Source: Acidimicrobiia bacterium (lineage in GTDB: Bacteria > Actinomycetota > Acidimicrobiia > Acidimicrobiales > AC-14). From it: 56,958 bases of DNA. The position numbers and the translations under genes are program-made. The stretch spans positions 1-56,958 of the forward strand of contig JAHFUR010000026.1 of NCBI GenBank assembly GCA_023264995.1, in the 5' to 3' direction. Positions 1-56,958 of this stretch are shown here, in pieces; position 1 is the first letter of the stretch, and each line of letters opens with the position of its first letter. The notes under the pieces are model-generated. The model was not told where the DNA came from. It saw only the letters and a program-made list of their open reading frames with translations, and did no database searches.

Positions 1-1297
1 CGAACGGGCCGGTGAGGGCGGCGGTCTCGGCCGCACCCGGGCCGATGCGGACCGCGGCCGGGCGGATGCCCGCCTGGCGGATCATGGTGGCCACGTCGCG
101 GGCCTGGTCGGGCAGGATCACGGTGACGACCGCGCCCTTGGCCCCGGCCCGCGCCGTGCGCCCCGAGCGGTGCATGTACGCCTTGTGCTCGGTGGGCGGG
201 TCGACGTGGACGACGAGGGCGATGTCGTCGACGTGGATGCCCCGTGCCGCGATGTCGGTGGCCACCAGCACGCGGGCCGAGCCGTTGGCGAAGGCGGCCA
301 GGTTGCGGTCGCGCTGGGGCTGGCTCAGGTTCCCGTGCAGGTCGACGGCGGGGATGCCGCGCTCGCTGAGGTCCTTGGCCAGCTTCTTCGCTGCGTGCTT
401 GGTACGGGTGAAGAGCAGGCTGCGCTCCTTGCCCGACGCCAGCTCGCGCACGACGGCCGCCTTGTCCTCCGGCGTGACGCTGAAGGCGTGGTGCTCGAGG
501 TCGGGCGGCGTGCAGTCGGCGCTGTCCACCGAGTGGGTCACCGGGTTGGTGAGGTACCGGCGCACCAGGGTGTCGACGGCCCGGTCGAGCGTGGCCGAGA
601 AGAGCATGCGCTGGCCGCCGGCGGGCGTCTGGTCGAGGATGCGCTTGACCGCGGGCAGGAAGCCGAGGTCGGCCAGGTGGTCGGCCTCGTCCAGCACGCT
701 GACCTCGACGGCACCGAGCTTGCAGTGGCCCTGCTGGGCCAGGTCCTCGAGGCGGCCGGGGCAGGCGATGAGGATGTCGACGCCGGCCCGCAGCGTGGCG
801 ACCTGGGGGTTCTGGCTGACGCCACCGTGGACCACGGCGACCTTCAGGCCCATGGTGGCGGCCAGGGGGGCAGTGGTGGCGGCCACCTGGGCGGCCAGCT
901 CACGGGTGGGGACCAGCACCAGGGCCCGTGGGAAGTTGGGCCGACGGACCTTGGTGGACGCGGCCAGAGTGACCACCGTCGGTACGGCGAAGGCCACGGT
1001 CTTGCCGCTGCCCGTGCGGGCCCGGCCGAGCACGTCGCGACCGGCCAGCGAGCTGGGCAGGGTGGCGGCCTGGATGGGGAAGGGCGTGGGGCAGCCCGAC
1101 TTCACCAGGGCGGCGATGATCGGCGCCGGCACCCCGAGGGCCTCGAAGGTGGTGTCGGCGGGCGGGGTGTCGACGACCTCGAAGTTGAAGGCCGGCTCGG
1201 TCTCGATGGCGGGAGCGGGCCGGCGGGCGCTGTGGGTGGAGGGCTGGCCGGGGCGGCCGCGCCGGCGCGTGGCGCGACCAGCAGGGTTGGTGGGCAT
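1..1297 (-). CDS. DEAD-box ATP-dependent RNA helicase (3' end beyond window)
   Basis: ATP-dependent RNA remodelling helicase acting in the cytoplasm, in ribosome assembly or RNA decay. My translation of the minus strand from ATG 1297 stays open for 432 codons to the window edge. It shows the Q-motif region (residues 52-76, ending TPFPIQ), motif I ARTGSGKT (93-100), PTRELA (130-135), DEAD (203-206), SAT (234-236) and motif VI HRSGRTAR (376-383), so both RecA-like domains are present and only the C-terminal tail is missing. A basic, low-complexity N-terminus of about 40 residues precedes the core. An AAAGAGGAA-like ribosome site lies just upstream of the ATG. Family assignment is firm; which DEAD-box subfamily (RhlE, CshA or DeaD-like) cannot be told from this part. 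Confidence 0.93.
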   Translation of the reverse strand, partial: MPTNPAGRATRRRGRPGQPSTHSARRPAPAIETEPAFNFEVVDTPPADTTFEALGVPAPIIAALVKSGCPTPFPIQAATLPSSLAGRDVLGRARTGSGKTVAFAVPTVVTLAASTKVRRPNFPRALVLVPTRELAAQVAATTAPLAATMGLKVAVVHGGVSQNPQVATLRAGVDILIACPGRLEDLAQQGHCKLGAVEVSVLDEADHLADLGFLPAVKRILDQTPAGGQRMLFSATLDRAVDTLVRRYLTNPVTHSVDSADCTPPDLEHHAFSVTPEDKAAVVRELASGKERSLLFTRTKHAAKKLAKDLSERGIPAVDLHGNLSQPQRDRNLAAFANGSARVLVATDIAARGIHVDDIALVVHVDPPTEHKAYMHRSGRTARAGAKGAVVTVILPDQARDVATMIRQAGIRPAAVRIGPGAAETAALTGPF

Positions 1298-1437
1298 GGA
1301 TGGTTCCTCTTTCGTTCTTCGGTGGTTGGCCGCTGATGCTGCGGCCACACGCTCCGGAGGAACGGAAACCCTGCGCTTGAGTCACGCACTCGCACTCGAC
1401 CCCGGCGACGCCGCAATGGCATCGCCGACACACCACT

Positions 1438-1812
1438 CTACCGGAGCCGGTGGGCGAGCACGGACTGGTACCCACCGTCGAGGTCGGTGGCCCGGTGCAG
1501 GCCCAGGCGCTGCAGTGTGGCCGCGGCCAGGCTGGACGCATACCCCTCGTTGCACACCAGGACGATCTCGCGGTCGGTCCCCGACGCCTCGGGGATCCGG
1601 TCGGGCGACGTGGGGTCGAGCCGCCACTCCAGCACGTTGCGGTCGACGACCACGGCGCCGGCCAGTTCACCGTCGCGCTGGCGCTGCTCGACCGGCCGGA
1701 TGTCGACGATCAGCGCGCCCCGTTCGACGAGCGCCGGCAGGTCGGCCGCGCCCGGTCGGGCCGGGAGCGCGGCGCGTGCCTCAGCAAGGATCTCGTCGAC
1801 CCGGGCCGGCAT
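1438..1812 (-). CDS. single-domain rhodanese-like protein
   Basis: 124-residue single rhodanese domain, probably a cytoplasmic sulfurtransferase or sulfur carrier. It has the typical IVDIRP start of the domain (about residue 38) and an active-site loop CNEGYAS with the catalytic Cys, followed by a glycine-rich DLDGGY segment near the C-terminus, as in GlpE/PspE-type proteins. ATG 1812 (MPARVDE) is preferred; the open frame continues upstream only as a shadow of the PEP carboxylase gene. It lies 23 bp downstream of that gene on the same strand and may be co-transcribed with it. The loop CNEGYAS differs from the common CRSGxRS form, so the substrate may not be thiosulfate. Confidence 0.85.
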   Translation of the reverse strand: MPARVDEILAEARAALPARPGAADLPALVERGALIVDIRPVEQRQRDGELAGAVVVDRNVLEWRLDPTSPDRIPEASGTDREIVLVCNEGYASSLAAATLQRLGLHRATDLDGGYQSVLAHRLR

Positions 1813-1835
1813 GAGCGGGACGGTAGCGCCCCGGC

Positions 1836-4583
1836 TCAGCCCGTGTTGCGCAGGCCGGCGGCCACGCCGTTGACGGTGAGGAGGAGGGCCCGGCGCAGGA
1901 GGGGCTCGGGCTCCGACGAGGCCCGCAGCCGGCGGAGGAGGGCCACCTGGAGGTAGCAGATGGGGTCGAGGTAGGGCTTGCGGATGGCGATGGCGTCGTG
2001 CAGCTCGGGTGACCGCTCGAGCAGGTGGCGCTGCCCGGTCAGGCGCAGGACCTCGGCCCGGGTGAGGTCGAACTCGTCGCGGACGACGGCGAAGATCGGT
2101 TGGAGCGCCGGCTCCACCAGGCTCTCCACGTAGTGGGCGGCGATGCCCATGTCCGTCTTGGCCAGCGTCATCTCGATGTTGGCGACGAACGTCCGGAAGA
2201 AGTGCCACGTCGAGTACATGTCGCCGAGCACGGGGCCGTGGCCCTGCCGCACCGCCTCGGCCAGGCCGCTGCCCAACCCGAACCACCCGGGGATGATCTG
2301 GCGCGACTGGTTCCACCCGAAGACCAACGGGATGGCCCGGAGGTCGCGCAGGCTACCCGGCCCACCTGGGCGACGGGCCGGCCGGGAGCCCATGTTCAGG
2401 GCGGCCAGCTCCTCGACCGGCGTGGCCGTCAGGAAGTAGTCCATGAGCCCCGGGCGCTCGACCAGGGCGCGGTAGGCGCCGAAGGCGGCGGTGGAGACCA
2501 CGTCCATGGTGGCGTCCCAGCCGGCGAGCACGTCGAGGGGCACGCGTGACTCCCGGTGCAGGACCGATGCCTCCAGGACGGCGGCGAGGGCCCGTTCCAG
2601 GTTGTCGCGCGCCACGCCCGGCAGCCCGTACTTCTCGGCGATGGTCTCGCCTTGCTCGGTGACCTTGATGCGGCCTTCCAGCGTGCCGTAGGGCTGGGCC
2701 AGGATGGCCTCGTGGGTCGGGCCGCCGCCCCGGCTCACCGTGCCCCCGCGGCCGTGGGCGAGCCGGAGGACCACGCCGTGGCGGTGGGCGGTGTCGCGCA
2801 GGCTGCGCTGGGCACGGTGGATCTCCCATTGCGACGTGGTGATCCCGGCGTCCTTGTTCGAGTCCGAGTACCCGAGCATCACCTCCTGGATGTCGCCCCG
2901 CAGCGCGACGAGCCGGCGGTACGAAGGGTCGGTGAGGAGGCGGTCGACGATGGCGCCGGCCTGGCGCAGCTCCTCCACCGTCTCGAACAGGGGGACGAAG
3001 CCGATCCGGGCCACGCCGGCGTGGATGTCGACCAGGCCCGCCTCCCGGGCCAGGACTACCGGCGCCAGCACGTCGTCGACGTCGCGGGTCATGGAGACGA
3101 TGTAGCTCTCGATCACCTCGTCACCGAAGGTGTCGAGGGCGGTGCGGATGGCGGCGAAGGTGGCCATGGTGGTGGCCGGCACCCCGTCGAGCACCGTCGT
3201 GGCGCCCATCAGCGGCCGGCGACCGGCCAGCTCCCGGAACAGCAGGGCGATGCGGTCGGGCCGGGGCAGTTCGGCGTACGGCACCGGGAGGTCGCCGAAG
3301 CGGTCGTACACGGACGCCAGTACGGCGTGGTGGCGCTCGGCGTGCTCGCGCACGTCCATGGTGGCCAGGTGGAGGCCGAAGGCGGCGGTGGCCCGGATGG
3401 CCCGGTCGAGCGGCCCGTGGGCCGCGAGCTGGCCGCGGTTGGCGGCCAGCGAGGCCGACATCACGGTGAGGTCGGCGAGCAGCCCGGCGCCACCGCGGTA
3501 GTCGCGGCCCGGTTCGTGGTCGGTACCCGCCCGCAGGCGGGCCCGGGTGTTGAGCAGGCGCCGGCGGATGAACGCGCACTTGAGCCGGTAGGGCTCCTCG
3601 GCGTTGAGCCGCAGGGAGCTCTCGTAGACCTCGGGCAGCAGGGCCTGGTCGGCGGCCAGGCTGGCGGCCAGCTCGGGCGACGTCCGCACGACCCGTGTCG
3701 AGCTGCTGAGGTCGCGGTGGAGGTGGTCGACCATGCCGAGCAGGTTGTCGATGGCGTGCTCGTGCTGCAGGCGCAGGACGCGCAGGGTCACCTCGGGTGT
3801 GACGTTGGGGTTGCCGTCCCGGTCCCCGCCGACCCAGGTGCCGAAGTGCACCGGGCGGGCCGCCGGCGGCAGGGTGATGTCGACCCGAGCCAGCTCCCGG
3901 GCCAGGTCGTGGACCAGCTCGGGCACCACGTGGCGGAACTGCTCGTCGAGGGCGTGGACCACGGTCGTGGCCTCGTCGCCCGGCTCCAGCCGGCCCTGGC
4001 GGAGCTCGTCGGTCTGCCACATGAGGTCGATGACCTCGGCCAGGTAGCGGTCGTTGCGCGGCCCCTCGCGCAGGAGCTCGGCCACCTGGCGGAGCTTGGC
4101 CAGCATGGACTGGCGGGCCGACTCGGTGGGGTGGGCGGTGAAGACCGGCCGCAGCTCCAGGCCGTGCACGATCGGCTCCAACAGCTCGCGGGGCACGCCC
4201 TCGGCGGCGATGCGGTCGATCGTCTGGGCCAGGCCGCTGCGGTCGCGGAGGCGCTGCACGGCCAGGGAGTCCACGTCGTGGACCTGCTGGGCCACGTCGG
4301 CCAGGCGGAAGTAGGCCGAGAACGCCCGCACCAGGCAGATCCCCGTCGGCAGGTCCACACCGGCCAGCACCCGCTTCAGTTCCTCGGCGCCGCCCGGCGA
4401 GCCCGGCACCTGGGCGGTAAGGGCCCGCACCCGCTCGACCAGCTGGACCAGCGCCGGGCCCTCCTGACGGAGCAGGGACTGGGCCAGCAACCCGCTCAGC
4501 CGGGCGATGTCGGCCCGGAGGGCGGCCGAGCCCCGGGCCGGCGCCGCGTGCGCCGGGAGCGGGCGGTCGTCCACGTCGAGCAT
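1836..4583 (-). CDS. ppc: phosphoenolpyruvate carboxylase
   Basis: Catalyses PEP + bicarbonate to oxaloacetate + phosphate, replenishing the TCA cycle. The 915-residue product has normal family length. Visible signature segments are FTAHPTES (about residue 148, catalytic His region), GGDRDGNPNVT (about 250), YSDSNKDAG (about 575) and the RGGTVSRGGGPTH glycine loop that holds the phosphate and the second catalytic region. The C-terminus ends in NTG, the typical ppc ending. The ATG start (MLDVDDRPLPAHA) is 77 bp from the divergent gene at 4661, leaving a short shared promoter region. Nothing in the sequence suggests truncation. Confidence 0.97.
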   Translation of the reverse strand: MLDVDDRPLPAHAAPARGSAALRADIARLSGLLAQSLLRQEGPALVQLVERVRALTAQVPGSPGGAEELKRVLAGVDLPTGICLVRAFSAYFRLADVAQQVHDVDSLAVQRLRDRSGLAQTIDRIAAEGVPRELLEPIVHGLELRPVFTAHPTESARQSMLAKLRQVAELLREGPRNDRYLAEVIDLMWQTDELRQGRLEPGDEATTVVHALDEQFRHVVPELVHDLARELARVDITLPPAARPVHFGTWVGGDRDGNPNVTPEVTLRVLRLQHEHAIDNLLGMVDHLHRDLSSSTRVVRTSPELAASLAADQALLPEVYESSLRLNAEEPYRLKCAFIRRRLLNTRARLRAGTDHEPGRDYRGGAGLLADLTVMSASLAANRGQLAAHGPLDRAIRATAAFGLHLATMDVREHAERHHAVLASVYDRFGDLPVPYAELPRPDRIALLFRELAGRRPLMGATTVLDGVPATTMATFAAIRTALDTFGDEVIESYIVSMTRDVDDVLAPVVLAREAGLVDIHAGVARIGFVPLFETVEELRQAGAIVDRLLTDPSYRRLVALRGDIQEVMLGYSDSNKDAGITTSQWEIHRAQRSLRDTAHRHGVVLRLAHGRGGTVSRGGGPTHEAILAQPYGTLEGRIKVTEQGETIAEKYGLPGVARDNLERALAAVLEASVLHRESRVPLDVLAGWDATMDVVSTAAFGAYRALVERPGLMDYFLTATPVEELAALNMGSRPARRPGGPGSLRDLRAIPLVFGWNQSRQIIPGWFGLGSGLAEAVRQGHGPVLGDMYSTWHFFRTFVANIEMTLAKTDMGIAAHYVESLVEPALQPIFAVVRDEFDLTRAEVLRLTGQRHLLERSPELHDAIAIRKPYLDPICYLQVALLRRLRASSEPEPLLRRALLLTVNGVAAGLRNTG

Positions 4584-4660
4584 GGACGGATCCTGGCCGG
4601 CCCGGGTGACCTGGCCGTCACCGGCGCATGACCATGGCGTGAACTTGTACGTTGGCCGTG

Positions 4661-5104
4661 ATGACCACGTTCGAGACCCCGACGGACCTCACCTACAACC
4701 GGGGGCTCATCGCCGACCCGGCGGCGTACGCCCAGGAGGCCGGCGCCGAAGGGTGGTTGTTCCTGTGCGGCGACCTGTTCGCCGGGATGGAGGGTGGCAT
4801 GTCCTATGCCGACGTCCAGGCCGCGGTGGCGGCGTCGGAGAACGTGGTGTCGGACCCGCCCCAGGTGCTCGACATGGACCTGGCCCGCCAGCACGTGGCC
4901 GCGCTCGACCGTCTCCCCCGGCCGACCCTGGTGACCTGCCGCGTCGGCCCCCGGTCTTCGGCGGTCGTCTACCTCTACGCCGGCCTGCGGGCCGGTGCGT
5001 CGGCCGACGAGGTGCTGGCCCGGGCCGAGGCCGACGGTGCCCTCTTCTGCGCGTCCGACGAGCTCAAGGCGTGGGTGGCCCAGGGCCTGGCCGAGCTGGC
5101 CTGA
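4661..5104 (+). CDS. small phosphatase/rhodanese-like protein (CRxGxRS loop)
   Basis: 147-residue protein resembling the DUF442/TIGR01244-type 'beta-lactamase hydrolase-like' phosphatases. A loop TCRVGPRSS near residue 113 follows a predicted beta strand (PTLVT) and precedes a helix, the layout of a cysteine phosphatase or rhodanese active site, with a six-residue Cys-to-Arg spacing (CRVGPR) rather than the PTP CX5R. Upstream it carries the YADV segment typical of this group. ATG 4661 is chosen; a TTG nine bases earlier is in the same frame. It is divergent from ppc and convergent with the FmdE-like gene. Family placement is moderate and the substrate unknown. Confidence 0.65.
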   Translation: MTTFETPTDLTYNRGLIADPAAYAQEAGAEGWLFLCGDLFAGMEGGMSYADVQAAVAASENVVSDPPQVLDMDLARQHVAALDRLPRPTLVTCRVGPRSSAVVYLYAGLRAGASADEVLARAEADGALFCASDELKAWVAQGLAELA

Positions 5105-5126
5105 GGGCCGCCGTCCATGGCGGCGC

Positions 5127-5774
5127 TCAGCGGCGGGTGCCGGCCGGCGCTCCGAGCCGCATCGTGACGGGCTGGTCCGGCGCCAGGGCGGCGTCGAAGC
5201 ACGGTTGGCACAGCTCGCGCCCGTCGAGGCGGCGGATCCGGGTCTCCATGGTCCCCTCGCCGCATTCGGCGCACACGATGCTGGTGTGGATGCGGGCCTT
5301 GCGCGGTGGCGCGGAGTGGACCTCGACGACTTCGTACAGGCTGTCCGGGTCGAGGGCCAGCACCTTGTAGGACTGGGCCACGTGCAGCTCCTGGAAGCGG
5401 GCCCGCTCCTCGTCGGTGGCGGACTTGGCCCGGATCTTGGCGAACAGCGCCTGGTGCTCCGGGTCGCGCTCCCACGCGTTGGGCCGGCCCACGAGGCGGA
5501 CGGCACGGCCGTCGGAACGGCGGAAGAAGCTGTAGGCGTTCTTGCCCCAGTCGCGGTGGATCAGGTTGCCCTTCCCGAAGGTGCACCCGGTGAGGAACTG
5601 GATGGCGTCCACCCCGCACGTGTCGGTCTCGACGACGGCCACGACTTCCTCGTCCTTGGCGTGCGGGCCGATCTCTCGCAGGGCAAGCTGGGCCGCGGCC
5701 ACGCCCATGGCGAGTCCCGGGCAGAGGTGCCCGTGGAACTCGACCACCCGGTCCAGAGTCTGCTCGTCGATCAT
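5127..5774 (-). CDS. FmdE-family protein with C-terminal zinc ribbon
   Basis: 215-residue protein of the formylmethanofuran dehydrogenase subunit E (FmdE) family. The diagnostic FHGHLCPGLAMG segment is at residues 13-24, followed by ETDTCGVDAIQ and TGCTFGKGNL, which together carry the metal-binding His/Cys residues of the domain. A C-terminal four-cysteine ribbon (CAECG ... CQPC, about residues 168-192) is of the kind seen in many bacterial FmdE proteins. No formylmethanofuran dehydrogenase genes are nearby, so the 'subunit E' name is only a family label; bacterial members are often found near molybdenum/tungsten enzymes or metal-type ABC transporters. Here it is divergent from a peptide/nickel-class binding protein, which may be meaningful. 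Confidence 0.85.
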   Translation of the reverse strand: MIDEQTLDRVVEFHGHLCPGLAMGVAAAQLALREIGPHAKDEEVVAVVETDTCGVDAIQFLTGCTFGKGNLIHRDWGKNAYSFFRRSDGRAVRLVGRPNAWERDPEHQALFAKIRAKSATDEERARFQELHVAQSYKVLALDPDSLYEVVEVHSAPPRKARIHTSIVCAECGEGTMETRIRRLDGRELCQPCFDAALAPDQPVTMRLGAPAGTRR

Positions 5775-5879
5775 GGCTCACTCCTCACGTGGGTGCCCGG
5801 GAGGATCTTCTTCCCCAGGGCCCATTGTCAGCCCGTACGCGATCATGCGCAAGGCCGACAGTCCGCAATTCTTCGGGCC

Positions 5880-5910
5880 TGTCAATGAGACTTATCCCGG
5901 ATGTCAATGA
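5880..5910. promoter_or_regulatory. TGTCAATGA direct repeat in the divergent promoter region
   Basis: The 293-bp spacer between the FmdE-like gene and the binding-protein gene holds two copies of TGTCAATGA (5880-5888 and 5902-5910), spaced 22 bp start to start, about two helical turns. The surrounding stretch is more AT-rich than its neighbours. This is the layout of a regulator bound to one DNA face, but no known operator was recognised. Confidence 0.35.
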
Positions 5911-6067
5911 AAGGTTGCCAGTAGTATTCATCCCGACGTCTCACGGGGAGCAATAGGTCCATCTGGATCATGACGACCGGCGGCACGAACCGTACGGTGG
6001 GTGTTGCGTGGGCGACCTGCGGGCAAAGAGGCCCGCGTCCCCGTTCGACCCGAACAAGGAGCGAGCC

Positions 6068-7726
6068 ATGTTGACCAGACACCTCCGTGTCGCCGCCGCT
6101 GCTGCCGTGCTGGCGCTGGGCGCGTCGGCGTGCAGCAGTTCCGACAGCGGCACGAAGACCGCCACCAGCACCCCGGGCAACGAGCGGATCACCCTGCGGA
6201 TCAGCGCCAGCACCCAGAGCGGTGGTTACCCCACGCCCTACGCGGCCATCCGGGGCCCGGGCCGGCTGATCACCACCTATATCTTCGACACGCTCGCCTT
6301 CCCCGACGTCACCGGCGAGCCGAAGCCCTGGCTGGCCAAGTCGTGGACGACGTCGCCCGACGGCAAGACGTGGACGTTCACGCTGAACGACAACATCAAG
6401 TTCCACGACGGGATGCCGCTCACCTCCGACGATGTGGTCTTCTCGTTCAACTACAACCTCACCGGGCCCGGGGCGGCCACTGGCGTGGCCAGCGGCGTGA
6501 CCTACATCGACTCGGTCACCGCCCCCGATGCCAAGACCGTCGTCATCACGCTCAAGACGGTGCGGCCCAGCTTCCTGCAGGACATCGCCGGCGCCTTCGG
6601 CTTCGCCATCATGCCGAAGCACATCTGGTCGAGCGTGACCGACCCGGCCAAGTTCCAGGGCCCGAGCGCCCTGATCGGGTCCGGCCCGTACAAGCTGGCG
6701 AACTTCGACCTGACCACCAACAGCTTCAACTTCGTGGCCAATGAGGACTTCTTCCTCGGCCCGGCCAAGGTGAAGTCGTTCCAGATCGTCCCCGTGGCCG
6801 ACGCCCTGTTGGCCCTCGACCGGGGCGAGGTCGACGCGGCCAGCGGTGGCAATGGCCTCATCCCCAAAGTCCAGTATGACGCCCTGGCCAAGAAGTACCA
6901 GGTGCTGACGGCGCCGGGCGAGTTCAACCTGGCCCTGTTTTTCAACCAGGCCAAGGGCTTCCCCTACAGCGAGAAGGCGTTCCGCCAGGGTGTCGTCTAC
7001 GGCCTCGACCGCAAGGACATGGTCACCCGGCTGCTCGACGGCCGCGGCATCCCCGGCCCGGCCGGCGCCCTCGGCCCGGGCAACGAGTTCCTCAACAAGA
7101 ACCTGCCGGCCTACGCCCTCGACAAGGCCAAGGCCGCCTCACTGTTCGACTCGATCGACTTGAAGGACCGCAACAACGACGGGTTGCGTGACAAGCCCGA
7201 CGGCTCGCCGTTCAAGATCACGCTGTCGGTGAGCTCCACCGACACGGCCCAGGCCCAGTTGGTCAAGGAGTACCTGCGGGCCGTCGGCCTCGACGTCGAC
7301 ATCAACGCCGTCGACCAGCAGACCTCCGACGACCGGGGCGCCAAGGGCGACTACGAGATGGCCGTCCAGCACTTCGGCGGGCTGTCAGGCGACCCGTCGG
7401 GCCTGATCACCCGGTTCCAGTCGACCACCAAGAGCACGTCGTTCACCCGGGTCTGGGGCTACAACAGCCCGGCGTTCGACAAGGTCTCCAACGACCAGGC
7501 CGTCGAGGTCGACCGGACCAAGCGCGGCGTGCTCGTCGACCAGATGCAGGCCATCCTGGCCGAGGACCTGCCCCAGATCTCTCTGTACGTGCCCGAGCAG
7601 ATCACCTTCGTCGACGCCAAGAAGTTCGCCGGCTTCGCCTACACGCCCGGGTGCCCGCCCTGCGGTGCCACGGGGAACAAGCGCAACCTGTTCACCGGCA
7701 ACGCCGACCCGGCGCCGAAGAACTGA
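6068..7726 (+). CDS. dipeptide/nickel-class ABC transporter substrate-binding lipoprotein
   Basis: Extracytoplasmic solute-binding protein, SBP family 5, that delivers ligand to a Dpp/Opp-type importer. The N-terminus (MLTRHLRVAAAAAVLALGASAC) is a lipoprotein signal peptide with a lipobox Cys at residue 21. The family signature follows (KPWLAKSWTTSPDGKTWTFTLNDNIKFHDG, given here in pieces: KPWLAKSW, then TFTLNDNIKFHDG). Length, 552 residues, is normal. ATG 6068 has a strong AAGGAGCGAGCC site; the frame is open 60 bp further upstream but without leader character. It is followed within 3 bp by a methyltransferase and then a double ATPase, while the permeases lie on the opposite strand at 11.3-13.3 kb. 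Substrate (peptide, metal chelate or other) is not readable. Confidence 0.92.
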   Translation: MLTRHLRVAAAAAVLALGASACSSSDSGTKTATSTPGNERITLRISASTQSGGYPTPYAAIRGPGRLITTYIFDTLAFPDVTGEPKPWLAKSWTTSPDGKTWTFTLNDNIKFHDGMPLTSDDVVFSFNYNLTGPGAATGVASGVTYIDSVTAPDAKTVVITLKTVRPSFLQDIAGAFGFAIMPKHIWSSVTDPAKFQGPSALIGSGPYKLANFDLTTNSFNFVANEDFFLGPAKVKSFQIVPVADALLALDRGEVDAASGGNGLIPKVQYDALAKKYQVLTAPGEFNLALFFNQAKGFPYSEKAFRQGVVYGLDRKDMVTRLLDGRGIPGPAGALGPGNEFLNKNLPAYALDKAKAASLFDSIDLKDRNNDGLRDKPDGSPFKITLSVSSTDTAQAQLVKEYLRAVGLDVDINAVDQQTSDDRGAKGDYEMAVQHFGGLSGDPSGLITRFQSTTKSTSFTRVWGYNSPAFDKVSNDQAVEVDRTKRGVLVDQMQAILAEDLPQISLYVPEQITFVDAKKFAGFAYTPGCPPCGATGNKRNLFTGNADPAPKN

Positions 7727-7728
7727 GC

Positions 7729-8667
7729 GTGGCCCTCCCGACGGACCTCTCGTTCCTGGCCCCCCCGGGCGCCGCCGCCGACTGGCGGCTGGTCGTGCTC
7801 TGTGACGCCGCCGCCACCGCCGGCGTCTTCGACCACCTCCCGGGCACAGTCGACGACATTGCCGGCCGGGCCGGCCTCGACCCCCACGCCCTCCGGGTGG
7901 TGCTGGATGCGCTTACCACCCTGGGCGTGGTCGAGGTCGCCGGCGACGGGAGCTATGTCGCCGGCCCTGATGCCCCCGGGCCCGATGCCCTCGCCGGCAT
8001 CCGCCACCACGCCCGGGCCATGCGCCGGTGGGCGTCGGCGCTCGAGCCGAAGCTCCGGGGGGACGCGCCGGCGTCCACCCCAGTGGACCCCGACCTGTTC
8101 CACGACGCACTGGCGGCCAACGCCCGCAAGGTGGCGCCGGGAGTGGTCGACGTGTGCCTGGCCCGGTTCCCCGAGGCCCGCACCGTGCTCGACCTGGGCG
8201 GGCTCCACGGCGAGTACTCCCTGGAGTTCACCCGCCGCGGGCTGAAGGCCACTATGCAGGACCAGCCGGCCATGATCGAGGTGGCCCGCCGGCGGGGCCG
8301 CCTCGAGGCGGCCGGCGTCGAGCTTTTCGAGGGCAGCTTTTTCGAGAAGGTGCCGGCCGGCCCGTTCGACCTGGCCTTTTGCTCGGGCATCACCCACACC
8401 TTCGACGGCGACCGCAACCTGGCCCTGTTCCACAACCTCCGCCCGGTGGTCGCTCCCGGCGGGGGCGTCGCCGTGGTCACCTTCCTGCGGGGCCGCCAGT
8501 CGCTGGCCGCCTTGTTCGCGGTGCAGATGTTGCTCAACGGCAACGACGGCGACACCCACACCGAGGTGGAGTACCGGAGCTGGCTGGCCGCCGCCGGCTT
8601 CGCGGTCGACGGTGCGGTGCTCGACCTCCCGGGCCAGGGCGCCAGATCGGTGCTCTTTGCCACCTGA
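7729..8667 (+). CDS. O-methyltransferase-like SAM-dependent methyltransferase
   Basis: 312-residue class I methyltransferase. Residues about 15-80 form a winged-helix-like dimerisation region (AATAGVFDHL ... VLDALTTLGVV) as in the plant-type O-methyltransferase family (PF00891). Motif I, VLDLGGLHGEY, is at 153-163, with the acidic post-I strand (MQDQP) and the PGGGVAVVTF motif around 255. GTG 7729 is two bases after the binding-protein stop, so the genes are translationally linked. A methyltransferase inside a peptide-importer operon is unusual; it may modify the imported compound, but no substrate can be inferred. Confidence 0.8.
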   Translation: MALPTDLSFLAPPGAAADWRLVVLCDAAATAGVFDHLPGTVDDIAGRAGLDPHALRVVLDALTTLGVVEVAGDGSYVAGPDAPGPDALAGIRHHARAMRRWASALEPKLRGDAPASTPVDPDLFHDALAANARKVAPGVVDVCLARFPEARTVLDLGGLHGEYSLEFTRRGLKATMQDQPAMIEVARRRGRLEAAGVELFEGSFFEKVPAGPFDLAFCSGITHTFDGDRNLALFHNLRPVVAPGGGVAVVTFLRGRQSLAALFAVQMLLNGNDGDTHTEVEYRSWLAAAGFAVDGAVLDLPGQGARSVLFAT

Positions 8668-10450
8668 GGGGGCCGCGGGCGGGCTGGAGGTACAGGACCT
8701 GGTCGTCACCTACCCGGGGCCGCCGCCGGTCCGCGCCGTGGCCGGCGTCAACCTCACCGTGGCGCCGGGCGAGTGCCTCGGGATGCTCGGCGAGTCAGGC
8801 TCGGGCAAGTCGACCCTGGCGCGCAGCCTGCTCGGGTTGCTCCCCGAAGCCCGGGTCGAGGGCAGTATCCGGCTCGGCGACATCGACCTGCGGTCCCTCG
8901 ACGAGGACGCCTGGCGCAGCGTGCGCTGGCGGCGCATCTCGCTGTCCTTCCAGTCGACCACCGCTCTGAACCCGGTGCTCCGGGTGGGCCTGCAGATGGC
9001 CGAGCCCCTGCGCGCCCACCTCGACATGAGCCACCAGGACGCGGCTCGCCGGGCCGTGGAACTGCTGGCCGAGGTGGGCCTGGGGCCGTGGGCTGCCGAC
9101 CGCCATCCGGGCGAGCTGTCCGGCGGTCAGCGCCGGCTGGTGATGCTGGCCATGGCCCTGGCTTGCCGGCCCGACGTCGCCATCCTCGACGAGCCCACTG
9201 CCGGCCTCGACCCGGCCACCCGCAACCGGGTCCTGGCCCTGCTGCGCTCGGTCCGTGATGACAGCGGCACGTCGCTGGTGGTCCTGAGCCACGACGCCGA
9301 CGCCCTGGAGCTGGTGGCCGACCGGGTGGCCGTGCTCTATCGCGGGTGGGTGGCCGAGGTCGGCCCGAAATCGCAGGTGCTGGGCGACCCCCGCAACCCC
9401 TACTCATGGGCCCTGCTCAACGCCCGGCCCACCCTCGGGTCGGTGAAGGACCTGCGCGGGATCCGGGGCACGCCCCCGGACCCGGCCGAGCTGGCCGAGG
9501 GCTGCCCGTTCCTCGGCCGGTGCCACCAGAGCCGTGACGAGCTCTGTCGCCCGGCGGAGCCGCCGCTGGCCGCGCCGACCGGTGAGGACGGGCCTCGGCT
9601 GGTCTCCTGCGCCCGGGGCGGGGTGGTGGCCCTGCTGGCCGCCCGCAACCTCCGCAAGGCCTACTCCTCCGGCGGGCTGCTCGGCCGGCGGGACACGCTC
9701 ACGGTCGTCGACGACGTGAGCTTCGACGTGCGCGAGGGCGAGGTGGTCGGCCTGGTCGGGGCCACCGGCGCCGGCAAGTCGACCCTGGGCATGCTCCTCG
9801 TGCGCCTGCTCGACGGCGAGGGCGGCACCGTCCACTTCGATGGCCACGACCTGCTGGCCGCCGGCGGCGCCGAGCTCAAGGCCTTGCGGGCCCAGGTCCA
9901 GATGCTGTTCCAGGACCCATTCGAGGCCCTGTCGCCCCGCCTGACCATCGCCGACGCCGTGCGCGAGCCCCTCGACGTCCAGGGCATCGGCGACAAGGCC
10001 GAGCGCGGGGACCGGGTGAAGGTCGCCCTCGCCGACTGCCGGCTCCCGACCGACGACGCCTTCCTGTCGCGGCACACCCACGAGCTGTCCGGCGGCCAGC
10101 TGCAGCGGGTGGCGCTGGCCCGGGCGCTGGTACTCGACCCGCGGCTGCTGGTGGCCGACGAGGCGGTGTCGATGCTCGACCCCAGCGAACAGGCCAAGAT
10201 GATCCAGTTGCTCAAGCACCTCCAGGTCGAGCGGGGGATGGCCATGATCTTCATCTCCCACGACCTGTCGGTGGTCCTGCGGGTGGCCGACCGGGTGCTG
10301 GTGCTGGCCGGCGGCCGGATCGTGGAGGAGGGCTCGGGCGGGGCCATGCTGGCCAACCCGCAGCACGAGGTGACCCGCTCGTTGCTCACGGCCGCCGGCC
10401 GTGACCTGCTGTTCACCGCGGCCGGCGGCGGCGGAGGTCCGGGCTGCTGA
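8657..10450 (+). CDS. fused DppD-DppF double ATPase of a peptide-type ABC importer
   Basis: Energises the peptide/nickel-class importer. Two complete ABC cassettes are joined in one chain of about 597 residues. The first has Walker A GESGSGKST, signature LSGGQRRL and Walker B AILDEPTAGLD; it ends with the oligopeptide-ATPase C-terminal region containing spaced Cys residues (CPFLGRCHQS, then CRPAEPP). The second has GATGAGKST, LSGGQLQRVALARAL and LLVADEAVSMLD. The start is uncertain: TTG 8657 overlaps the methyltransferase stop and fits coupling; an in-frame ATG at 8612 lies deep inside the methyltransferase. Domain order matches DppD then DppF. The permeases that it should serve are on the opposite strand beyond the NYN gene. 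Confidence 0.9.
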   Translation: MPPEGAAGGLEVQDLVVTYPGPPPVRAVAGVNLTVAPGECLGMLGESGSGKSTLARSLLGLLPEARVEGSIRLGDIDLRSLDEDAWRSVRWRRISLSFQSTTALNPVLRVGLQMAEPLRAHLDMSHQDAARRAVELLAEVGLGPWAADRHPGELSGGQRRLVMLAMALACRPDVAILDEPTAGLDPATRNRVLALLRSVRDDSGTSLVVLSHDADALELVADRVAVLYRGWVAEVGPKSQVLGDPRNPYSWALLNARPTLGSVKDLRGIRGTPPDPAELAEGCPFLGRCHQSRDELCRPAEPPLAAPTGEDGPRLVSCARGGVVALLAARNLRKAYSSGGLLGRRDTLTVVDDVSFDVREGEVVGLVGATGAGKSTLGMLLVRLLDGEGGTVHFDGHDLLAAGGAELKALRAQVQMLFQDPFEALSPRLTIADAVREPLDVQGIGDKAERGDRVKVALADCRLPTDDAFLSRHTHELSGGQLQRVALARALVLDPRLLVADEAVSMLDPSEQAKMIQLLKHLQVERGMAMIFISHDLSVVLRVADRVLVLAGGRIVEEGSGGAMLANPQHEVTRSLLTAAGRDLLFTAAGGGGGPGC

Positions 10451-10553
10451 GGGCGCGGACCGGGCGAGGTGGGTGGGGCGTCACGCCGGCGGAGCCGCAC
10501 CCGTTTGAATTCCAGTGTCGTCCCTTCTGGCCCGCCGCCAGCCGATCTTGGCC

Positions 10554-10632
10554 TATAATGCAGGCAATACGTTCCCGGGCGGCTTGGCTGTCCCGCAATC
10601 ATGTCCCCAGGGGGCCGCTTCGGCGGCCCCCT
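10554..10632 (+). promoter_or_regulatory. TATAAT box and UUCG-capped leader hairpin before the NYN gene
   Basis: The 206-bp spacer after the double ATPase is AT-richer and has a perfect TATAAT at 10554-10559; no convincing -35 box is seen. About 50 bp later comes a perfect 10-bp hairpin, AGGGGGCCGC / GCGGCCCCCT (10609-10618 / 10623-10632), with a TTCG tetraloop. The GTG start with a GGGAGGAACC ribosome site follows 24 bp later. The hairpin lacks a T-tract, so it may act as a leader element or a weak terminator for the upstream operon. Confidence 0.5.
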
Positions 10633-10656
10633 GCATTGTTATGGGAGGAACCAGGC

Positions 10657-11289
10657 GTGCAGCGCGTGCGTGTGTTCGTTGACTTCTGGAATTTCCAGGC
10701 TGGTTGGAACGACCGAGCCGGCAAGGGCTCAGATGGACGCGTCACCGAGCGCCCCGACTGGACGAGGCTGCCAGTTGTGGTGGTGCAGAGGGCGGGAGAA
10801 CTGCTCGCCACGATGGGCACCGAAGGCCCGTTCTCCCTCGAGGAAACGATCGTTCACGCGTCGATCGACAAGGCGAACCCCGATGAGGACAGACTGGGCA
10901 AGTGGCTATCGAATTTCTTGGATCGTCAGCCATCGTTCAACGTCCGGGTCCATGAGCGACGCGCCCGCCCAGCGTCGATCCACTGCCAGTCGTGCCGATC
11001 GGAGACGAATGAGTGCCCGAAGTGCGGCACCCGATTCATGAGGAGCATCGAGAAAGGTGTCGATACGGCCCTCGCCACCGATCTACTCACGCTCGGTTTC
11101 GATGGCGCCTACGACGTCGGGCTTCTCGTCTCGTCAGATGCGGACTTTGTCCCAGCTGTGCGGGTGCTGTTGAACCGCGGGATCAAGATCATTGACGTCG
11201 CCTGGCCCGACAGCGGGCATGAACTGAAGAAGGCATGCTGGGCCGACATCGATCTCGCGGCGTGCAAGCCGGAGCTGATACGGACGTAG
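10657..11289 (+). CDS. NYN (PIN-like) domain nuclease with embedded zinc ribbon
   Basis: 210-residue protein of the NYN/PIN-like nuclease group, probably a metal-dependent RNase. The first strand and acidic residue read VRVFVDFWNFQ (residues 4-14); a second acidic cluster, DTALATDLLTL, is around residues 138-148, and the third, LLVSSDADFVPAV, around 158-170, the classic NYN active-site pattern. A four-Cys knuckle (CQSCRSETNECPKC, about 113-126) sits between strands. GTG 10657 is chosen for its ribosome site; the frame upstream runs through the leader hairpin. The gene has visibly lower GC and looser codon use than its neighbours and splits the two halves of a transporter locus, consistent with acquisition by transfer. 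Confidence 0.85.
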   Translation: MQRVRVFVDFWNFQAGWNDRAGKGSDGRVTERPDWTRLPVVVVQRAGELLATMGTEGPFSLEETIVHASIDKANPDEDRLGKWLSNFLDRQPSFNVRVHERRARPASIHCQSCRSETNECPKCGTRFMRSIEKGVDTALATDLLTLGFDGAYDVGLLVSSDADFVPAVRVLLNRGIKIIDVAWPDSGHELKKACWADIDLAACKPELIRT

Positions 11290-11360
11290 CACCTACTGGT
11301 GGCGCGCGCCGGAGCCCACGTGGGCTCGTGTTGTTGTCGAGGATCCCGTCCCGCCGGCGC

Positions 11361-12242
11361 CTACCGGGTGTGGCGGACGAGGCGGGGGCTCAGGCGGCGC
11401 TCGGCGGCGGCGCCGAGCAGTGTGATCCCCACGATGAGGGCGACGAGGGCCAGGACCGGCGGGGCGAACCACCATTTCCACGCCGAGGTGATGAAGAGGG
11501 CACGGAACCCCACCGCGTCGCGGATCATGGCGCCCCACGACGGCAGGGTGGGGTCGCCGACGCCGAGGAACGCCAGCCCGGCCTGGAGGCCGACCGCCCG
11601 GCCGGCGGCGGGGATGAACTCGGCGATGGAGAGCAGGGTGAGGTCGGGGAGGATGTGGCGACGGAGCTGGTGCCAGGTGCCGGCGCCGAACCCGGTGGCG
11701 GCCCGGACGTGGGCCCGGGTGCGCAGGCTGAGCACCTGGGAGCGCAGGATGCGGGCCGCGTTGGGCCAGAACAGCAGGGAGATGACCAGGGACAGGCCGA
11801 GGACCGAGCCGCCGGTGAGGGCGCCGATCAGCAGGAGCAGCGGCAGCTTCGGGACGATGAGCACCAGGTCGGTGACCCGCATCAGCACCGCATCGCACCA
11901 GCCGGGGGACCAGCCGGCGATCACGCCCACGACCCCGCCGACGACGATGGTGCCCACGCCGGCGATCACCGCCACGGCCAGCGACGCCCGAGTGCCCAGG
12001 ATGAGCTGGCTCAGGATGTCCTGGCCCAGCAGGTTGGTGCCCAGGTGGTTGGCCCCGCCGGGCTCGGCCAGCGACTTCCCGGCCAGCTCGGTGGCTCGGA
12101 AGGGGGCGATCCGGCTGCCGAACAGGCCGAGCACGACGTAGAAGCCGATGATCGCCGCCCCCACCCCGCCGGCGATGGCCGCGCCGCGGGCCGGCCGGGC
12201 CGGGCTCGGCTGGTTGCCCCGGGTCATGGTCGCCGATGTCAC
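11361..12242 (-). CDS. dipeptide-type ABC permease, DppC class
   Basis: Inner-membrane permease of about 293 residues with the DppC/OppC layout: one N-terminal membrane helix (AIAGGVGAAIIGFYVVLGLFG), the segment NHLGTNLLGQDILSQLILGTRASL that opens the transport domain, and the cytoplasmic EAA loop around VRAATGFGAGTWHQLRRHILP. GTG 12242 overlaps the upstream dppB stop as GTGA, so the two permeases are coupled; an internal ATG at 12227 is the alternative. The large open frame that continues upstream is a shadow of dppB. Convergent with the NYN gene, 71 bp away. It most likely partners the + strand binding protein and double ATPase. Confidence 0.9.
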   Translation of the reverse strand: MTSATMTRGNQPSPARPARGAAIAGGVGAAIIGFYVVLGLFGSRIAPFRATELAGKSLAEPGGANHLGTNLLGQDILSQLILGTRASLAVAVIAGVGTIVVGGVVGVIAGWSPGWCDAVLMRVTDLVLIVPKLPLLLLIGALTGGSVLGLSLVISLLFWPNAARILRSQVLSLRTRAHVRAATGFGAGTWHQLRRHILPDLTLLSIAEFIPAAGRAVGLQAGLAFLGVGDPTLPSWGAMIRDAVGFRALFITSAWKWWFAPPVLALVALIVGITLLGAAAERRLSPRLVRHTR

Positions 12243-13309
12243 CGCCGGCGCACCCGGGGGTCGATCTTGGAGTAGGTCAGTTCGACCAGAAGGTTGGCGA
12301 CGAGGACGACGACGGCGAGGAGAATGAAGCCGCCCTGGAGGAGCGGGTAGTCGCGGGCGGTCACGGCCCGCTCCACCAGCGTGCCCATGCCCGGGTAGTT
12401 GAAGATCGTCTCCACGAACAGCGAGCCGCCGACGGCGAACCCGGCCTGGATGCCGAGGGCGGTCATGAAGGGGAGCAGGGCGTTGCGCCCGGAGTGGCGG
12501 TACTTCAGCAGCCGCCGGGAAAGGCCCTTGGCCCGGGCCAGCACCATGTAGTCCTCGCCGAGGGTGGAGATCACCGTGTTGCGGACGATCAGGAACTTGT
12601 TGGCGGCCAGCCCGATGGTGAGCGCGGTCACCGGCAGGGCCAGGTGGAAGAGCACGTCGCCGGTGGCGGCCCACGGCGACCCGTAGGTCGCGAACGCCCG
12701 CTGGGCGCCGGCTTGGGGGAAGATCGGGTAGGTCACCGCGAAGATGATCAGCAGCGCCGCGGCCATGGCGTACTCGGGGATGGCCCGGGTGGCCGACAGG
12801 ACGACGATCAACGCCCGGTCGGCGAAGCGCCCGCGGTGCCACGCCGCGGTGACGCCGGCGAAGAAGCTGATGGCCGACGACAGGGCGAGGGCGCTGCCGG
12901 TGAGGAGGAGCGTCCAAGGCAGGCGCTTCTTGAGCAGTGTCGCCACCGGTTGGTTCTGGGAGATGGCCCAGCCGAAGTCGCCCCGCCTCAGATCCGACAG
13001 GTAGGACGCGTACTGGGAGACCAGGGGCTTGTCGAGGCCGTAGTACGCGGCCACCTGGTCGCGCTCCTGGGCGTCGTAGATGTACTGGCCGCTGTCCGCG
13101 TCCTGGAGGGCGCGGAGGGGGTCGCCGGGCATGAGCCGGGGGAGGAAGAAGACCAGGGTGACGAGGGCCCACAGGGTGACGGCGTAGAGCCCGATCGTCC
13201 GCAGGTAGGGGGCTCTTGCCCGCCGGGGGACCTGGGCCTCGGGGGTGGCCAGGACGGGTGCGGGGTGCGCGACCAGGGTCACTTCCGGCAGCGTAGCCAG
13301 GGCACCCAC
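12239..13309 (-). CDS. dipeptide-type ABC permease, DppB class
   Basis: Inner-membrane permease, 356 residues if GTG 13309 is used; GTG 13282 is also possible. After an N-terminal cytoplasmic stretch the first helix (TIGLYAVTLWALVTLVFFLP) leads into LMPGDPL, the standard DppB/OppB opening, followed by a periplasmic loop and the DLRRGDFGWAI motif. The EAA loop is recognisable as YMVLARAKGLSRRLLKYRHSGRN, shown here as YMVLARAKGLS then KYRHSGRNALLP. The C-terminal sequence ETIFNYPGMGTL is typical. It is first in the permease pair and divergent from the DedA-PAP2 gene, with 67 bp between them. The loop between helix 1 and GDFGWAI contains an extra segment (residues about 65-90) longer than in many homologues. 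Confidence 0.93.
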   Translation of the reverse strand: MGALATLPEVTLVAHPAPVLATPEAQVPRRARAPYLRTIGLYAVTLWALVTLVFFLPRLMPGDPLRALQDADSGQYIYDAQERDQVAAYYGLDKPLVSQYASYLSDLRRGDFGWAISQNQPVATLLKKRLPWTLLLTGSALALSSAISFFAGVTAAWHRGRFADRALIVVLSATRAIPEYAMAAALLIIFAVTYPIFPQAGAQRAFATYGSPWAATGDVLFHLALPVTALTIGLAANKFLIVRNTVISTLGEDYMVLARAKGLSRRLLKYRHSGRNALLPFMTALGIQAGFAVGGSLFVETIFNYPGMGTLVERAVTARDYPLLQGGFILLAVVVLVANLLVELTYSKIDPRVRRR

Positions 13310-13376
13310 GACGCCGCGACGTGCGGTCGCCCGGCCCTGTGGCGGAGGATTGGGGTGTGCAGAGCCGGGGGCCGCG

Positions 13377-14783
13377 ATGATCTCCGGCCTGCTCGACCGC
13401 CTGGCCGGCCTGGCCTCGCCCTGGGGCTACCTGCTCGTGGGCGTGCTGACGCTGCTGGAGGCGTCGGCGATGGTCGGCCTGGTCGTCCCGGGCGAGGCCG
13501 CCCTGCTCGTCGGGGGGTTCCTGGCCTCCCAGCACCGCGCCGACCTCCGGGTGATGATGGCCGTGGCCGCCGTGGGCGCGATCCTCGGCGACTCCGTCGG
13601 CTACGAGATCGGCCGCCACCTCGGGCCGGCGCTGCGTCGGAGCCGGTTGGGGCAATGGGTCGGCGACGAGCGGTGGGGGCGGGCCGAGGCCTACCTGGCC
13701 CACCATGGCGGCCGGGCCGTCTTCTTCGGGCGCTTCGTCGGCGTCCTCCGGGCCATGGTCCCCACCATCGCCGGCATCTCGCGCATGCCCTACCGCACGT
13801 TCCTGCCGTGGAACGCCATCGGCGGGCTGATCTGGGCGCCCTCGTTCGTCCTGCTCGGCTGCGGCGCCGGCGGGTCGTACCACCAGGTGGCGGACTGGGC
13901 CGGGCGGGCCAGCACGGTGTTGCTGGTCCTCGTGCTGCTCGTCGTGGCCATCGTCGTCGGCGCCCGGGCCGTGGTCCGCCGGGAAGGAGCGGTCCGGACG
14001 TGGGCCGAGGCCCAGGCCGCCCGCCCCGGGGTCGCTCGCGTGCTGCGGCGCTTCGAGCGCCAGCTGGCTTACGTGGGCCGGCGTCTACGGCCCAACGCCG
14101 CCTTCGGGCTCTCGCTGACCGCCGGGCTGGCCAGCCTGGCCCTCGTGGGCTGGGCGTTCGGGATCCTGGTGGAGGACGTCATCTCCCGCAACGACCTCGC
14201 CGGGCTCGACGGCGGCGTCTACAACTTCTTCCTCGACCACCGGGCGCCGCTGCTGACGAGCGCGGCGCGTCTGGTGTCGGACCTCGGTGGGACGGCACCG
14301 CTTTCCGTCGTGACGATCGGCTTCGCCGGCCTCGTCTGGTCGCGGACCCGGCGGCCGCGCGATCTCCTCCTCCCCTTGCTCGCCGCCGGCGGCTCGTGGG
14401 CGCTGGTGGAGCTGGTCAAGATGGCCGTCCATCGGCCGACCCCACCTGTCGCAGGCATGCTCGTGGGAGCCGGCCGCTTCGCGTTCCCGGCCGGGCCGGC
14501 CACCCAATCCGTCGCCTGCCTGCTGACGGTGGCGTTTGTCGCGTCCGGGGTCCTGCGTTCGTGGCGCTCGAAGGTGGTGGTCGTCACCGCGGCCTTGAGC
14601 GTCTCGGGCCTCGTCGGCGTCAGCCGCCTGGTGCTCGCCGTCCACTGGTTCACCGATGTCCTGGGCGGATGGGCGCTGGGAGCGCTGTGGTTCGCCGTGG
14701 TGGTGGTCCTGAGCGACGTCGCCGCGTCGATCCACCACCACGACGCCACGCCGGCGCCGCCGGAGCGTCAACCCAGCCGGTAG
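13377..14783 (+). CDS. DedA membrane protein fused to a degenerate PAP2 domain
   Basis: 468-residue integral membrane protein. Residues 1-200 are a DedA/SNARE-associated domain: the re-entrant GLVVPGEAALLVGGFLA segment, GDSVGYEIGRHLG and GRFVGVLRAMVPTIAGISRMPYRTF, including the conserved acidic and Arg residues used for lipid (undecaprenyl phosphate) transport. Residues about 250-450 are a PAP2-like membrane domain. Its catalytic signature is eroded: the first motif reads KMAVHRPTPP (Thr for Arg), the PSGH motif reads PAGPAT with no His, while SRLVLAVHWFTD is intact. It may therefore be a structural or flippase-like partner instead of a phosphatase. ATG 13377 is chosen. The end overlaps the convergent dehydrogenase gene by 16 bp. 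Confidence 0.88.
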   Translation: MISGLLDRLAGLASPWGYLLVGVLTLLEASAMVGLVVPGEAALLVGGFLASQHRADLRVMMAVAAVGAILGDSVGYEIGRHLGPALRRSRLGQWVGDERWGRAEAYLAHHGGRAVFFGRFVGVLRAMVPTIAGISRMPYRTFLPWNAIGGLIWAPSFVLLGCGAGGSYHQVADWAGRASTVLLVLVLLVVAIVVGARAVVRREGAVRTWAEAQAARPGVARVLRRFERQLAYVGRRLRPNAAFGLSLTAGLASLALVGWAFGILVEDVISRNDLAGLDGGVYNFFLDHRAPLLTSAARLVSDLGGTAPLSVVTIGFAGLVWSRTRRPRDLLLPLLAAGGSWALVELVKMAVHRPTPPVAGMLVGAGRFAFPAGPATQSVACLLTVAFVASGVLRSWRSKVVVVTAALSVSGLVGVSRLVLAVHWFTDVLGGWALGALWFAVVVVLSDVAASIHHHDATPAPPERQPSR

Positions 14784-15976
14784 ATGGCGTCGGTGTCGGC
14801 GACGTACAGCGCGTTGTCGGGCCCCTGCTTCACGTCGAGCGTGCACCGGTCGTCGCCCTGGGTGACGGTGGCGTGCGGGCTTCCGTCGACCAGCACCTTC
14901 ATGCCGTCGTTCAGGGTGCAAAAGACCAGCCGGCCGGCGTAGGGTGCCGGCCCCGCCGGCGAGACGAACGTGGCGCCGGTGGGCACGACGGCGCGGGCCT
15001 CGCTGCTCCACTCCGGCTCGGCGCCGGCGCACGACCCGCCCCGGAGGGGGTGGCTGTAGCCGTAGCACGACGGCCACTGGTAGGTGCTGCCCCGGCTGAC
15101 GTGGGTGGCGACGAGGTCGTACCCGGTGGACGGGCTGCCGGCGTCGCCGGTGGGGCCGTTGCTGGTGACGGCGAGCTGCCCCGAGGCCGAGAAGGCGATG
15201 CCGAAGGGGTTCCGGAAGCCCGACGCCCACACCGGGTTGCCGAAGGGGTTGTCGGCCGGGACGCTGCCGTCGGGGTTGTAGCGCAGCACCTTCCCGCGCA
15301 CGTCGGAGGTGTCGGCCGCCGCGTTGGCCGAGTGCTCCTCACCCAGGGTCACGTACAGCTTGCCGTCGGGCCCGAAGGCCAGGCGTCCCCCTTTGTGGCA
15401 GCAGTCGCCTCCGGCGGGGAGCTCGACGATGGTCTTCGGGTCGCGGCCTTCGCCGGCGCAGTCGGTCCAGCGGACGACGACCTGGGTGCTCCGGTTGGCC
15501 GCCGAATAGAAGGCGTAGACGAACCGGTCGGCGGCGAAGGTGGGGCTCACGGCCAGGCCGAGCAGGCCCCGCTCGCTGTAGCCGCCGCCGGCCTCGGTCG
15601 TGACCGTGGGAACGGTGGCGAACAGGCGGGGGGCGCCGTCCTGCACGACCCGCACGGTGCCCGACCGCTCGGCGAAGAACAGCCGCCCGTCGGGTGCGAA
15701 CGCCAGCGCCGTGGGGAAGGCGGCGGCCACGCGGCTCGGCGGCGACGGCTGCCGGGCGACCGCGCACGGGTTTGGGGCGGATGTCGTGGCCGGCGTCGGG
15801 GTCGTGGCCGGCGAGGTGGTCGCCGGCGCCACGGACGAGGTGGTCGCCGGCGCCACGGACGAAGTGGTCGTCGGCGCGGGCGTGGTGGTTGGCGCCGTCG
15901 TCGGTCGGGCGCTCCCGCACGCGCCGAGGACGAGCGTGGCGACGATCAGCAGGGGTGCACCGCGCCGGCCCGTCAC
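14768..15976 (-). CDS. PQQ-type glucose/sorbosone dehydrogenase-like lipoprotein
   Basis: 402-residue exported protein of the soluble glucose/sorbosone dehydrogenase beta-propeller family. It begins with a lipoprotein signal (APLLIVATLVLGACGS) and a Thr/Pro/Ala linker containing a near-perfect SSVAPATT tandem repeat. The propeller shows LAFAPDGRLFFAERSG, GLLGLAVSP, HKGGRLAFGPDGKLYVTLGE, GFRNPFGIAF and the terminal GPDNALYVADTDAIYRL. It likely oxidises a sugar or aldose in the cell envelope with PQQ, if PQQ is available; no PQQ genes are in the window. GTG 15976 with an AAGGAGG site 11 nt upstream is preferred. The much longer frame upstream is a shadow. Confidence 0.88.
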   Translation of the reverse strand: MTGRRGAPLLIVATLVLGACGSARPTTAPTTTPAPTTTSSVAPATTSSVAPATTSPATTPTPATTSAPNPCAVARQPSPPSRVAAAFPTALAFAPDGRLFFAERSGTVRVVQDGAPRLFATVPTVTTEAGGGYSERGLLGLAVSPTFAADRFVYAFYSAANRSTQVVVRWTDCAGEGRDPKTIVELPAGGDCCHKGGRLAFGPDGKLYVTLGEEHSANAAADTSDVRGKVLRYNPDGSVPADNPFGNPVWASGFRNPFGIAFSASGQLAVTSNGPTGDAGSPSTGYDLVATHVSRGSTYQWPSCYGYSHPLRGGSCAGAEPEWSSEARAVVPTGATFVSPAGPAPYAGRLVFCTLNDGMKVLVDGSPHATVTQGDDRCTLDVKQGPDNALYVADTDAIYRLG

Positions 15977-16054
15977 CCCTTCTGTGCCCTCCTTCGTGGG
16001 AACGCAGAGCTTGCCAGGTCGGCCGCCAGCGCCGGTGACGGGGCAGGATGCCGT

Positions 16055-16633
16055 ATGGACCGTCACCAGTGGAACGAGCGGTACGCAGCCCAGCCCCTCC
16101 TGTGGGCCGTCGACCCCAACCCCTTCCTGAGCGGGGAGGTCGGTGCGCGCCCGCCGGGCCGTGCCCTCGACCTCGGCGCCGGCGAGGGCCGGACCACGCT
16201 GTGGCTGGCCGAGCGGGGCTGGCAGGTCACGGCCGTGGACTTCTCTGACGTGGCCCTCGACCGGGGCCGCCAGCGGGTGGCCGCGGCCGGTGCCCCGGGT
16301 GCCGTGGAATGGGTGAACGCCGACCTGGTGGAGTACGACCCCACGGGCGGGGTCTATGACCTGGTGCTCCTGATGTTCATCCACCTGCCGGCACCCGACC
16401 GCCGGCGGCTGCTCTCGCTGGCCGCGGCCACGCTGGCACCGGGGGGCATGTTCCTGGTCGCCGGCTACGACACCACCCATGTCACCTCGGGCCAGGGTGG
16501 CCCGAGGGGCCCGATGGCTTATTTCAGCCCGGACGACATCGTGGCCGACCTCGAGGGCCTGCGGGTGGAACGGGCCGAGCGCATCACCGTCGGCGACGCC
16601 GTCGACACCGTGGTCCGGGCCGTCAGGGGCTGA
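16055..16633 (+). CDS. class I SAM-dependent methyltransferase (TehB-like)
   Basis: 192-residue cytoplasmic methyltransferase. Motif I is ALDLGAGEGRTTLWLAERG (residues 35-53), followed by VTAVDFS (post-I), VYDLVLLMFIHLP (motif II region) and LAPGGMFLVAGYD (motif III). The N-terminal HQWNERYAAQPLLW segment is typical of the TehB/small-molecule methyltransferase group. ATG 16055 is 78 bp from the divergent dehydrogenase start, so the two share a promoter region. The substrate cannot be read from the sequence. Confidence 0.87.
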   Translation: MDRHQWNERYAAQPLLWAVDPNPFLSGEVGARPPGRALDLGAGEGRTTLWLAERGWQVTAVDFSDVALDRGRQRVAAAGAPGAVEWVNADLVEYDPTGGVYDLVLLMFIHLPAPDRRRLLSLAAATLAPGGMFLVAGYDTTHVTSGQGGPRGPMAYFSPDDIVADLEGLRVERAERITVGDAVDTVVRAVRG

Positions 16634-16675
16634 CGCCCCGGTTTGGCGCCGGCCGCCGCGGGACACACCGTGGTC

Positions 16676-17533
16676 ATGGGTGCTCGCGTGGAGGTCGGGG
16701 CAGTGCTCGAACGGGCCCAGGAGGCGCTGGAAGTGGCGGCGGCGAGCACCTGGCTGGAGCGCCTGGCCCGGGCCGGCCTGGCGGCGCGGGGCCTCCTCTA
16801 CGTGGTGGTCGGCCTGCTGGCGCTCCAGCTCGCCGGCGGCCACCGCCACGCCCGGGCTGACAAGGAGGGCGCGCTCCAGAGCGTCGTCCGCCAGCCCTTC
16901 GGCCGCGTGCTGGTGCTCCTCCTGGCCGTGGGCTTCGCCGGCTACGCCCTCTGGCGGTTCGTCGAGGCCGCGGTCGGCCCGGCCCGTGAGCCCGACTTGA
17001 GGAAAGCCCAGCTGAAGCGGGTCGGGTACGTGGCGCGCGGTTGTCTCTACGCCTTCCTGTCCGCGAGTGCGGTGAAGCTGTTCATCTGGTCCAGCCGGTC
17101 GATGTCGTCGGGCCGGGCCGAGGCCGACTGGACGGCGCGCGTCCTCACCTGGCCTGGTGGTGGGTGGCTGGTCCAGGCCGCGGGGCTGGTGGCCATCGGC
17201 GCCGGCCTCTACGTCGGGTGGCGGGGCGTGTCGGGGAAGTTCCGGGAGCGGCTGAAGGGCACCGAGATGGGGCCGGTGGCCCGCCGGTGGGTCAGGGGGT
17301 TCGGCACCGTGGGGATGGTCACCCGGATGCTGGTCAGCCTCATGATCGGGTTCTTCCTCGTCGCCGCGGCCCGCCAGCACGACCCCGGCCAGGCGGTCGG
17401 GATCGACGGGACGCTCAAGCGGGTCGTCGACTACTCCTACGGGCCGGCGCTGCTGGTGGCGGCGGCCTTCGGTCTGGCGTGCTACGGGCTGTACTCCTTC
17501 GCCGAGGCCCGGTACCGCCGGGTCGGGCGTTGA
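16676..17533 (+). CDS. DUF1206 membrane protein
   Basis: 285-residue membrane protein made of three repeated two-helix units, the DUF1206 pattern: units begin near LARAGLAARGLLYVVVGLLA, LKRVGYVARGCLYAFLSAS and VRGFGTVGMVTRMLVSLMIG, each followed by a second helix with a Gly-rich turn (for example VGFAGYALWRFVEA and GLACYGLYSFAEA). Function of the family is unknown. ATG 16676 is chosen; GTG 16670 and a TTG at 16643 are in frame. Its TGA overlaps the TTG start of the lipid kinase gene, so the two are coupled and both probably act on the membrane. Confidence 0.85.
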   Translation: MGARVEVGAVLERAQEALEVAAASTWLERLARAGLAARGLLYVVVGLLALQLAGGHRHARADKEGALQSVVRQPFGRVLVLLLAVGFAGYALWRFVEAAVGPAREPDLRKAQLKRVGYVARGCLYAFLSASAVKLFIWSSRSMSSGRAEADWTARVLTWPGGGWLVQAAGLVAIGAGLYVGWRGVSGKFRERLKGTEMGPVARRWVRGFGTVGMVTRMLVSLMIGFFLVAAARQHDPGQAVGIDGTLKRVVDYSYGPALLVAAAFGLACYGLYSFAEARYRRVGR

Positions 17534-18891
17534 CCGCGGCCCGGCGGTACCGGCGCGGCGGCCGCCGGCCCGTCACGGGGAGCGACGCGCTCGGGCTCCT
17601 CGGGCGGGCGGCCCGAGGCCCGCGGATCTGGCTGGTCGCGGCCGCCGCGCTCGGGCTCAGCGGCGGGCGGTTCCGTCGTCGCGCCGCCCTGCGCGGGATG
17701 ATGGCCGCCGGGTTGGCGTCGGGCCTGGTCAGGGTGGTGGGCGCTCGTCGCCCGCAGCCGTCATGGTTCCCCTCCGGGCCGGCGGCGGCCGGCGTCGCGT
17801 TCGCCGCCGGCGCCGGCCAGGAGGTCGCGGCCCTGGCCCCGCCCCTGGTCGCCGTGGCCGCCCTGGCCGGGTATGCCCGCGTCCGGGCCGGCGCCCACGA
17901 CCGGTCGGGCACGGTCGCCGGCGCGGCCGTCGGCGCCGGTACCGCGGTCCTGACCCGCCGGTTCTGGCCGGTGGCGCCCCATGAGCCGGCGCAGGTCCGC
18001 ACCGCGTTGGAGCCGTCGGACGTGGCGCCGTCCCCGACGGGAGCGGGCCTGGTCGTCGTGGTCAACCCATCTGCCGGCTCGAGCGGCCGGGCGGCTGAGG
18101 AGCTGCGCACCGAGCTGCCCGACGCCGAGGTGATCGAGCTCGAGGAGGGCGACGACCTGCTAGCTGCGCTCGACGATGCCGCGGCGAGGGGGTGCGCCGT
18201 CGGCGTGGCCGGCGGCGACGGGTCGGTCAACGCCGCCGCGGCTGTCGCCGCCCGCGCCGGCGTGCCCCTCATGGTCGTGCCAGGAGGGACGCTCAACCAC
18301 TTCGCGTTCGCCCTGGGTGTGCAGTCGATCGCCGACGCCTCCCAGGCCGTGCGCGACGGGCGGGCCGTCCTCGTGGACCGGGCCGTCATCGACGGGCACA
18401 CCTTCGTGAACACGGCGAGCATCGGCAGCTACGTCGACCTCGTCGACGCTCGCGAGCAGATGGAGGACCGGATCGGCAAGTGGCCGGCGGTGGTCGTGGC
18501 CCTCGCCCGGGTGCTGCGCACGGCCCGCCCGGTCGACCTCGAGCTCGACGGGGTGCACCGCCGGGTCTGGATGGTCTTTATCGGCAACTGCCGTTACCAC
18601 CCGTCCGGGTTCGCCCCGAGCTGGCGGGAACGCCTCGACGACGGGCTGCTCGACATCCGCATCGTCGACGGCACCCGGCCCTGGTCCCGGCTGCGGCTGC
18701 TCGCCTCCGTCCTGACCGGCCGGTTGGCCCGCTGCGGCGCCTACGAGCAGCGCCACGTCCGGTCGGTGCACGTGAAGTCGCTGGAGGGGCCGCTGCGCCT
18801 GGCCCGGGACGGCGAAACGTTCGAGGGCCCCGAGGAGTTCACGATCGCCAAGGCCGACGACCCCCTGCGCGTCTTCGTCGCCCAACCCTGA
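17530..18891 (+). CDS. diacylglycerol kinase-family protein with degenerate PAP2-like N-terminus
   Basis: 453-residue protein. The C-terminal two thirds are a DAG/sphingosine kinase-family lipid kinase: VVVVNPSAGS, the nucleotide-binding GVAGGDGSVNAAAAVA loop, and VPGGTLNHFAFALG, with the family C-terminal beta domain ending in GPLRLARDGETFEGPEEFTI, given here by its GETFEGPEEFTI part. Residues about 30-140 look like a worn PAP2 domain: FPSGPAAAGVAFAAG in place of FPSGH and a loose YARVRAGAHDRSG in place of SRxxxGxHxxSD. PAP2-DAGK fusions are known in actinobacteria. The TTG at 17530 overlaps the DUF1206 stop (TTGA). Inferred role: phosphorylating lipids at the inner membrane face. Confidence 0.87.
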   Translation: MTAARRYRRGGRRPVTGSDALGLLGRAARGPRIWLVAAAALGLSGGRFRRRAALRGMMAAGLASGLVRVVGARRPQPSWFPSGPAAAGVAFAAGAGQEVAALAPPLVAVAALAGYARVRAGAHDRSGTVAGAAVGAGTAVLTRRFWPVAPHEPAQVRTALEPSDVAPSPTGAGLVVVVNPSAGSSGRAAEELRTELPDAEVIELEEGDDLLAALDDAAARGCAVGVAGGDGSVNAAAAVAARAGVPLMVVPGGTLNHFAFALGVQSIADASQAVRDGRAVLVDRAVIDGHTFVNTASIGSYVDLVDAREQMEDRIGKWPAVVVALARVLRTARPVDLELDGVHRRVWMVFIGNCRYHPSGFAPSWRERLDDGLLDIRIVDGTRPWSRLRLLASVLTGRLARCGAYEQRHVRSVHVKSLEGPLRLARDGETFEGPEEFTIAKADDPLRVFVAQP

Positions 18892-18892
18892 C

Positions 18893-19651
18893 ATGGTGGG
18901 CAACATGCGCACCTTGCCGGCATCCGTCCGGCGCCGGCTCGACCCCGACGGCCGCTACGGGCTGCGCGTGAGCCTGTTCGCGGTGGCCTTCCTCCTGGTC
19001 GGCATCCCCTTCGGCCTCCTGCTCGAGCAGATCAAGGCCAACGGGCCGTTGTTGCGGCTCGACACCTCGGCGGCCAACCACCTGCACGGCTGGGTGCGGC
19101 ATTCGGCCGGCGCGGTACGGGCCCTCAAGGTGCTCACGTTCTTTGGGTCGCCACCATGGTTCTACCTCCTGGTCATCCCGGCCACGGTCTGGGTCTGGCG
19201 CCGGGGCCACGCCCGGTTGGGCGTCTTCCTGGTCGTCACCACCGTGGGCGGGGGCCTGCTCGACACCGTGGTCAAGGAGGTGGTGGGCCGGGACCGGCCG
19301 TCGCTCGTCGACCCGGTGGCCACCGCCCACGGGAAGAGCTTCCCGTCCGGCCATGCCATGTCGTCGGTGGTGGTCTACGGCGCCCTGCTGCTCGTGTTCC
19401 TCCCTGCCGTCGCCCGCCGCGCCCGGCCGGCGCTGGTGGCCGGCGCCGGCGTGCTGGTGGGCGCCATCGGGTTCTCCCGGCTGGCGCTCGGCGTCCACTT
19501 CATCACCGACGTGCTCGGGGGCTACGTGCTGGGCCTGGCCTGGCTGGCCGCCTCGACCGCGGCGTTCAGCATCTGGCGGGTGGAGCGGGGCCGCCCGGCG
19601 GTGGACGTCAGCGAGGGCCTCGAGCCCGAGGCGGCCGGCGACCTGTTGTAG
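18893..19651 (+). CDS. PAP2-family lipid phosphatase
   Basis: 252-residue integral membrane phosphatase. Unlike the two PAP2-like domains upstream, all three catalytic motifs are intact: KEVVGRDRP (residues 125-133), SFPSGHAMSS (about 149-158) and SRLALGVHFITD (about 193-204). About six membrane helices are apparent. It probably dephosphorylates phosphatidate or an undecaprenyl pyrophosphate-type lipid on the outer face. It starts one base after the DAG kinase stop, so kinase and phosphatase are likely made together as opposing steps in lipid phosphate turnover. Confidence 0.93.
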   Translation: MVGNMRTLPASVRRRLDPDGRYGLRVSLFAVAFLLVGIPFGLLLEQIKANGPLLRLDTSAANHLHGWVRHSAGAVRALKVLTFFGSPPWFYLLVIPATVWVWRRGHARLGVFLVVTTVGGGLLDTVVKEVVGRDRPSLVDPVATAHGKSFPSGHAMSSVVVYGALLLVFLPAVARRARPALVAGAGVLVGAIGFSRLALGVHFITDVLGGYVLGLAWLAASTAAFSIWRVERGRPAVDVSEGLEPEAAGDLL

Positions 19652-19711
19652 CGGCCGCCGGGACGCACCCTCGGAGGGGACGACCGGGGCCCCGGCCGGC
19701 TGGCCCGGCGC

Positions 19712-21025
19712 TCAGGACGACAGGCTGTGGGACGCCCCGCCGGCGACGGCCAGTGCCGACGGCACGGTGACGAGAGCGAAAGTGCTCCGGTCCGTCGTCG
19801 TGCCGTCGCCGAGCTGTCCCGAGCCGTTGGCCCCCCAGGCCACGACGGTGCCGTCGTGCCTGATGGCCAGGCCGTGGTACCAGCCGGAGGCGATCACGGC
19901 GACGTCGTCGAGGTTCCACACGTTGAGCACGCCAGGCCCCGGTCCGGTCGACGGGTTGCCCAGCTGCCCGAACGCGTTCCATCCCCACGACCGCACGACA
20001 CCGTCGGGCTGGAGGGCGTAGTTGTGATAGGCGCCGGCGGCGATGGCGGTGATGTGGTCGTAGGGGATGGCGAGGACCGGTGACCGCCGGTCGACGTTGT
20101 CGCCCGTGCCGAGCTGCCATGCGCCGTTCCACCCCCAGGCCCAGACCCCGCCATTGCCGTCGAGAGCGATGCTGTGCAGGGCTCCGCCGGCCACCGCGGT
20201 GATCCCCGCCAGCCCGGGGACCGGTGTGGGAACCGGGCGGTCGACGGTGGACCCGTCGCCCAGCTGGCCGTAGATGTTCCAGCCCCACGCCATGACGGTC
20301 CCGTCGGCGCGGACGGCCAGGTTGTGGTGGAAGCCGGCGGCGATGGCGGTGATGCCGGTGAGCCCTCGCGGTTGCACGGGGATGATGGCGTCGCCGATCG
20401 TGCCGGTCCCGAGCTGGCCCAGGCCGTTCCAGCCCCACACCCACACGGTGCCGTCGGCCTTGAGGGCCATGCTGTGGAAGGCGCCGGCCGCGATGGCCAC
20501 CACGTTGGTCAGTCCGGGTACGGGCGCGGCGGTCGGGCGCGTGGCGCGGGACCCGTCACCCAGCTGGCCCAAGCCGCCCCAGCCCCAGGTCCATACCGTG
20601 CCGTCGGCCCGCAGCGCCATGCTGTGGAATGCCCCCGCAGCCAGGGCGGTCGCGCCCGGCACGCCGACGCCCGTGGCCGGGGCGAGGCGACCGGTGGCCG
20701 TGCCGTCGCCGAGCTGGTTGCCGGCGTTGGAGCCCCACGCCGACGTCGGGCCCGACAGGCCAGGCGTGACCGCGTTCGACGGCGCCGAGCGGGGGCCGTC
20801 GCCCCCGGCCCGCACGGCATGCACAGTGAAGGTGTAGGTGCGGCCGGGAACAAGGCCCCGCACGACCGCGGAGAGATGGTCGGCGTCGGGCGTGGTCACG
20901 GCATGCACGCCGTCGGATGCGATGACCCGGAACGCCTGGACCGGGCTCTCGTCGAGCAGCGGAGGACGCGCCCACCGCACCCGGGCCGACCCGGCGCCGG
21001 CCAGGGCGGTCACCGCGGTGGGCGC
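19712..21025 (-). pseudogene. FN3 and RCC1-repeat segment, apparently the C-terminal part of the gene at 21010-23424
   Basis: About 437 residues without a start or signal peptide of their own. The segment opens with a fibronectin type III domain (APTAVTALAGAGSARVRW ... TYTFTVHAVRAGGDGP) and then has seven RCC1/BLIP-II-type propeller units, each with a WGxNxxGQLGDGT core and an IAAGxxHSxAL strand, ending HSLSS. The upstream delta-60 gene ends out of frame right at the FN3 boundary; adding one G to the GGGG run at 21025-21028 joins them as ATGQVG-APTAVTAL. It is therefore listed as a frameshifted fragment. If the shift is an assembly error, one exported protein of about 1,240 residues is encoded. 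Confidence 0.75.
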
Positions 21026-23424
21026 CCCACCTGGCCGGTGGCGATGCGGACCAGCAGCACGTCGGCCGGCCACCCGTCGTTCCCGGTCGCAACGACGAGC
21101 GTGCCCGCCGTGGTGGTGGCGACGACCGCCACCGGCGGCGCTCCCGGCCGGAGGTCGTCGGCCAGCATCAGCAGACCGTCGAGGCCGAGGGTGCGGTCGT
21201 GGGCCCCGTCGGGCTGGAGGCGGACCAGGGCGAGCTGGCCGTTCGCCCTCCCGCCGGTCACGACCCGGCCGTCGCCCAGCACGGTGAGGGTCGACGGGCT
21301 GCTCGGGACCGGCTCGTTGGAGGTCCCACGCCGGAAGAAGGCGGGCTCCCGCCGCCACCTCGGGTCCCGCGACCCGTCGGCCAGGAGGCGGATCACCACT
21401 GTCGCGTCGTCGTAGCCGTCGGTCGTGCCGGCCACCAGGATCCGGCCGTCGGGCTGGACGGCGATCGCCGCGGGATGGACCAGGTCGGGGCTGTCGAGGG
21501 GGACCTTCCCGTTCACGCCGAAGGTGCGGTCGAGGGAGCCGTCGGCATTGGTGCGGACCAGTGCGGGCGGCTCGGTGGGCACCCCCGGCCCGTCGGCCGG
21601 CCCACGCGGGGGCGTGAGCGAGAGCATGCGCCCGTCGGCCTGGAGCGCCAGGGGCTCGTTGGATCCCGGGTAGCCCCCGAAGGCGCCGACGACGCGGCCG
21701 CCCACGCCCCACGAGGTGTCGAGCCGGCCGCTCTCGGTCAGCCGGGCCAGCGTGGCCCCGGCCGCGCCCTGGCCCAGCAGCATGAGGTGGCCGTCCGGAA
21801 GGGCGGCCAGCCCGCTGGTGAGCTGGGTTGCTCCGGTCAGGTCCACGTCGGTGCGGCCGTCGGTGCCGAAGGCGGTGTCGAGCGACCCGTCGGGCCGGAA
21901 CCCCACGACCGCCGCGGTCATGGCGCCGGCGGTAGTGGCGGTGGCGGAGATCAGCACGCTGGCCGCCACGACGATGCGCCCGTTCGGCTGCACGGCCACG
22001 GCCCGCGGGTAGTTGGCCCGGTCGGAGATCACGATCCCCGACACGCCGAAGGCCGTGTCCCGGGTGCCGTCGGGGTGGTAGCGGACCAGCGCCACGTCAC
22101 CCCCGGCCTCGACCACGGCCACGACGTTGCCGTCGGGCTGGGTCGCGCTGGCCGTCACTTGCTGGAACTGGTGGTCGAAGTCGACGCCGCTCGGGACGAG
22201 CGTGCCGGTGGGCTCGTACACCCGGCCCACCATCGCGGCCGTCGCTCCGGTGCCGGCCACGGTCCACCCCCCGTCAGCATGGACCAGCACGGCGCGGATC
22301 TGCGTGACGACGGCCCCGGTCACCGGGTTTGGCTGGGCGACCTTGAAGCCGCCGGTGCCGAAGCCGGTCTCGAGGGCTCCGTCGGGCCGGTAGCGCACGA
22401 GCAGCCCCCGGTCGCCGGCGTCGCCCACGACCAGCAGGGCGCCGTCGGCGCGTCGGGCGATGCCGTACCCGGTGGCCGCGGGGCCGATGTGGGTCACCAC
22501 CATGCCGGCCGTGCCGAAGGTCGGGTCGGGCTGGCCGCTCGGGCCGAACCGGGCAACGACCACGTCGCCGCCCCCGTCGCCTGCCACGGTCACCGTGCCG
22601 TCGGGGCCGAGGACCACGGCCCGCGCCGTCGCTCTGCCGGCGCCCACCGAGGCCACGCCGCCGGCACCGAAGCCGGAGTCGAGCGCCCCGCCGGGAAGGA
22701 GGCGGTAGAGGGCCAGCGCGTCGCCGCCGCCGGCGACGAGCAGGGCGCCGTCGGGTTGGAGGGCCATGGCCCGGCCGGGCCCCGACGACGGGAGCTGCAC
22801 CCGGCCGGCGCGGCCGAAGCTGGGGTCGGGACTGCCGTCGGCGAGGAGGCGGATGACCGTTGCCGTCGACTGGGTCCCGCCGGCGACGACGATGCGCCCG
22901 TCGGCGAGGGGGACGACGGCGAAGGCCGAGTCGGCCGGCCCTCCGAGGTCGATGGTCACCCGGCCGTCGCCGTCGAAGGACCGGTCGAGCACCCCGTCGT
23001 GGTCGTAGCGGGCGACGGCGAGGTCGCCGCCGGCGGACCCGGCGGCCACAACCCGGCCGGACGCAGTGACCGCGACGGCGCGGGCCACGTCGTCGGTACC
23101 GCCGAAGTCGGTGATGACCCGCCCGTCCACCGGTCCCAGGACGTCGCCCGCGTAGAGGTACTCGTTGAAGCGGGCCAGGCCGAAGTCGCCGCCGGCGCCG
23201 GCGGCCATGACCACCTGCTCGTCGTCCTGCATCACCAGGGCGGTGGCGAAGGCGTTCGCCGAGGCCCGGATCCGGGTGCGGACGACGCCCGTGCCACCGA
23301 ACGGGGGGCCGGCGCTCCCTGGCGCGGCCTGGGCCGCTGGCGGGGCCGCCAGCGCGGCGGCGGCCAGCGCGACGGCGAGCGCGACGGCCGGCGCCCGCGT
23401 CCCGCCCAGCGCCCGAACCCTCAC
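21010..23424 (-). CDS. exported delta-60 repeat beta-propeller protein (frameshifted C-terminus)
   Basis: 804-residue protein with a signal peptide (AVALAVALAAAALAAPPAAQA) and about a dozen delta-60 repeats of roughly 50-60 residues, each with a LPDGRIVVAG or QPDGRILVAGT strand and an LDxSFGxxG turn. These repeats form secreted or surface beta-propellers of unknown binding role. The frame ends TGQVGRPPR at a TGA that lies exactly where a linker to the FN3 domain should begin, which points to a one-base deletion. The GTG/ATG start region MRVRALGG is close to the cupin gene stop on the same strand. Confidence 0.82.
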   Translation of the reverse strand: MRVRALGGTRAPAVALAVALAAAALAAPPAAQAAPGSAGPPFGGTGVVRTRIRASANAFATALVMQDDEQVVMAAGAGGDFGLARFNEYLYAGDVLGPVDGRVITDFGGTDDVARAVAVTASGRVVAAGSAGGDLAVARYDHDGVLDRSFDGDGRVTIDLGGPADSAFAVVPLADGRIVVAGGTQSTATVIRLLADGSPDPSFGRAGRVQLPSSGPGRAMALQPDGALLVAGGGDALALYRLLPGGALDSGFGAGGVASVGAGRATARAVVLGPDGTVTVAGDGGGDVVVARFGPSGQPDPTFGTAGMVVTHIGPAATGYGIARRADGALLVVGDAGDRGLLVRYRPDGALETGFGTGGFKVAQPNPVTGAVVTQIRAVLVHADGGWTVAGTGATAAMVGRVYEPTGTLVPSGVDFDHQFQQVTASATQPDGNVVAVVEAGGDVALVRYHPDGTRDTAFGVSGIVISDRANYPRAVAVQPNGRIVVAASVLISATATTAGAMTAAVVGFRPDGSLDTAFGTDGRTDVDLTGATQLTSGLAALPDGHLMLLGQGAAGATLARLTESGRLDTSWGVGGRVVGAFGGYPGSNEPLALQADGRMLSLTPPRGPADGPGVPTEPPALVRTNADGSLDRTFGVNGKVPLDSPDLVHPAAIAVQPDGRILVAGTTDGYDDATVVIRLLADGSRDPRWRREPAFFRRGTSNEPVPSSPSTLTVLGDGRVVTGGRANGQLALVRLQPDGAHDRTLGLDGLLMLADDLRPGAPPVAVVATTTAGTLVVATGNDGWPADVLLVRIATGQVGRPPR

Positions 23425-23472
23425 GGAGGCCCGATCGGCAGATCCGGCGCCTCGCTTGAGCGCCGCGGTAGG

Positions 23473-23811
23473 TCAGGCGGTGGGCGACCGGTGGACGGCC
23501 AGCCAGCTGGTGCCCGCCGCCGTCGCGACCACGGCGTGGGGGACGCCGGCCGGCAGGAAGGCCCAGTCTCCCGGCCCGAGCTCGAGGGCCTCGCCGGCGA
23601 CCTCCATCACCGCAGCGCCGGCCAGGACGACGACCCACTCGTCGGAGTCCTGGAGGTAGTCGTGGCGGCCGTTGCTCGGGCCGCTGAGGATCTGCTCGAT
23701 GAGGAGCGGGCCCAGGGCCAGGACGGTCTCGGTGCGCTCGCCGGCCGGCGGGGCCGCGCCCGGCGGCAGCAACGACCCCGAGCGCGGGGCCGGCGCAGTC
23801 GTCGCGTCCAC
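23473..23811 (-). CDS. single-domain cupin protein
   Basis: 112-residue cupin. The first cupin motif is around GRHDYLQDSDEWVVVLAG (the His and Glu of the G(X)5HXH...E motif are partly replaced: HDYLQDSDEW), and the second motif is GDWAFLPAGVPHAVVA with a conserved His. The reduced metal-ligand set leaves enzymatic activity uncertain; such small cupins are often sugar or hydroxy-acid binding or isomerase-like. It lies downstream of a structured leader (23826-23925) and upstream of the delta-60 gene on the same strand. Confidence 0.8.
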   Translation of the reverse strand: MDATTAPAPRSGSLLPPGAAPPAGERTETVLALGPLLIEQILSGPSNGRHDYLQDSDEWVVVLAGAAVMEVAGEALELGPGDWAFLPAGVPHAVVATAAGTSWLAVHRSPTA

Positions 23812-23825
23812 GGCCGAACCTTACG

Positions 23826-23925
23826 CAGCTCCGGGCGGGGAGCTGATTGGGCGGTCCTCCTCAGACCAAGAAAGTCCGAGCCATCTGGGCAACCTGCACG
23901 TCACACGAACGGCGAGGAGGACCGC
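23826..23925 (-). promoter_or_regulatory. two-stem structured leader upstream of the cupin gene
   Basis: Reading the minus strand toward the cupin start, a perfect 12-bp inverted repeat GCGGTCCTCCTC / GAGGAGGACCGC (arms 23914-23925 and 23851-23862) encloses 51 nt, then 5 nt later comes a 7-bp hairpin CAGCTCC / GGAGCTG (23826-23832 / 23839-23845) with a 6-nt loop. The second stem ends 14 nt before the cupin ATG, so it could mask or present the ribosome site. The layout resembles a cis-regulatory leader, but I could not match it to a known riboswitch class. Confidence 0.4.
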
Positions 23926-23952
23926 AGCCTCATGATATCCCGGGCCGGCGTT

Positions 23953-24525
23953 TCATGTCCGGTCGATCTCGTTCCACCGCTCGATGACCGGCGTCGAGCG
24001 CTCCCAGCCGAGTACCGAGATCGATGCGGTCGCCAAGGCGAGCACGGCGCCGCGATCGGGGGCCAGCCCGGCCCAGCGGGCGCCGAGGGCCCGCAGGACA
24101 TGGCCGTGGGCGAAGAGGGCCACGTCGCCGCCGGCGGTACGGGCCGCCTCGATCACCCGGTCGGCCCGCCGGCCCACGTCGTCCACCGTCTCGCCGGCCG
24201 GGACGCCGTCGACCCAGAGGTCCCACGCCGGGCGCTCGACCCGGATGTCGGTGGTGCGCCGGCCCTCGTAGTCGCCGTAGTCCCATTCGACGAGGTCGTC
24301 GGTGGGCTCGGCCCGGTCGCCCAGGCCGGCCAGCCGGCACGTCTCCATGGCCCGGCTCAGCGGGCTGGTGAGCACCCGGGCGAACGACCACTCGGCCAGC
24401 CGGGGGCCCAGGGCCGAGGCCCGGCGCCGGCCCTCGTCGGTGAGCGGGACGTCGGTGCGGCCGGTGTGCTGCCCCGAGAGGCTCCACGCCGTCTCGCCGT
24501 GGCGGACGAGGACGACCCGGTTCAG
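23953..24525 (-). CDS. histidine phosphatase-family protein (probable CTG start)
   Basis: About 190 residues of the histidine phosphatase (phosphoglycerate mutase-like) superfamily. The catalytic motif is [11 protein letters not shown] at the very N-terminus; [12 protein letters not shown] and [11 protein letters not shown] follow, and the second catalytic His is in [12 protein letters not shown]. The only ATG-type start in frame (24375) would delete the RHG motif, so it cannot be right. The frame places [11 protein letters not shown] directly after a CTG that overlaps the pgi stop (CTGA, 24525-24522), which suggests a coupled CTG start. Likely removes phosphate from a small sugar phosphate or similar metabolite; it is downstream of pgi. 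Confidence 0.85.
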
Positions 24526-26153
24526 GTCCGGGCCTCCCGGTAGCGGCGGACCAGGGCGGCCGTCGAGCTGTCGTGGGGCGGGGCGTCGCCGGCGGGGGCG
24601 TCACCGGCCAGCTCGCCCACGAGGCGCCCGGCCAGGGCCTTGCCCAGCTCCACGCCCCATTGGTCGAAGGAGTTCACGTCCCAGATCGTGCCCTGGGTCA
24701 GCACCTTGTGCTCGTAGAGGGCGACGAGCTGGCCGAGCACCGCCGGCGTCAGCTTGGTGGCCAGGATGGTGTTGGAGGGCCGGTTGCCCGGGAACGTGCG
24801 GTGGGGCACCTGCTCGGTAGGCACCCCGCCGGCGGCGACCTCATCGGGCGTGCGGCCGAAGGCCAGGGCCTCGGTCTGGGCGAAGAAGTTGGCCATGAGC
24901 AGGTCGTGGTGGCCACCGGGGTCGTGGTTCGCGTGGAGGAAGCCGATGAAGTCGCACGGGACGAGCGCCGTCCCCTGGTGGAGGAGCTGGAAGAAGGCAT
25001 GCTGGCCGTTGGTGCCGGGTTGGCCCCACACGACCGGGCCGGTCTGCCACTCGACCGGCTTGCCCTGGCGGTCGACGGACTTGCCGTTGCTCTCCATGTC
25101 GAGCTGCTGGAGGTAGGCCGGGAACCGGGCCAGGTACTGGCTGTAGGGCAGGACCGCCGTCGTCTCGGCCCCGAAGAAGTTGCCGTGCCAGATGCCGAGG
25201 AGCCCGAGCAGCACGGGCAGGTTGCGCTCGAACGGGGCGGTGCGGAAGTGCTCGTCCATGGCGTGGAAGCCGCCGAGCAGCTCGCCGAAGGCGGCGGGGC
25301 CGATGGCGACCATGAGCGACAGGCCGATGGCCGAGTCGAAGGAGTAGCGCCCGCCCACCCAGTCCCAGAACTCGAACATGTTCGCCGGGTCGATCCCGAA
25401 CTCGGCCACCCGCTCGGCGTTGGTGGACACGGCCACGAAATGGCGGCTGACCGCGTCCTCGCCCAATGCCGTGGTGAGCCAGCGCCGGGCGGAGCCGGCG
25501 TTGGTGAGGGTCTCCACGGTGCCGAAGGTCTTCGAGGAGACGATGAAGAGGGTCTCGGCCGGGTCGAGGTCGCGGACCGCCTCGTGGAGGTCGGTGCCGT
25601 CGACGTTCGAGACGAAGCGGAAGGTCATCGACCGCTCGGAGTAGTCCCGGAGGGCCTCGTAGGCCATGGCCGGGCCGAGGTCGGACCCGCCGATGCCGAT
25701 ATTGACCACGTTGCGGATGCGCCGGCCGGTCGATCCCGTCCACGCCCCGCCCCGCACGTCGTCGGAGAAGGCGGCCATGCGGCCGAGGACGGCCTGGACG
25801 CCGGCGACCACGTCGTGGCCGTCGACCTCCAGAGTGGTGCCCGCTGGCATGCGCAGGGCCACGTGGAGGACGGCGCGGTCCTCGGTGACGTTGATGTGGC
25901 GGCCGGCGAACATGTCGTCGATGCGCTGGCGGAGCCCGGCCCGGCCGGCCAGGGCGGCGAGCAGGGAGATCGTCTCGGCCGTCGCCATGGTCTTGGAGTA
26001 GTCGAGGAACAGGTCACCACCTTCAGCGGTCATCGTCTCACCCCGTGTGGGGTCCTCCTCGAACAGCTTGCGCATGTCGGTCCAGCCGATCTGGCGCCGG
26101 TGCTGCATGAGCGCGTTCCACTCGGGGGTGCGGGTGATCGGGGTGGGGGTCAT
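24522..26153 (-). CDS. pgi: glucose-6-phosphate isomerase
   Basis: Interconverts glucose-6-phosphate and fructose-6-phosphate in glycolysis and gluconeogenesis. 543 residues, normal for the bacterial/eukaryotic long form. Visible signatures: [43 protein letters not shown], the family pattern [18 protein letters not shown], and [23 protein letters not shown] with the catalytic [11 protein letters not shown]-like stretch nearby. The C-terminal [13 protein letters not shown] motif is present. ATG 26153 overlaps the upstream protease stop as ATGA; the longer frame upstream is a shadow. It is followed by the coupled histidine phosphatase gene. Confidence 0.97.
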
Positions 26154-27166
26154 CGGGGGGCTCCTTGAGGCGGGACCGGGGGCACGCTGACACACCCGCC
26201 GTCCCGGCCGAGCTGGCGCAGGCCGATGAGGTCGCCGGCGCCCCACTCCGAGCTGCTGAGTGTCTGTGAGGTGAGAGCTTCGTTCATGATCGACGTCCGG
26301 CTTTCGACGTGGCCGAGGCCGATCACGTGGGCCAGCTCGTGGAGCATGATCCTGCCCCAGTTCACGCCGGCGCCGAAACCATGGGGGACCGCCACCTTGG
26401 TCGTCACGTCGGACACGGCGTCGAGGTTGAGGACGAGGTTGCCCGTCACGATGACGTCGTCGACAACCTCGGGCCGGCCACCGCCGCCGACGACGGCGGT
26501 GGGGTCGGCCTTCACGTCGGCCCGGGCCCGCAGGCTTTCGCCCGTGCCGAGGTGGGACCACCCGATGACCACCGGCGCCCAGGCGAAGGAGCCGTCGGGC
26601 TGCCGGCGGGGCCGGGGGACGGCCCGCGGGTCCTCGTCGGTGTCGGCGACCCGCTCGAAGGCCAGCCCAGTGGCCGCGGCCAGCTTGCCCAGGGCGGCGG
26701 TGAAGTCGGCCACGTCGGCGTCGGTGGCCAGCCGGCGGTTGAGGGCGTAGCGCACGGGCTGGCAGGGGTTGAACCGCACCGGCCGGCAGCCGTCACTGGT
26801 GACGAACAGGAACGTGTAGTCGTACGACGCCCGCACGCCCTCACGGACGGTCCCGTTGGCGTCGGGGGAGAGATGGTCCCGCGCCGGGCAGTCGGGAGAC
26901 GGAGGGGTTGTCGGGCCGGCGGGCCCCGCCCCTCCGGGGTGGCTCCCGGCCGCGCCGAACAGGGCGCTGACGGCCGCCCCGGCCACGGCAAGAGCGACCA
27001 GCAGCAGCGCCACCCGGCCCGCCCATCCCACCGGCGCCAGCTCGCCTTCGATCGAGAGGCTGACGTCCTCGATGCCGGCGCCGATGTTCTCCACCGCCCG
27101 CTCATACCAGGCCGTCGCTCCCGGGACGGCCGGCGCCGAGGAGCCGACGCTGGCTCGCACACCCAT
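26150..27166 (-). CDS. membrane-anchored matrixin-like metalloprotease
   Basis: 338 residues if ATG 27166 is used. A single membrane helix near residues 50-72 ([22 protein letters not shown]) is followed by a Pro/Gly linker and an exported metzincin domain. The zinc-binding motif [11 protein letters not shown] (276-286) has all three His and the catalytic Glu, and the downstream SIMNEAL carries the Met-turn Met. This is the matrixin/archaemetzincin-like arrangement. The open frame extends 70 codons further, but that part overlaps the probable hydrogenase promoter region and lacks protein character. The stop overlaps the pgi start, so it leads a small operon divergent from the hydrogenase gene. 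Confidence 0.85.
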
Positions 27167-27239
27167 ACGTGCGGCGATGGTAGCCGGGGCGCTTTCTGGC
27201 TCGGCGAGCGGCCCGGGAACTTGCATACATTCGCGCATA

Positions 27240-27381
27240 GCGCACTTGCAACGATTGCGCAAGAAACTGTTGCTCTCTATGTCTGAGACAGATAGCCTTT
27301 TCATTGGGGATCGGCGGAAACAGGCATCCCCATCCGGCATGGCGAATCGGTCACCGGGTGACCACGGAGGGCGCACCGACT
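27240..27381 (+). promoter_or_regulatory. AT-richer hydrogenase promoter region with palindromes
   Basis: The 215-bp divergent spacer holds several palindromes not found in neighbouring spacers: TTGCGCAA at 27255-27262 and TGTCT-G-AGACA at 27280-27290. A possible -35 TTGCGC (27255) lies 17 bp before TATGTC (27278), which overlaps the second palindrome, as a repressor operator would. The hydrogenase ATG at 27382 has a GGAGGG site. Promoter assignment is tentative. Confidence 0.4.
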
Positions 27382-29262
27382 ATGTGCTTCAAGAACTTGC
27401 CAATCGAGTTCGACGGCGGGGGCAAAGCCCGCCTGAAGGCGGGGGTCAAGGACCCCTACTCGGTCACGATCGCCGAGCCGAAAGGCTACGTACGCCGCAA
27501 GGAGGGCCCGGGCGCCCAGCTGGCCGCCCCGCCCCGCCTGCGGGACTGGAACATCGACCCCATGACCCGGGTCGCCGGCGCCCTGGCCGTGCACACCGTG
27601 CTGGACCTGGAGAACCGCCGGGCCGTCGACGCCCACTCCCGGGCCATGCTCTTCCGGGGCTATGAGGTCATCCTCGAAGGCCGTGACCCCCGCGACGCCA
27701 TCGACATCTCCTCGCGGGCCTGCGGGGTGTGCGGCGGCGTGCACGCGTCGTGCAGTTCGCTGTGCATCGAGATGGCCTTCGGGGCCTGCCCCCCGCCCCT
27801 GGGCGTGGAGGTGCGCAACCTGGGCGAAGTGGCCGAGATGTTCTACGACCGCCCCCTGCACCTGGGCCTGCTGGCCGGGCCGGACTACTCCACCGCCCTG
27901 GTGAGCGTGACCAACCCCGAGCTGGTGACCCGGGCCGAGAAGACCCTAGCCCCCCACGGCGACATCCACGGCTACACCACCATCAAAGACATCATGGACG
28001 CCCTCAACCCCCTGACCGGGAAGATCTACCTCGAGGCCCTGGAGTGGACCCGGGTGGGGCGCATCATGTGCATGTTGATGTTCGGCAAGTACCCCCACCC
28101 CTCCACCCTGGTCCCCGGCGGGGTGTCCACCACCATCACCACCAGCTCCTTCAACGAGTACTACGGCCAGCTGGGCAAGATCCTCGACTGGTGCAAGGTG
28201 ATCTGCCGCATCTGGGACGACCTGGTCGACTTCTTCTTGGAGGCCAACCCGGCCTACGAGCAGGTCGGCGCCCGGCCCACCTCGCTGTGCCAGACCGGCA
28301 TCTGGGACAACTCCGAGGTCTATGACGCCACCTACGCCAACATGGACGCCTGGGGCAACGCCCGCTGGTCCACCCCCTCGGTCATCATCGAGGGCAAGTT
28401 GGTCTCCACCGACCTGACGGCCATCAACATGGGCATGGAGGAGTTCATCGAGCACTCCTTCTACGACGACTGGACCAAGACCGGCCCCCAGCGCTACATG
28501 ACCGACCCCCTGGGCAACCCCCTGTCGCCCTATATGGCCTGGAACAAGACCACCCTGCCCAAGCCCACGGGGACGAACTTCAAGGAGCGCTACACCTGGG
28601 ACACCGCCCCGCGCTGGGACCGTCAGGTGGTCGAGACCGGCGCCTACGGCCAGCTGTGGGGCACCGCCCTGCGGGGCGACTACACCGAGAACCCCTTCTG
28701 CGAGCCCACCGGTGACGGCCTGCGCATGCTGGTGCCCCGCCACGCCCTGCCCGAGACCGAGCTGTTCTGGCCCCTGCCCCGCACCCTCAACGCCTTGGAG
28801 CGCAACCGGGCCCGGGCCTACTCGCTGGCCTTCACCGCCACCATCGGCATGAACTGCCTGCTCAAGGCCTTCGAGTACTGGCGCAAGGGCGAGACCAAGG
28901 TCCACACCCCCTTCAAGATCCCCCGTGACGAGCGCATCTCCGTCGGCTACTGGGAGGCGGGCCGGGGCTACCTGTCCCACCACATGATCATCGACAAGGG
29001 CAAGATCGTGAACTACCAGATCAACACGCCCTCCACCCTCAACGCATCTCCCACCGACCCCTTCGGTGGCCTCGGCCCCTACGAGCAGGCCATCGTCGAC
29101 ACCCCCATCCTGGAGTCGGTCCCCGACGACCAGATCAAGGGCATCGACGTGCTGCGGGCCATCCGCAGCTTCGACCCCTGCATGCCCTGCACCACCCACA
29201 TGGACACCGGCAAGGGCATCATCAGCCGGGAGATCAACTCCTGCGGCTGCACGCTGGACTAA
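27382..29262 (+). CDS. [NiFe] hydrogenase large subunit (uptake type), without adjacent small subunit
   Basis: 626-residue NiFe-binding large subunit that splits H2 at the Ni-Fe(CN)2CO centre. The proximal ligand motif is SRACGVCGGVHASC (L1) and the C-terminal one is SFDPCMPCTTHM (L2), each supplying two nickel Cys. The 19 residues after the His are the peptide that a maturation protease normally removes. Sequence blocks such as PHGDIHGYTTIKDIMDALNP, YPHPSTLVPGG and EEFIEHSFYDDWT resemble the actinobacterial atmospheric-H2 uptake enzymes (groups 1h and 2a), but the group needs a tree. ATG 27382 has a GGAGGG site. Unusually, neither the FeS small subunit nor any hyp genes flank it. Codons are strongly C-ending, even for this genome. 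Confidence 0.95.
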   Translation: MCFKNLPIEFDGGGKARLKAGVKDPYSVTIAEPKGYVRRKEGPGAQLAAPPRLRDWNIDPMTRVAGALAVHTVLDLENRRAVDAHSRAMLFRGYEVILEGRDPRDAIDISSRACGVCGGVHASCSSLCIEMAFGACPPPLGVEVRNLGEVAEMFYDRPLHLGLLAGPDYSTALVSVTNPELVTRAEKTLAPHGDIHGYTTIKDIMDALNPLTGKIYLEALEWTRVGRIMCMLMFGKYPHPSTLVPGGVSTTITTSSFNEYYGQLGKILDWCKVICRIWDDLVDFFLEANPAYEQVGARPTSLCQTGIWDNSEVYDATYANMDAWGNARWSTPSVIIEGKLVSTDLTAINMGMEEFIEHSFYDDWTKTGPQRYMTDPLGNPLSPYMAWNKTTLPKPTGTNFKERYTWDTAPRWDRQVVETGAYGQLWGTALRGDYTENPFCEPTGDGLRMLVPRHALPETELFWPLPRTLNALERNRARAYSLAFTATIGMNCLLKAFEYWRKGETKVHTPFKIPRDERISVGYWEAGRGYLSHHMIIDKGKIVNYQINTPSTLNASPTDPFGGLGPYEQAIVDTPILESVPDDQIKGIDVLRAIRSFDPCMPCTTHMDTGKGIISREINSCGCTLD

Positions 29263-29283
29263 GTCGAAGCGCCCCCTAGATCT

Positions 29284-29332
29284 GTCGCCGGCCGGCGGGC
29301 TTCCTTGGCAGGTTCTCCCGCCGGTCGGCGAC
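29284..29332. terminator. bidirectional hairpin terminator after the hydrogenase gene
   Basis: A 16-bp stem, GTCGCCGGCCGGCGGG (29284-29299) with CCCGCCGGTCGGCGAC (29317-29332), has one G-T wobble and a 17-nt loop. It sits between the hydrogenase stop and the convergent MBL gene stop. There is no T-tract, as is common for actinobacterial terminators. Confidence 0.65.
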
Positions 29333-29351
29333 CGAACAGGTTGTGCGGAGC

Positions 29352-30089
29352 TCAGTCCATGGCGTCGAGCAGGCGCGCCTCGTAGCCCTCAGCCAGGGCG
29401 ATCAGGGCCTCTTGGCAGTCGCCGGTGAAGGCCGAGCCATGCATGATGGCGAGCGTGCTCGGGTCGAGGGCGGCCAGCTTGCGGATCGTCGACGCGGTGG
29501 CCGGCGTGAGCGCGGTCTGGCCCTTGAACAGGTCCTCGGCTGCGAACGCCCGCTCGATCACGTCGTCGTCCCGCACGGGTGGGCCGCCACCGGTGTGGGT
29601 GAACAGGTCGCCGCACAGCAGCGTCCCCGTGGTCTCGTCGAAGAGCAGGCCGGCGTCCCAGCCGTGGAGCACATGGGGCGTGTCGATGCGGCGGATCCGC
29701 TTGCCCCCGATGTCGAGGACCTCGCCATCGGGCCACTCCTGCGGCGGCCGGTTGGCCAAGTCGGCCACCGAGATCTGGGCGGTGACCTGGCCGACGATCA
29801 GGGTGGCCTCCTCCGACACGTTGAGCCACCGGTTCATCGACCCGCACTCGTCGGCCTCGAAGTGGCCGAAGGAGATCCACCGGATCCGGTCGAGGTCCAT
29901 GATGCGGCCGGTGGCCTCGGCGATATCGGGGAAGAGCAGGCGGGGGCCGCAGTGGAAGAGCAGCGGTTCCTCGGCGTCGAGCAGGAACTGGTTGAACGTG
30001 AACCCCTCACCCGGTGACGCGTCCGGGAGGTAGGTGCAGATCCGGTAGATCCCCTCGGCGATCTCGTCCACGGCAGTCTTCATGACCAT
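29352..30089 (-). CDS. ODP-type diiron metallo-beta-lactamase-fold protein
   Basis: 245-residue MBL-fold protein of the oxygen-binding diiron (ODP)/flavodiiron core group. Metal ligands are seen in SFGHFEADECGS (the HxExD pattern with Glu in place of the hydrolase His), in HVLHGWDAG, in LCGDLFTHTGG and in MHGSAFTG. No flavodoxin domain is attached, so it is not a complete flavodiiron reductase; a role in O2 sensing or reduction is inferred. It may protect the O2-sensitive hydrogenase or glycine-reductase-type metabolism, but this rests only on proximity. ATG 30089 is chosen. It is convergent with the hydrogenase and divergent from ligD by 26 bp. Confidence 0.85.
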   Translation of the reverse strand: MVMKTAVDEIAEGIYRICTYLPDASPGEGFTFNQFLLDAEEPLLFHCGPRLLFPDIAEATGRIMDLDRIRWISFGHFEADECGSMNRWLNVSEEATLIVGQVTAQISVADLANRPPQEWPDGEVLDIGGKRIRRIDTPHVLHGWDAGLLFDETTGTLLCGDLFTHTGGGPPVRDDDVIERAFAAEDLFKGQTALTPATASTIRKLAALDPSTLAIMHGSAFTGDCQEALIALAEGYEARLLDAMD

Positions 30090-30115
30090 CAGGGTAGGGG
30101 GTTACCCTCGGGCCC

Positions 30116-31123
30116 GTGCCTGACGACGCGGTGGTACTTGAGGCGGCCGGTCACGAGATCGCCATCACCCATCCCCACAAGGTCTTCTTCGCCGAGCGGG
30201 GCGAGACGAAGCTCGACCTGGCCCGGTTCTACGTGTCGATCGCCGGCCCGTTGCTGGCCGCCATCGGCGGCCGGCCCGTCCTCCTCCAGCGGTTCCCGAA
30301 CGGGGCGGGCCAGCCGTCGTTCTTCCAGAAGCGGGCCCCGGAGTCCCGGCCCGAGTGGTTGCAGACGGCGGTGGTCAGCACGCCGAACGGGACCACCTCC
30401 GATGCCCTCGTGGTCGCCGACCTGGCCCACGTCCTCTGGGCCGTCAACCTGGCCTGCCTCGGGTTCCACGTGTGGCCCACCCGGGCTGCCGACCTCGACC
30501 ATGCCGACGAGTTGCGCATCGATCTCGACCCCACGCCGGGCGTGACGTTCGCCATGGTCCGGGAGGCGGCGGTCGAGGTCCGCACGCTCTTCGGCGAGCT
30601 CGGGGTGCTGGCCATGCCGAAGACCACCGGCAACCGGGGCATCCACGTCTACGTGCGGCTGCAACCGCGGTGGACGTCGTACGAGGTGCGGGCGGCGGCG
30701 GTGGCCGTGGCCCGGGAGCTCGAACGCCGGCGCCCGGACCTCATCACCGCCGCCTGGTGGAAGGAGGAGCGGGGTACGCGCGTGTTCGTCGACTTCAACC
30801 AGAACGCGCCGCACAAGACGATCTTCGGGGCCTGGTGCGTACGGGCCCGGGCCGGGGCCCAGGTGTCGACGCCGTTCGGCTGGGAGGAGCTGGGGACCAT
30901 CGCCCCCGACGAGCTGACCATGGCCACCGTCCCGGCTCGGGTGGCCGCCCATGGCGACCCGTGGTCGCCCATGGACGCCGATCCCCAGTCGCTCGAGCCG
31001 GTGCTCGACCTGCACCGCCGGGACCAGGCCGCCGGCCTCCTCGATGCCCCCTGGCCGCCGGTCTACCCCAAGATGCCGGGCGAGCCGCCCCGGGTCGCGC
31101 CGAGCCGGGCGCGTAAGCCATGA
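30116..31123 (+). CDS. LigD-type DNA polymerase/primase domain protein
   Basis: 335-residue stand-alone polymerase domain of bacterial non-homologous end joining (archaeo-eukaryotic primase fold). It fills gaps with ribo- or deoxynucleotides at double-strand breaks. The catalytic acidic pair is in LRIDLDPTPG (residues 133-141), preceded by VLLQRFPNG and FFQKRAP, with KTTGNRGIHVYV and RVFVDFNQNAPHKTIFGAW further on, all hallmark LigPol blocks. No ligase or nuclease domain is fused and no Ku is in the window. GTG 30116 is chosen. The stop overlaps the glycosyltransferase start (ATGA). Confidence 0.93.
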   Translation: MPDDAVVLEAAGHEIAITHPHKVFFAERGETKLDLARFYVSIAGPLLAAIGGRPVLLQRFPNGAGQPSFFQKRAPESRPEWLQTAVVSTPNGTTSDALVVADLAHVLWAVNLACLGFHVWPTRAADLDHADELRIDLDPTPGVTFAMVREAAVEVRTLFGELGVLAMPKTTGNRGIHVYVRLQPRWTSYEVRAAAVAVARELERRRPDLITAAWWKEERGTRVFVDFNQNAPHKTIFGAWCVRARAGAQVSTPFGWEELGTIAPDELTMATVPARVAAHGDPWSPMDADPQSLEPVLDLHRRDQAAGLLDAPWPPVYPKMPGEPPRVAPSRARKP

Positions 31124-32289
31124 ACGTGCTCTTCACCAGCAGCCCGGGGCTCGGCCACGTGCACCCAATGGTGCCGCTGGCCCGGGCGCTTGCCGACCGG
31201 GGCCACGACGTCCGCTGGGCGGTACCCGACGACGTGCACCCCCGGCTGCAGGCCGCCGGCTTCGCCACGTTCTCCGCCGGCCTCGACGTGGCCACGCGCA
31301 GTGCCGAGTTCAGCCGGCTGGTCGCCTCCTTCTCCTCACTGCCTCCCGAGGAGCGGCCGGACCGGCTCTTCCCGGCCTACTTCGGCGCGGTCAGCCCGCC
31401 GGCCATGCTCGCCGACCTGCTCGGCGTCGTCGAGGTGTGGCCGCCGGCGCTGGTCGTGTCCGATATGAGCGAGCTGGCCGGGCCACTGGCGGCGGCGGTC
31501 CGAGGCATCCCCCACGTCGCCCACGGTTTCGGCCCGCTGCTCCCGGCGCACCGCGTGGCGGCGGCGGCGACGGAGGTCGCCCCGCTCTGGCGAGCCCATG
31601 GGCTCGAGCCGGCCCCCTATGGCGGGGTGTTCGACCTGCTCTACCTCGATATCTACCCGCCGGCGCTGCGCTCGGGGCCTTACGACCACGCCCCCCACGT
31701 GCAATCGTTGCGGCCGGTCCCGTTCGATGCCGGCGGCGCCGGCGAGGATCGCGCCGGCCCGGTGGTCGCCGGCAGCCGGCCTCTGGTGTACGTGACGTTC
31801 GGCACCGTCTTCAACACCGGCGGGCCGTTCCCCGCGGCCGTCGCCGGCGCAGCCCGGCTCGACGTCGACGTGCTGGTCACCGTGGGCCCGACGGGCGACC
31901 CCGGCGCCCTCGGGCCGCTCCCGCCCAACGTCCGGGTCGAACGGTACGTGCCGCAGACGGCCCTCTTGCCGCAGTGCTCGGTGGTGGCGTCCCACGCCGG
32001 CTCGGGCACTTTCCTGGCCTCTATCGGCCTGGGGATCCCCCAGCTGTGCCTGCCTCAGGCCGCCGACCAGTTCATCAACGGGGCACGAGGGGCCGCCGCG
32101 GGTGCCGCCCTCACCCTTGGCCCGGCCGAGATGTCGGCCGATGCGGTGTCCGGCGCGCTGCACCGCCTACTGCACGAGCCGGCCTTCGCCGATCGGGCCC
32201 GCCAGATCGGGGCCGAGATCGCGGCCATGCCCAGCCCGGACGAGGTGGCCATGGTGCTCGAGGGCCTGCCCGCGACGTGGGGCCAGTGA
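31120..32289 (+). CDS. GT1-family glycosyltransferase (MGT/UGT-like)
   Basis: 389-residue cytoplasmic glycosyltransferase of the GT-B fold. The N-terminal FTSSPGLGHVHPMVPLARAL segment is the acceptor-side GHxxP motif of macrolide/flavonoid-type enzymes; the C-terminal donor-binding motif is SHAGSGTFLASIGLGIPQLCLPQAADQ, cited here as HAGSGTFLASIG and PQAADQ. It normally transfers a sugar from a UDP- or TDP-sugar to a small hydrophobic molecule. Its place between LigD and an RNA methyltransferase gene, coupled at both ends (ATGA and GTGA), gives no clue to the acceptor. Confidence 0.9.
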   Translation: MNVLFTSSPGLGHVHPMVPLARALADRGHDVRWAVPDDVHPRLQAAGFATFSAGLDVATRSAEFSRLVASFSSLPPEERPDRLFPAYFGAVSPPAMLADLLGVVEVWPPALVVSDMSELAGPLAAAVRGIPHVAHGFGPLLPAHRVAAAATEVAPLWRAHGLEPAPYGGVFDLLYLDIYPPALRSGPYDHAPHVQSLRPVPFDAGGAGEDRAGPVVAGSRPLVYVTFGTVFNTGGPFPAAVAGAARLDVDVLVTVGPTGDPGALGPLPPNVRVERYVPQTALLPQCSVVASHAGSGTFLASIGLGIPQLCLPQAADQFINGARGAAAGAALTLGPAEMSADAVSGALHRLLHEPAFADRARQIGAEIAAMPSPDEVAMVLEGLPATWGQ

Positions 32290-33485
32290 CCGAGCTGGAC
32301 CTGGCGCCGGCGGCGATGGCCGCCGGCGGCGCCGCCATCGCCCGAGACGCCGGCGGCCGGGTGGTCTTCATCGACGGCGCCTTGCCGGGGGAGCGGGTGC
32401 GGGCCCGGGTGACCGAGGCCCGCAAGGACTTTGCCCGGGCCGTGGCCGTCGAGATCCTCGAACCGTCGCCCGATCGGGTGGCGCCCCCGTGCCCGGCCCT
32501 GGCTGCCGGCTGCGGCGGCTGCACCTGGCAGCACGTGTCACCCGCCGGCCAGGTCCGCCTCAAGGTTGACATTGTGGTCGACGCCCTGCGCCGGATCGCC
32601 AAGCTGGCCGACCCGCCGGCGCCGGCGGTGGCGGCCATGACCGGGCCCGCCCTCCGCACCACCGCCCGCCTGGCCGTCGACGCCAACGGTCGCGCCGGCC
32701 ATCGGCCCCGCAGCGGCGCCGGCGCGGTGGCCACCGGCTCGTGCCTGGTGGCCCACCCGCTCCTTGAGGAGCTGATCGTCGCCGGCCGCTACCCCGGCGC
32801 CGGCGAGGTCTTCCTCCGGGTGTCCGTGGCCACCGGCGAACGGCTGGTCCTCGTCGACAGGGGCGCGACCGCGGTCGATGTGCCGGCCGGCACCGCCGTG
32901 TTCGAGGAGGGCGACACCCGGCCGGCGTTCGTGCACGAGGACGTCGCCGGCCGGCGGTTCCGGGTGTCGGCCGCCTCGTTCTTCCAGCCTGGCCCGATCG
33001 TCGCCGAGGCCCTGGCCGCCGCCGTCTCCATCGCCATCGGCGACGCCCTGCCCGCCGGCGGCACCCTGGTCGACGCCTACGCCGGCGTGGGCCTCTTCGC
33101 GTCCGTCCTCGGCGCGTCCCGCCAGTGCCGGGTGGTCGCCGTCGAGAACGACGCGTCGGCGGTGGCCGACGCCCGGGTCAACCTGGCCGGGCTCGACGCC
33201 AAGGTCGCCGCCGTCGAGGTCGGGCGGTGGAAGCCCCACCGGGCCGACGTGGTCGTGGCCGACCCGGCTCGGTCCGGGCTCGGGCGCCCCGGCGTCGTGG
33301 CCGTCGCCGCCACCGGCGCGGTCCGCATCGTGCTGGTCAGTTGCGACCCGGCCTCACTGGCGCGCGACACGGTCCTGCTCCGTGACGCCGGCTACACCCT
33401 GGCGGGCGTCACCCTCGTCGACGCCTTCCCGCACACCTTCCACGTGGAGACGGTCAGCCGGTTCGACCGGGCGACGGCGCCCTGA
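32286..33485 (+). CDS. TrmA/RlmD-family RNA uracil-C5 methyltransferase
   Basis: 399-residue protein with an N-terminal TRAM-like RNA-binding domain (residues 1-58), a Cys cluster PPCPALAAGCGGCTW (C69, C76, C79) that would hold a 4Fe-4S centre, and a C-terminal class I methyltransferase domain. Conserved blocks are ASFFQPGP, LVDAYAGVGLFA (SAM motif I), VVVADPARSGL, and SCDPASLARD with the catalytic Cys. It would methylate a uridine in rRNA or tRNA. The GTG start overlaps the glycosyltransferase stop as GTGA. Confidence 0.9.
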   Translation: MTELDLAPAAMAAGGAAIARDAGGRVVFIDGALPGERVRARVTEARKDFARAVAVEILEPSPDRVAPPCPALAAGCGGCTWQHVSPAGQVRLKVDIVVDALRRIAKLADPPAPAVAAMTGPALRTTARLAVDANGRAGHRPRSGAGAVATGSCLVAHPLLEELIVAGRYPGAGEVFLRVSVATGERLVLVDRGATAVDVPAGTAVFEEGDTRPAFVHEDVAGRRFRVSAASFFQPGPIVAEALAAAVSIAIGDALPAGGTLVDAYAGVGLFASVLGASRQCRVVAVENDASAVADARVNLAGLDAKVAAVEVGRWKPHRADVVVADPARSGLGRPGVVAVAATGAVRIVLVSCDPASLARDTVLLRDAGYTLAGVTLVDAFPHTFHVETVSRFDRATAP

Positions 33486-33990
33486 GCGCGGCGAGGGCGG
33501 TCGCCACCGCGTCGACCGCGGCGGGATCCCACAGCTCGTCGGCGCCCTTGTCGGCCGCCACCACGCCGACGGTGGCCGAGAGCACGACGTCGGCCCCCTG
33601 GGCCCGCAGCGTCTGCTCCAGGGCCTGCCGGCCGAGCACCCCGCCCAGGGGCCGGGGCGACCCGCACAGCACGGCCACCCGCTTGCCGTAGAGCTCCCCG
33701 GTGCCGACCAGCCAGTCGAGGGCGTTCTTCAGCGCCCCGGGGAGGCTGTGGGCGTACTCCGGGCTGGCGATCAGCACCCCGCCGGCGCCGCCCACCTGGG
33801 CCCGCCAGGCGACGACCGCGTCCGGGGTGGCGCCGTCGCGGTCGACGTCGGGGTTGAAAGGGGCGATGTCGGCCGCGGAGACCGCGTCCACCACCTCGAC
33901 GCCGGCGGGGGCGATGCGGTGCGCGGTCCGGAGGATGGCGGCGTTCGACGACCGGGCCTGAAGGCTCCCGGACACGGCGAGGATCCGCAT
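33454..33990 (-). CDS. NADPH-dependent FMN reductase
   Basis: 178-residue flavodoxin-fold reductase. The FMN phosphate loop is VSGSLQARSSN (residues 6-16); SPEYAHSLPGALKNALDWL (about 77-95) is the characteristic second flavin loop of this family, and CGSPRPLGG follows. It reduces FMN or quinone/azo-type substrates with NAD(P)H. It converges on the TrmA-like gene with a 32-bp overlap and is divergent from livJ, leaving a 78-bp shared promoter region. Confidence 0.92.
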   Translation of the reverse strand: MRILAVSGSLQARSSNAAILRTAHRIAPAGVEVVDAVSAADIAPFNPDVDRDGATPDAVVAWRAQVGGAGGVLIASPEYAHSLPGALKNALDWLVGTGELYGKRVAVLCGSPRPLGGVLGRQALEQTLRAQGADVVLSATVGVVAADKGADELWDPAAVDAVATALAALRAPSPGRTG

Positions 33991-34068
33991 GACGACGATG
34001 ATGGCAGCGGGACCGAACGCGTGGCAGAGTTCCTCCGGAAATAGGTACCTCAAGCCGAGGAGAGTTGG

Positions 34069-35307
34069 ATGCGCGGTTTCCCGAGGCGGCGGTGGTCCAG
34101 TCCGGCCATCGTGCTGTTGCCCTTGCTGCTGGCGTCGGCCTGCGGTGGCAGTGACAAGAAGGAGACCGGTGCGGGCAGCACCCAATCCACCAAAGTCGTG
34201 AAGATCGGCGTGATCGCCCCGCTGTCGGGTGACCTCACGGCCACCGGCACCGGCATCCGGAACTCCGTCGAGCTGGCCATCCGCCAGGCCAACGAGAAGA
34301 ACGCCGTCCCCGGCTGGCGCATCGAGCTGGCCGCCGAGGACGATGCGGCCAAGCCCGATGTCGGCGCCGCCGCTGCGGCCAAGCTCAGCTCCGACGCCGC
34401 CGTCGTCGGCGTGGTCGGCACCTACAACTCCAGCGTGGCCCTCCAGACGGCGCCGGTCCTGCTGAAGGCGAACATCGTCCAGATCTCCCCGGCCAACACC
34501 AACGACACCCTGACCCGCGGCCAGAACTTCAAGACCACCCCGGCCCGGCCGTACCCGAACTATTTCCGCACCGCCACCCTCGACTCGCTCCAGGGTGGGT
34601 TCGCCGCCGACTACGCGTCGAACGACCTCAAGGCCAAGACCGTGGCCGTCATCCACGACAAGAAGGCCTATGGCCAGGGCCTGGCCGACTCCTTCAAGGC
34701 CCGGTTCGAGAAGAACGGCGGCAAGGTGCTGACCACCGAGACCATCAACCCCGGCGACAAGGACTTCTCGGCCGTCCTGTCCAAGATCAAGCCCCTCAAC
34801 CCCGACCTGATCTTCTACGGCGGCGAGTACCCCGAGGGCTCGCTGATCTCCAGCCAGGCCCACGGGCCACAGGCCATCAAGGCGCCGGTGATGGGCGGCG
34901 ACGGCATCGTCGACCCGACCTACACCAAGACGGCTGGCGCCGCCGCCAACGGGGACTACGGCACGTCGGTGGGGGCGCCGCCGGAGAGCCTGGCGTCGGC
35001 CAAGCAGTTCATCGCCGACTACAAGGCGGCCGGGTACAAGGACTCCTACACCGCCTACGGGGCCCTGGCCTACGACGCCGCCAACGCCATCATCGGCACC
35101 CTCCCCGCGGCCCTGGGCACGGCCACGGCCGTCGACGACGGGGTGCGGCGCAAGGTGGTCGACGCCGTGGGCAGGGTCAGCTTCAACGGGGCCAGCGGCG
35201 CCGTCGCCTTCGACGCCTTCGGCGACACGGTGACCAAGACGCTCACCATGTACAAGGTCGACGCCGGCGAGTTCAAGCCCATCAAGACCGGGGAGTTCAA
35301 AGGCTGA
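34069..35307 (+). CDS. livJ: branched-chain amino-acid-type ABC substrate-binding lipoprotein
   Basis: 412-residue type 1 periplasmic-binding-fold protein that feeds the Liv transporter. Lipoprotein signal: a basic start, a hydrophobic core (IVLLPLLLASAC) and lipobox Cys at residue 25. The mature part opens VVKIGVIAPLSGDLTATGTGIRN, shown by IGVIAPLSGDLTATG, the LivJ/LivK signature. ATG 34069 has a GAGGAGAG ribosome site. It heads a complete five-gene operon (binding protein, two permeases, two ATPases). Ligands of this class include Leu/Ile/Val but also amides, urea and aromatic acids, so the substrate is open. Confidence 0.93.
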   Translation: MRGFPRRRWSSPAIVLLPLLLASACGGSDKKETGAGSTQSTKVVKIGVIAPLSGDLTATGTGIRNSVELAIRQANEKNAVPGWRIELAAEDDAAKPDVGAAAAAKLSSDAAVVGVVGTYNSSVALQTAPVLLKANIVQISPANTNDTLTRGQNFKTTPARPYPNYFRTATLDSLQGGFAADYASNDLKAKTVAVIHDKKAYGQGLADSFKARFEKNGGKVLTTETINPGDKDFSAVLSKIKPLNPDLIFYGGEYPEGSLISSQAHGPQAIKAPVMGGDGIVDPTYTKTAGAAANGDYGTSVGAPPESLASAKQFIADYKAAGYKDSYTAYGALAYDAANAIIGTLPAALGTATAVDDGVRRKVVDAVGRVSFNGASGAVAFDAFGDTVTKTLTMYKVDAGEFKPIKTGEFKG

Positions 35308-36221
35308 GACAGCTCGTCCAGCAGCTTGTCAACGGCACGGTGCTGGGCGCGACCTATGGGCTGATCGCCCTCGGCTACACGATGGTCTACGGGATCATCC
35401 AGCTCATCAACTTCGCCCACGGTGAGATCTTCATGGTCGGGGCCTTCGGTGGCCTGACGGCGTACCGCTACTGGCTCCCCGGCTCGCTGGCGGGGAACGT
35501 GTGGGTGGCGCTGCCGTTCGTGCTCCTCGTGGCCATCGGCGTGGCCGTGGCCGTGGCCGTCCTGGTCGAGCGGCTGGCCTACCGGCCGCTGCGCAACGCG
35601 CCCCGGCTGGCCCCGCTGATCACCGCCATCGGGGTGTCGATCTTCCTCCAGGAGATGGTCCGCCTCTTCTACCCGGGCGGCAAGCGCCAGCAGCCCTTCC
35701 CCCAGCTCATCTCCAGCGGCACCTTCGCGGTGGGCGGGGTCACCGTGGCGTGGGTCTCGGTGTTCGTCGTGGTGGTGGCGGTGGCGTTGATGGTCGGCCT
35801 GCAGGTCTTCGTGAAGACGACCCGCACCGGCAAGGCCATGCGGGCCACGTCGCAGGATCCGGAGAGCGCCCGGCTCATGGGCATCGACATTGACCGGGTG
35901 ATCGTCGTCACCTTCGTGCTGGGGGCGGCCCTGGCTGCGGTCGCCGGGGTGATGCAGGGCATGCGCTTCGCCCAGATCGACTTCCGCATCGGCTTCCTGG
36001 CCGGCCTCAAGGCGTTCACCGCCGCCGTCCTGGGCGGCATCGGCAACCTCACCGGCGCCGTCCTCGGCGGCTTCCTGCTCGGCATCGTGGAGGCCCTGGC
36101 CACCCAGTACGTGCCCCACGGCTCGTCGTGGAAGGACGTGTGGGCCTTCGTCATGCTCATCGGCGTGCTGGTCGTCCGGCCCGGTGGGCTGCTCGGCGAG
36201 CGAGTGGCGACCCGGGCATGA
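35304..36221 (+). CDS. livH: Liv-type ABC permease LivH (probable CTG start)
   Basis: About 305 residues with eight predicted helices. The N-terminus LRQLVQQLVNGTVLGATYG matches the family opening xxxLQQLVNGLxLGxxYaLIALGYTMVYG, and this stretch is read only if translation begins at CTG 35304, which overlaps the livJ stop as CTGA. The nearest conventional start (GTG 35340) would remove these residues. The EAA-like cytoplasmic loop is at GKAMRATSQDPESARLMGID, cited by RATSQDPESARLMG. The stop overlaps livM (ATGA). Confidence 0.92.
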   Translation: MRQLVQQLVNGTVLGATYGLIALGYTMVYGIIQLINFAHGEIFMVGAFGGLTAYRYWLPGSLAGNVWVALPFVLLVAIGVAVAVAVLVERLAYRPLRNAPRLAPLITAIGVSIFLQEMVRLFYPGGKRQQPFPQLISSGTFAVGGVTVAWVSVFVVVVAVALMVGLQVFVKTTRTGKAMRATSQDPESARLMGIDIDRVIVVTFVLGAALAAVAGVMQGMRFAQIDFRIGFLAGLKAFTAAVLGGIGNLTGAVLGGFLLGIVEALATQYVPHGSSWKDVWAFVMLIGVLVVRPGGLLGERVATRA

Positions 36222-37804
36222 GGCTCGACCGGCCGTCCGGCGTGGCCCTGCCGGCGGCCGGTGCCGCCGCCCTGGTCGCCGGCAGCCTGTCGCCGTGGGC
36301 CACCTTCGCCGGGTTCCCCGGCAAGATGTCGCTCGGGGGGTTCCCCGGCGGCGCCCGCCTGTTCTGCCTCCTTCTGGTGGCCGGTTCCGCGCTCTTCGTG
36401 GTCGACACCGGCGGCCGCCGGCGGGCGGCGCTGGCCGCCGCCTTGGGCGCGGTGGCGGTCGTCGGCCTGAACCTGGTGGCCCTGGTCGACCAGGGCGGGG
36501 GCCTCGGCGGGCCGGCGTGGGGTGCGTGGCTGAGCCTGGCCGGCGCCGGCCTGCTGGCCGCCGGCGCGTGGCGCCTGCCGGCGGGGCGGGCGGCGGCCCC
36601 GGACGACTGGCCGGCCCGGCCGGCCTCCGTCGAGGTGGCCGCGGTGGCGGTCGGCCTCCTCGCCCTGCTCGGCGCCGTTGTGTGGGGCCTGGCCATCAAC
36701 GAGTCGAGCCGGTTCGTGTCGTTCCTCGTGTTCGTTGGCTTCACCTGCGCCGCCCTCCACCACCTCGGGCTGTTCACCTGGCTGACGGTGCTCTTCGCCC
36801 GCCGCCAGCGCATGGCCGTCGCCCTCGGCGGCGCCGCGGCGGTGGCCTTCCCGTTCACCCAGCAGGGCAACGCCTACTGGATCCGGGTGTTCGCCTCGAT
36901 CGGCGTCTTCGCCGTGGCGGCCATCGGGCTCAACGTGGTCGTCGGCCTGGCCGGCCTCCTCGACCTCGGCTACGTGGCCTTCTTCGGCGTCGGCGCCTAC
37001 GTCGGGGCGCTCCTGGCCAACGCCTCGCTGACCACCGTGCACGTGCACGTCCCGTTCCTGGCCGTGGTCCTCCTGGGCGGGTGCGTCGCCGCCGTGTTCG
37101 GGCTGGTGATCGGGGCGCCCACGCTGCGGCTCCGGGGCGACTACCTGGCCATCGTCACGCTCGGCTTCGGCGAGATCTTTCGCATCACCGCCAACAACTG
37201 GGACGGGCTCACCCGTGGCCCCAACGGGATCTCGGGCGTCCCCGACCTGGCTGCCGGCGGGTTCAACTTCGGCGCCGCCCACTCCCTGTTCGGCGTCACC
37301 CTGCCCGGGTTCGCCAACTACTACTTCGTCGAACTGGCCCTGATCGCCGCGGCCATCGTGGTGTTCACCCGGCTCAACGACAGCCGGATCGGCCGGGCGT
37401 GGGTGGCCATCCGCGAGGACGAGGTGGCCGCCGCGGCCAGCGGGATCGACACCATCCGCCTGAAGCTCCTGGCCTTCGCCATCGGCGCGTTCATGGCCGG
37501 CTGCGCTGGCACGGTGAACGCCCACCTCACCACCCAGGTGTCGCCCGACTCCTACACCTTCCTCGAGTCGATCCTGCTGGTGGCCGCGGTCGTGCTCGGC
37601 GGGATGGGCACGGTGCCCGGCGCCCTGCTCGGCTCGACCGCCCTGTTCGTGCTCCCCGAAAAGCTGCGGTCCTTCCAGGACAAGCGGCTCCTCCTGTTCG
37701 GGGCCGCCCTGGTCCTGCTCATGCGCTTCCGCCCCGAAGGGCTGGTGCCCAGCCGCCGGCGCCGGCGGGAGTTCCGTGACGACGCGCCGGCGCCGGCGCC
37801 GTGA
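36218..37804 (+). CDS. livM: Liv-type ABC permease LivM with long N-terminal membrane extension
   Basis: 528 residues, well above the usual 300-420. The standard LivM core starts near residue 224 (YWIRVFASIGVFAVAAIGLN) with VGLAGLLDLGYVAFFGVGAY and the LRLRGDYLAIVTLGFGEI block, followed by the cytoplasmic loop RAWVAIREDEVAAAASGID. The first 220 residues add about six further hydrophobic helices, two Gly-Phe-rich loops (FAGFPGKMSLGGFPGG) and no recognisable domain. Longer LivM forms are known, but this extension is large. ATG 36218 overlaps the livH stop. The TGA stop lies in the first unit of the hairpin array that separates it from livG. Confidence 0.9.
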   Translation: MRLDRPSGVALPAAGAAALVAGSLSPWATFAGFPGKMSLGGFPGGARLFCLLLVAGSALFVVDTGGRRRAALAAALGAVAVVGLNLVALVDQGGGLGGPAWGAWLSLAGAGLLAAGAWRLPAGRAAAPDDWPARPASVEVAAVAVGLLALLGAVVWGLAINESSRFVSFLVFVGFTCAALHHLGLFTWLTVLFARRQRMAVALGGAAAVAFPFTQQGNAYWIRVFASIGVFAVAAIGLNVVVGLAGLLDLGYVAFFGVGAYVGALLANASLTTVHVHVPFLAVVLLGGCVAAVFGLVIGAPTLRLRGDYLAIVTLGFGEIFRITANNWDGLTRGPNGISGVPDLAAGGFNFGAAHSLFGVTLPGFANYYFVELALIAAAIVVFTRLNDSRIGRAWVAIREDEVAAAASGIDTIRLKLLAFAIGAFMAGCAGTVNAHLTTQVSPDSYTFLESILLVAAVVLGGMGTVPGALLGSTALFVLPEKLRSFQDKRLLLFGAALVLLMRFRPEGLVPSRRRRREFRDDAPAPAP

Positions 37805-37980
37805 CCGGCCCGGGAGGCCGGTCCGTCCGGCATTCGCTGGTCCGCACTCCCACCGGGAGTGCGGACCAGTGACCGGCCCGGGAGGCCGGTCCGTCCGGCA
37901 TTCGCTGGTCCGCACTCCCACCGGGAGTGCGGACCAGTGACCGGCCCCGGAGGCCGGTCCGTCCGGCATGCGCTGGACCA
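37801..37980. repeat. tandem 68-bp hairpin-repeat array between livM and livG
   Basis: Two exact 68-bp units (37801-37868, 37869-37936) and a third, shortened unit (37937-37980). Each full unit begins GTGACCGG and holds two perfect hairpins: GACCGGCC / GGCCGGTC with a 5-nt loop (37803-37823 in unit 1) and a 14-bp stem TGGTCCGCACTCCC / GGGAGTGCGGACCA with loop ACC (37838-37868). The third unit lacks the second hairpin. The array begins with the livM GTGA stop region and ends against the livG GTGA start, exactly 180 bp apart, so it looks inserted at a former stop/start overlap. Confidence 0.9.
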
Positions 37981-38745
37981 GTGAGCCCGCTGCTCGAGGT
38001 GCGCGGCGTCACCAAGCGGTTCGAGGGCCTGCTCGCCGTCGACCGGGTCGACCTCGACGTGGGTCAGGGCGAGATCGTCGGCGTGATCGGCCCGAACGGG
38101 GCGGGCAAGACGTCGCTGTTCAACTGCCTGAGCGGGCTCGACGCCCCCACCGCCGGCACCATCCGGTTCCGGGGCGAGCTGCTGGCCGGCCGTCCCGATC
38201 GCTTTACCCGGGCCGGCGTGGCCCGGACCTTCCAGAACATCCGGTTGTTCCCCCACATGACGGCGTTCGAGAACGTGCTGGTCGGCCGGCACTGCCGGAC
38301 CCGCGTGGGGCTGGCGTCGGCCATCGGTCGCGGGCCGAGGTTCCACCGCGAGGAGCGGGAGTCCGAGGCCCGGGCCGGGGAACTGCTGGCCTTCGTCGGG
38401 CTCGGCCGTCTCGGCGGGGTAGTGGCCCGCAACCTGTCCTATGGCGACCAGCGCCGGCTGGAGATCGCCCGGGCCCTGGCCAGCGAGCCGGGCCTGCTCC
38501 TGCTCGACGAGCCCCGGGCCGGGATGAACGCCCAGGAGACGCGGGCCACCGCCGACCTGGTCCGCCTCATCCGCGACCGGGGCGTGGCCGTGGCCGTGAT
38601 CGAGCACGACATGCGGTTCATCTTCGGCCTGTGCGACCGGGTCGCCGTGCTCGTGCAGGGCCACAAGCTGGTCGAGGGCTCACCGGCCGAGGTCCAGGGT
38701 GACCCCCGGGTGATCGAGGCCTACCTCGGCGCGCCCACCGCCTGA
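37981..38745 (+). CDS. livG: Liv-type ABC ATPase LivG
   Basis: 254-residue ATPase of the branched-chain amino-acid importer. Walker A is GPNGAGKTS, the Q-loop region is RTFQNIRLFPHMTAFENVLVG, with its FQNIRLF core, the signature is NLSYGDQRRLEIARAL (YGDQ in place of SGGQ, as usual for LivG) and Walker B is LLLLDEPRAGM. GTG 37981 is chosen because the VSPLLEVRGVTKRFEG start matches the family; the longer frame runs back through the repeat array. It overlaps livF by one base (TGATG). Confidence 0.95.
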   Translation: MSPLLEVRGVTKRFEGLLAVDRVDLDVGQGEIVGVIGPNGAGKTSLFNCLSGLDAPTAGTIRFRGELLAGRPDRFTRAGVARTFQNIRLFPHMTAFENVLVGRHCRTRVGLASAIGRGPRFHREERESEARAGELLAFVGLGRLGGVVARNLSYGDQRRLEIARALASEPGLLLLDEPRAGMNAQETRATADLVRLIRDRGVAVAVIEHDMRFIFGLCDRVAVLVQGHKLVEGSPAEVQGDPRVIEAYLGAPTA

Positions 38746-39455
38746 TGGCCCTACTGGAGGTGCGCGACCTCCACGTGGCCTACGGGCAGATCGAGGCGGT
38801 CCGGGGGATCGGGTTCGACGTGGAGGCCGGGCAGGTCGTCGCCCTGATCGGCAGCAACGGGGCGGGCAAGACCACCACGCTGCGGACCCTCTCCGGCCTG
38901 CAGCGGGCCGGCGCCGGCGAGATCCGCTTCGACGGGCGGCGCATCGACCACCTCCCCGCCCACGAGATCGTGGCCCTCGGCGTCGCCCACGCGCCCGAGG
39001 GGCGCCGGCTGTTCCCCCGGCTGACCGTCCGGGAGAACCTCGACCTGGGCGCCTACCGCCGGCGCGACGCCGAGGTCGAAGCCGACGTGGCCATGGTCTA
39101 CGGCCTGTTCCCGGTGCTCGCCGACCGCCGGGCCCAGGCCGCCGGCACCCTCTCCGGCGGCGAGCAGCAGATGGTGGCCATCGCCCGGGCCCTGATGAGC
39201 CGGCCCCGCCTGCTCATGCTCGACGAGCCGTCGATGGGCCTGTCGCCCCTGGTGATGCGCACGATCTTCGCCACCCTGGCCGAGTTGAAGGCCCGGGGCA
39301 CCACCCTCCTCCTGGTCGAGCAGAACGCCCAGGCCGCCCTGGCCCTGGCCGACCACGGCCATGTCCTCGAGACCGGCCGCATCGTCCTGTCGGGCACGGG
39401 CGCCGACCTGCTGGGCGACGCCGGCGTCCGAAAGGCCTACCTGGGCGAAGATTGA
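38745..39455 (+). CDS. livF: Liv-type ABC ATPase LivF
   Basis: 236-residue partner ATPase. Walker A GSNGAGKTTT, FDGRRIDHLPAHEIVALGVAHAPEGRRLFPRLTVRENL region (key part APEGRRLFPRLTVREN), signature TLSGGEQQMVAIARALM and Walker B LLMLDEPSMGLSP are all typical. Length is the normal 230-240 residues. Last gene of the livJHMGF operon; a long palindrome begins 18 bp after its stop and is a plausible terminator. Confidence 0.95.
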   Translation: MALLEVRDLHVAYGQIEAVRGIGFDVEAGQVVALIGSNGAGKTTTLRTLSGLQRAGAGEIRFDGRRIDHLPAHEIVALGVAHAPEGRRLFPRLTVRENLDLGAYRRRDAEVEADVAMVYGLFPVLADRRAQAAGTLSGGEQQMVAIARALMSRPRLLMLDEPSMGLSPLVMRTIFATLAELKARGTTLLLVEQNAQAALALADHGHVLETGRIVLSGTGADLLGDAGVRKAYLGED

Positions 39456-39473
39456 CCCCCGCGCTCCCCCCTG

Positions 39474-39523
39474 CAACTGGTGACGGTCGGACACGCTCCG
39501 GCGTGTGCAACCGTCACCAGTTG
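39474..39523. terminator. long two-tier palindrome after livF
   Basis: Outer arms CAACTGGTGACGGT (39474-39487) and ACCGTCACCAGTTG (39510-39523) are a perfect 14-bp inverted repeat. The 22-nt centre folds again as ACACGC-TCCG-GCGTGT (39491-39506). It is probably the liv operon terminator, but it also replaces the expected 5' end of the sigma factor gene that follows. Confidence 0.65.
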
Positions 39524-39562
39524 CCGGGAAATCTGGCCGGACCTGTCGATCCGGGCCAGTGC

Positions 39563-40797
39563 TTGATCCGGGTGACGGGGGACTGGGACTTGGCCGAGGA
39601 GAGCGCCCAGGAGGCGTTCGCCCTGGCCCTGGCCCGCTGGCCGCGCGACGGCGTCCCCCGGAACCCCGGCGCCTGGCTCACCACCGCGGCCCGGAACCGG
39701 GCCGTCGACTATCTCCGCCGGGCGCGACCGGCGCGGCCAAGATCCAGGAGGCCGCCGTGCTCTCGAAGCCCTCACCCGCTGAGCCCGATGACGGCGGCGT
39801 TGCCGATGACCGCCTGCGACTGCTGTTCACCTGTTGCCACCCGGCGCTGGCCGTCGATGCCCAGGTGGCACTGACGCTGCGGACGCTGGCCGGGCTCACG
39901 ACGGCCGAGATCGCCCGCGCCTTCCTCGTGCCCGAGGCGACGATGGCCCAGCGCCTGGTGCGGGCCAAGCACAAGATCCGCAACGCCGGCATCCCCTACC
40001 GCGTGCCGCCGGCGCACCAGCTCCCCGAACGCACCGGCGCGGTGCTCGCGGTGATCTACCTGCTGTTCAACGAGGGCTACTCGGCTACTTCGGGCGCCGA
40101 CCTGGTCCGCCAGGGCCTGTGTGCCGAGGCCATCAGGTTGGCGCGCACGCTGGCTGCCCTGATGCCCGACGAGCCCGAGGCCGTCGGGCTCGTGGCCCTC
40201 CTGCTCCTCCATGACTCCCGCCGGCCGGCCCGTGTCGGCGGGGATGGGGAGCTCGCCCCTCTGGACGAGCAGGACCGCAGCCGGTGGGACGCCGCCTCCA
40301 TCGAGGAGGGGCTCCGTCTCCTCGACGCCGCACTCCGCCGGGGCCAGCCCGGCCCGTACCAGGTGCAGGCCGCCATCGCCGCCATCCACGCCACCACCGT
40401 GGATGCTTCGGCCACCGACTGGACCCAGATCACCGTCCTGTACGGCGAGCTGGCCCGTATGGTGCCGTCGCCGGTCGTGGCCCTCAACCGGGCCGTCGCC
40501 GTCGCCATGGCCGACGGCCCGGCGGCCGGGCTGGCCCTGGTCGACGAGCTGGTCGTCGCCGGCGCCCTGACCGGCTACCGCCTGCTCCCCGCCACCCGGG
40601 CCGACCTGCTCCGCCGCCTCGGTCGCCTGGCGGAGGCGACCGAGGCGTACCGCCAGGCGATCGAGCTGACGTCCACCGACGCCGAGCGCCGCTACCTGGC
40701 CCGCCGCCTGGACGAGGTTGCCCGCTCCGCGGATCGATCTGGCTGCAGTGACCTGCCAATTGGCGGGCAGCTGCAGCCAGATCGAGGGGGGGCCTAG
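39563..40797 (+). pseudogene. broken ECF-type RNA polymerase sigma factor (DUF6596-like C-terminus)
   Basis: The coding sense lies in two frames. The first (from about 39563) gives sigma region 2: [30 protein letters not shown] ... [20 protein letters not shown]. The second (from about 39740) continues [10 protein letters not shown], region 4 ([37 protein letters not shown]) and the long C-terminal domain of the YlaC/SigJ-like group ([20 protein letters not shown] ... [12 protein letters not shown]). A one-base deletion near 39728-39740 would explain the switch, giving RRARATGAAK if repaired. In addition about 20 residues usual before LIRVTGD are absent, replaced by the palindrome region. Two defects favour a pseudogene over a single sequencing error. 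Confidence 0.7.
40734..40785. terminator. long palindrome at the convergent sigma/multicopper oxidase ends
   Basis: Perfect 15-bp arms TCGATCTGGCTGCAG (40734-40748) and CTGCAGCCAGATCGA (40771-40785), with a 22-nt centre that can form an inner stem CCTGCC/GGCGGG with one wobble pair. It overlaps the last codons of the sigma pseudogene and lies 8 bp from the multicopper oxidase stop; the two stops share the palindrome CTAG (40794-40797). It likely terminates transcription from both sides. Confidence 0.65.
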
Positions 40798-42224
40798 GTC
40801 ACGACCAGGGCGGTGACCATGCCGAACATGCCGTCGGCCCGCTCGGCGTGGCTGAGGATGTGGCAGTGCCAGGCCCAGGTGCCGACCTCGGTGGCGTGGA
40901 CGAGGACGGTGTAGCGCTCACCCGGGCCGACCAGGATCGTGTCGGCGTTGTACGGCTGGGGGAGCGGGTAGCCGTCCTTGGCGATGACCAGCTGGGCCAT
41001 CCCGTGCAGGTGCATGGGGTGGGCCATGGTGCCCTCGTTGAGGTAGTGGACCTCGACCCAGTCGCCCTGCTTGGCGACGACCGGAGCGGTGGCCGGGAAC
41101 GACTTGCCGTTGAGGCTGAACCCGATGACGCCCGAGTCGTTGAGCATCATGGTCTGCTCCTGGGCGACGGTGACGCCGGCGGGGACGGGCATGTGCCCGA
41201 TGAGGAACGTGCCGGCGAGGCCATCGGGGACCTGGGCGACGGCGTTGCTGTGGGAGTGGTACATGCCGACCGCCGGCGTGGCCTGGGCGGTGAAGCTGTA
41301 GGTGAACGTCTCGCCCGGCTTGATGGGGGCCTGGGTGATGAAGGGGACACCGTCGGCGGCATTCGGGGTGGTGAGCCCGTGGAAGTGGATGACGGTGGAC
41401 TCAGGGAGCTGGTTGTGCAGGACCACCTGCACCTTGTCGCCGGGCTCGGCCCGCAGTGTGGGGCCGGGGACGGTCCCGTTGTAGGTCCAGGCGTCGACGA
41501 ACCGTCCGGGCTCGACCTCCCACTTCACGATCGAGGCGGTGAGGTCGAACTGCTTGGTGCCGTCGGCCAGCACCTTCGGGGCCAGGTCCTGCCCGCCCAC
41601 GCCTTGGGTCTTGGCCGGGAACGCCTTGATGGACTTCTCCATGGCCGCGTCCATCTCGTCGTTCGTCATCACGTGGGCCGCCGGCGTCGCCACCGCCACC
41701 GCCGTCCCGCCACCCGCGGTGGCGGCGGTGACCACGAGCGTGGCCTTCATGCCGGCGTCGGCGTGGCCGGCGACCTGGCAGACCAGCGTGTAGGTGCCAG
41801 GGGCCAGCCCGGTCAGTACCAGGTGGGCCGTGCCGCCGGCGTTGAGCATCGGCGTCATGAAGTCGGTGCCCTCGATGGCGACGTTGTGGGTCACGGCGCC
41901 CTCGTTGTGGACGTCGAGCGTGCCGCCCGACGCCAGGGTCACCGACGCCGGGGTGATGGCGAACTCGCTGAGGTGCACGCTGGCCGTCGCCGCCGGCTTC
42001 CCGGCCGCGGGACCAGCGCCGTTCCGGGACTCGTCGACGGCCCGGAAGCCCAGCCCCACCCCGAAGATGCCGGCGACGAGGGCCATGCCGGACACAATCA
42101 CCGCGAAGAACATCAGGTTGTCGCGCCGGTCACCGTTCCTGCCGGGTGGCCGTACCGGGGGCTTCCGGCGGGCAGGTGCCGGTGTGGGGGTGGGCGGGGC
42201 CGCGGGCTCAAAGGTCGTGGTCAT
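40794..42224 (-). CDS. three-cupredoxin multicopper oxidase (NirK/laccase-like), membrane-anchored
   Basis: 476-residue exported copper protein. After a Pro-rich cytoplasmic tail and one membrane helix ([21 protein letters not shown]) comes a plastocyanin-like domain (residues about 85-175) with ligands in THNVAIEG and [11 protein letters not shown]. Then two cupredoxin domains follow: HFHGL and MYHSHSNAV in the first, HPMHLHGM and [17 protein letters not shown] in the second, supplying type 1, 2 and 3 copper ligands. The HCHIxxHxxxGM ending is that of a two-domain laccase or copper nitrite reductase. It may oxidise phenols or metals or reduce nitrite; ligand geometry is needed to decide. ATG 42224. 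Confidence 0.88.
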
Positions 42225-42266
42225 GGGTCGAGTCTCTGGAAATCGGCCGGCGGTCACCAGGGCCCC

Positions 42267-42280
42267 CTGTCCCGGGACAG
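42267..42280. promoter_or_regulatory. CTGTCCCGGGACAG palindrome upstream of the multicopper oxidase
   Basis: A perfect 14-bp palindrome 43 bp upstream of the multicopper oxidase start, followed by a second GTCCCGGG half-site at 42291-42298. The position fits an operator or promoter element in the 89-bp spacer after the FtsX-like gene. No known regulator is recognised. Confidence 0.4.
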
Positions 42281-42313
42281 AGGGCCGAAAGTCCCGGGCC
42301 CGGGCCGGTGGGG

Positions 42314-44845
42314 CTAGCGGTCGCTGCTGATGGCGTCGAGCACGGCGAGGCCGGCGGCCTTGCGGGCCGGGAGGACGCCGGCCAGCATGCCGGCGACGGT
42401 TGCCAGGCCGGCCAGGCCAGCCAGTTGGGCGATCGGGAAGACCAGCTCCGTCACGCCGAGGGCCCGCATCGAGGCCACCAGCGCCCACCCGAAGAACACG
42501 GCCACGACGATGCCGAGGCTGGCGCCGAGGCAGGCGATGATCGCCGCCTCCGAGCGGACCATCGACCGGAGCTGGCGGCGGGCCATCCCGATGGCTCTGA
42601 GCAGGCCGAGCTCGCGGGTCCGCTCATGGATGGACAGGGCCAGGGTATTGGCGATGCCGAGCAGGGCGATCACCACCGAGAGGGCCAGCAGGGCCGTGAC
42701 CGGGACGAGGAGCCGGTCGACCTGGTCGCCCTGGGCGGCGATGACCTGGGCGTGGTCCATCACCTTGACCACCGGGTAGTCGGCCAGGGCCCGTTCGATC
42801 TCGGCCCGCCCCGCCGCCGGCGTGACCCCCGGCGCCAGGGCCACGTCGACCGAGAGCGCGAAGATCTGGGCGTAGTTGGCCTTGTAGGCGCCGAGGGTGA
42901 TGACGAAGTCGGTCCGCACCGCGTTGGTCGAGAACGTGCCCTGCAGCACCATGTTCCGGGTGCCGGTGCGGGCGAAGGTCATCGGCACCTTGTCGCCGAC
43001 CCGCCAGCCGTAGCGTTCGGCGACGGTGTCGCGGACCAGCACGCCGGCGTCGTCGAGCCGGCGCACGGCGGCGCCGGAGGCGGCGTCGACCTCGTGCATG
43101 GCGGTCACGGTCGTCGGGTCGACGGCCAGGAGCGTCTGGGTGCGGCCGTCGAGGCCCCACTGGCCGCCCCGGATCTCCGAGACGGTGGCGACGGCCGGCG
43201 TGGCCCGGAGGCGGTCGACGACGGCCGGCGGCACGCCGCTGACAGCCCCGCCCAGGCCGGTGGGGGTGAGCACGAAGTCGGCCCGGAGGCTGTCGTCGAC
43301 GGTACGGCTGGCCGACGCTTTGACCGAGGCGGCCAGGATGGCGACCACGCCAACCAGCCCGATGCCGATCATGAGGGCGGCGGCGGTCGACGCCGTGCGA
43401 CGGGGGCTGCGCATGGCGTTCTCGCGGCCGAGGAACGCCGGCTCGCCGAACAGTCGCACCAGGGGCGCCCCGACGATGCGGGCGGCCCGGCCGGCCACCA
43501 GGGGAGCCAGGAGGGCGATGCCCACCAGCATGCCGACGGCGCCGATGCCGACGGCGATCGTGGGCCGGGCCCCGCCGCCGAGCACGCCGGTGAGGAGCGT
43601 GGCCAGCCCGGCGATCCCGGCGCCGGCACCGACCACGAGACGGCCGCCGGCCCCGTGGGTGCGGGCGCCGTCGGCGCCGCTCATGGCGCCGACCGGCGAC
43701 ACCTGGGTGGCCCGGCGGGCCGGGGCGAGGGCGGCGAGGACGGTGACCACCACGCCGGCCGCCACGCCTATGACCGCGGTGCGGGGCAGGAAGACCGCCG
43801 TGGCGCTGGGGAGCTGGAAGCCCATCCGTCCGAACAGGGCCAGCAAGCCCCGGGCCGCGCCGAAGCCGGCGGCCACGCCCACGAGCGAACCGACCAACCC
43901 GACCGCCACCGCCTCGCACAGGACGGAGGCGGTGAGCTGGCCCGGGCTGGCGCCGAGCGATCGCAGCAGGGCCAGCTCCCGGGCCCGCTGGGCGACGAGG
44001 ATGGAGAAGGTGTTGCAGATGATGAAGGCGCCGACCAGGAGGGCGACGGCGGCGAAGATCAGGAGCGCGGTCGGGAGGAAGGCCACCGCCTTGGTCCAGG
44101 ACTCGGCCGACTCGCGGGCCACCTGGGCGGTGGTCACGGCCTCGTACTGGTCGGGGAGCACGGCGTTGATGCGGGCCCGCAGCGTTTCTGCGCTCACGCC
44201 GGGTTCGGCCTGGACGGGGATGGCGTCGACCTTGCCCTCGACGCCGAGCACCCGCTGGGCCGTCACCTGGTCGAAGATGGCCTTGGTGGACGCGACGACG
44301 TCGCCGGCGGCCTGGAGGAACCCGCCGATGGTGAACTCCTGCGTCGACCCGGAGAAGAGCACCTTGATCCGGTCGCCCAGCTGCAGGCCGTTCTTGCGCG
44401 CCGTCTCGGCGTCGATGGCCACCTCGCCCGGGCCGGTGGGCGCCCGGCCGGCGGCCAGGGCGACGTCAGGGGTGACCGCGCTGCCGACGGTGGGCAGGCC
44501 CTTGGCGTCGATGGGCTTGCCCTGCTTGTCCACCAGCTCGGCATACCCCTGCACGGCCGTCCAGGCCGCCTTGACGCCGGCAATGGACGTCACCCTGCTC
44601 AGGAGCGACTCGGGGACCGGCTCCCGCTCGGGAAGGCTGTTGGCCTGGGTGGCGAACAGGGAGGTCGACCGGACCACCACGTCGGCTGTCCCGCCGTTGT
44701 CGGCCGAGGCCTGGTGGAAGGCGGCGTTGACAGTGTCGGTCAGGATGAACGTGCCCGAGACCAGGGTGACGGCCAGTGCGACGGCCAGCGCCGTGCCGAA
44801 CAGCCTCGCCCCTTGCGCCAGCGCCCCCCGCAGCAACCGCCTCAT
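42314..44845 (-). CDS. FtsX/MacB-like ABC transporter permease
   Basis: 843-residue permease with two tandem FtsX-type units. Each unit has one N-terminal-type helix, a large periplasmic MacB_PCD domain and a three-helix FtsX block (for example LIFAAVALLVGAFIICNTFSILVAQRARELALLRSLGAS, key part NTFSILVAQRARELALLRSLG, and NTLALSIHERTRELGLLRAIG near the C-terminus). Such proteins export lipoproteins, peptides or antibiotics, or transmit mechanical force across the membrane. It lies 7 bp downstream of its ATPase gene. Confidence 0.93.
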   Translation of the reverse strand: MRRLLRGALAQGARLFGTALAVALAVTLVSGTFILTDTVNAAFHQASADNGGTADVVVRSTSLFATQANSLPEREPVPESLLSRVTSIAGVKAAWTAVQGYAELVDKQGKPIDAKGLPTVGSAVTPDVALAAGRAPTGPGEVAIDAETARKNGLQLGDRIKVLFSGSTQEFTIGGFLQAAGDVVASTKAIFDQVTAQRVLGVEGKVDAIPVQAEPGVSAETLRARINAVLPDQYEAVTTAQVARESAESWTKAVAFLPTALLIFAAVALLVGAFIICNTFSILVAQRARELALLRSLGASPGQLTASVLCEAVAVGLVGSLVGVAAGFGAARGLLALFGRMGFQLPSATAVFLPRTAVIGVAAGVVVTVLAALAPARRATQVSPVGAMSGADGARTHGAGGRLVVGAGAGIAGLATLLTGVLGGGARPTIAVGIGAVGMLVGIALLAPLVAGRAARIVGAPLVRLFGEPAFLGRENAMRSPRRTASTAAALMIGIGLVGVVAILAASVKASASRTVDDSLRADFVLTPTGLGGAVSGVPPAVVDRLRATPAVATVSEIRGGQWGLDGRTQTLLAVDPTTVTAMHEVDAASGAAVRRLDDAGVLVRDTVAERYGWRVGDKVPMTFARTGTRNMVLQGTFSTNAVRTDFVITLGAYKANYAQIFALSVDVALAPGVTPAAGRAEIERALADYPVVKVMDHAQVIAAQGDQVDRLLVPVTALLALSVVIALLGIANTLALSIHERTRELGLLRAIGMARRQLRSMVRSEAAIIACLGASLGIVVAVFFGWALVASMRALGVTELVFPIAQLAGLAGLATVAGMLAGVLPARKAAGLAVLDAISSDR

Positions 44846-44852
44846 GGCACTG

Positions 44853-45641
44853 TCAGCCGCCTAGTTGCTTCATGTGGTCGATGGCCCGCTCGGCGGTGGG
44901 ATCGAACATCTCGTCCACGACTTGCCCGTCAGCCAGGAACACTATGCGGTCGGCGTGCGCGGCGGCGACAGGGTCGTGGGTCACCATGACGATCGTCTGG
45001 CCGAAGGCGTCGACGGCCCGGCGCATGAACGCCAGCAGCTCGCCCCCGGCGCGTGAGTCGAGGTTGCCCGTGGGCTCGTCGGCGAAGATGATCTCCGGCC
45101 GGGAGACCAGGGCCCGAGCGGCCGCGACCCGCTGCTGCTGGCCGCCCGAGAGCTCAGCCGGCCGGTGGCCGAGCCGGTCGCGCAGCCCGACGACGTCGAC
45201 GACGGTGTCGTACCAGTCAGGGTCGGGCTTCCGGCCGGCCAGCGCCAGCGGCAGGGTGATGTTCTCGGCCGCGGTGAGGGTGGGCAGGAGGTTGAACGCC
45301 TGGAAGATGAAGCCCACCCGGTCGCGGCGCAGGCGGGTGAGCTGGCGCTCACGCAGGGTGCCGAGGATGGTCTCGCCGATGGCCACCGACCCGGAGGTCA
45401 GGGTGTCGAGCCCGGCCAGGCAGTGGAGCAGGGTCGACTTGCCCGAACCCGAGGGGCCCATGATGGCCGTGAAGCACCCGGGGGCGAAGTCGACGTTGAC
45501 GCCATCGAGTGCCCGCACCGAGGTCTCGGCGTTGCCGTAGAGCTTGACTGCATTGACCGCACGAGCGGCGGGGACACTGGAGACCAGGTAGGGGTACCGG
45601 GTCTCGGTGTCGGTGGTGGGGGCTCTCATCAGCATGGTCAT
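44853..45641 (-). CDS. MacB/LolD-type ABC transporter ATPase
   Basis: 262-residue ATPase that pairs with the FtsX-like permease. Walker A is MGPSGSGKSTLLH, the Q-loop is IFQAFNLLPTLTA, the signature is ELSGGQQQRVAAARAL and Walker B is IIFADEPTGNLDS, the LolD/MacB hallmark. An N-terminal extension of about 30 residues precedes the core. ATG-rich start (MTMLMRAP) leaves the exact first codon open by up to five residues. Confidence 0.95.
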   Translation of the reverse strand: MTMLMRAPTTDTETRYPYLVSSVPAARAVNAVKLYGNAETSVRALDGVNVDFAPGCFTAIMGPSGSGKSTLLHCLAGLDTLTSGSVAIGETILGTLRERQLTRLRRDRVGFIFQAFNLLPTLTAAENITLPLALAGRKPDPDWYDTVVDVVGLRDRLGHRPAELSGGQQQRVAAARALVSRPEIIFADEPTGNLDSRAGGELLAFMRRAVDAFGQTIVMVTHDPVAAAHADRIVFLADGQVVDEMFDPTAERAIDHMKQLGG

Positions 45642-45659
45642 GACGGGTTCTCTCTGCTC

Positions 45660-46322
45660 CTAAGCGAGCTTGGCGGCGTGGCCCGGGCAGTACAGGGTCA
45701 CGGCTTGGCGGACGGCCCAGTCGGCCGTGGCCGGGGGGACGGTGATGGACGAGGGGATCATCGACAGGCCGGTCGCCTTCACCTGGGAGAAGGTCTGGCC
45801 GTTGTCGAAGGCGGTGCAGATCTGGTCGCCGGCCTGGTCGATCTGGGCCGGCGTCGGCGACACGAGCATGAGCAGGCCGCCGATCTGGCGCTTCAGCTCG
45901 GAGATCACGCCCTGGACCTCGGCGGCGGTCGGGGTGCGCCGGGCCACCTTCACCGGCGCCGGCGGCGTGGTGGGCGCCGGCGTGGGCGCCACTGTGGCGG
46001 CCGGCGTGGCCTTCACCGGGGCCTTGGTCGTCGGCGGGGCCGTCACGCGGGGCTTGGCCGCCGTCGTCGGGGTGGCGGCCGGACGGGCCGGGGCCGCCGT
46101 GGCGACGGTCGTCGGGGCCGGCGCCGGCGCCGTGGTGGTCGTGTCGCCGGGCTGGCGGGCACTCGGTGCCGTCACCTGCTCGGCCGACGAAAGCGCGGCG
46201 GTGTGGACCTGCCCATCGCCGCCGGACTGGATGACGGCGCCGGCGCCGGCGGCTATGCCCAGCGTCAGCGTGACGCCTGCAGCGCCGGCCAGCAGCTTCT
46301 TGTACAGGTTGGTGTTCGACAT
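45660..46322 (-). CDS. exported Pro/Thr/Ala-rich protein with DUF732-like domain
   Basis: 220 residues. A signal peptide or membrane anchor (LLAGAAGVTLTLGIAAGAGAV) is followed by an about 90-residue Pro-Thr-Ala linker typical of cell-wall-spanning segments. The C-terminal about 80 residues (DQICTAFDNGQTFSQV ... AVRQAVTLYCPGHAAKL) have the paired Cys and the YCP ending of the mycobacterial DUF732 family, of unknown function. It precedes the exporter genes on the same strand and may be its cargo or partner; this is inference from position. The ribosome site GGCGAGGGGCGAG supports ATG 46322. Confidence 0.75.
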   Translation of the reverse strand: MSNTNLYKKLLAGAAGVTLTLGIAAGAGAVIQSGGDGQVHTAALSSAEQVTAPSARQPGDTTTTAPAPAPTTVATAAPARPAATPTTAAKPRVTAPPTTKAPVKATPAATVAPTPAPTTPPAPVKVARRTPTAAEVQGVISELKRQIGGLLMLVSPTPAQIDQAGDQICTAFDNGQTFSQVKATGLSMIPSSITVPPATADWAVRQAVTLYCPGHAAKLA

Positions 46323-46407
46323 CTCGCCCCTCGCCTTCTCTCCCGTGGTTGAAGGAGATATCGACGAGTCAGGCCTATTCCTGAAGCAAACGGTTCCTGG
46401 TTGTTGG

Positions 46408-47175
46408 CTAGGAGGTGTCCCCGCCGATCCTGCGGATGGCGGTCAGCAGCTCGACGGGGATGGGGAAGATGAGGGTCGAGTTCTTCTCGGTGGCCACCTC
46501 GGCCAGCGTTTGCAGGGTGCGCAGCTGCAAGGCACCCGGTGCCGACGCCAGCATGTTGGCCGCCTCGGAAAGCTCCTGGCTGGCCTCCAGCTCACCGGTG
46601 GCGGCGATGACTTTGGCCCGCCGCTCGCGCTCGGCCTCGGCCTGGCGGGCCATGGCCCGGAGCAGTTCGGGGGGCAGGGTGATGTCGCGGATCTCGACCT
46701 GTTTGACCTCGACGCCCCACGCCCCGGTGGACACGGCGATCTTGTCCCGCAGCTCCTCGTTGACGGTCTCCCGGTGGGCCAGCAGGTCGTCGAGCTCGAA
46801 ACGCCCGATGATCGAGCGGAGGCTGGTCATGGCCACCCGTTGGCTGGCGAAGCGGAAGCTGTCGACCCCGAGCACGGCCTGGACCGGGTCGAGCACCTGG
46901 AAGTAGACGACGGCGTCGACCTGGATGGTCACGTTGTCGGCGGTGATGGCGGCCTGGGGCGGGATGTCGACCACCTCCACCCGGAGGCTCACCTTCACCA
47001 CCCGGTCGATCATCGGCAGGCGCACGACGATCCCCGGCCCCTTCGGCCCCTCCCGGATATGGCCCAGTCGGAAGAACACCGCCCGCTCGTACTCGGTGAC
47101 GATGATCAGGATCGACGGGAGGACGACGAACAGGACGAAGGCGGCGACGGCACCTGCCACGGCGAGGGTGGTCAT
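46408..47175 (-). CDS. SPFH/stomatin-like membrane scaffold protein
   Basis: 255-residue band 7 protein. One N-terminal helix (LAVAGAVAAFVLFVVLPSILII) anchors it, followed by YERAVFFRLG, GPGIVVRLPMIDRV, the SPFH core (RSIIGRFELDDLLAHRETVNEELRDKI) and the stomatin-type VEIRDITLPPELLRAMARQAEAERERRAKVI coiled-coil segment, cited by ITLPPELLRAMARQAEAER. It forms oligomeric membrane microdomains. Usually such genes neighbour an NfeD-like protease partner; none is seen here. ATG 47175 is chosen over an upstream GTG-type start. Confidence 0.93.
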   Translation of the reverse strand: MTTLAVAGAVAAFVLFVVLPSILIIVTEYERAVFFRLGHIREGPKGPGIVVRLPMIDRVVKVSLRVEVVDIPPQAAITADNVTIQVDAVVYFQVLDPVQAVLGVDSFRFASQRVAMTSLRSIIGRFELDDLLAHRETVNEELRDKIAVSTGAWGVEVKQVEIRDITLPPELLRAMARQAEAERERRAKVIAATGELEASQELSEAANMLASAPGALQLRTLQTLAEVATEKNSTLIFPIPVELLTAIRRIGGDTS

Positions 47176-47233
47176 GCCCCCCAGTCTGGCCCCGCCCGGC
47201 GCCGTGCGCACCGGACGGGGTTACGGGAGCTGG

Positions 47234-47407
47234 CTACTTCCGGGCGGCGTCGCGGAGGTAGTTGTAGATCGTGTCGGTCATGCCCTGGACGTTGTGCTTC
47301 TTGCGGGCGTGGGCCTCGACCTTGGTCTTGAGGTCCTCCTCGGTGGCCGCCCGCACCGTGAAACCACAACCCTCGGCCCCGGCCTTTGCGCAGCTGTGCT
47401 CGTACAT
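47234..47407 (-). CDS. DUF1059 small protein
   Basis: 57-residue protein, MYEHSCAKAGAEGCGFTVRA at the start and HARKKHNVQGMTDTI near the end. The spaced Cys residues and the KxHxxxxHG-like tail match the small DUF1059 family, common in actinobacteria and archaea, of unknown function (possibly metal binding). The start is fixed by a GAGGGAG ribosome site upstream of ATG 47407; the longer frame upstream has no coding character. Confidence 0.82.
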   Translation of the reverse strand: MYEHSCAKAGAEGCGFTVRAATEEDLKTKVEAHARKKHNVQGMTDTIYNYLRDAARK

Positions 47408-47486
47408 GTGGCGCTCCCTCTCTGATGTCGGCTCCACCAACGTTCGGAGCCGGCCCGGCGGCCGGATGACGCCGGCGGAGCGACTT

Positions 47487-47834
47487 TCAGGACGGCTGGG
47501 CCGCCGTCGCGCCCGCCGTCGTCGCGTCGACCCAGGCGTCGAGGCTGGCCGGCGTGATGTCACCACCGCTCAAGCGGCCGATCTCGGCCCCGTCGCGGAA
47601 CAGGAGGAAGGCCGGAAGGCCCATGACCCTCAGCGTCATGCACAGCCGGCGGGCGGTGGGAGCCTCCAGCTTCACGATCGAGAGGTCGCCGGCGCGGTCC
47701 GCCGCCATCTTCTCGACGTGGGGCATCAGTGCGATACAGGGCCGGCAGTCCGGGCCCCACACGTCGACCAGGACGGTGCCCTGGGCGACGAGATCGTCGA
47801 AGTTCTCCTTCGTGACCTCAACGAGGTTGCTCAT
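47487..47834 (-). CDS. thioredoxin with atypical GPDCRPC site, glycine-reductase-associated type
   Basis: 115-residue thioredoxin fold. The active site reads VDVWGPDCRPCIALMP, so the usual WCGPC is replaced by GPDCRPC. Glycine reductase operons of clostridia carry thioredoxins with the same deviation (GCVPC or GCEPC) and the same following pattern KALMPDVEEL; here it is IALMPHVEKMA. The later segment ARRLCMTLRVMGLPAFLLFRDG also fits that group. Family knowledge therefore suggests it re-reduces GrdA, whose operon ends 3.3 kb upstream on the same strand. The ATG overlaps the stop of a small upstream frame (ATGA). Confidence 0.9.
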   Translation of the reverse strand: MSNLVEVTKENFDDLVAQGTVLVDVWGPDCRPCIALMPHVEKMAADRAGDLSIVKLEAPTARRLCMTLRVMGLPAFLLFRDGAEIGRLSGGDITPASLDAWVDATTAGATAAQPS

Positions 47835-48022
47835 GAGGTTCGGACCTTCCCTTCGGCTTCGGTCGGGTCAAGCACCCGGTCAATGTAGGAAACCAGATCG
47901 TCGACCGCTATGCGAACCGACGTGGCAACGTCCCGGTCAAGGCCCCAGTCGAGCTGGCACCGAACGCGCCGACGGAAGTGGGGACCGCCCCCTCGTTCGC
48001 CCGGGCACGCCGGCTGTTGCAC
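47831..48022 (-). CDS. possible small open frame coupled to the thioredoxin
   Basis: A frame of up to 63 codons ends ATGA over the thioredoxin start. Only its last 33 residues (VATSVRIAVDDLVSYIDRVL then DPTEAEGKVRTS) look protein-like, with helix-compatible composition; the first 30 are Arg/Gly-rich and probably non-coding. It may be a short coupling peptide or the 3' remnant of a lost gene. Not recognised. Confidence 0.25.
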   Translation of the reverse strand: MQQPACPGERGGGPHFRRRVRCQLDWGLDRDVATSVRIAVDDLVSYIDRVLDPTEAEGKVRTS

Positions 48023-48049
48023 GGCTTTTCACAACGGCGACGCATGTGT

Positions 48050-50164
48050 TCAGGCGAGCGCCGACGAGGTGCCGGCCGGCCCCTCGCGCACCGGAGGTGC
48101 CCACTCGAGCGTGCTGTCGGTATCCGGGGCCAGGAGGTTGCCGATGGCCTCCCGGATGGCGCCGAGGCTCCTCTCGTCGTCCGTGCTGACGTAGACGTGG
48201 ACCGGGATGTCCTCGTCGTGCGCGTCGGCACGCCGTACGGACTGGTGGTGCAGCCAGTCGACCGTGCTACGTGAGGTGATGAGCACCGACACCAACCTGG
48301 CGTCAATCGCCGCTCGGATGATCGAACGGCGATTGGCCCCCCCGCACACGAGGATCACCGCGTTCCGGCTCGCGGCGGTGGCGAGGTCCTCGTAGTTGAG
48401 CCCTACGAGCACGCTCTTCGTCTCGGCTCGGGTCCCGTCGTGGTTGATGAACACGCCACCGATGGTCCCGGCAATGCGTTCGTCAGTCGTCGGCGGGAAC
48501 AGTTCCGGGCTCACGCCGCTCCACTGGTAGAGCCCGGACTGCTCGTCCCAGGGCGAGGCGGACACAAGGACGACGTCGGCGCCTTGGAGGCGCTTGGTCA
48601 GCTCCTCGTCCCAGGCGTTCAGCGTCCCGTCCAGCATGTAGCCGGGCTGAGTAAAGGCCTCGACCGTCCCGGCCGTCCCGGCCGTCCCCGCCCTCCCGGC
48701 CGTCCCCGCCCTCCCGGCGTAGAGGGAGCAGAGCTCGTGGGCGATCGACTCGGCTCCGAGGCTGGGCTGCGCGGGGAGGACTCCGATGGCGGGGGACCAC
48801 GTGAGATGGGCGCCGTGAGCGGAGGGGAGCTCGATCTCGCCGGCGGCATACATCTGCCGGAGCTCGTCGACGACCTGGCGCATGACCCAGCCCCAGGAGA
48901 CAACGATCCGGCCGCCGCCCTCGGAGACAAGGCGGGTGACGACCGCGTGAAGGTACCCAGCGGTCGCCCGGTGGAGGGCATGACCTTCCTGGTCCGTGTA
49001 CGGCTCGTCATTGAAGTCGACCGCGACGATCTCGGTCAGGTCGAACGCGGCGCGGAGCTCGGCCCGCTGCAGCGTGGGCGTGGGTGGGCTGCTCACCTCT
49101 ACGGCGAGGCCCTTGGCCCAGTCCTGCGCAGAGCGGGTGTTGTCAAGGCAACCGGTGTTCACGCCGGGGAGCTGGCAGGTCTGCTCGAGCATCCGGCCAC
49201 CACCGCCGAACGGCCGCGATTCCGCTGGCTCGTGGAAGGAGATCACCGTGTCGCACCGGTGCTCGATGATCTCGTTGGCGACGAGTACGTCTCCGCCCTC
49301 GGGGCCGGCAAGGAGGGGCATGACCTTGTCGGAGAACTCCGGGTGGACGGCAATCTCCAGTTGCCGGCGAAGGTCGCTCAGCGCGGCCGACGGTCGCCGC
49401 CCTGGGTCGATGGATGTCCCCAGCGACCCGAGGGCGCGGTCGAAGTACTCGATGGGTTGGCTGCCCATCCCGTCGAGGAACTCGACCTCCTGGGCCTCGT
49501 TGGCATACAGGAGCTTGAGCAGCCAGCCCGTCGTGCCGGTGGCCAGGATCCGGTAGTGGCGCGCGAGCATCGCCACGTTCGCCTTGACGAACTCGATCAT
49601 GGTCCCCTTGCTGCCGTCGTTCGACGTCAACGCGAGTGTCCGCTGGCCGAGGTGGAGGGGGCGCCCGTCATTCAGGATGCCTGGCCGCCAGTTCGCTGGC
49701 CGCCACATCACGCCGTCTCGCGGGGGCTCCGCGGCGAGGTCCAGCAGCGCCGGGGCTTCAAAGAGCGCCCATCGCGCCGCGTCGGCGTAGGTGATGATGA
49801 GCCGTACGCCGCGCTTGTTGGCGACCCGCTTGAGGATCTGGTTCTGGATGTCGTCGTGGTGGGGGTCACGGGCATCGATGAGGAGGAGCACGGCTGAGCA
49901 CTCGCCCCTGGCCACCATGGCGGCCACTTCCACCAGGCCGCCGTGGCTGCCCGTCCGGTGGCTCACAACATCGGCGCGTTCGTACAGGCCCGTCCCGGTG
50001 AGGCTGAGCGCCGTCCCCTCGGTGCAATGAAGGGCGAAGTTCTTGAGGGTGTCGGCATGCGCCCGGGCGAAGGTCAGGAACGGGCTGAGCTCGCCGTCTC
50101 GGGCGTGTGGGCTGGCCACCAGGATGACCTGCGGCTTGGACGGTACGCCGCTATTCGCCGTCAT
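48050..50164 (-). CDS. double methylglyoxal-synthase-like plus SorC-domain protein
   Basis: 704-residue cytoplasmic protein of unusual architecture. Domain 1 (about 10-135) and domain 2 (about 175-355) are both methylglyoxal-synthase-like: VILVASPHARDGELSPFL and IDARDPHHDDI in the first; LALTSNDGSKGTMIEFV, the phosphate loop ILATGTTGWL, AGPEGGDVLVANEIIEHRCD and VNTGCLDNTRSA in the second. Domain 1 keeps the PHxxD-like His/Asp but lacks the GGD Asp; domain 2 keeps GGD but has RPFGGGG instead of PHDPD. Residues about 375-680 match the SorC sugar-phosphate sensor domain (VLVSASPWDEQSGLYQWSG, GTIGGVFINHDG, VILVCGGANRRSIIRAAIDA). No helix-turn-helix is attached. ATG 50164 overlaps the upstream gene by 14 bp. 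Phosphosugar sensing is inferred. Confidence 0.75.
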   Translation of the reverse strand: MTANSGVPSKPQVILVASPHARDGELSPFLTFARAHADTLKNFALHCTEGTALSLTGTGLYERADVVSHRTGSHGGLVEVAAMVARGECSAVLLLIDARDPHHDDIQNQILKRVANKRGVRLIITYADAARWALFEAPALLDLAAEPPRDGVMWRPANWRPGILNDGRPLHLGQRTLALTSNDGSKGTMIEFVKANVAMLARHYRILATGTTGWLLKLLYANEAQEVEFLDGMGSQPIEYFDRALGSLGTSIDPGRRPSAALSDLRRQLEIAVHPEFSDKVMPLLAGPEGGDVLVANEIIEHRCDTVISFHEPAESRPFGGGGRMLEQTCQLPGVNTGCLDNTRSAQDWAKGLAVEVSSPPTPTLQRAELRAAFDLTEIVAVDFNDEPYTDQEGHALHRATAGYLHAVVTRLVSEGGGRIVVSWGWVMRQVVDELRQMYAAGEIELPSAHGAHLTWSPAIGVLPAQPSLGAESIAHELCSLYAGRAGTAGRAGTAGTAGTVEAFTQPGYMLDGTLNAWDEELTKRLQGADVVLVSASPWDEQSGLYQWSGVSPELFPPTTDERIAGTIGGVFINHDGTRAETKSVLVGLNYEDLATAASRNAVILVCGGANRRSIIRAAIDARLVSVLITSRSTVDWLHHQSVRRADAHDEDIPVHVYVSTDDERSLGAIREAIGNLLAPDTDSTLEWAPPVREGPAGTSSALA

Positions 50165-50759
50165 CGGCCTGGTCCAGTTCCCCCAAGGGTGGGCCGTCGA
50201 GCGTCGGCTCGTCCCCGGGGGGCCGAAGCAGGCGGAACAACTCGTCGGGGTTGCGCAGGAGCGAGGGATCGCGCTCAAGGGCCCGCTGCTCGGCGACCGA
50301 CATCGTGTGGGCGACGACCGAGCTTTTGCCCGAGGGCAGCGTCAGCTTGACGATCAGGATCGAGCCGATATGGAGAACGGCTCGTTCGGTGTGCTCCAGG
50401 GCGGCAAGCAAGTCCTGAGCTGCGCTGGCGTTGTTCTTGTTGGCCTCGCTCAGCGGCCCATCGAGATGTTGGACCTGCAGCGCGTGTTCGACCTTGGCCA
50501 CGCGCTCGTCGATGCCGGCACGAGCCTCGGGCGTGGAGAGCTTCGCCTTGCCGAGCTGGAACCATGACCCCCTGATCGGGTCTCCGGAGTACTCGAGTTC
50601 GACGCCTTGGCCGTGCAGGAGCTCCTCGAGCGCGGCCCGCACGTTGAGGAACACCCGCTCGTCGGTGCTGTCGATGTACAGGTCGACGGAGAGCCCGTCT
50701 CGCTCATCGACGCGGTCACCCGGGCCGATGCCTGTCCTCGGATCGAACCGCCCCGCCAC
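50151..50759 (-). CDS. uncharacterised 202-residue partner of the MGS-SorC protein
   Basis: Not recognised. The N-terminal part is beta-strand-like (GLSVDLYIDSTDERVFLNVR) with a helix (AALEELLHGQG); the middle is a Lys/Glu-containing helical hairpin (GIDERVAKVEHALQVQHLDG, then ANKNNASAAQDLLAALEHTE); the C-terminal part (VLHIGSILIVKLTLPSGKSS ... VAEQRALERDPSLLRNPDELFRLLRP) reads like a small compact domain, and the tail is acidic (LGELDQADDGE). It overlaps the MGS-SorC gene by 14 bp, so the two are co-translated and probably work together. No signal peptide or membrane segment. GTG 50759. Confidence 0.7.
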   Translation of the reverse strand: MAGRFDPRTGIGPGDRVDERDGLSVDLYIDSTDERVFLNVRAALEELLHGQGVELEYSGDPIRGSWFQLGKAKLSTPEARAGIDERVAKVEHALQVQHLDGPLSEANKNNASAAQDLLAALEHTERAVLHIGSILIVKLTLPSGKSSVVAHTMSVAEQRALERDPSLLRNPDELFRLLRPPGDEPTLDGPPLGELDQADDGE

Positions 50760-51130
50760 GCCCTCGCCTCCCGCCCGACCGCCGTGAATCTGGAACAGCC
50801 ACCCTCCGCCGCCCGCGACGACAGGGTCCCAGCACCGGAAGTGTACGGATTCTGGCCGCCCGCCGCACGTGCCCGGTCGAAACGAGGGTGGCTGCGAGCG
50901 AGGTCACGCCGTCATTGGTCGGAGCGTGTGTTCCCGGCGCTGACGAGCACGCCGTTGCCGACGGCCCAGGCGACCAACGCCCGGCCGCCGGCCTCGGCGT
51001 GCCCCTGTTCTCGTAGCGGCAGAAGTGGCGTACGTCGTGCGGCAGATTGGGCACGAAAGGTGCGGCCGAATAGCCACCGAGCGGAACCTGTCGCCGGCGC
51101 CGGCGCCGGCTGCTGTCGCCGGCGGCTGCC
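50760..51130. other. 371-bp spacer with no intact gene
   Basis: No convincing open frame on either strand. On the minus strand a short stretch ending at the TGA at 50912-50914 reads REQGHAEAGGRALVAWAVGN and looks protein-like; the neighbouring frame just upstream (VPLGGYSAAPFVPNLPHDVRH) could be its continuation after a frameshift. This may be the relic of a lost gene immediately after grdA. The region also must hold the promoter for the 202-residue gene. Confidence 0.45.
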
Positions 51131-51598
51131 CTACGCCTGAGCGCGCATGCCGGCCACCGTCGCCGCCAGGGCGTCGGCCTCCAGGACATCGGCCATCACG
51201 CCGATCTGGGCTTCCCAGACGTCGTCTGGGATGTCGGCGTGGATCAGTTCTTCGAGCACGTGGTAGGTGGGGAGGCCCAACTGGGCCCCGGCCAGGGCAC
51301 CTGCGTACGACGGGTCGCCCACGATGACCGTTTCAGCGGCGATCTCGGCGCTCTCCGGGTCGGGAGAGCCGAGCAGCACCACCAAGTCGGCCTTGTCGTA
51401 GGTCTGACTGGCCCGGAGGATGGCCTCCTGGGTCTGCAGGTCCATGGCGCCAGCGGCGGTTCAGACGAAGCACTCGGTGGCCACGAAGACCACCTCGGCG
51501 CCGGCGGCCTTCGCGCACGCGGCGATGGCGGGCCCGGAGATCCCGTCGCGTTCACCGACCGCGATCACTTTCTTGCCTTGGAGCAAGTTGCTGTTCAC
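51131..51598 (-). CDS. grdA: GrdA selenoprotein of a glycine-reductase-type complex (TGA = Sec46)
   Basis: 155-residue carrier selenoprotein A. It takes the carboxymethyl group from protein B as Se-carboxymethylselenocysteine and passes it to protein C. Reading through the TGA at 51461-51463 gives a full-length Grd[21 protein letters not shown], then ATECFV[14 protein letters not shown], then [20 protein letters not shown] and [15 protein letters not shown]. The Sec context CFVUxAAGAMDL is the family signature and the length matches (usually about 158). GTG 51598 directly follows the grdC stop, with GGAAGG as ribosome site. Without recoding, only a 104-residue C-terminal piece or a 45-residue N-terminal piece would be annotated. 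Confidence 0.95.
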
Positions 51599-53023
51599 CT
51601 ACCTTCCAGCTTCTAGGCCGACGTTGCGTTCGAGCAACACGCTCATCCCATCGGACAGTTGGCACATGCGGCCCAGGAACAGGCTGCCCTTGGCCAACAG
51701 CATGACCTTACCGGCGCCGCCGGTGGTAAGGCGATCCAGGGCGTGCGGCACGTAGCAGAGGGCCGACGCCAGGTGGCCCTGGGTAGGGGCGTAGCCGGGC
51801 ATGCCCCGTTCGGCCACGAAGGCGGCGATGTCGGCCCGGGCGATGTCGCCTTTGGCCGCGGCCAGGGCGGCGATGATCTTGTAGTTGCGCTCCGGCACGT
51901 TGCCCGAACCCTGGGGCTCAGTGATCTCGGGGTTGTGGAGCTCGGTCGCGTAGTCGTCGACGTCGGTCATGGCGATGCCGTTGCGGGTGAGCGGTTCGAT
52001 GGCCAGCGCCTTCATCACCTCGGCCGCCGCGCCGCCGGCGGACACCTTGTGGCGGCCGACCACGTCGAGGCGGACCCTGGGCGACGTGCCGTCGTCGGCC
52101 TCGACCAGGCAGGCCGTGCCGCCGAGGACGTCCTCCATGATGGGGAGCTCCTTGGCCAGGTGGCCCTGGAACTTCATGCCCAGCTTGGCCATCGACCCAC
52201 CGGAGACGATGGCCACCCGGCGGAAGACGCCGGCACTCACCAACGACGAGGCCACCACCAGGGCGGGCACGAAGGCGGCGCAGAAGTTCTTGACGTCGGC
52301 GCCGGAGGCGTCGGTGCACCCGGCGGCCTCGGCCACCGCCTTGCCCATGTTGCCCCCGCCGCGCTGGTAGCGGTCGCCGATGGCTTCCTCGCCGCAGCCG
52401 ATGACGTAGTCGATGGACGTGGGGTCGATGCCGGAGCGTTCCAGGAGGTGGAGGAGGGCCAGGGTGGCCGTGGCCTTGGCCGCCAGGTTGTCGATGAGGA
52501 CGTGGGCCGACAGGGACTCGTCGTCGGCCTGGGCGCAGCGCATGACTGCGCCGGCGGTGAGGCGCAGGGCCTTGGGCTCGGCGGCCACGGCCTCGATGTC
52601 GCCGGCGGCCTTGTCGATCTTGTCGAGGGCGAGCGCTTTGGCCAGGGGATGGCCGGCCAGCGCGGCCGCGGCGGTGGCGGCCGCCTCCGGCGAGAGGGCG
52701 AACAGCTCGAAGTCGTCGACCGCGGCGAGCAGGCCGAGGAACTCCTCCTCCGGCATGATCTCGCCGAACCGCCCGGTGCGCCGGGGGGCGCCGGCGTTGG
52801 CCGACCACGGCCGGTCGCCCAGGTCGCGAGGGTGGATGTTGCCGATCCAGGCCTGGTGGGGCGGGTAGGCGGCGGCCTCGTCGTAGGTGCGGAGGGCGGC
52901 GGCGAACCTCTCGGCCTGTTCGGCGCTCTTGGGCAGCTCCCGCCGGGGCTTGGATCCATGGCGGGCCAGGCTGGGCACGTGGGCCAGGACCTGGGCGGCG
53001 GCACTGATGACGACGTCGGGCAT
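51599..53023 (-). CDS. grdC: GrdC, protein C beta subunit of glycine-reductase-type complex
   Basis: 474-residue ketoacyl-synthase-III-like subunit that receives the two-carbon unit from GrdA as an acetyl thioester and, with GrdD, releases acetyl phosphate. Family features: AAAQVLAHVPSLARHGSKPRRE at the start (cited by SLARHGSKPRRE), YVIGCGEEAIGDRYQRGGGN, and KNFCAAFVPALVVASSLV, whose Cys is in the FabH nucleophile position; HNPEITEPQGSGNVPERNYK and RGMPGYAPTQGHLASA are conserved GrdC blocks. It follows grdB by 4 bp. The partner GrdD is not present anywhere in the window. Confidence 0.93.
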   Translation of the reverse strand: MPDVVISAAAQVLAHVPSLARHGSKPRRELPKSAEQAERFAAALRTYDEAAAYPPHQAWIGNIHPRDLGDRPWSANAGAPRRTGRFGEIMPEEEFLGLLAAVDDFELFALSPEAAATAAAALAGHPLAKALALDKIDKAAGDIEAVAAEPKALRLTAGAVMRCAQADDESLSAHVLIDNLAAKATATLALLHLLERSGIDPTSIDYVIGCGEEAIGDRYQRGGGNMGKAVAEAAGCTDASGADVKNFCAAFVPALVVASSLVSAGVFRRVAIVSGGSMAKLGMKFQGHLAKELPIMEDVLGGTACLVEADDGTSPRVRLDVVGRHKVSAGGAAAEVMKALAIEPLTRNGIAMTDVDDYATELHNPEITEPQGSGNVPERNYKIIAALAAAKGDIARADIAAFVAERGMPGYAPTQGHLASALCYVPHALDRLTTGGAGKVMLLAKGSLFLGRMCQLSDGMSVLLERNVGLEAGR

Positions 53024-53027
53024 ACCC

Positions 53028-54320
53028 CTAGTTCACTTCGAAAATGGTCGGTTCGTGGACGGTGGTCGCCACCGCTTCCAGGGCCCGTTCCAGCAGCCGC
53101 TGGCGCCAGGCCCGCTCCGCCGCCGGATCGAGCGACGGGTCGCCGGCGGGGAAGGGGATGCCGCGGGTCGGGACGATGCGCGGCGCGCCCACCCGTTCGG
53201 CGATCGACGTGAGGTTGCACAGCAGGGCGGTGGGGATGCCGGCCCGTTCCAGTTCCTTCGCAAGCGTTGCCCCGCAACGCGTCCCTGTCCCTCAGGTGGC
53301 GGTGAGGATGGCGGCTCGGGCGCCGGAGTGGCGCAGGTCGGCGGCCCATTCCACGCCGAACTTGCGGGCGTTGGCCACCGACGTGCCGTTGCCGGCGGTG
53401 ACCAGGAACTCCTCGTGCAGGTGGCCGATGGCCCCTTCGCGTTCGAGCTGGCGGGCGGCGTCGAGGGGGAGGATGCGGTGGGGGTCGGCGTTGGCCCACA
53501 CCGTGGAGAACCCGCCGTGGACCGAACGCCACTCGCCGGGGACCAACGTCTCCCGGCCGGCCAGGGAGTAGCGCAGCCACCGGGTGGCCCGGGCCGACTC
53601 CAGGCTGCCGGGGTTGTCGTCGGGCACGAGGGCGCCCTCGGTGAGGATGGCGAGGGTGGAGTGGGCCAGATCTGTGACCGGGGGCGCCGGCGTGACCTTG
53701 TCGAACTTGGGGAGCGGCACCTCGGTGGCGTCGCGGTCGCCGGCCAGGCGGGCCAGGACCAGGTCGACGGCCCGTTCGGCCGCGGTGCGGTCCGCCATCC
53801 GGGGGAGGCGGGGGGCCAGGCCGACCAGGCCGTCGGCGCTGGTGAGCACGCCGCCGGCCAGCAGCTTGGCCACGGCGGCGGCCAGCACGTCGAGGGCCGC
53901 GCCCATGAGCCGGGCCGCCTCGCCGGTGGCGACCACGGGGGCGGCGCCGGCCTCGTCGATCCCGGGGTTGTCGGGGTGCATGGCGGCCACCGCCGGCAGG
54001 CCGGTGGCCATGGCCGCGGCGGCGACCCGGGCGCAGGCCAGCCCGTAACGACCGCTGGTGAACGCCGGCCCAGTGACGACGAGGTCGGGCTCGGCGGCCT
54101 GGATGAGGGCGACGATCTCGGCGATGGCCTCGGGCCGGCCGGCGGCATCGTCGTCGCCGCAGGAGACGGTGGCCACGATCTCGTGGTCGGCGCCGAGGAG
54201 CTGGGCCAGGCGCCGGCCGGGGCCGACGGGACCGGGCTGGGTGGCCGGGGGGGAGGCGGCCGCGTCCTCGCCGCCGGCGCCGATGAAGAACTGGTTCAGG
54301 TAGTGGACGATGCGAGCCAC
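53028..54320 (-). CDS. grdB: GrdB selenoprotein, substrate-binding subunit of glycine-reductase-type protein B (TGA = Sec343)
   Basis: 430-residue subunit that attacks the C-N bond of the bound amine and transfers the carboxymethyl group to GrdA. The frame from GTG 54320 (VARIVHYLNQFFIGAGGE) runs to a TGA at 53292-53294; reading it as Sec gives ILTAT-Sec-GTGTRCGATLAKELERAG and then IVPTRGIPFPAGDPSLDP to TIFEVN and a TAG at 53028. This is the exact position and context (UGTxTRCGA) of Sec in known GrdB, and the total length matches. VTGPAFTSGRYGLACA is another conserved block. A perfect hairpin follows the TGA. GTG 54320 abuts the grdE stop with GGAGG as ribosome site. Confidence 0.95.
53264..53280 (-). 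promoter_or_regulatory. candidate bacterial SECIS hairpin in grdB
   Basis: On the grdB mRNA the UGA is followed after 11 nt by GCGUUGC-GGG-GCAACGC, a perfect 7-bp stem with a 3-nt loop. Bacterial SECIS elements lie just this far downstream of the Sec codon and are read by SelB. The short loop differs from the E. coli fdhF type, as is known for clostridial grd genes. Confidence 0.6.
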
Positions 54321-55562
54321 TTACGCCTCCGGGGGACTACAGGTCAGGCGCCCGCCGCCGAGGCACCCGAGCGATGCGAGGATGACCGCGGTCGGCAGCT
54401 CCATGGCCTCGGTGGCCGCCACCCCGAGGAGGGCCAGCTCGGCCCCGCCCAGCGCCCGGTCCATCCTCGGGAGGGACAGCCGGGTGTCGTAGTTCCCGGT
54501 GCTCACCATGGCCGTGGCCCGCTCGGGGGCCACCACGATGGGCGGTCCGGTGCCGTCGGGGCCGGCCATCTCGGCGAACAGGCCCACGGTGGCGATGCCC
54601 AGGTCCTCCAGGGCATCCATCTTCAGGGCGACGTCGGCATCGGCGTTCCCGCCGCCCTCCTTGGTGAGGATGACCGCGTCGAACCCCGCGTCGGCGCATA
54701 GCTGGGCCGCCGCGGCGGAGATGCGGGCCTTCTCGCCGGCGGTGACCGGCTCGGGGCAGAGGACCACGCCGGCAAAGGACAGGTCGCGCCCGTGGCGGGC
54801 CCGGAGGGCGTTGGCCACGGGGTGGTTCTGGTGGGCCCAGGTGGGGTTGCGCAGCGACGGGTGGCCATACTGGCCGCTCACCACCGCCCCGTCGTCGATC
54901 TCGGCCGGGTCGATCAGCGCCGGTGCCTGCCCGTTGAAGCTGGCGCCCCGCACGAACACGTCCTTGAACACCCCCTGGGTCTGCAGGTTGGTGATGGCGG
55001 CGACGCGGGGCAGCCCGTCGACCGGCCCGGGGTCGACCACGGTCTCCAGCTCGTCGGGCGGGGCGTCGATGGCGGCCTCGGCCAGGCGAGCGGCCAGGGC
55101 GAGCGAGCCGCGGCGCAGAGCGTCGTCGACCTCAGCCCAGTCGGCGCCGGCGGCCGGCGTGAACTCGATGACCAGGTTGTGGGTGGCGCCGAACGGGGAG
55201 AGCTCGGCGGCCGGGCCGCACATGTCGATCACCGCTTCCTGGGCCCGGGGCAGGTAGCCGGCCACGACGACGGCCGCCCCCCGTAGCACGTGGGTGACCC
55301 CGCCGGCGGAGGCAGCGCCGAGCCACCCCGGGAAGATGCCGCCGCCTCCAGGGCCTTTGGTGCGGGGCTCCACCACGTCGAGCACCTTGACGATGCGCAC
55401 GGCCTCCCCGGGTGATGCCCAGGAGACGCCGACCTCGGCCAGGCAGGCGGCCCCCAGGATTTCCCTGGCCTCGTCGGGTGAGACGGTGAGCGCGCCGTCT
55501 CGCCAGGCGGTCGCCGGCCCGATTTCGACGCGGCGTACGCTATGGATCGACCTCGTCAGCAC
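54321..55562 (-). CDS. grdE: GrdE-like subunit of protein B, lacking the pyruvoyl-forming Cys
   Basis: 413-residue homologue of the GrdE proprotein, which in glycine reductase self-cleaves to make a pyruvoyl group that activates glycine as a Schiff base. Conserved blocks: VKVLDVVEPRTKGPGGGGIFPG (cited VLDVVEPR and GGIFPG), TNLQTQGVFKDVFVRG, NPTWAHQNHPVANALRARHG, VILTKEGGGNADADVALKM and STGNYDTRLSLPRMD. The known cleavage pair Asn-Cys in SGNCxSxxxKNPTYVH corresponds here to SGQYGHPSLRNPTWAH, so Gln231-Tyr232 replace it. Processing and Schiff-base chemistry therefore seem unlikely. GTG 55562; first gene of the operon, directly followed by grdB. Confidence 0.9.
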   Translation of the reverse strand: MLTRSIHSVRRVEIGPATAWRDGALTVSPDEAREILGAACLAEVGVSWASPGEAVRIVKVLDVVEPRTKGPGGGGIFPGWLGAASAGGVTHVLRGAAVVVAGYLPRAQEAVIDMCGPAAELSPFGATHNLVIEFTPAAGADWAEVDDALRRGSLALAARLAEAAIDAPPDELETVVDPGPVDGLPRVAAITNLQTQGVFKDVFVRGASFNGQAPALIDPAEIDDGAVVSGQYGHPSLRNPTWAHQNHPVANALRARHGRDLSFAGVVLCPEPVTAGEKARISAAAAQLCADAGFDAVILTKEGGGNADADVALKMDALEDLGIATVGLFAEMAGPDGTGPPIVVAPERATAMVSTGNYDTRLSLPRMDRALGGAELALLGVAATEAMELPTAVILASLGCLGGGRLTCSPPEA

Positions 55563-55592
55563 GCCCGGAACGGTACTCCGAGGCCGAGGCCC

Positions 55593-56672
55593 TCATTCCA
55601 GCCAGTGGGGCTGCAGCCGCTCAGGACGAAAGACCTGGCGTGGCGGTTCGGCGGCGAGGACCACGACGTGGTCCAGCGTGGCCTGCACGACGGTACGGCG
55701 CTCGGCGACGCTCATCTTCGCCCACTGCGGGCGGAGCGACTGGCCGGCGCCGGCCAGCTCCCTGAGGGCACCGAGCCGGCCGATCCGGGCGACTTCGGCC
55801 TCTGCGACCTGGAGCCGCTGGCCAACGTTGCGCTTGAGCGACAGCCACTCTTCCCGGCTGAGCTGGCCCGACGCCCACAGGTCGCCCAGGTCGTCGAGCC
55901 GGCCGCGGTGGGCGGCCAGCTCCCGCAGCGAGTCGCGCCCGTCGACGGGCGCGCCGCCCGGGCGGAGGGCGTCGAGACGGTCGAGCACCATCTGGCCGAC
56001 GGCCTCCTCGGCCAGGTCGGCGGTGACCGCCGTGCCGGAGCACCCTCCGTGGGGTGGCCCCGGGCAGACGTAGAGGTCGGCGCCGCGGGACCGAGGCATG
56101 CCTCTGAGGCCGCCGCCGCACCGCCAGCAGCGCAGAAGGCCGCTGAGCAGGTAGCGCCGGGTGGCCCGTCGGGGGCCCTTGCCCCGGGACGCATGAAGGG
56201 CGATCAGCCGGTTGTGGGTGTCCTCGTCGAGGACCTGGGGTGGGGCGACGAGCCGAGGCTGCACCAGCAGGCTGGAAAGGGAGTTCACCCGCCACGGCCC
56301 GCCGCCGGCGGTGGTGAGGCCGCGGGCGTTCCAGTCACGGACGATGGCCGACAGGGTCTCGCCGTCCAGGACGCGTCGCGCCGCCTCCCTGATGGCGACG
56401 GCTTCGTCCTCCACCACGTGACGGCGGTCGGCGCTGTGGCCGAAAGCGCGGCGCGACGGCGCCCGGTTGGGAGCGTCGGGGACAGCGGCAAGGACCGGAC
56501 CGCCCGGCGAACGTTGCCTCACCGGTTCCATGTGCGGGTCCTCACAGTCCTGGCCAGGTCGGTCTCCCTCGGATCCCGTGCACGGTTTTTTACGGGCAGG
56601 GAACTGCCCGTGCACTCCTGTACGGACCCCGGTAGCGACCTGGATGACGGGAACCGGTGATGTGTATTTCAT
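55593..56672 (-). pseudogene. large serine recombinase remnant without catalytic domain
   Basis: The last about 300 residues of the frame carry the recombinase domain (VVEDEAVAIREAARRVLDGE ... IVRDWNARGLTTAGGGPWRV, cited by EAARRVLDGETLSAI and WNARGLTTAGG), a zinc ribbon (LLRCWRCGGGLRG ... LYVCPG) and the C-terminal coiled-coil region. The N-terminal resolvase domain with the catalytic Ser is missing; the first about 55 residues are not recombinase-like and no upstream frame supplies it. It is most likely a decayed integrase. Its stop is 30 bp from the grdE start, so it marks the left border of the grd operon and suggests past mobility. Confidence 0.75.
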
Positions 56673-56788
56673 CGCCGGACCGGGCCGGGTGGGCCTGATG
56701 CTTTCCTATTTCTGTCAGTTTGTCTGAAATAGAGCGCCGACGATCGGCGTTGAGACTGTCTATTTCATCCCGGTCTACTACGAAATAC
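56664..56788. repeat. cluster of TATTTCA motifs and nested inverted repeat
   Basis: This AT-richer 282-bp stretch upstream of the recombinase remnant has at least five TATTTC/GAAATA motifs (about 56664, 56707, 56727, 56761, 56782). Two of them form a 9-bp inverted repeat TGAAATAGA (56725-56733) / TCTATTTCA (56759-56767), with an inner hairpin CGCCGA-CGA-TCGGCG (56735-56749). It may be a recombinase binding or attachment site, or an operator array. No intact gene is seen between 56673 and 56954. Confidence 0.45.
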
Positions 56789-56954
56789 GGTGACGAGAAT
56801 CTCTCCGTCAAACAAGTATTGCCACCGACAGGAGCACGCAATACAGTGCCGACCACATCCAGTGGTATCCGCTCGGGCCCGCACCGCAACGCCGCAGCAT
56901 CTTTCGTCGCAGCCGTGCGTGGGGGCCCAAGCCCAACCTATGCAGGGGGGAAGT

Positions 56955-56958
56955 ATGA
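56955..56958 (+). other. possible gene start at the window edge
   Basis: An ATG at 56955 is preceded by GGGGGGAAG, a good ribosome site, 2-3 nt upstream. A + strand gene may begin here, but only its first codon is inside the window. Confidence 0.25.

What the first reader, a model, noticed from the sequence alone, without database searches (positions are those of the whole stretch)
51461..51463. In-frame TGA in grdA is selenocysteine (Sec46)
Read through, the TGA sits in the context [14 protein letters not shown], the invariant Sec signature of glycine reductase protein A, and yields a normal 155-residue protein. A standard caller would report a truncated 104-residue fragment. It implies active selenocysteine insertion (selA, selB, selC, selD) in a GC-rich, probably actinobacterial genome.
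Basis: partly seen in the sequence, partly recalled or inferred. Interest (0 to 1): 0.88.

Follow-up and report, generated by a model that had tools for sequence, protein, structure and literature searches.

The report
Selenoprotein reductase lacking its GrdD partner
The in-frame stop codon really does look like selenocysteine in a glycine-reductase-type enzyme, and this soil and groundwater bacterial version is unusual because it lacks the partner protein and the cofactor site that the textbook clostridial enzyme uses.

Summary
Confirmed. The TGA at 51461-51463 (minus strand) is codon 46 of grdA; read through, it gives a 155-aa GrdA. The genome carries SelA, SelB, SelD and tRNA-Sec(UCA). GrdA occurs in 25 of 395 same-class genomes, always with one TGA.

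The Sec is expected for GrdA; its setting is less ordinary. The window holds grdE-grdB-grdC-grdA, with trxA 3.3 kb downstream, and no grdD. GrdD was found in 0 of 25 GrdA-bearing genomes of the class and 0 of 19 named genomes of the same GrdB clade, but in 6 of 7 control genomes. GrdC lacks a C-terminal tail that 41 of 41 GrdD-associated GrdCs have. The GrdE homologue has lost the pyruvoyl site (present in 0 of 26 clade loci, 50 of 50 canonical), as betaine GrdI and, by report, fluoroacetate FarE have.

Best reading: a thioredoxin-driven selenoenzyme reducing a substituted acetate without a Schiff base. GrdC, of thiolase/KAS III fold, may hand the acetyl group to CoA instead of phosphate. Substrate and acceptor are inferred. 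Novelty: a new variant of a known kind.

The parts
51461..51463 (-). UGA codon 46 of grdA, read as selenocysteine
   Evidence: TGA in 25 of 25 GrdA genes of the class
51131..51598 (-). grdA, component A selenoprotein (155 aa, GTG start, CFVU motif)
51599..53023 (-). grdC, component C subunit beta (474 aa), thiolase/KAS III fold, Cys248; lacks the C-terminal tail of GrdD-associated GrdC
   Evidence: NF040746 552 bits
53028..54320 (-). grdB homologue, component B selenoprotein (430 aa), substrate specificity subunit
   Evidence: TIGR01918 406 bits against cut-off 65; below the glycine, sarcosine and betaine model cut-offs
53292..53294 (-). UGA codon 343 of grdB, second selenocysteine
   Evidence: 116 of 116 extracted GrdB genes (some loci fetched twice) have one in-frame TGA
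53264..53280 (-). hairpin GCGUUGC-GGG-GCAACGC after the grdB UGA, SECIS candidate
   Evidence: fold; covariation over 87 distinct sequences; frozen synonymous sites
54321..55562 (-). grdE homologue (413 aa), component B partner, pyruvoyl-site cysteines absent
   Evidence: PF09338 316 bits
47487..47834 (-). trxA, thioredoxin with CRPC motif, homologous to the trxA inside the cassette of relatives
   Evidence: 61% to the L045 cassette thioredoxin; ThioredTrxAClost 91.9 bits, under its cut-off of 140

Best explanation
The TGA is Sec46 of GrdA. It is part of a four-gene selenoenzyme block (grdE-grdB-grdC-grdA, plus a thioredoxin) with a second Sec at GrdB position 343. Shown by sequence: both Sec codons are conserved, the Sec machinery is present, GrdD was not found in the assembly or in any tested relative of the clade, the pyruvoyl-site cysteines are absent from the GrdE homologue, and GrdC is tailless with its conserved Cys kept. 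Inferred mechanism: thioredoxin reduces GrdA (CxxU). Component B (GrdE homologue plus GrdB Sec343) binds an X-CH2-COO- substrate without forming a Schiff base and displaces X. The carboxymethyl group passes to GrdA Sec46. GrdC cleaves the selenoether, holds the product as an acetyl thioester on Cys248, and passes it to an acceptor other than GrdD, most likely CoA. My own odds: Sec insertion 0.97, glycine-reductase-type chemistry 0.85, a substrate other than free glycine 0.65, acetyl-CoA as product 0.4.
For: Sec. SECIS candidate in grdB: at the hairpin positions 92.4% of cells pair in 87 distinct sequences, against 25-62% with partners slid by 1-3; pairs change G-C to U-A (23), U-A to C-G (6) and U-A to A-U (8); codons +4, +5, +6 and +9 keep one codon in 25 of 25 deduplicated clade members and +7 in 24 of 25, while +1 to +3 and +10 vary. 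No GrdD: 0 of 25 class genomes, 0 of 19 named clade genomes, against 6 of 7 control genomes (the two sets share at least one genome, L057 and L109); GrdD lies in 41 of 41 canonical loci with a full-length GrdC. Tailless GrdC: 24-35 residues follow the KGSxFL motif in 38 of 38 GrdD-less GrdCs, 53 or more in 41 of 41 canonical; the GrdC tree parts the two sets at one branch, 100/100. Pyruvoyl site SGNC: 0 of 26 clade loci, 50 of 50 canonical. Betaine GrdI lacks it in the 2 of 3 GrdH loci where I found the GrdI frame, and PMC10838667 says so of FarE and GrdI (passage). GrdC fold: thiolase and KAS III chains, VIA-align Z 21-23 for the rows shown. Acetate kinase was not found in 14 of 25 GrdA-bearing genomes of the class.
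Against: The genome of the window itself has an acetate kinase match over cut-off (profile 88-398 of 405), so an acetyl phosphate product is not excluded there. The GrdC residue that I hoped would mark GrdD-less proteins (His363) is also His in 4 of 41 canonical ones and Glu in one GrdD-less one. No CoA site was tested. The grdA site has no hairpin more stable than shuffles (z +1.0), and the minimum-energy test against synonymous shuffles was negative for grdB too (mean z +0.86 over 26). In 3 of 21 named clade loci no grdA was found (L110, L111, L113); two are short contigs, L110 is not explained. Two GrdD-less loci outside Actinomycetota (L132, L137) keep the pyruvoyl site, so loss of GrdD and loss of that site are separate. 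The clade is known here only from MAGs.
Confidence: 0.8

Rival explanations
1. It is a betaine reductase in function: component B takes glycine betaine, whose trimethylamine leaves without a Schiff base, but with a sequence lineage separate from clostridial GrdHI.
For: GrdI of true GrdHI loci (L175, L176; in the third, L174, I did not find the frame) lacks the pyruvoyl-site cysteines, as this clade does; PMC10838667 makes the same statement about GrdI (passage).
Against: The window GrdB scores 353.9 bits with the GrdH model against a cut-off of 775, less than with the sarcosine or glycine models. The two GrdH rows sit among clostridial rows in the tree, away from this clade (quick tree, long branch). 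No betaine transporter was seen among the 10 flanking genes of relatives that I scanned.
Confidence: 0.25
2. It is an ordinary glycine or sarcosine reductase, and GrdD is merely missing from draft assemblies.
For: Component A and C models hit well over cut-off.
Against: GrdD was not found in 25 of 25 class genomes (19 of them at least 90% complete and at most 5% contaminated) and 19 of 19 named ones. GrdC lacks the tail and the GrdE homologue lacks the pyruvoyl site, which chance gaps would not cause.
Confidence: 0.05
3. The A and B selenoproteins with thioredoxin serve as a peroxidase or redox protection system, and no substituted acetate is reduced.
For: A peroxidase activity of GrdB is named in the title of a 2007 paper seen in a reference list.
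Against: grdC, which handles the acetyl group, is kept with its invariant Cys (79 of 79). GrdB of this clade lacks the CxxC beside Sec (0 of 26), which PMC10838667 describes as protecting the Sec from oxidation (passage).
Confidence: 0.08
4. It acts on a halogenated acetate, like the fluoroacetate reductase of Synergistota.
For: The GrdE homologue lacks the two cysteines and GrdB lacks the CxxC, both reported for FarE and FarB (passage).
Against: The GrdE homologue scores 135.9 bits with the FarE model against a cut-off of 675, less than with GrdG. The radical SAM and antiporter partners of the far operon were not among the window neighbours scanned.
Confidence: 0.06
5. The TGA is a true stop or an assembly error, and grdA is a pseudogene.
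For: Only that table 11 reads TGA as stop.
Against: The same codon is kept in 25 of 25 class genomes and in 82 of 83 extracted genes, the other being cut off before the site; the Sec machinery is complete.
Confidence: 0.01

Closest known systems
Glycine reductase GrdABCDE of Clostridia (GrdE pyruvoyl type)
   Same: GrdA with CFVU, GrdB with Sec, GrdC, a GrdE homologue, linked thioredoxin; grdB hairpin after UGA conserved from Clostridia to here.
   Different: No GrdD, tailless GrdC, no pyruvoyl-site cysteines, no CxxC beside the GrdB Sec, gene order E-B-C-(Trx)-A where many of the fetched clostridial and synergistote loci have Trx-E-A-B-C-D.
Betaine reductase component B, GrdHI
   Same: Component B without the pyruvoyl-site cysteines.
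   Different: GrdH score is the lowest of the three substrate models for GrdB; separate place in the quick GrdB tree; GrdHI works with a grdABCD complex (passage of PMC8547467).
Sarcosine reductase component B, GrdFG
   Same: Best-scoring of the substrate-specific models listed for either B subunit.
   Different: Far below the required scores: 403 against 800 and 221 against 780.
Fluoroacetate reductase FarBE of Cloacibacillus
   Same: No pyruvoyl cysteines in FarE and no CxxC in FarB, by report (passage).
   Different: FarE model 135.9 against 675; by that report Far feeds the host's GrdA and C, which are not in the far operon, while here A and C are in the cassette.
Thiolase and KAS III enzymes
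   Same: Fold of GrdC, and Cys248 aligns with a Cys of KAS III that I recall as the catalytic one.
   Different: Only 11-19% identity in the structure alignments shown; GrdC is not known to me to condense acyl groups.

Membership tests
GrdA selenoprotein family | Full-length GrdA profile match over the curated cut-off | tested here: met
   NF040748 194.5 bits against 130
GrdA selenoprotein family | Sec (UGA) in the CFVU motif | tested here: met
   Codon 46; 25 of 25 in the class
Selenocysteine-decoding genome | SelA, SelB, SelD and tRNA-Sec | tested here: met
Selenocysteine-decoding genome | SECIS hairpin after the UGA, grdB | tested here: met
   Covarying hairpin, frozen synonymous sites; SelB binding not tested, energy tests not significant
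Selenocysteine-decoding genome | SECIS hairpin after the UGA, grdA | tested here: inconclusive
   No excess stability; synonymous sites only partly frozen
Canonical glycine reductase (GrdABCDE) | GrdD, component C subunit alpha, forming acetyl phosphate | tested here: not met
   0 of 25 class genomes over cut-off; own weak hit 21 bits against 350
Canonical glycine reductase (GrdABCDE) | Pyruvoyl-forming cysteine site in GrdE | tested here: not met
   SGQYGHPS in the window; 0 of 26 clade loci against 50 of 50 canonical
Canonical glycine reductase (GrdABCDE) | Glycine as substrate | not testable with these tools
   TIGR01917 367 bits against 602 argues against
Betaine reductase GrdHI | GrdH model score over cut-off | tested here: not met
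   353.9 against 775
Betaine reductase GrdHI | GrdI-like absence of the pyruvoyl site | tested here: met
Sarcosine reductase GrdFG | GrdF and GrdG model scores over cut-off | tested here: not met
   403.4 against 800; 220.6 against 780
Fluoroacetate reductase FarBE | FarE model score over cut-off | tested here: not met
   135.9 against 675
Glycine/sarcosine/betaine reductase component C subunit beta (GrdC) | NF040746 match over cut-off | tested here: met
   552.1 against 450

The most novel reading that the evidence does not exclude
A second great branch of the glycine reductase family exists in Actinomycetota, Dormiibacterota, Myxococcota and perhaps further phyla. It works without GrdD and, in this clade, without a pyruvoyl cofactor. 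A tailless thiolase-like GrdC hands the acetyl group straight to CoA, so that a substituted acetate is reductively assimilated and not fermented for ATP, on a substrate not yet known for the family.
Probability: 0.35. Interest if true: 0.72.

Novelty: new variant of a known kind. Interest (0 to 1): 0.52.

Why it matters
Glycine reductase is the classic selenoenzyme of amino-acid-fermenting anaerobes, and acetyl phosphate formation by component C is its point of energy conservation. A widespread form without GrdD and without the pyruvoyl site says that the bond-cleaving half and the acetyl phosphate half can be uncoupled. That makes two open points testable: what the pyruvoyl group is needed for, and what GrdC can do by itself. 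It also means that a caller which reads every TGA as stop truncates both selenoproteins in these mostly uncultured Actinomycetota.

Tried and rejected
Whole-code reassignment of TGA: rejected, TGA ends 26 of 43 called frames of at least 150 aa in the window. A pseudogene: rejected by conservation. Thermodynamic tests for a SECIS: folding energy against synonymous shuffles gave mean z -0.16 for grdA (22 sequences) and +0.86 for grdB (26); against dinucleotide shuffles the window's grdA gave +1.02 and grdB -1.33. None is significant, so I turned to covariation and synonymous-site conservation; for grdA the question stays open. GrdC His363 as a marker of GrdD-less proteins: not strict, 4 of 41 canonical have His. 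Flanking genes as a clue to the substrate: the cassette flanks are not conserved between loci, and 10 neighbours scanned gave no common theme. Solved structures of GrdB or GrdE relatives: none found by sequence profile. Rfam on the window: no match at gathering scores. The clostridial paper on a GrdD active-site cysteine was not found in the library, so that point is recalled only. Papers on glycine reductase in Acidimicrobiia or on Grd without GrdD: no such report among the listings (open-licence PubMed Central only; most listed papers were not opened, among them PMC10826368, the sponge-microbiome paper PMC5649159, and PMC10059138 and PMC10536192). The contacts of GrdC Cys248 with the histidines could not be measured, as I had no model coordinates. 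L095 and L104 of the 21 named clade loci were not given to the whole-genome GrdD search; their contigs hold none. A GrdI frame was not found in L174.

Full report
WHAT WAS CHECKED. The minus-strand frame 51131-51598 holds an in-frame TGA at 51461-51463. Read as Sec it gives a 155-aa protein with the motif [13 protein letters not shown]. It scores 194.5 bits with the NCBIfam GrdA model (cut-off 130) and fills the Pfam GRDA profile from 1 to 147.

SEC MACHINERY. The window lies on contig C53 of an 81-contig assembly of 3.8 Mb, 97.95% complete. That assembly has tRNA-Sec at C7 (66.4 bits, cut-off 47; anticodon TCA), SelB and SelA over cut-off side by side on C7, and SelD over cut-off on C36 with one TGA inside. 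A formate dehydrogenase alpha-like gene on C16, below the model's cut-off and matched in several pieces, also carries an in-frame TGA in the context ENQARI-U-HSST. The genome therefore very likely decodes Sec, and grdA is one of at least four likely selenoprotein genes.

CONSERVATION. Of 395 genomes of the class, 25 (the window's included) have GrdA, and in each of the 25 the match holds exactly one TGA. Full-length GrdB was found in 24 of these 25 and in none of the other 370; in the one exception, G113, grdC is cut by a contig end, so grdB may lie beyond it. Over all extracted loci, 116 of 116 GrdB and 82 of 83 GrdA have one in-frame TGA; the exception, L148, starts at a contig end after the site. 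Rows are not independent: some genomes are near relatives and some loci were fetched twice.

SECOND SEC. grdB (53028-54320, minus strand) has TGA at codon 343, 53292-53294. A hairpin GCGUUGC-GGG-GCAACGC lies 12 to 28 bases after this UGA. In 87 distinct sequences from Clostridia to Actinomycetota its seven pairs are formed in 92.4% of cells, against 25 to 62% when partners are slid by one to three bases. Three pairs change on both sides (G-C to U-A in 23 sequences, U-A to C-G in 6, U-A to A-U in 8); the weakest two pairs, outermost and innermost, hold in 76-77%. In 25 deduplicated clade members the codons +4, +5, +6 and +9 have one synonymous form in 25 of 25 and codon +7 in 24 of 25, while +1 to +3 and +10 vary. 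I take this as the SECIS; that the bacterial SECIS is such a hairpin is recalled knowledge. For grdA nothing as clear was found.

GENE ORDER. The block reads grdE-grdB-grdC-grdA (55562 down to 51131). A thioredoxin at 47487-47834 is 61% identical to the one that sits between grdC and grdA in relatives; in the window two other open frames lie between grdA and trxA. Of 21 named loci (58-91% GrdB identity; Acidimicrobiia, Solirubrobacterales, Thermoleophilaceae, Dormiibacterota and others by title), 13 have E-B-C-Trx-A, 4 have E-B-C-A without a thioredoxin found, L094 has it about 6 kb on, and 3 show no grdA. Flanking genes are not shared. This looks like a compact cassette that moves as a unit, an inference. 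In the quick GrdB tree the 25 rows of this clade are one group with SH-aLRT 100 and a long stem.

NO GRDD. Component C normally has two subunits. The NCBIfam GrdD model found no match over cut-off in any of the 25 GrdA-bearing genomes of the class or in 19 of 19 named clade genomes, nor in 7 of 7 other genomes tested (L119, L132, L137, L138, L150, L166, L168). It did find GrdD in 6 of 7 control genomes; the seventh, a Desulfovibrio MAG, has only a part, 109 bits. The weak hits elsewhere are 35 bits or less, against a cut-off of 350; in the window's genome the weak hit lies within its only match to the broader PlsX-containing Pfam family PF02504. The class set and the named set share at least one genome (L057 and L109 have identical GrdC). 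In the loci, 41 of 41 canonical ones with a full-length grdC have grdD; 10 of the 52 canonical loci have no grdD in the stretch, all of them without a full-length grdC there. GrdC tells the same story: after the KGSxFL motif 24 to 35 residues follow in 38 of 38 GrdD-less GrdCs, but 53 or more in 41 of 41 canonical ones (counted from the start of the motif). Of these 38, 36 were tested for GrdD by whole genome, L095 and L104 by contig only. In L172 GrdC and GrdD lie in one 865-aa frame. In the careful GrdC tree the 41 canonical rows are one side of a branch supported 100/100; whether the GrdD-less rows are one clade depends on the root, which is unsure, and L132 and L137 are long branches. That the tail docks GrdD is my inference. 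Acetate kinase was found in 11 of 25 of the class genomes, the window's included.

NO PYRUVOYL SITE. Canonical GrdE has SGNCV[AS][AS]C; the labelled C. difficile peptide with the cysteine-derived pyruvoyl group begins at residue 242 (passages of PMC9908766). The motif is in 50 of 50 canonical loci, 0 of 26 loci of this clade (25 distinct; window: SGQYGHPSL) and 0 of 18 other loci of the class; 16 of those 18 keep the second cysteine. It is kept in L132 and L137, which lack GrdD. True betaine GrdI sequences (L175, L176, beside GrdH over cut-off) lack it too: SGSFMPSSS. PMC10838667 states that FarE lacks both cysteines and is not a proprotein, similar to GrdI. Likewise the CxxC after the GrdB Sec is in 52 of 52 canonical and 0 of 26 clade sequences, as that paper reports for FarB. 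So component B here is built like those for substrates thought to need no Schiff base.

GRDC. The predicted model (mean pLDDT 93) has the thiolase and KAS III fold (Foldseek E down to 4.5e-10; VIA-align Z 21 to 23 over about 250-295 residues, rmsd 3 to 5, for the 50 rows shown). Cys248 (79 of 79) and His417 (79 of 79) are invariant. Without GrdD, Cys248 is the obvious place for the acetyl group, and CoA the obvious acceptor for this fold. This is a hypothesis. Recalled, from no call: in the clostridial enzyme a GrdD cysteine carries the acetyl group.

NAME OF THE SUBSTRATE. The B subunits reach none of the substrate-specific cut-offs listed: GrdF 403 of 800, GrdB 367 of 602, GrdH 354 of 775; GrdG 221 of 780, FarE 136 of 675. 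I therefore file the system as a variant of the glycine/sarcosine/betaine reductase family and name no substrate. Betaine is the first to test.

PRIOR WORK. I read passages (and of PMC10838667 the abstract), not whole papers, of PMC9908766, PMC10838667, PMC3091704, PMC8547467 and PMC1794560. The last reports no known Cys-containing GrdA homologues as of 2006, and GrdA and GrdB in Symbiobacterium, which it lists under Actinobacteria. The listings showed no report of Grd in Acidimicrobiia or without GrdD, within an open-licence library and without opening most of the listed papers.

VERDICT. The interest lies in the variant around it.

Noticed in passing
G000:C16:18838-19569 (L188): Formate dehydrogenase alpha-like gene with an in-frame TGA in the context ENQARI-U-HSST, a further likely selenoprotein of this genome.
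   Followed up: partly
G000:C36:4151-5071: SelD of the genome itself has one in-frame TGA; in G138, G328 and G197 of the GrdA-bearing set the best SelD match has none.
   Followed up: no
window 55593-56672 and L094 362-1372: A serine-recombinase-like protein (Recombinase and zinc ribbon domains only were matched) lies just upstream of grdE in the window and in its nearest relative (72% identity).
   Followed up: partly
window 48050-50278 and 50151-50759: Between grdA and trxA lie two overlapping frames; the longer has a methylglyoxal synthase-like and a sugar-binding domain and gave no match in the 15 loci or the 80.
   Followed up: no
class-wide: Some 100 genomes of the class without GrdA have shorter proteins that match only the C-terminal part of the GrdB profile (the listed ones); what they do is not known to me.
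   Followed up: no
L172 5179-7776: GrdC and GrdD lie in one open frame of 865 aa, an apparent natural fusion.
   Followed up: no
L049, L050, L058 and L070-L079 (family f50): In several genomes of this family grdC and grdA are together but the component B genes lie elsewhere; in L070 and L071 the GrdB motif is UGTGTRSG.
   Followed up: no
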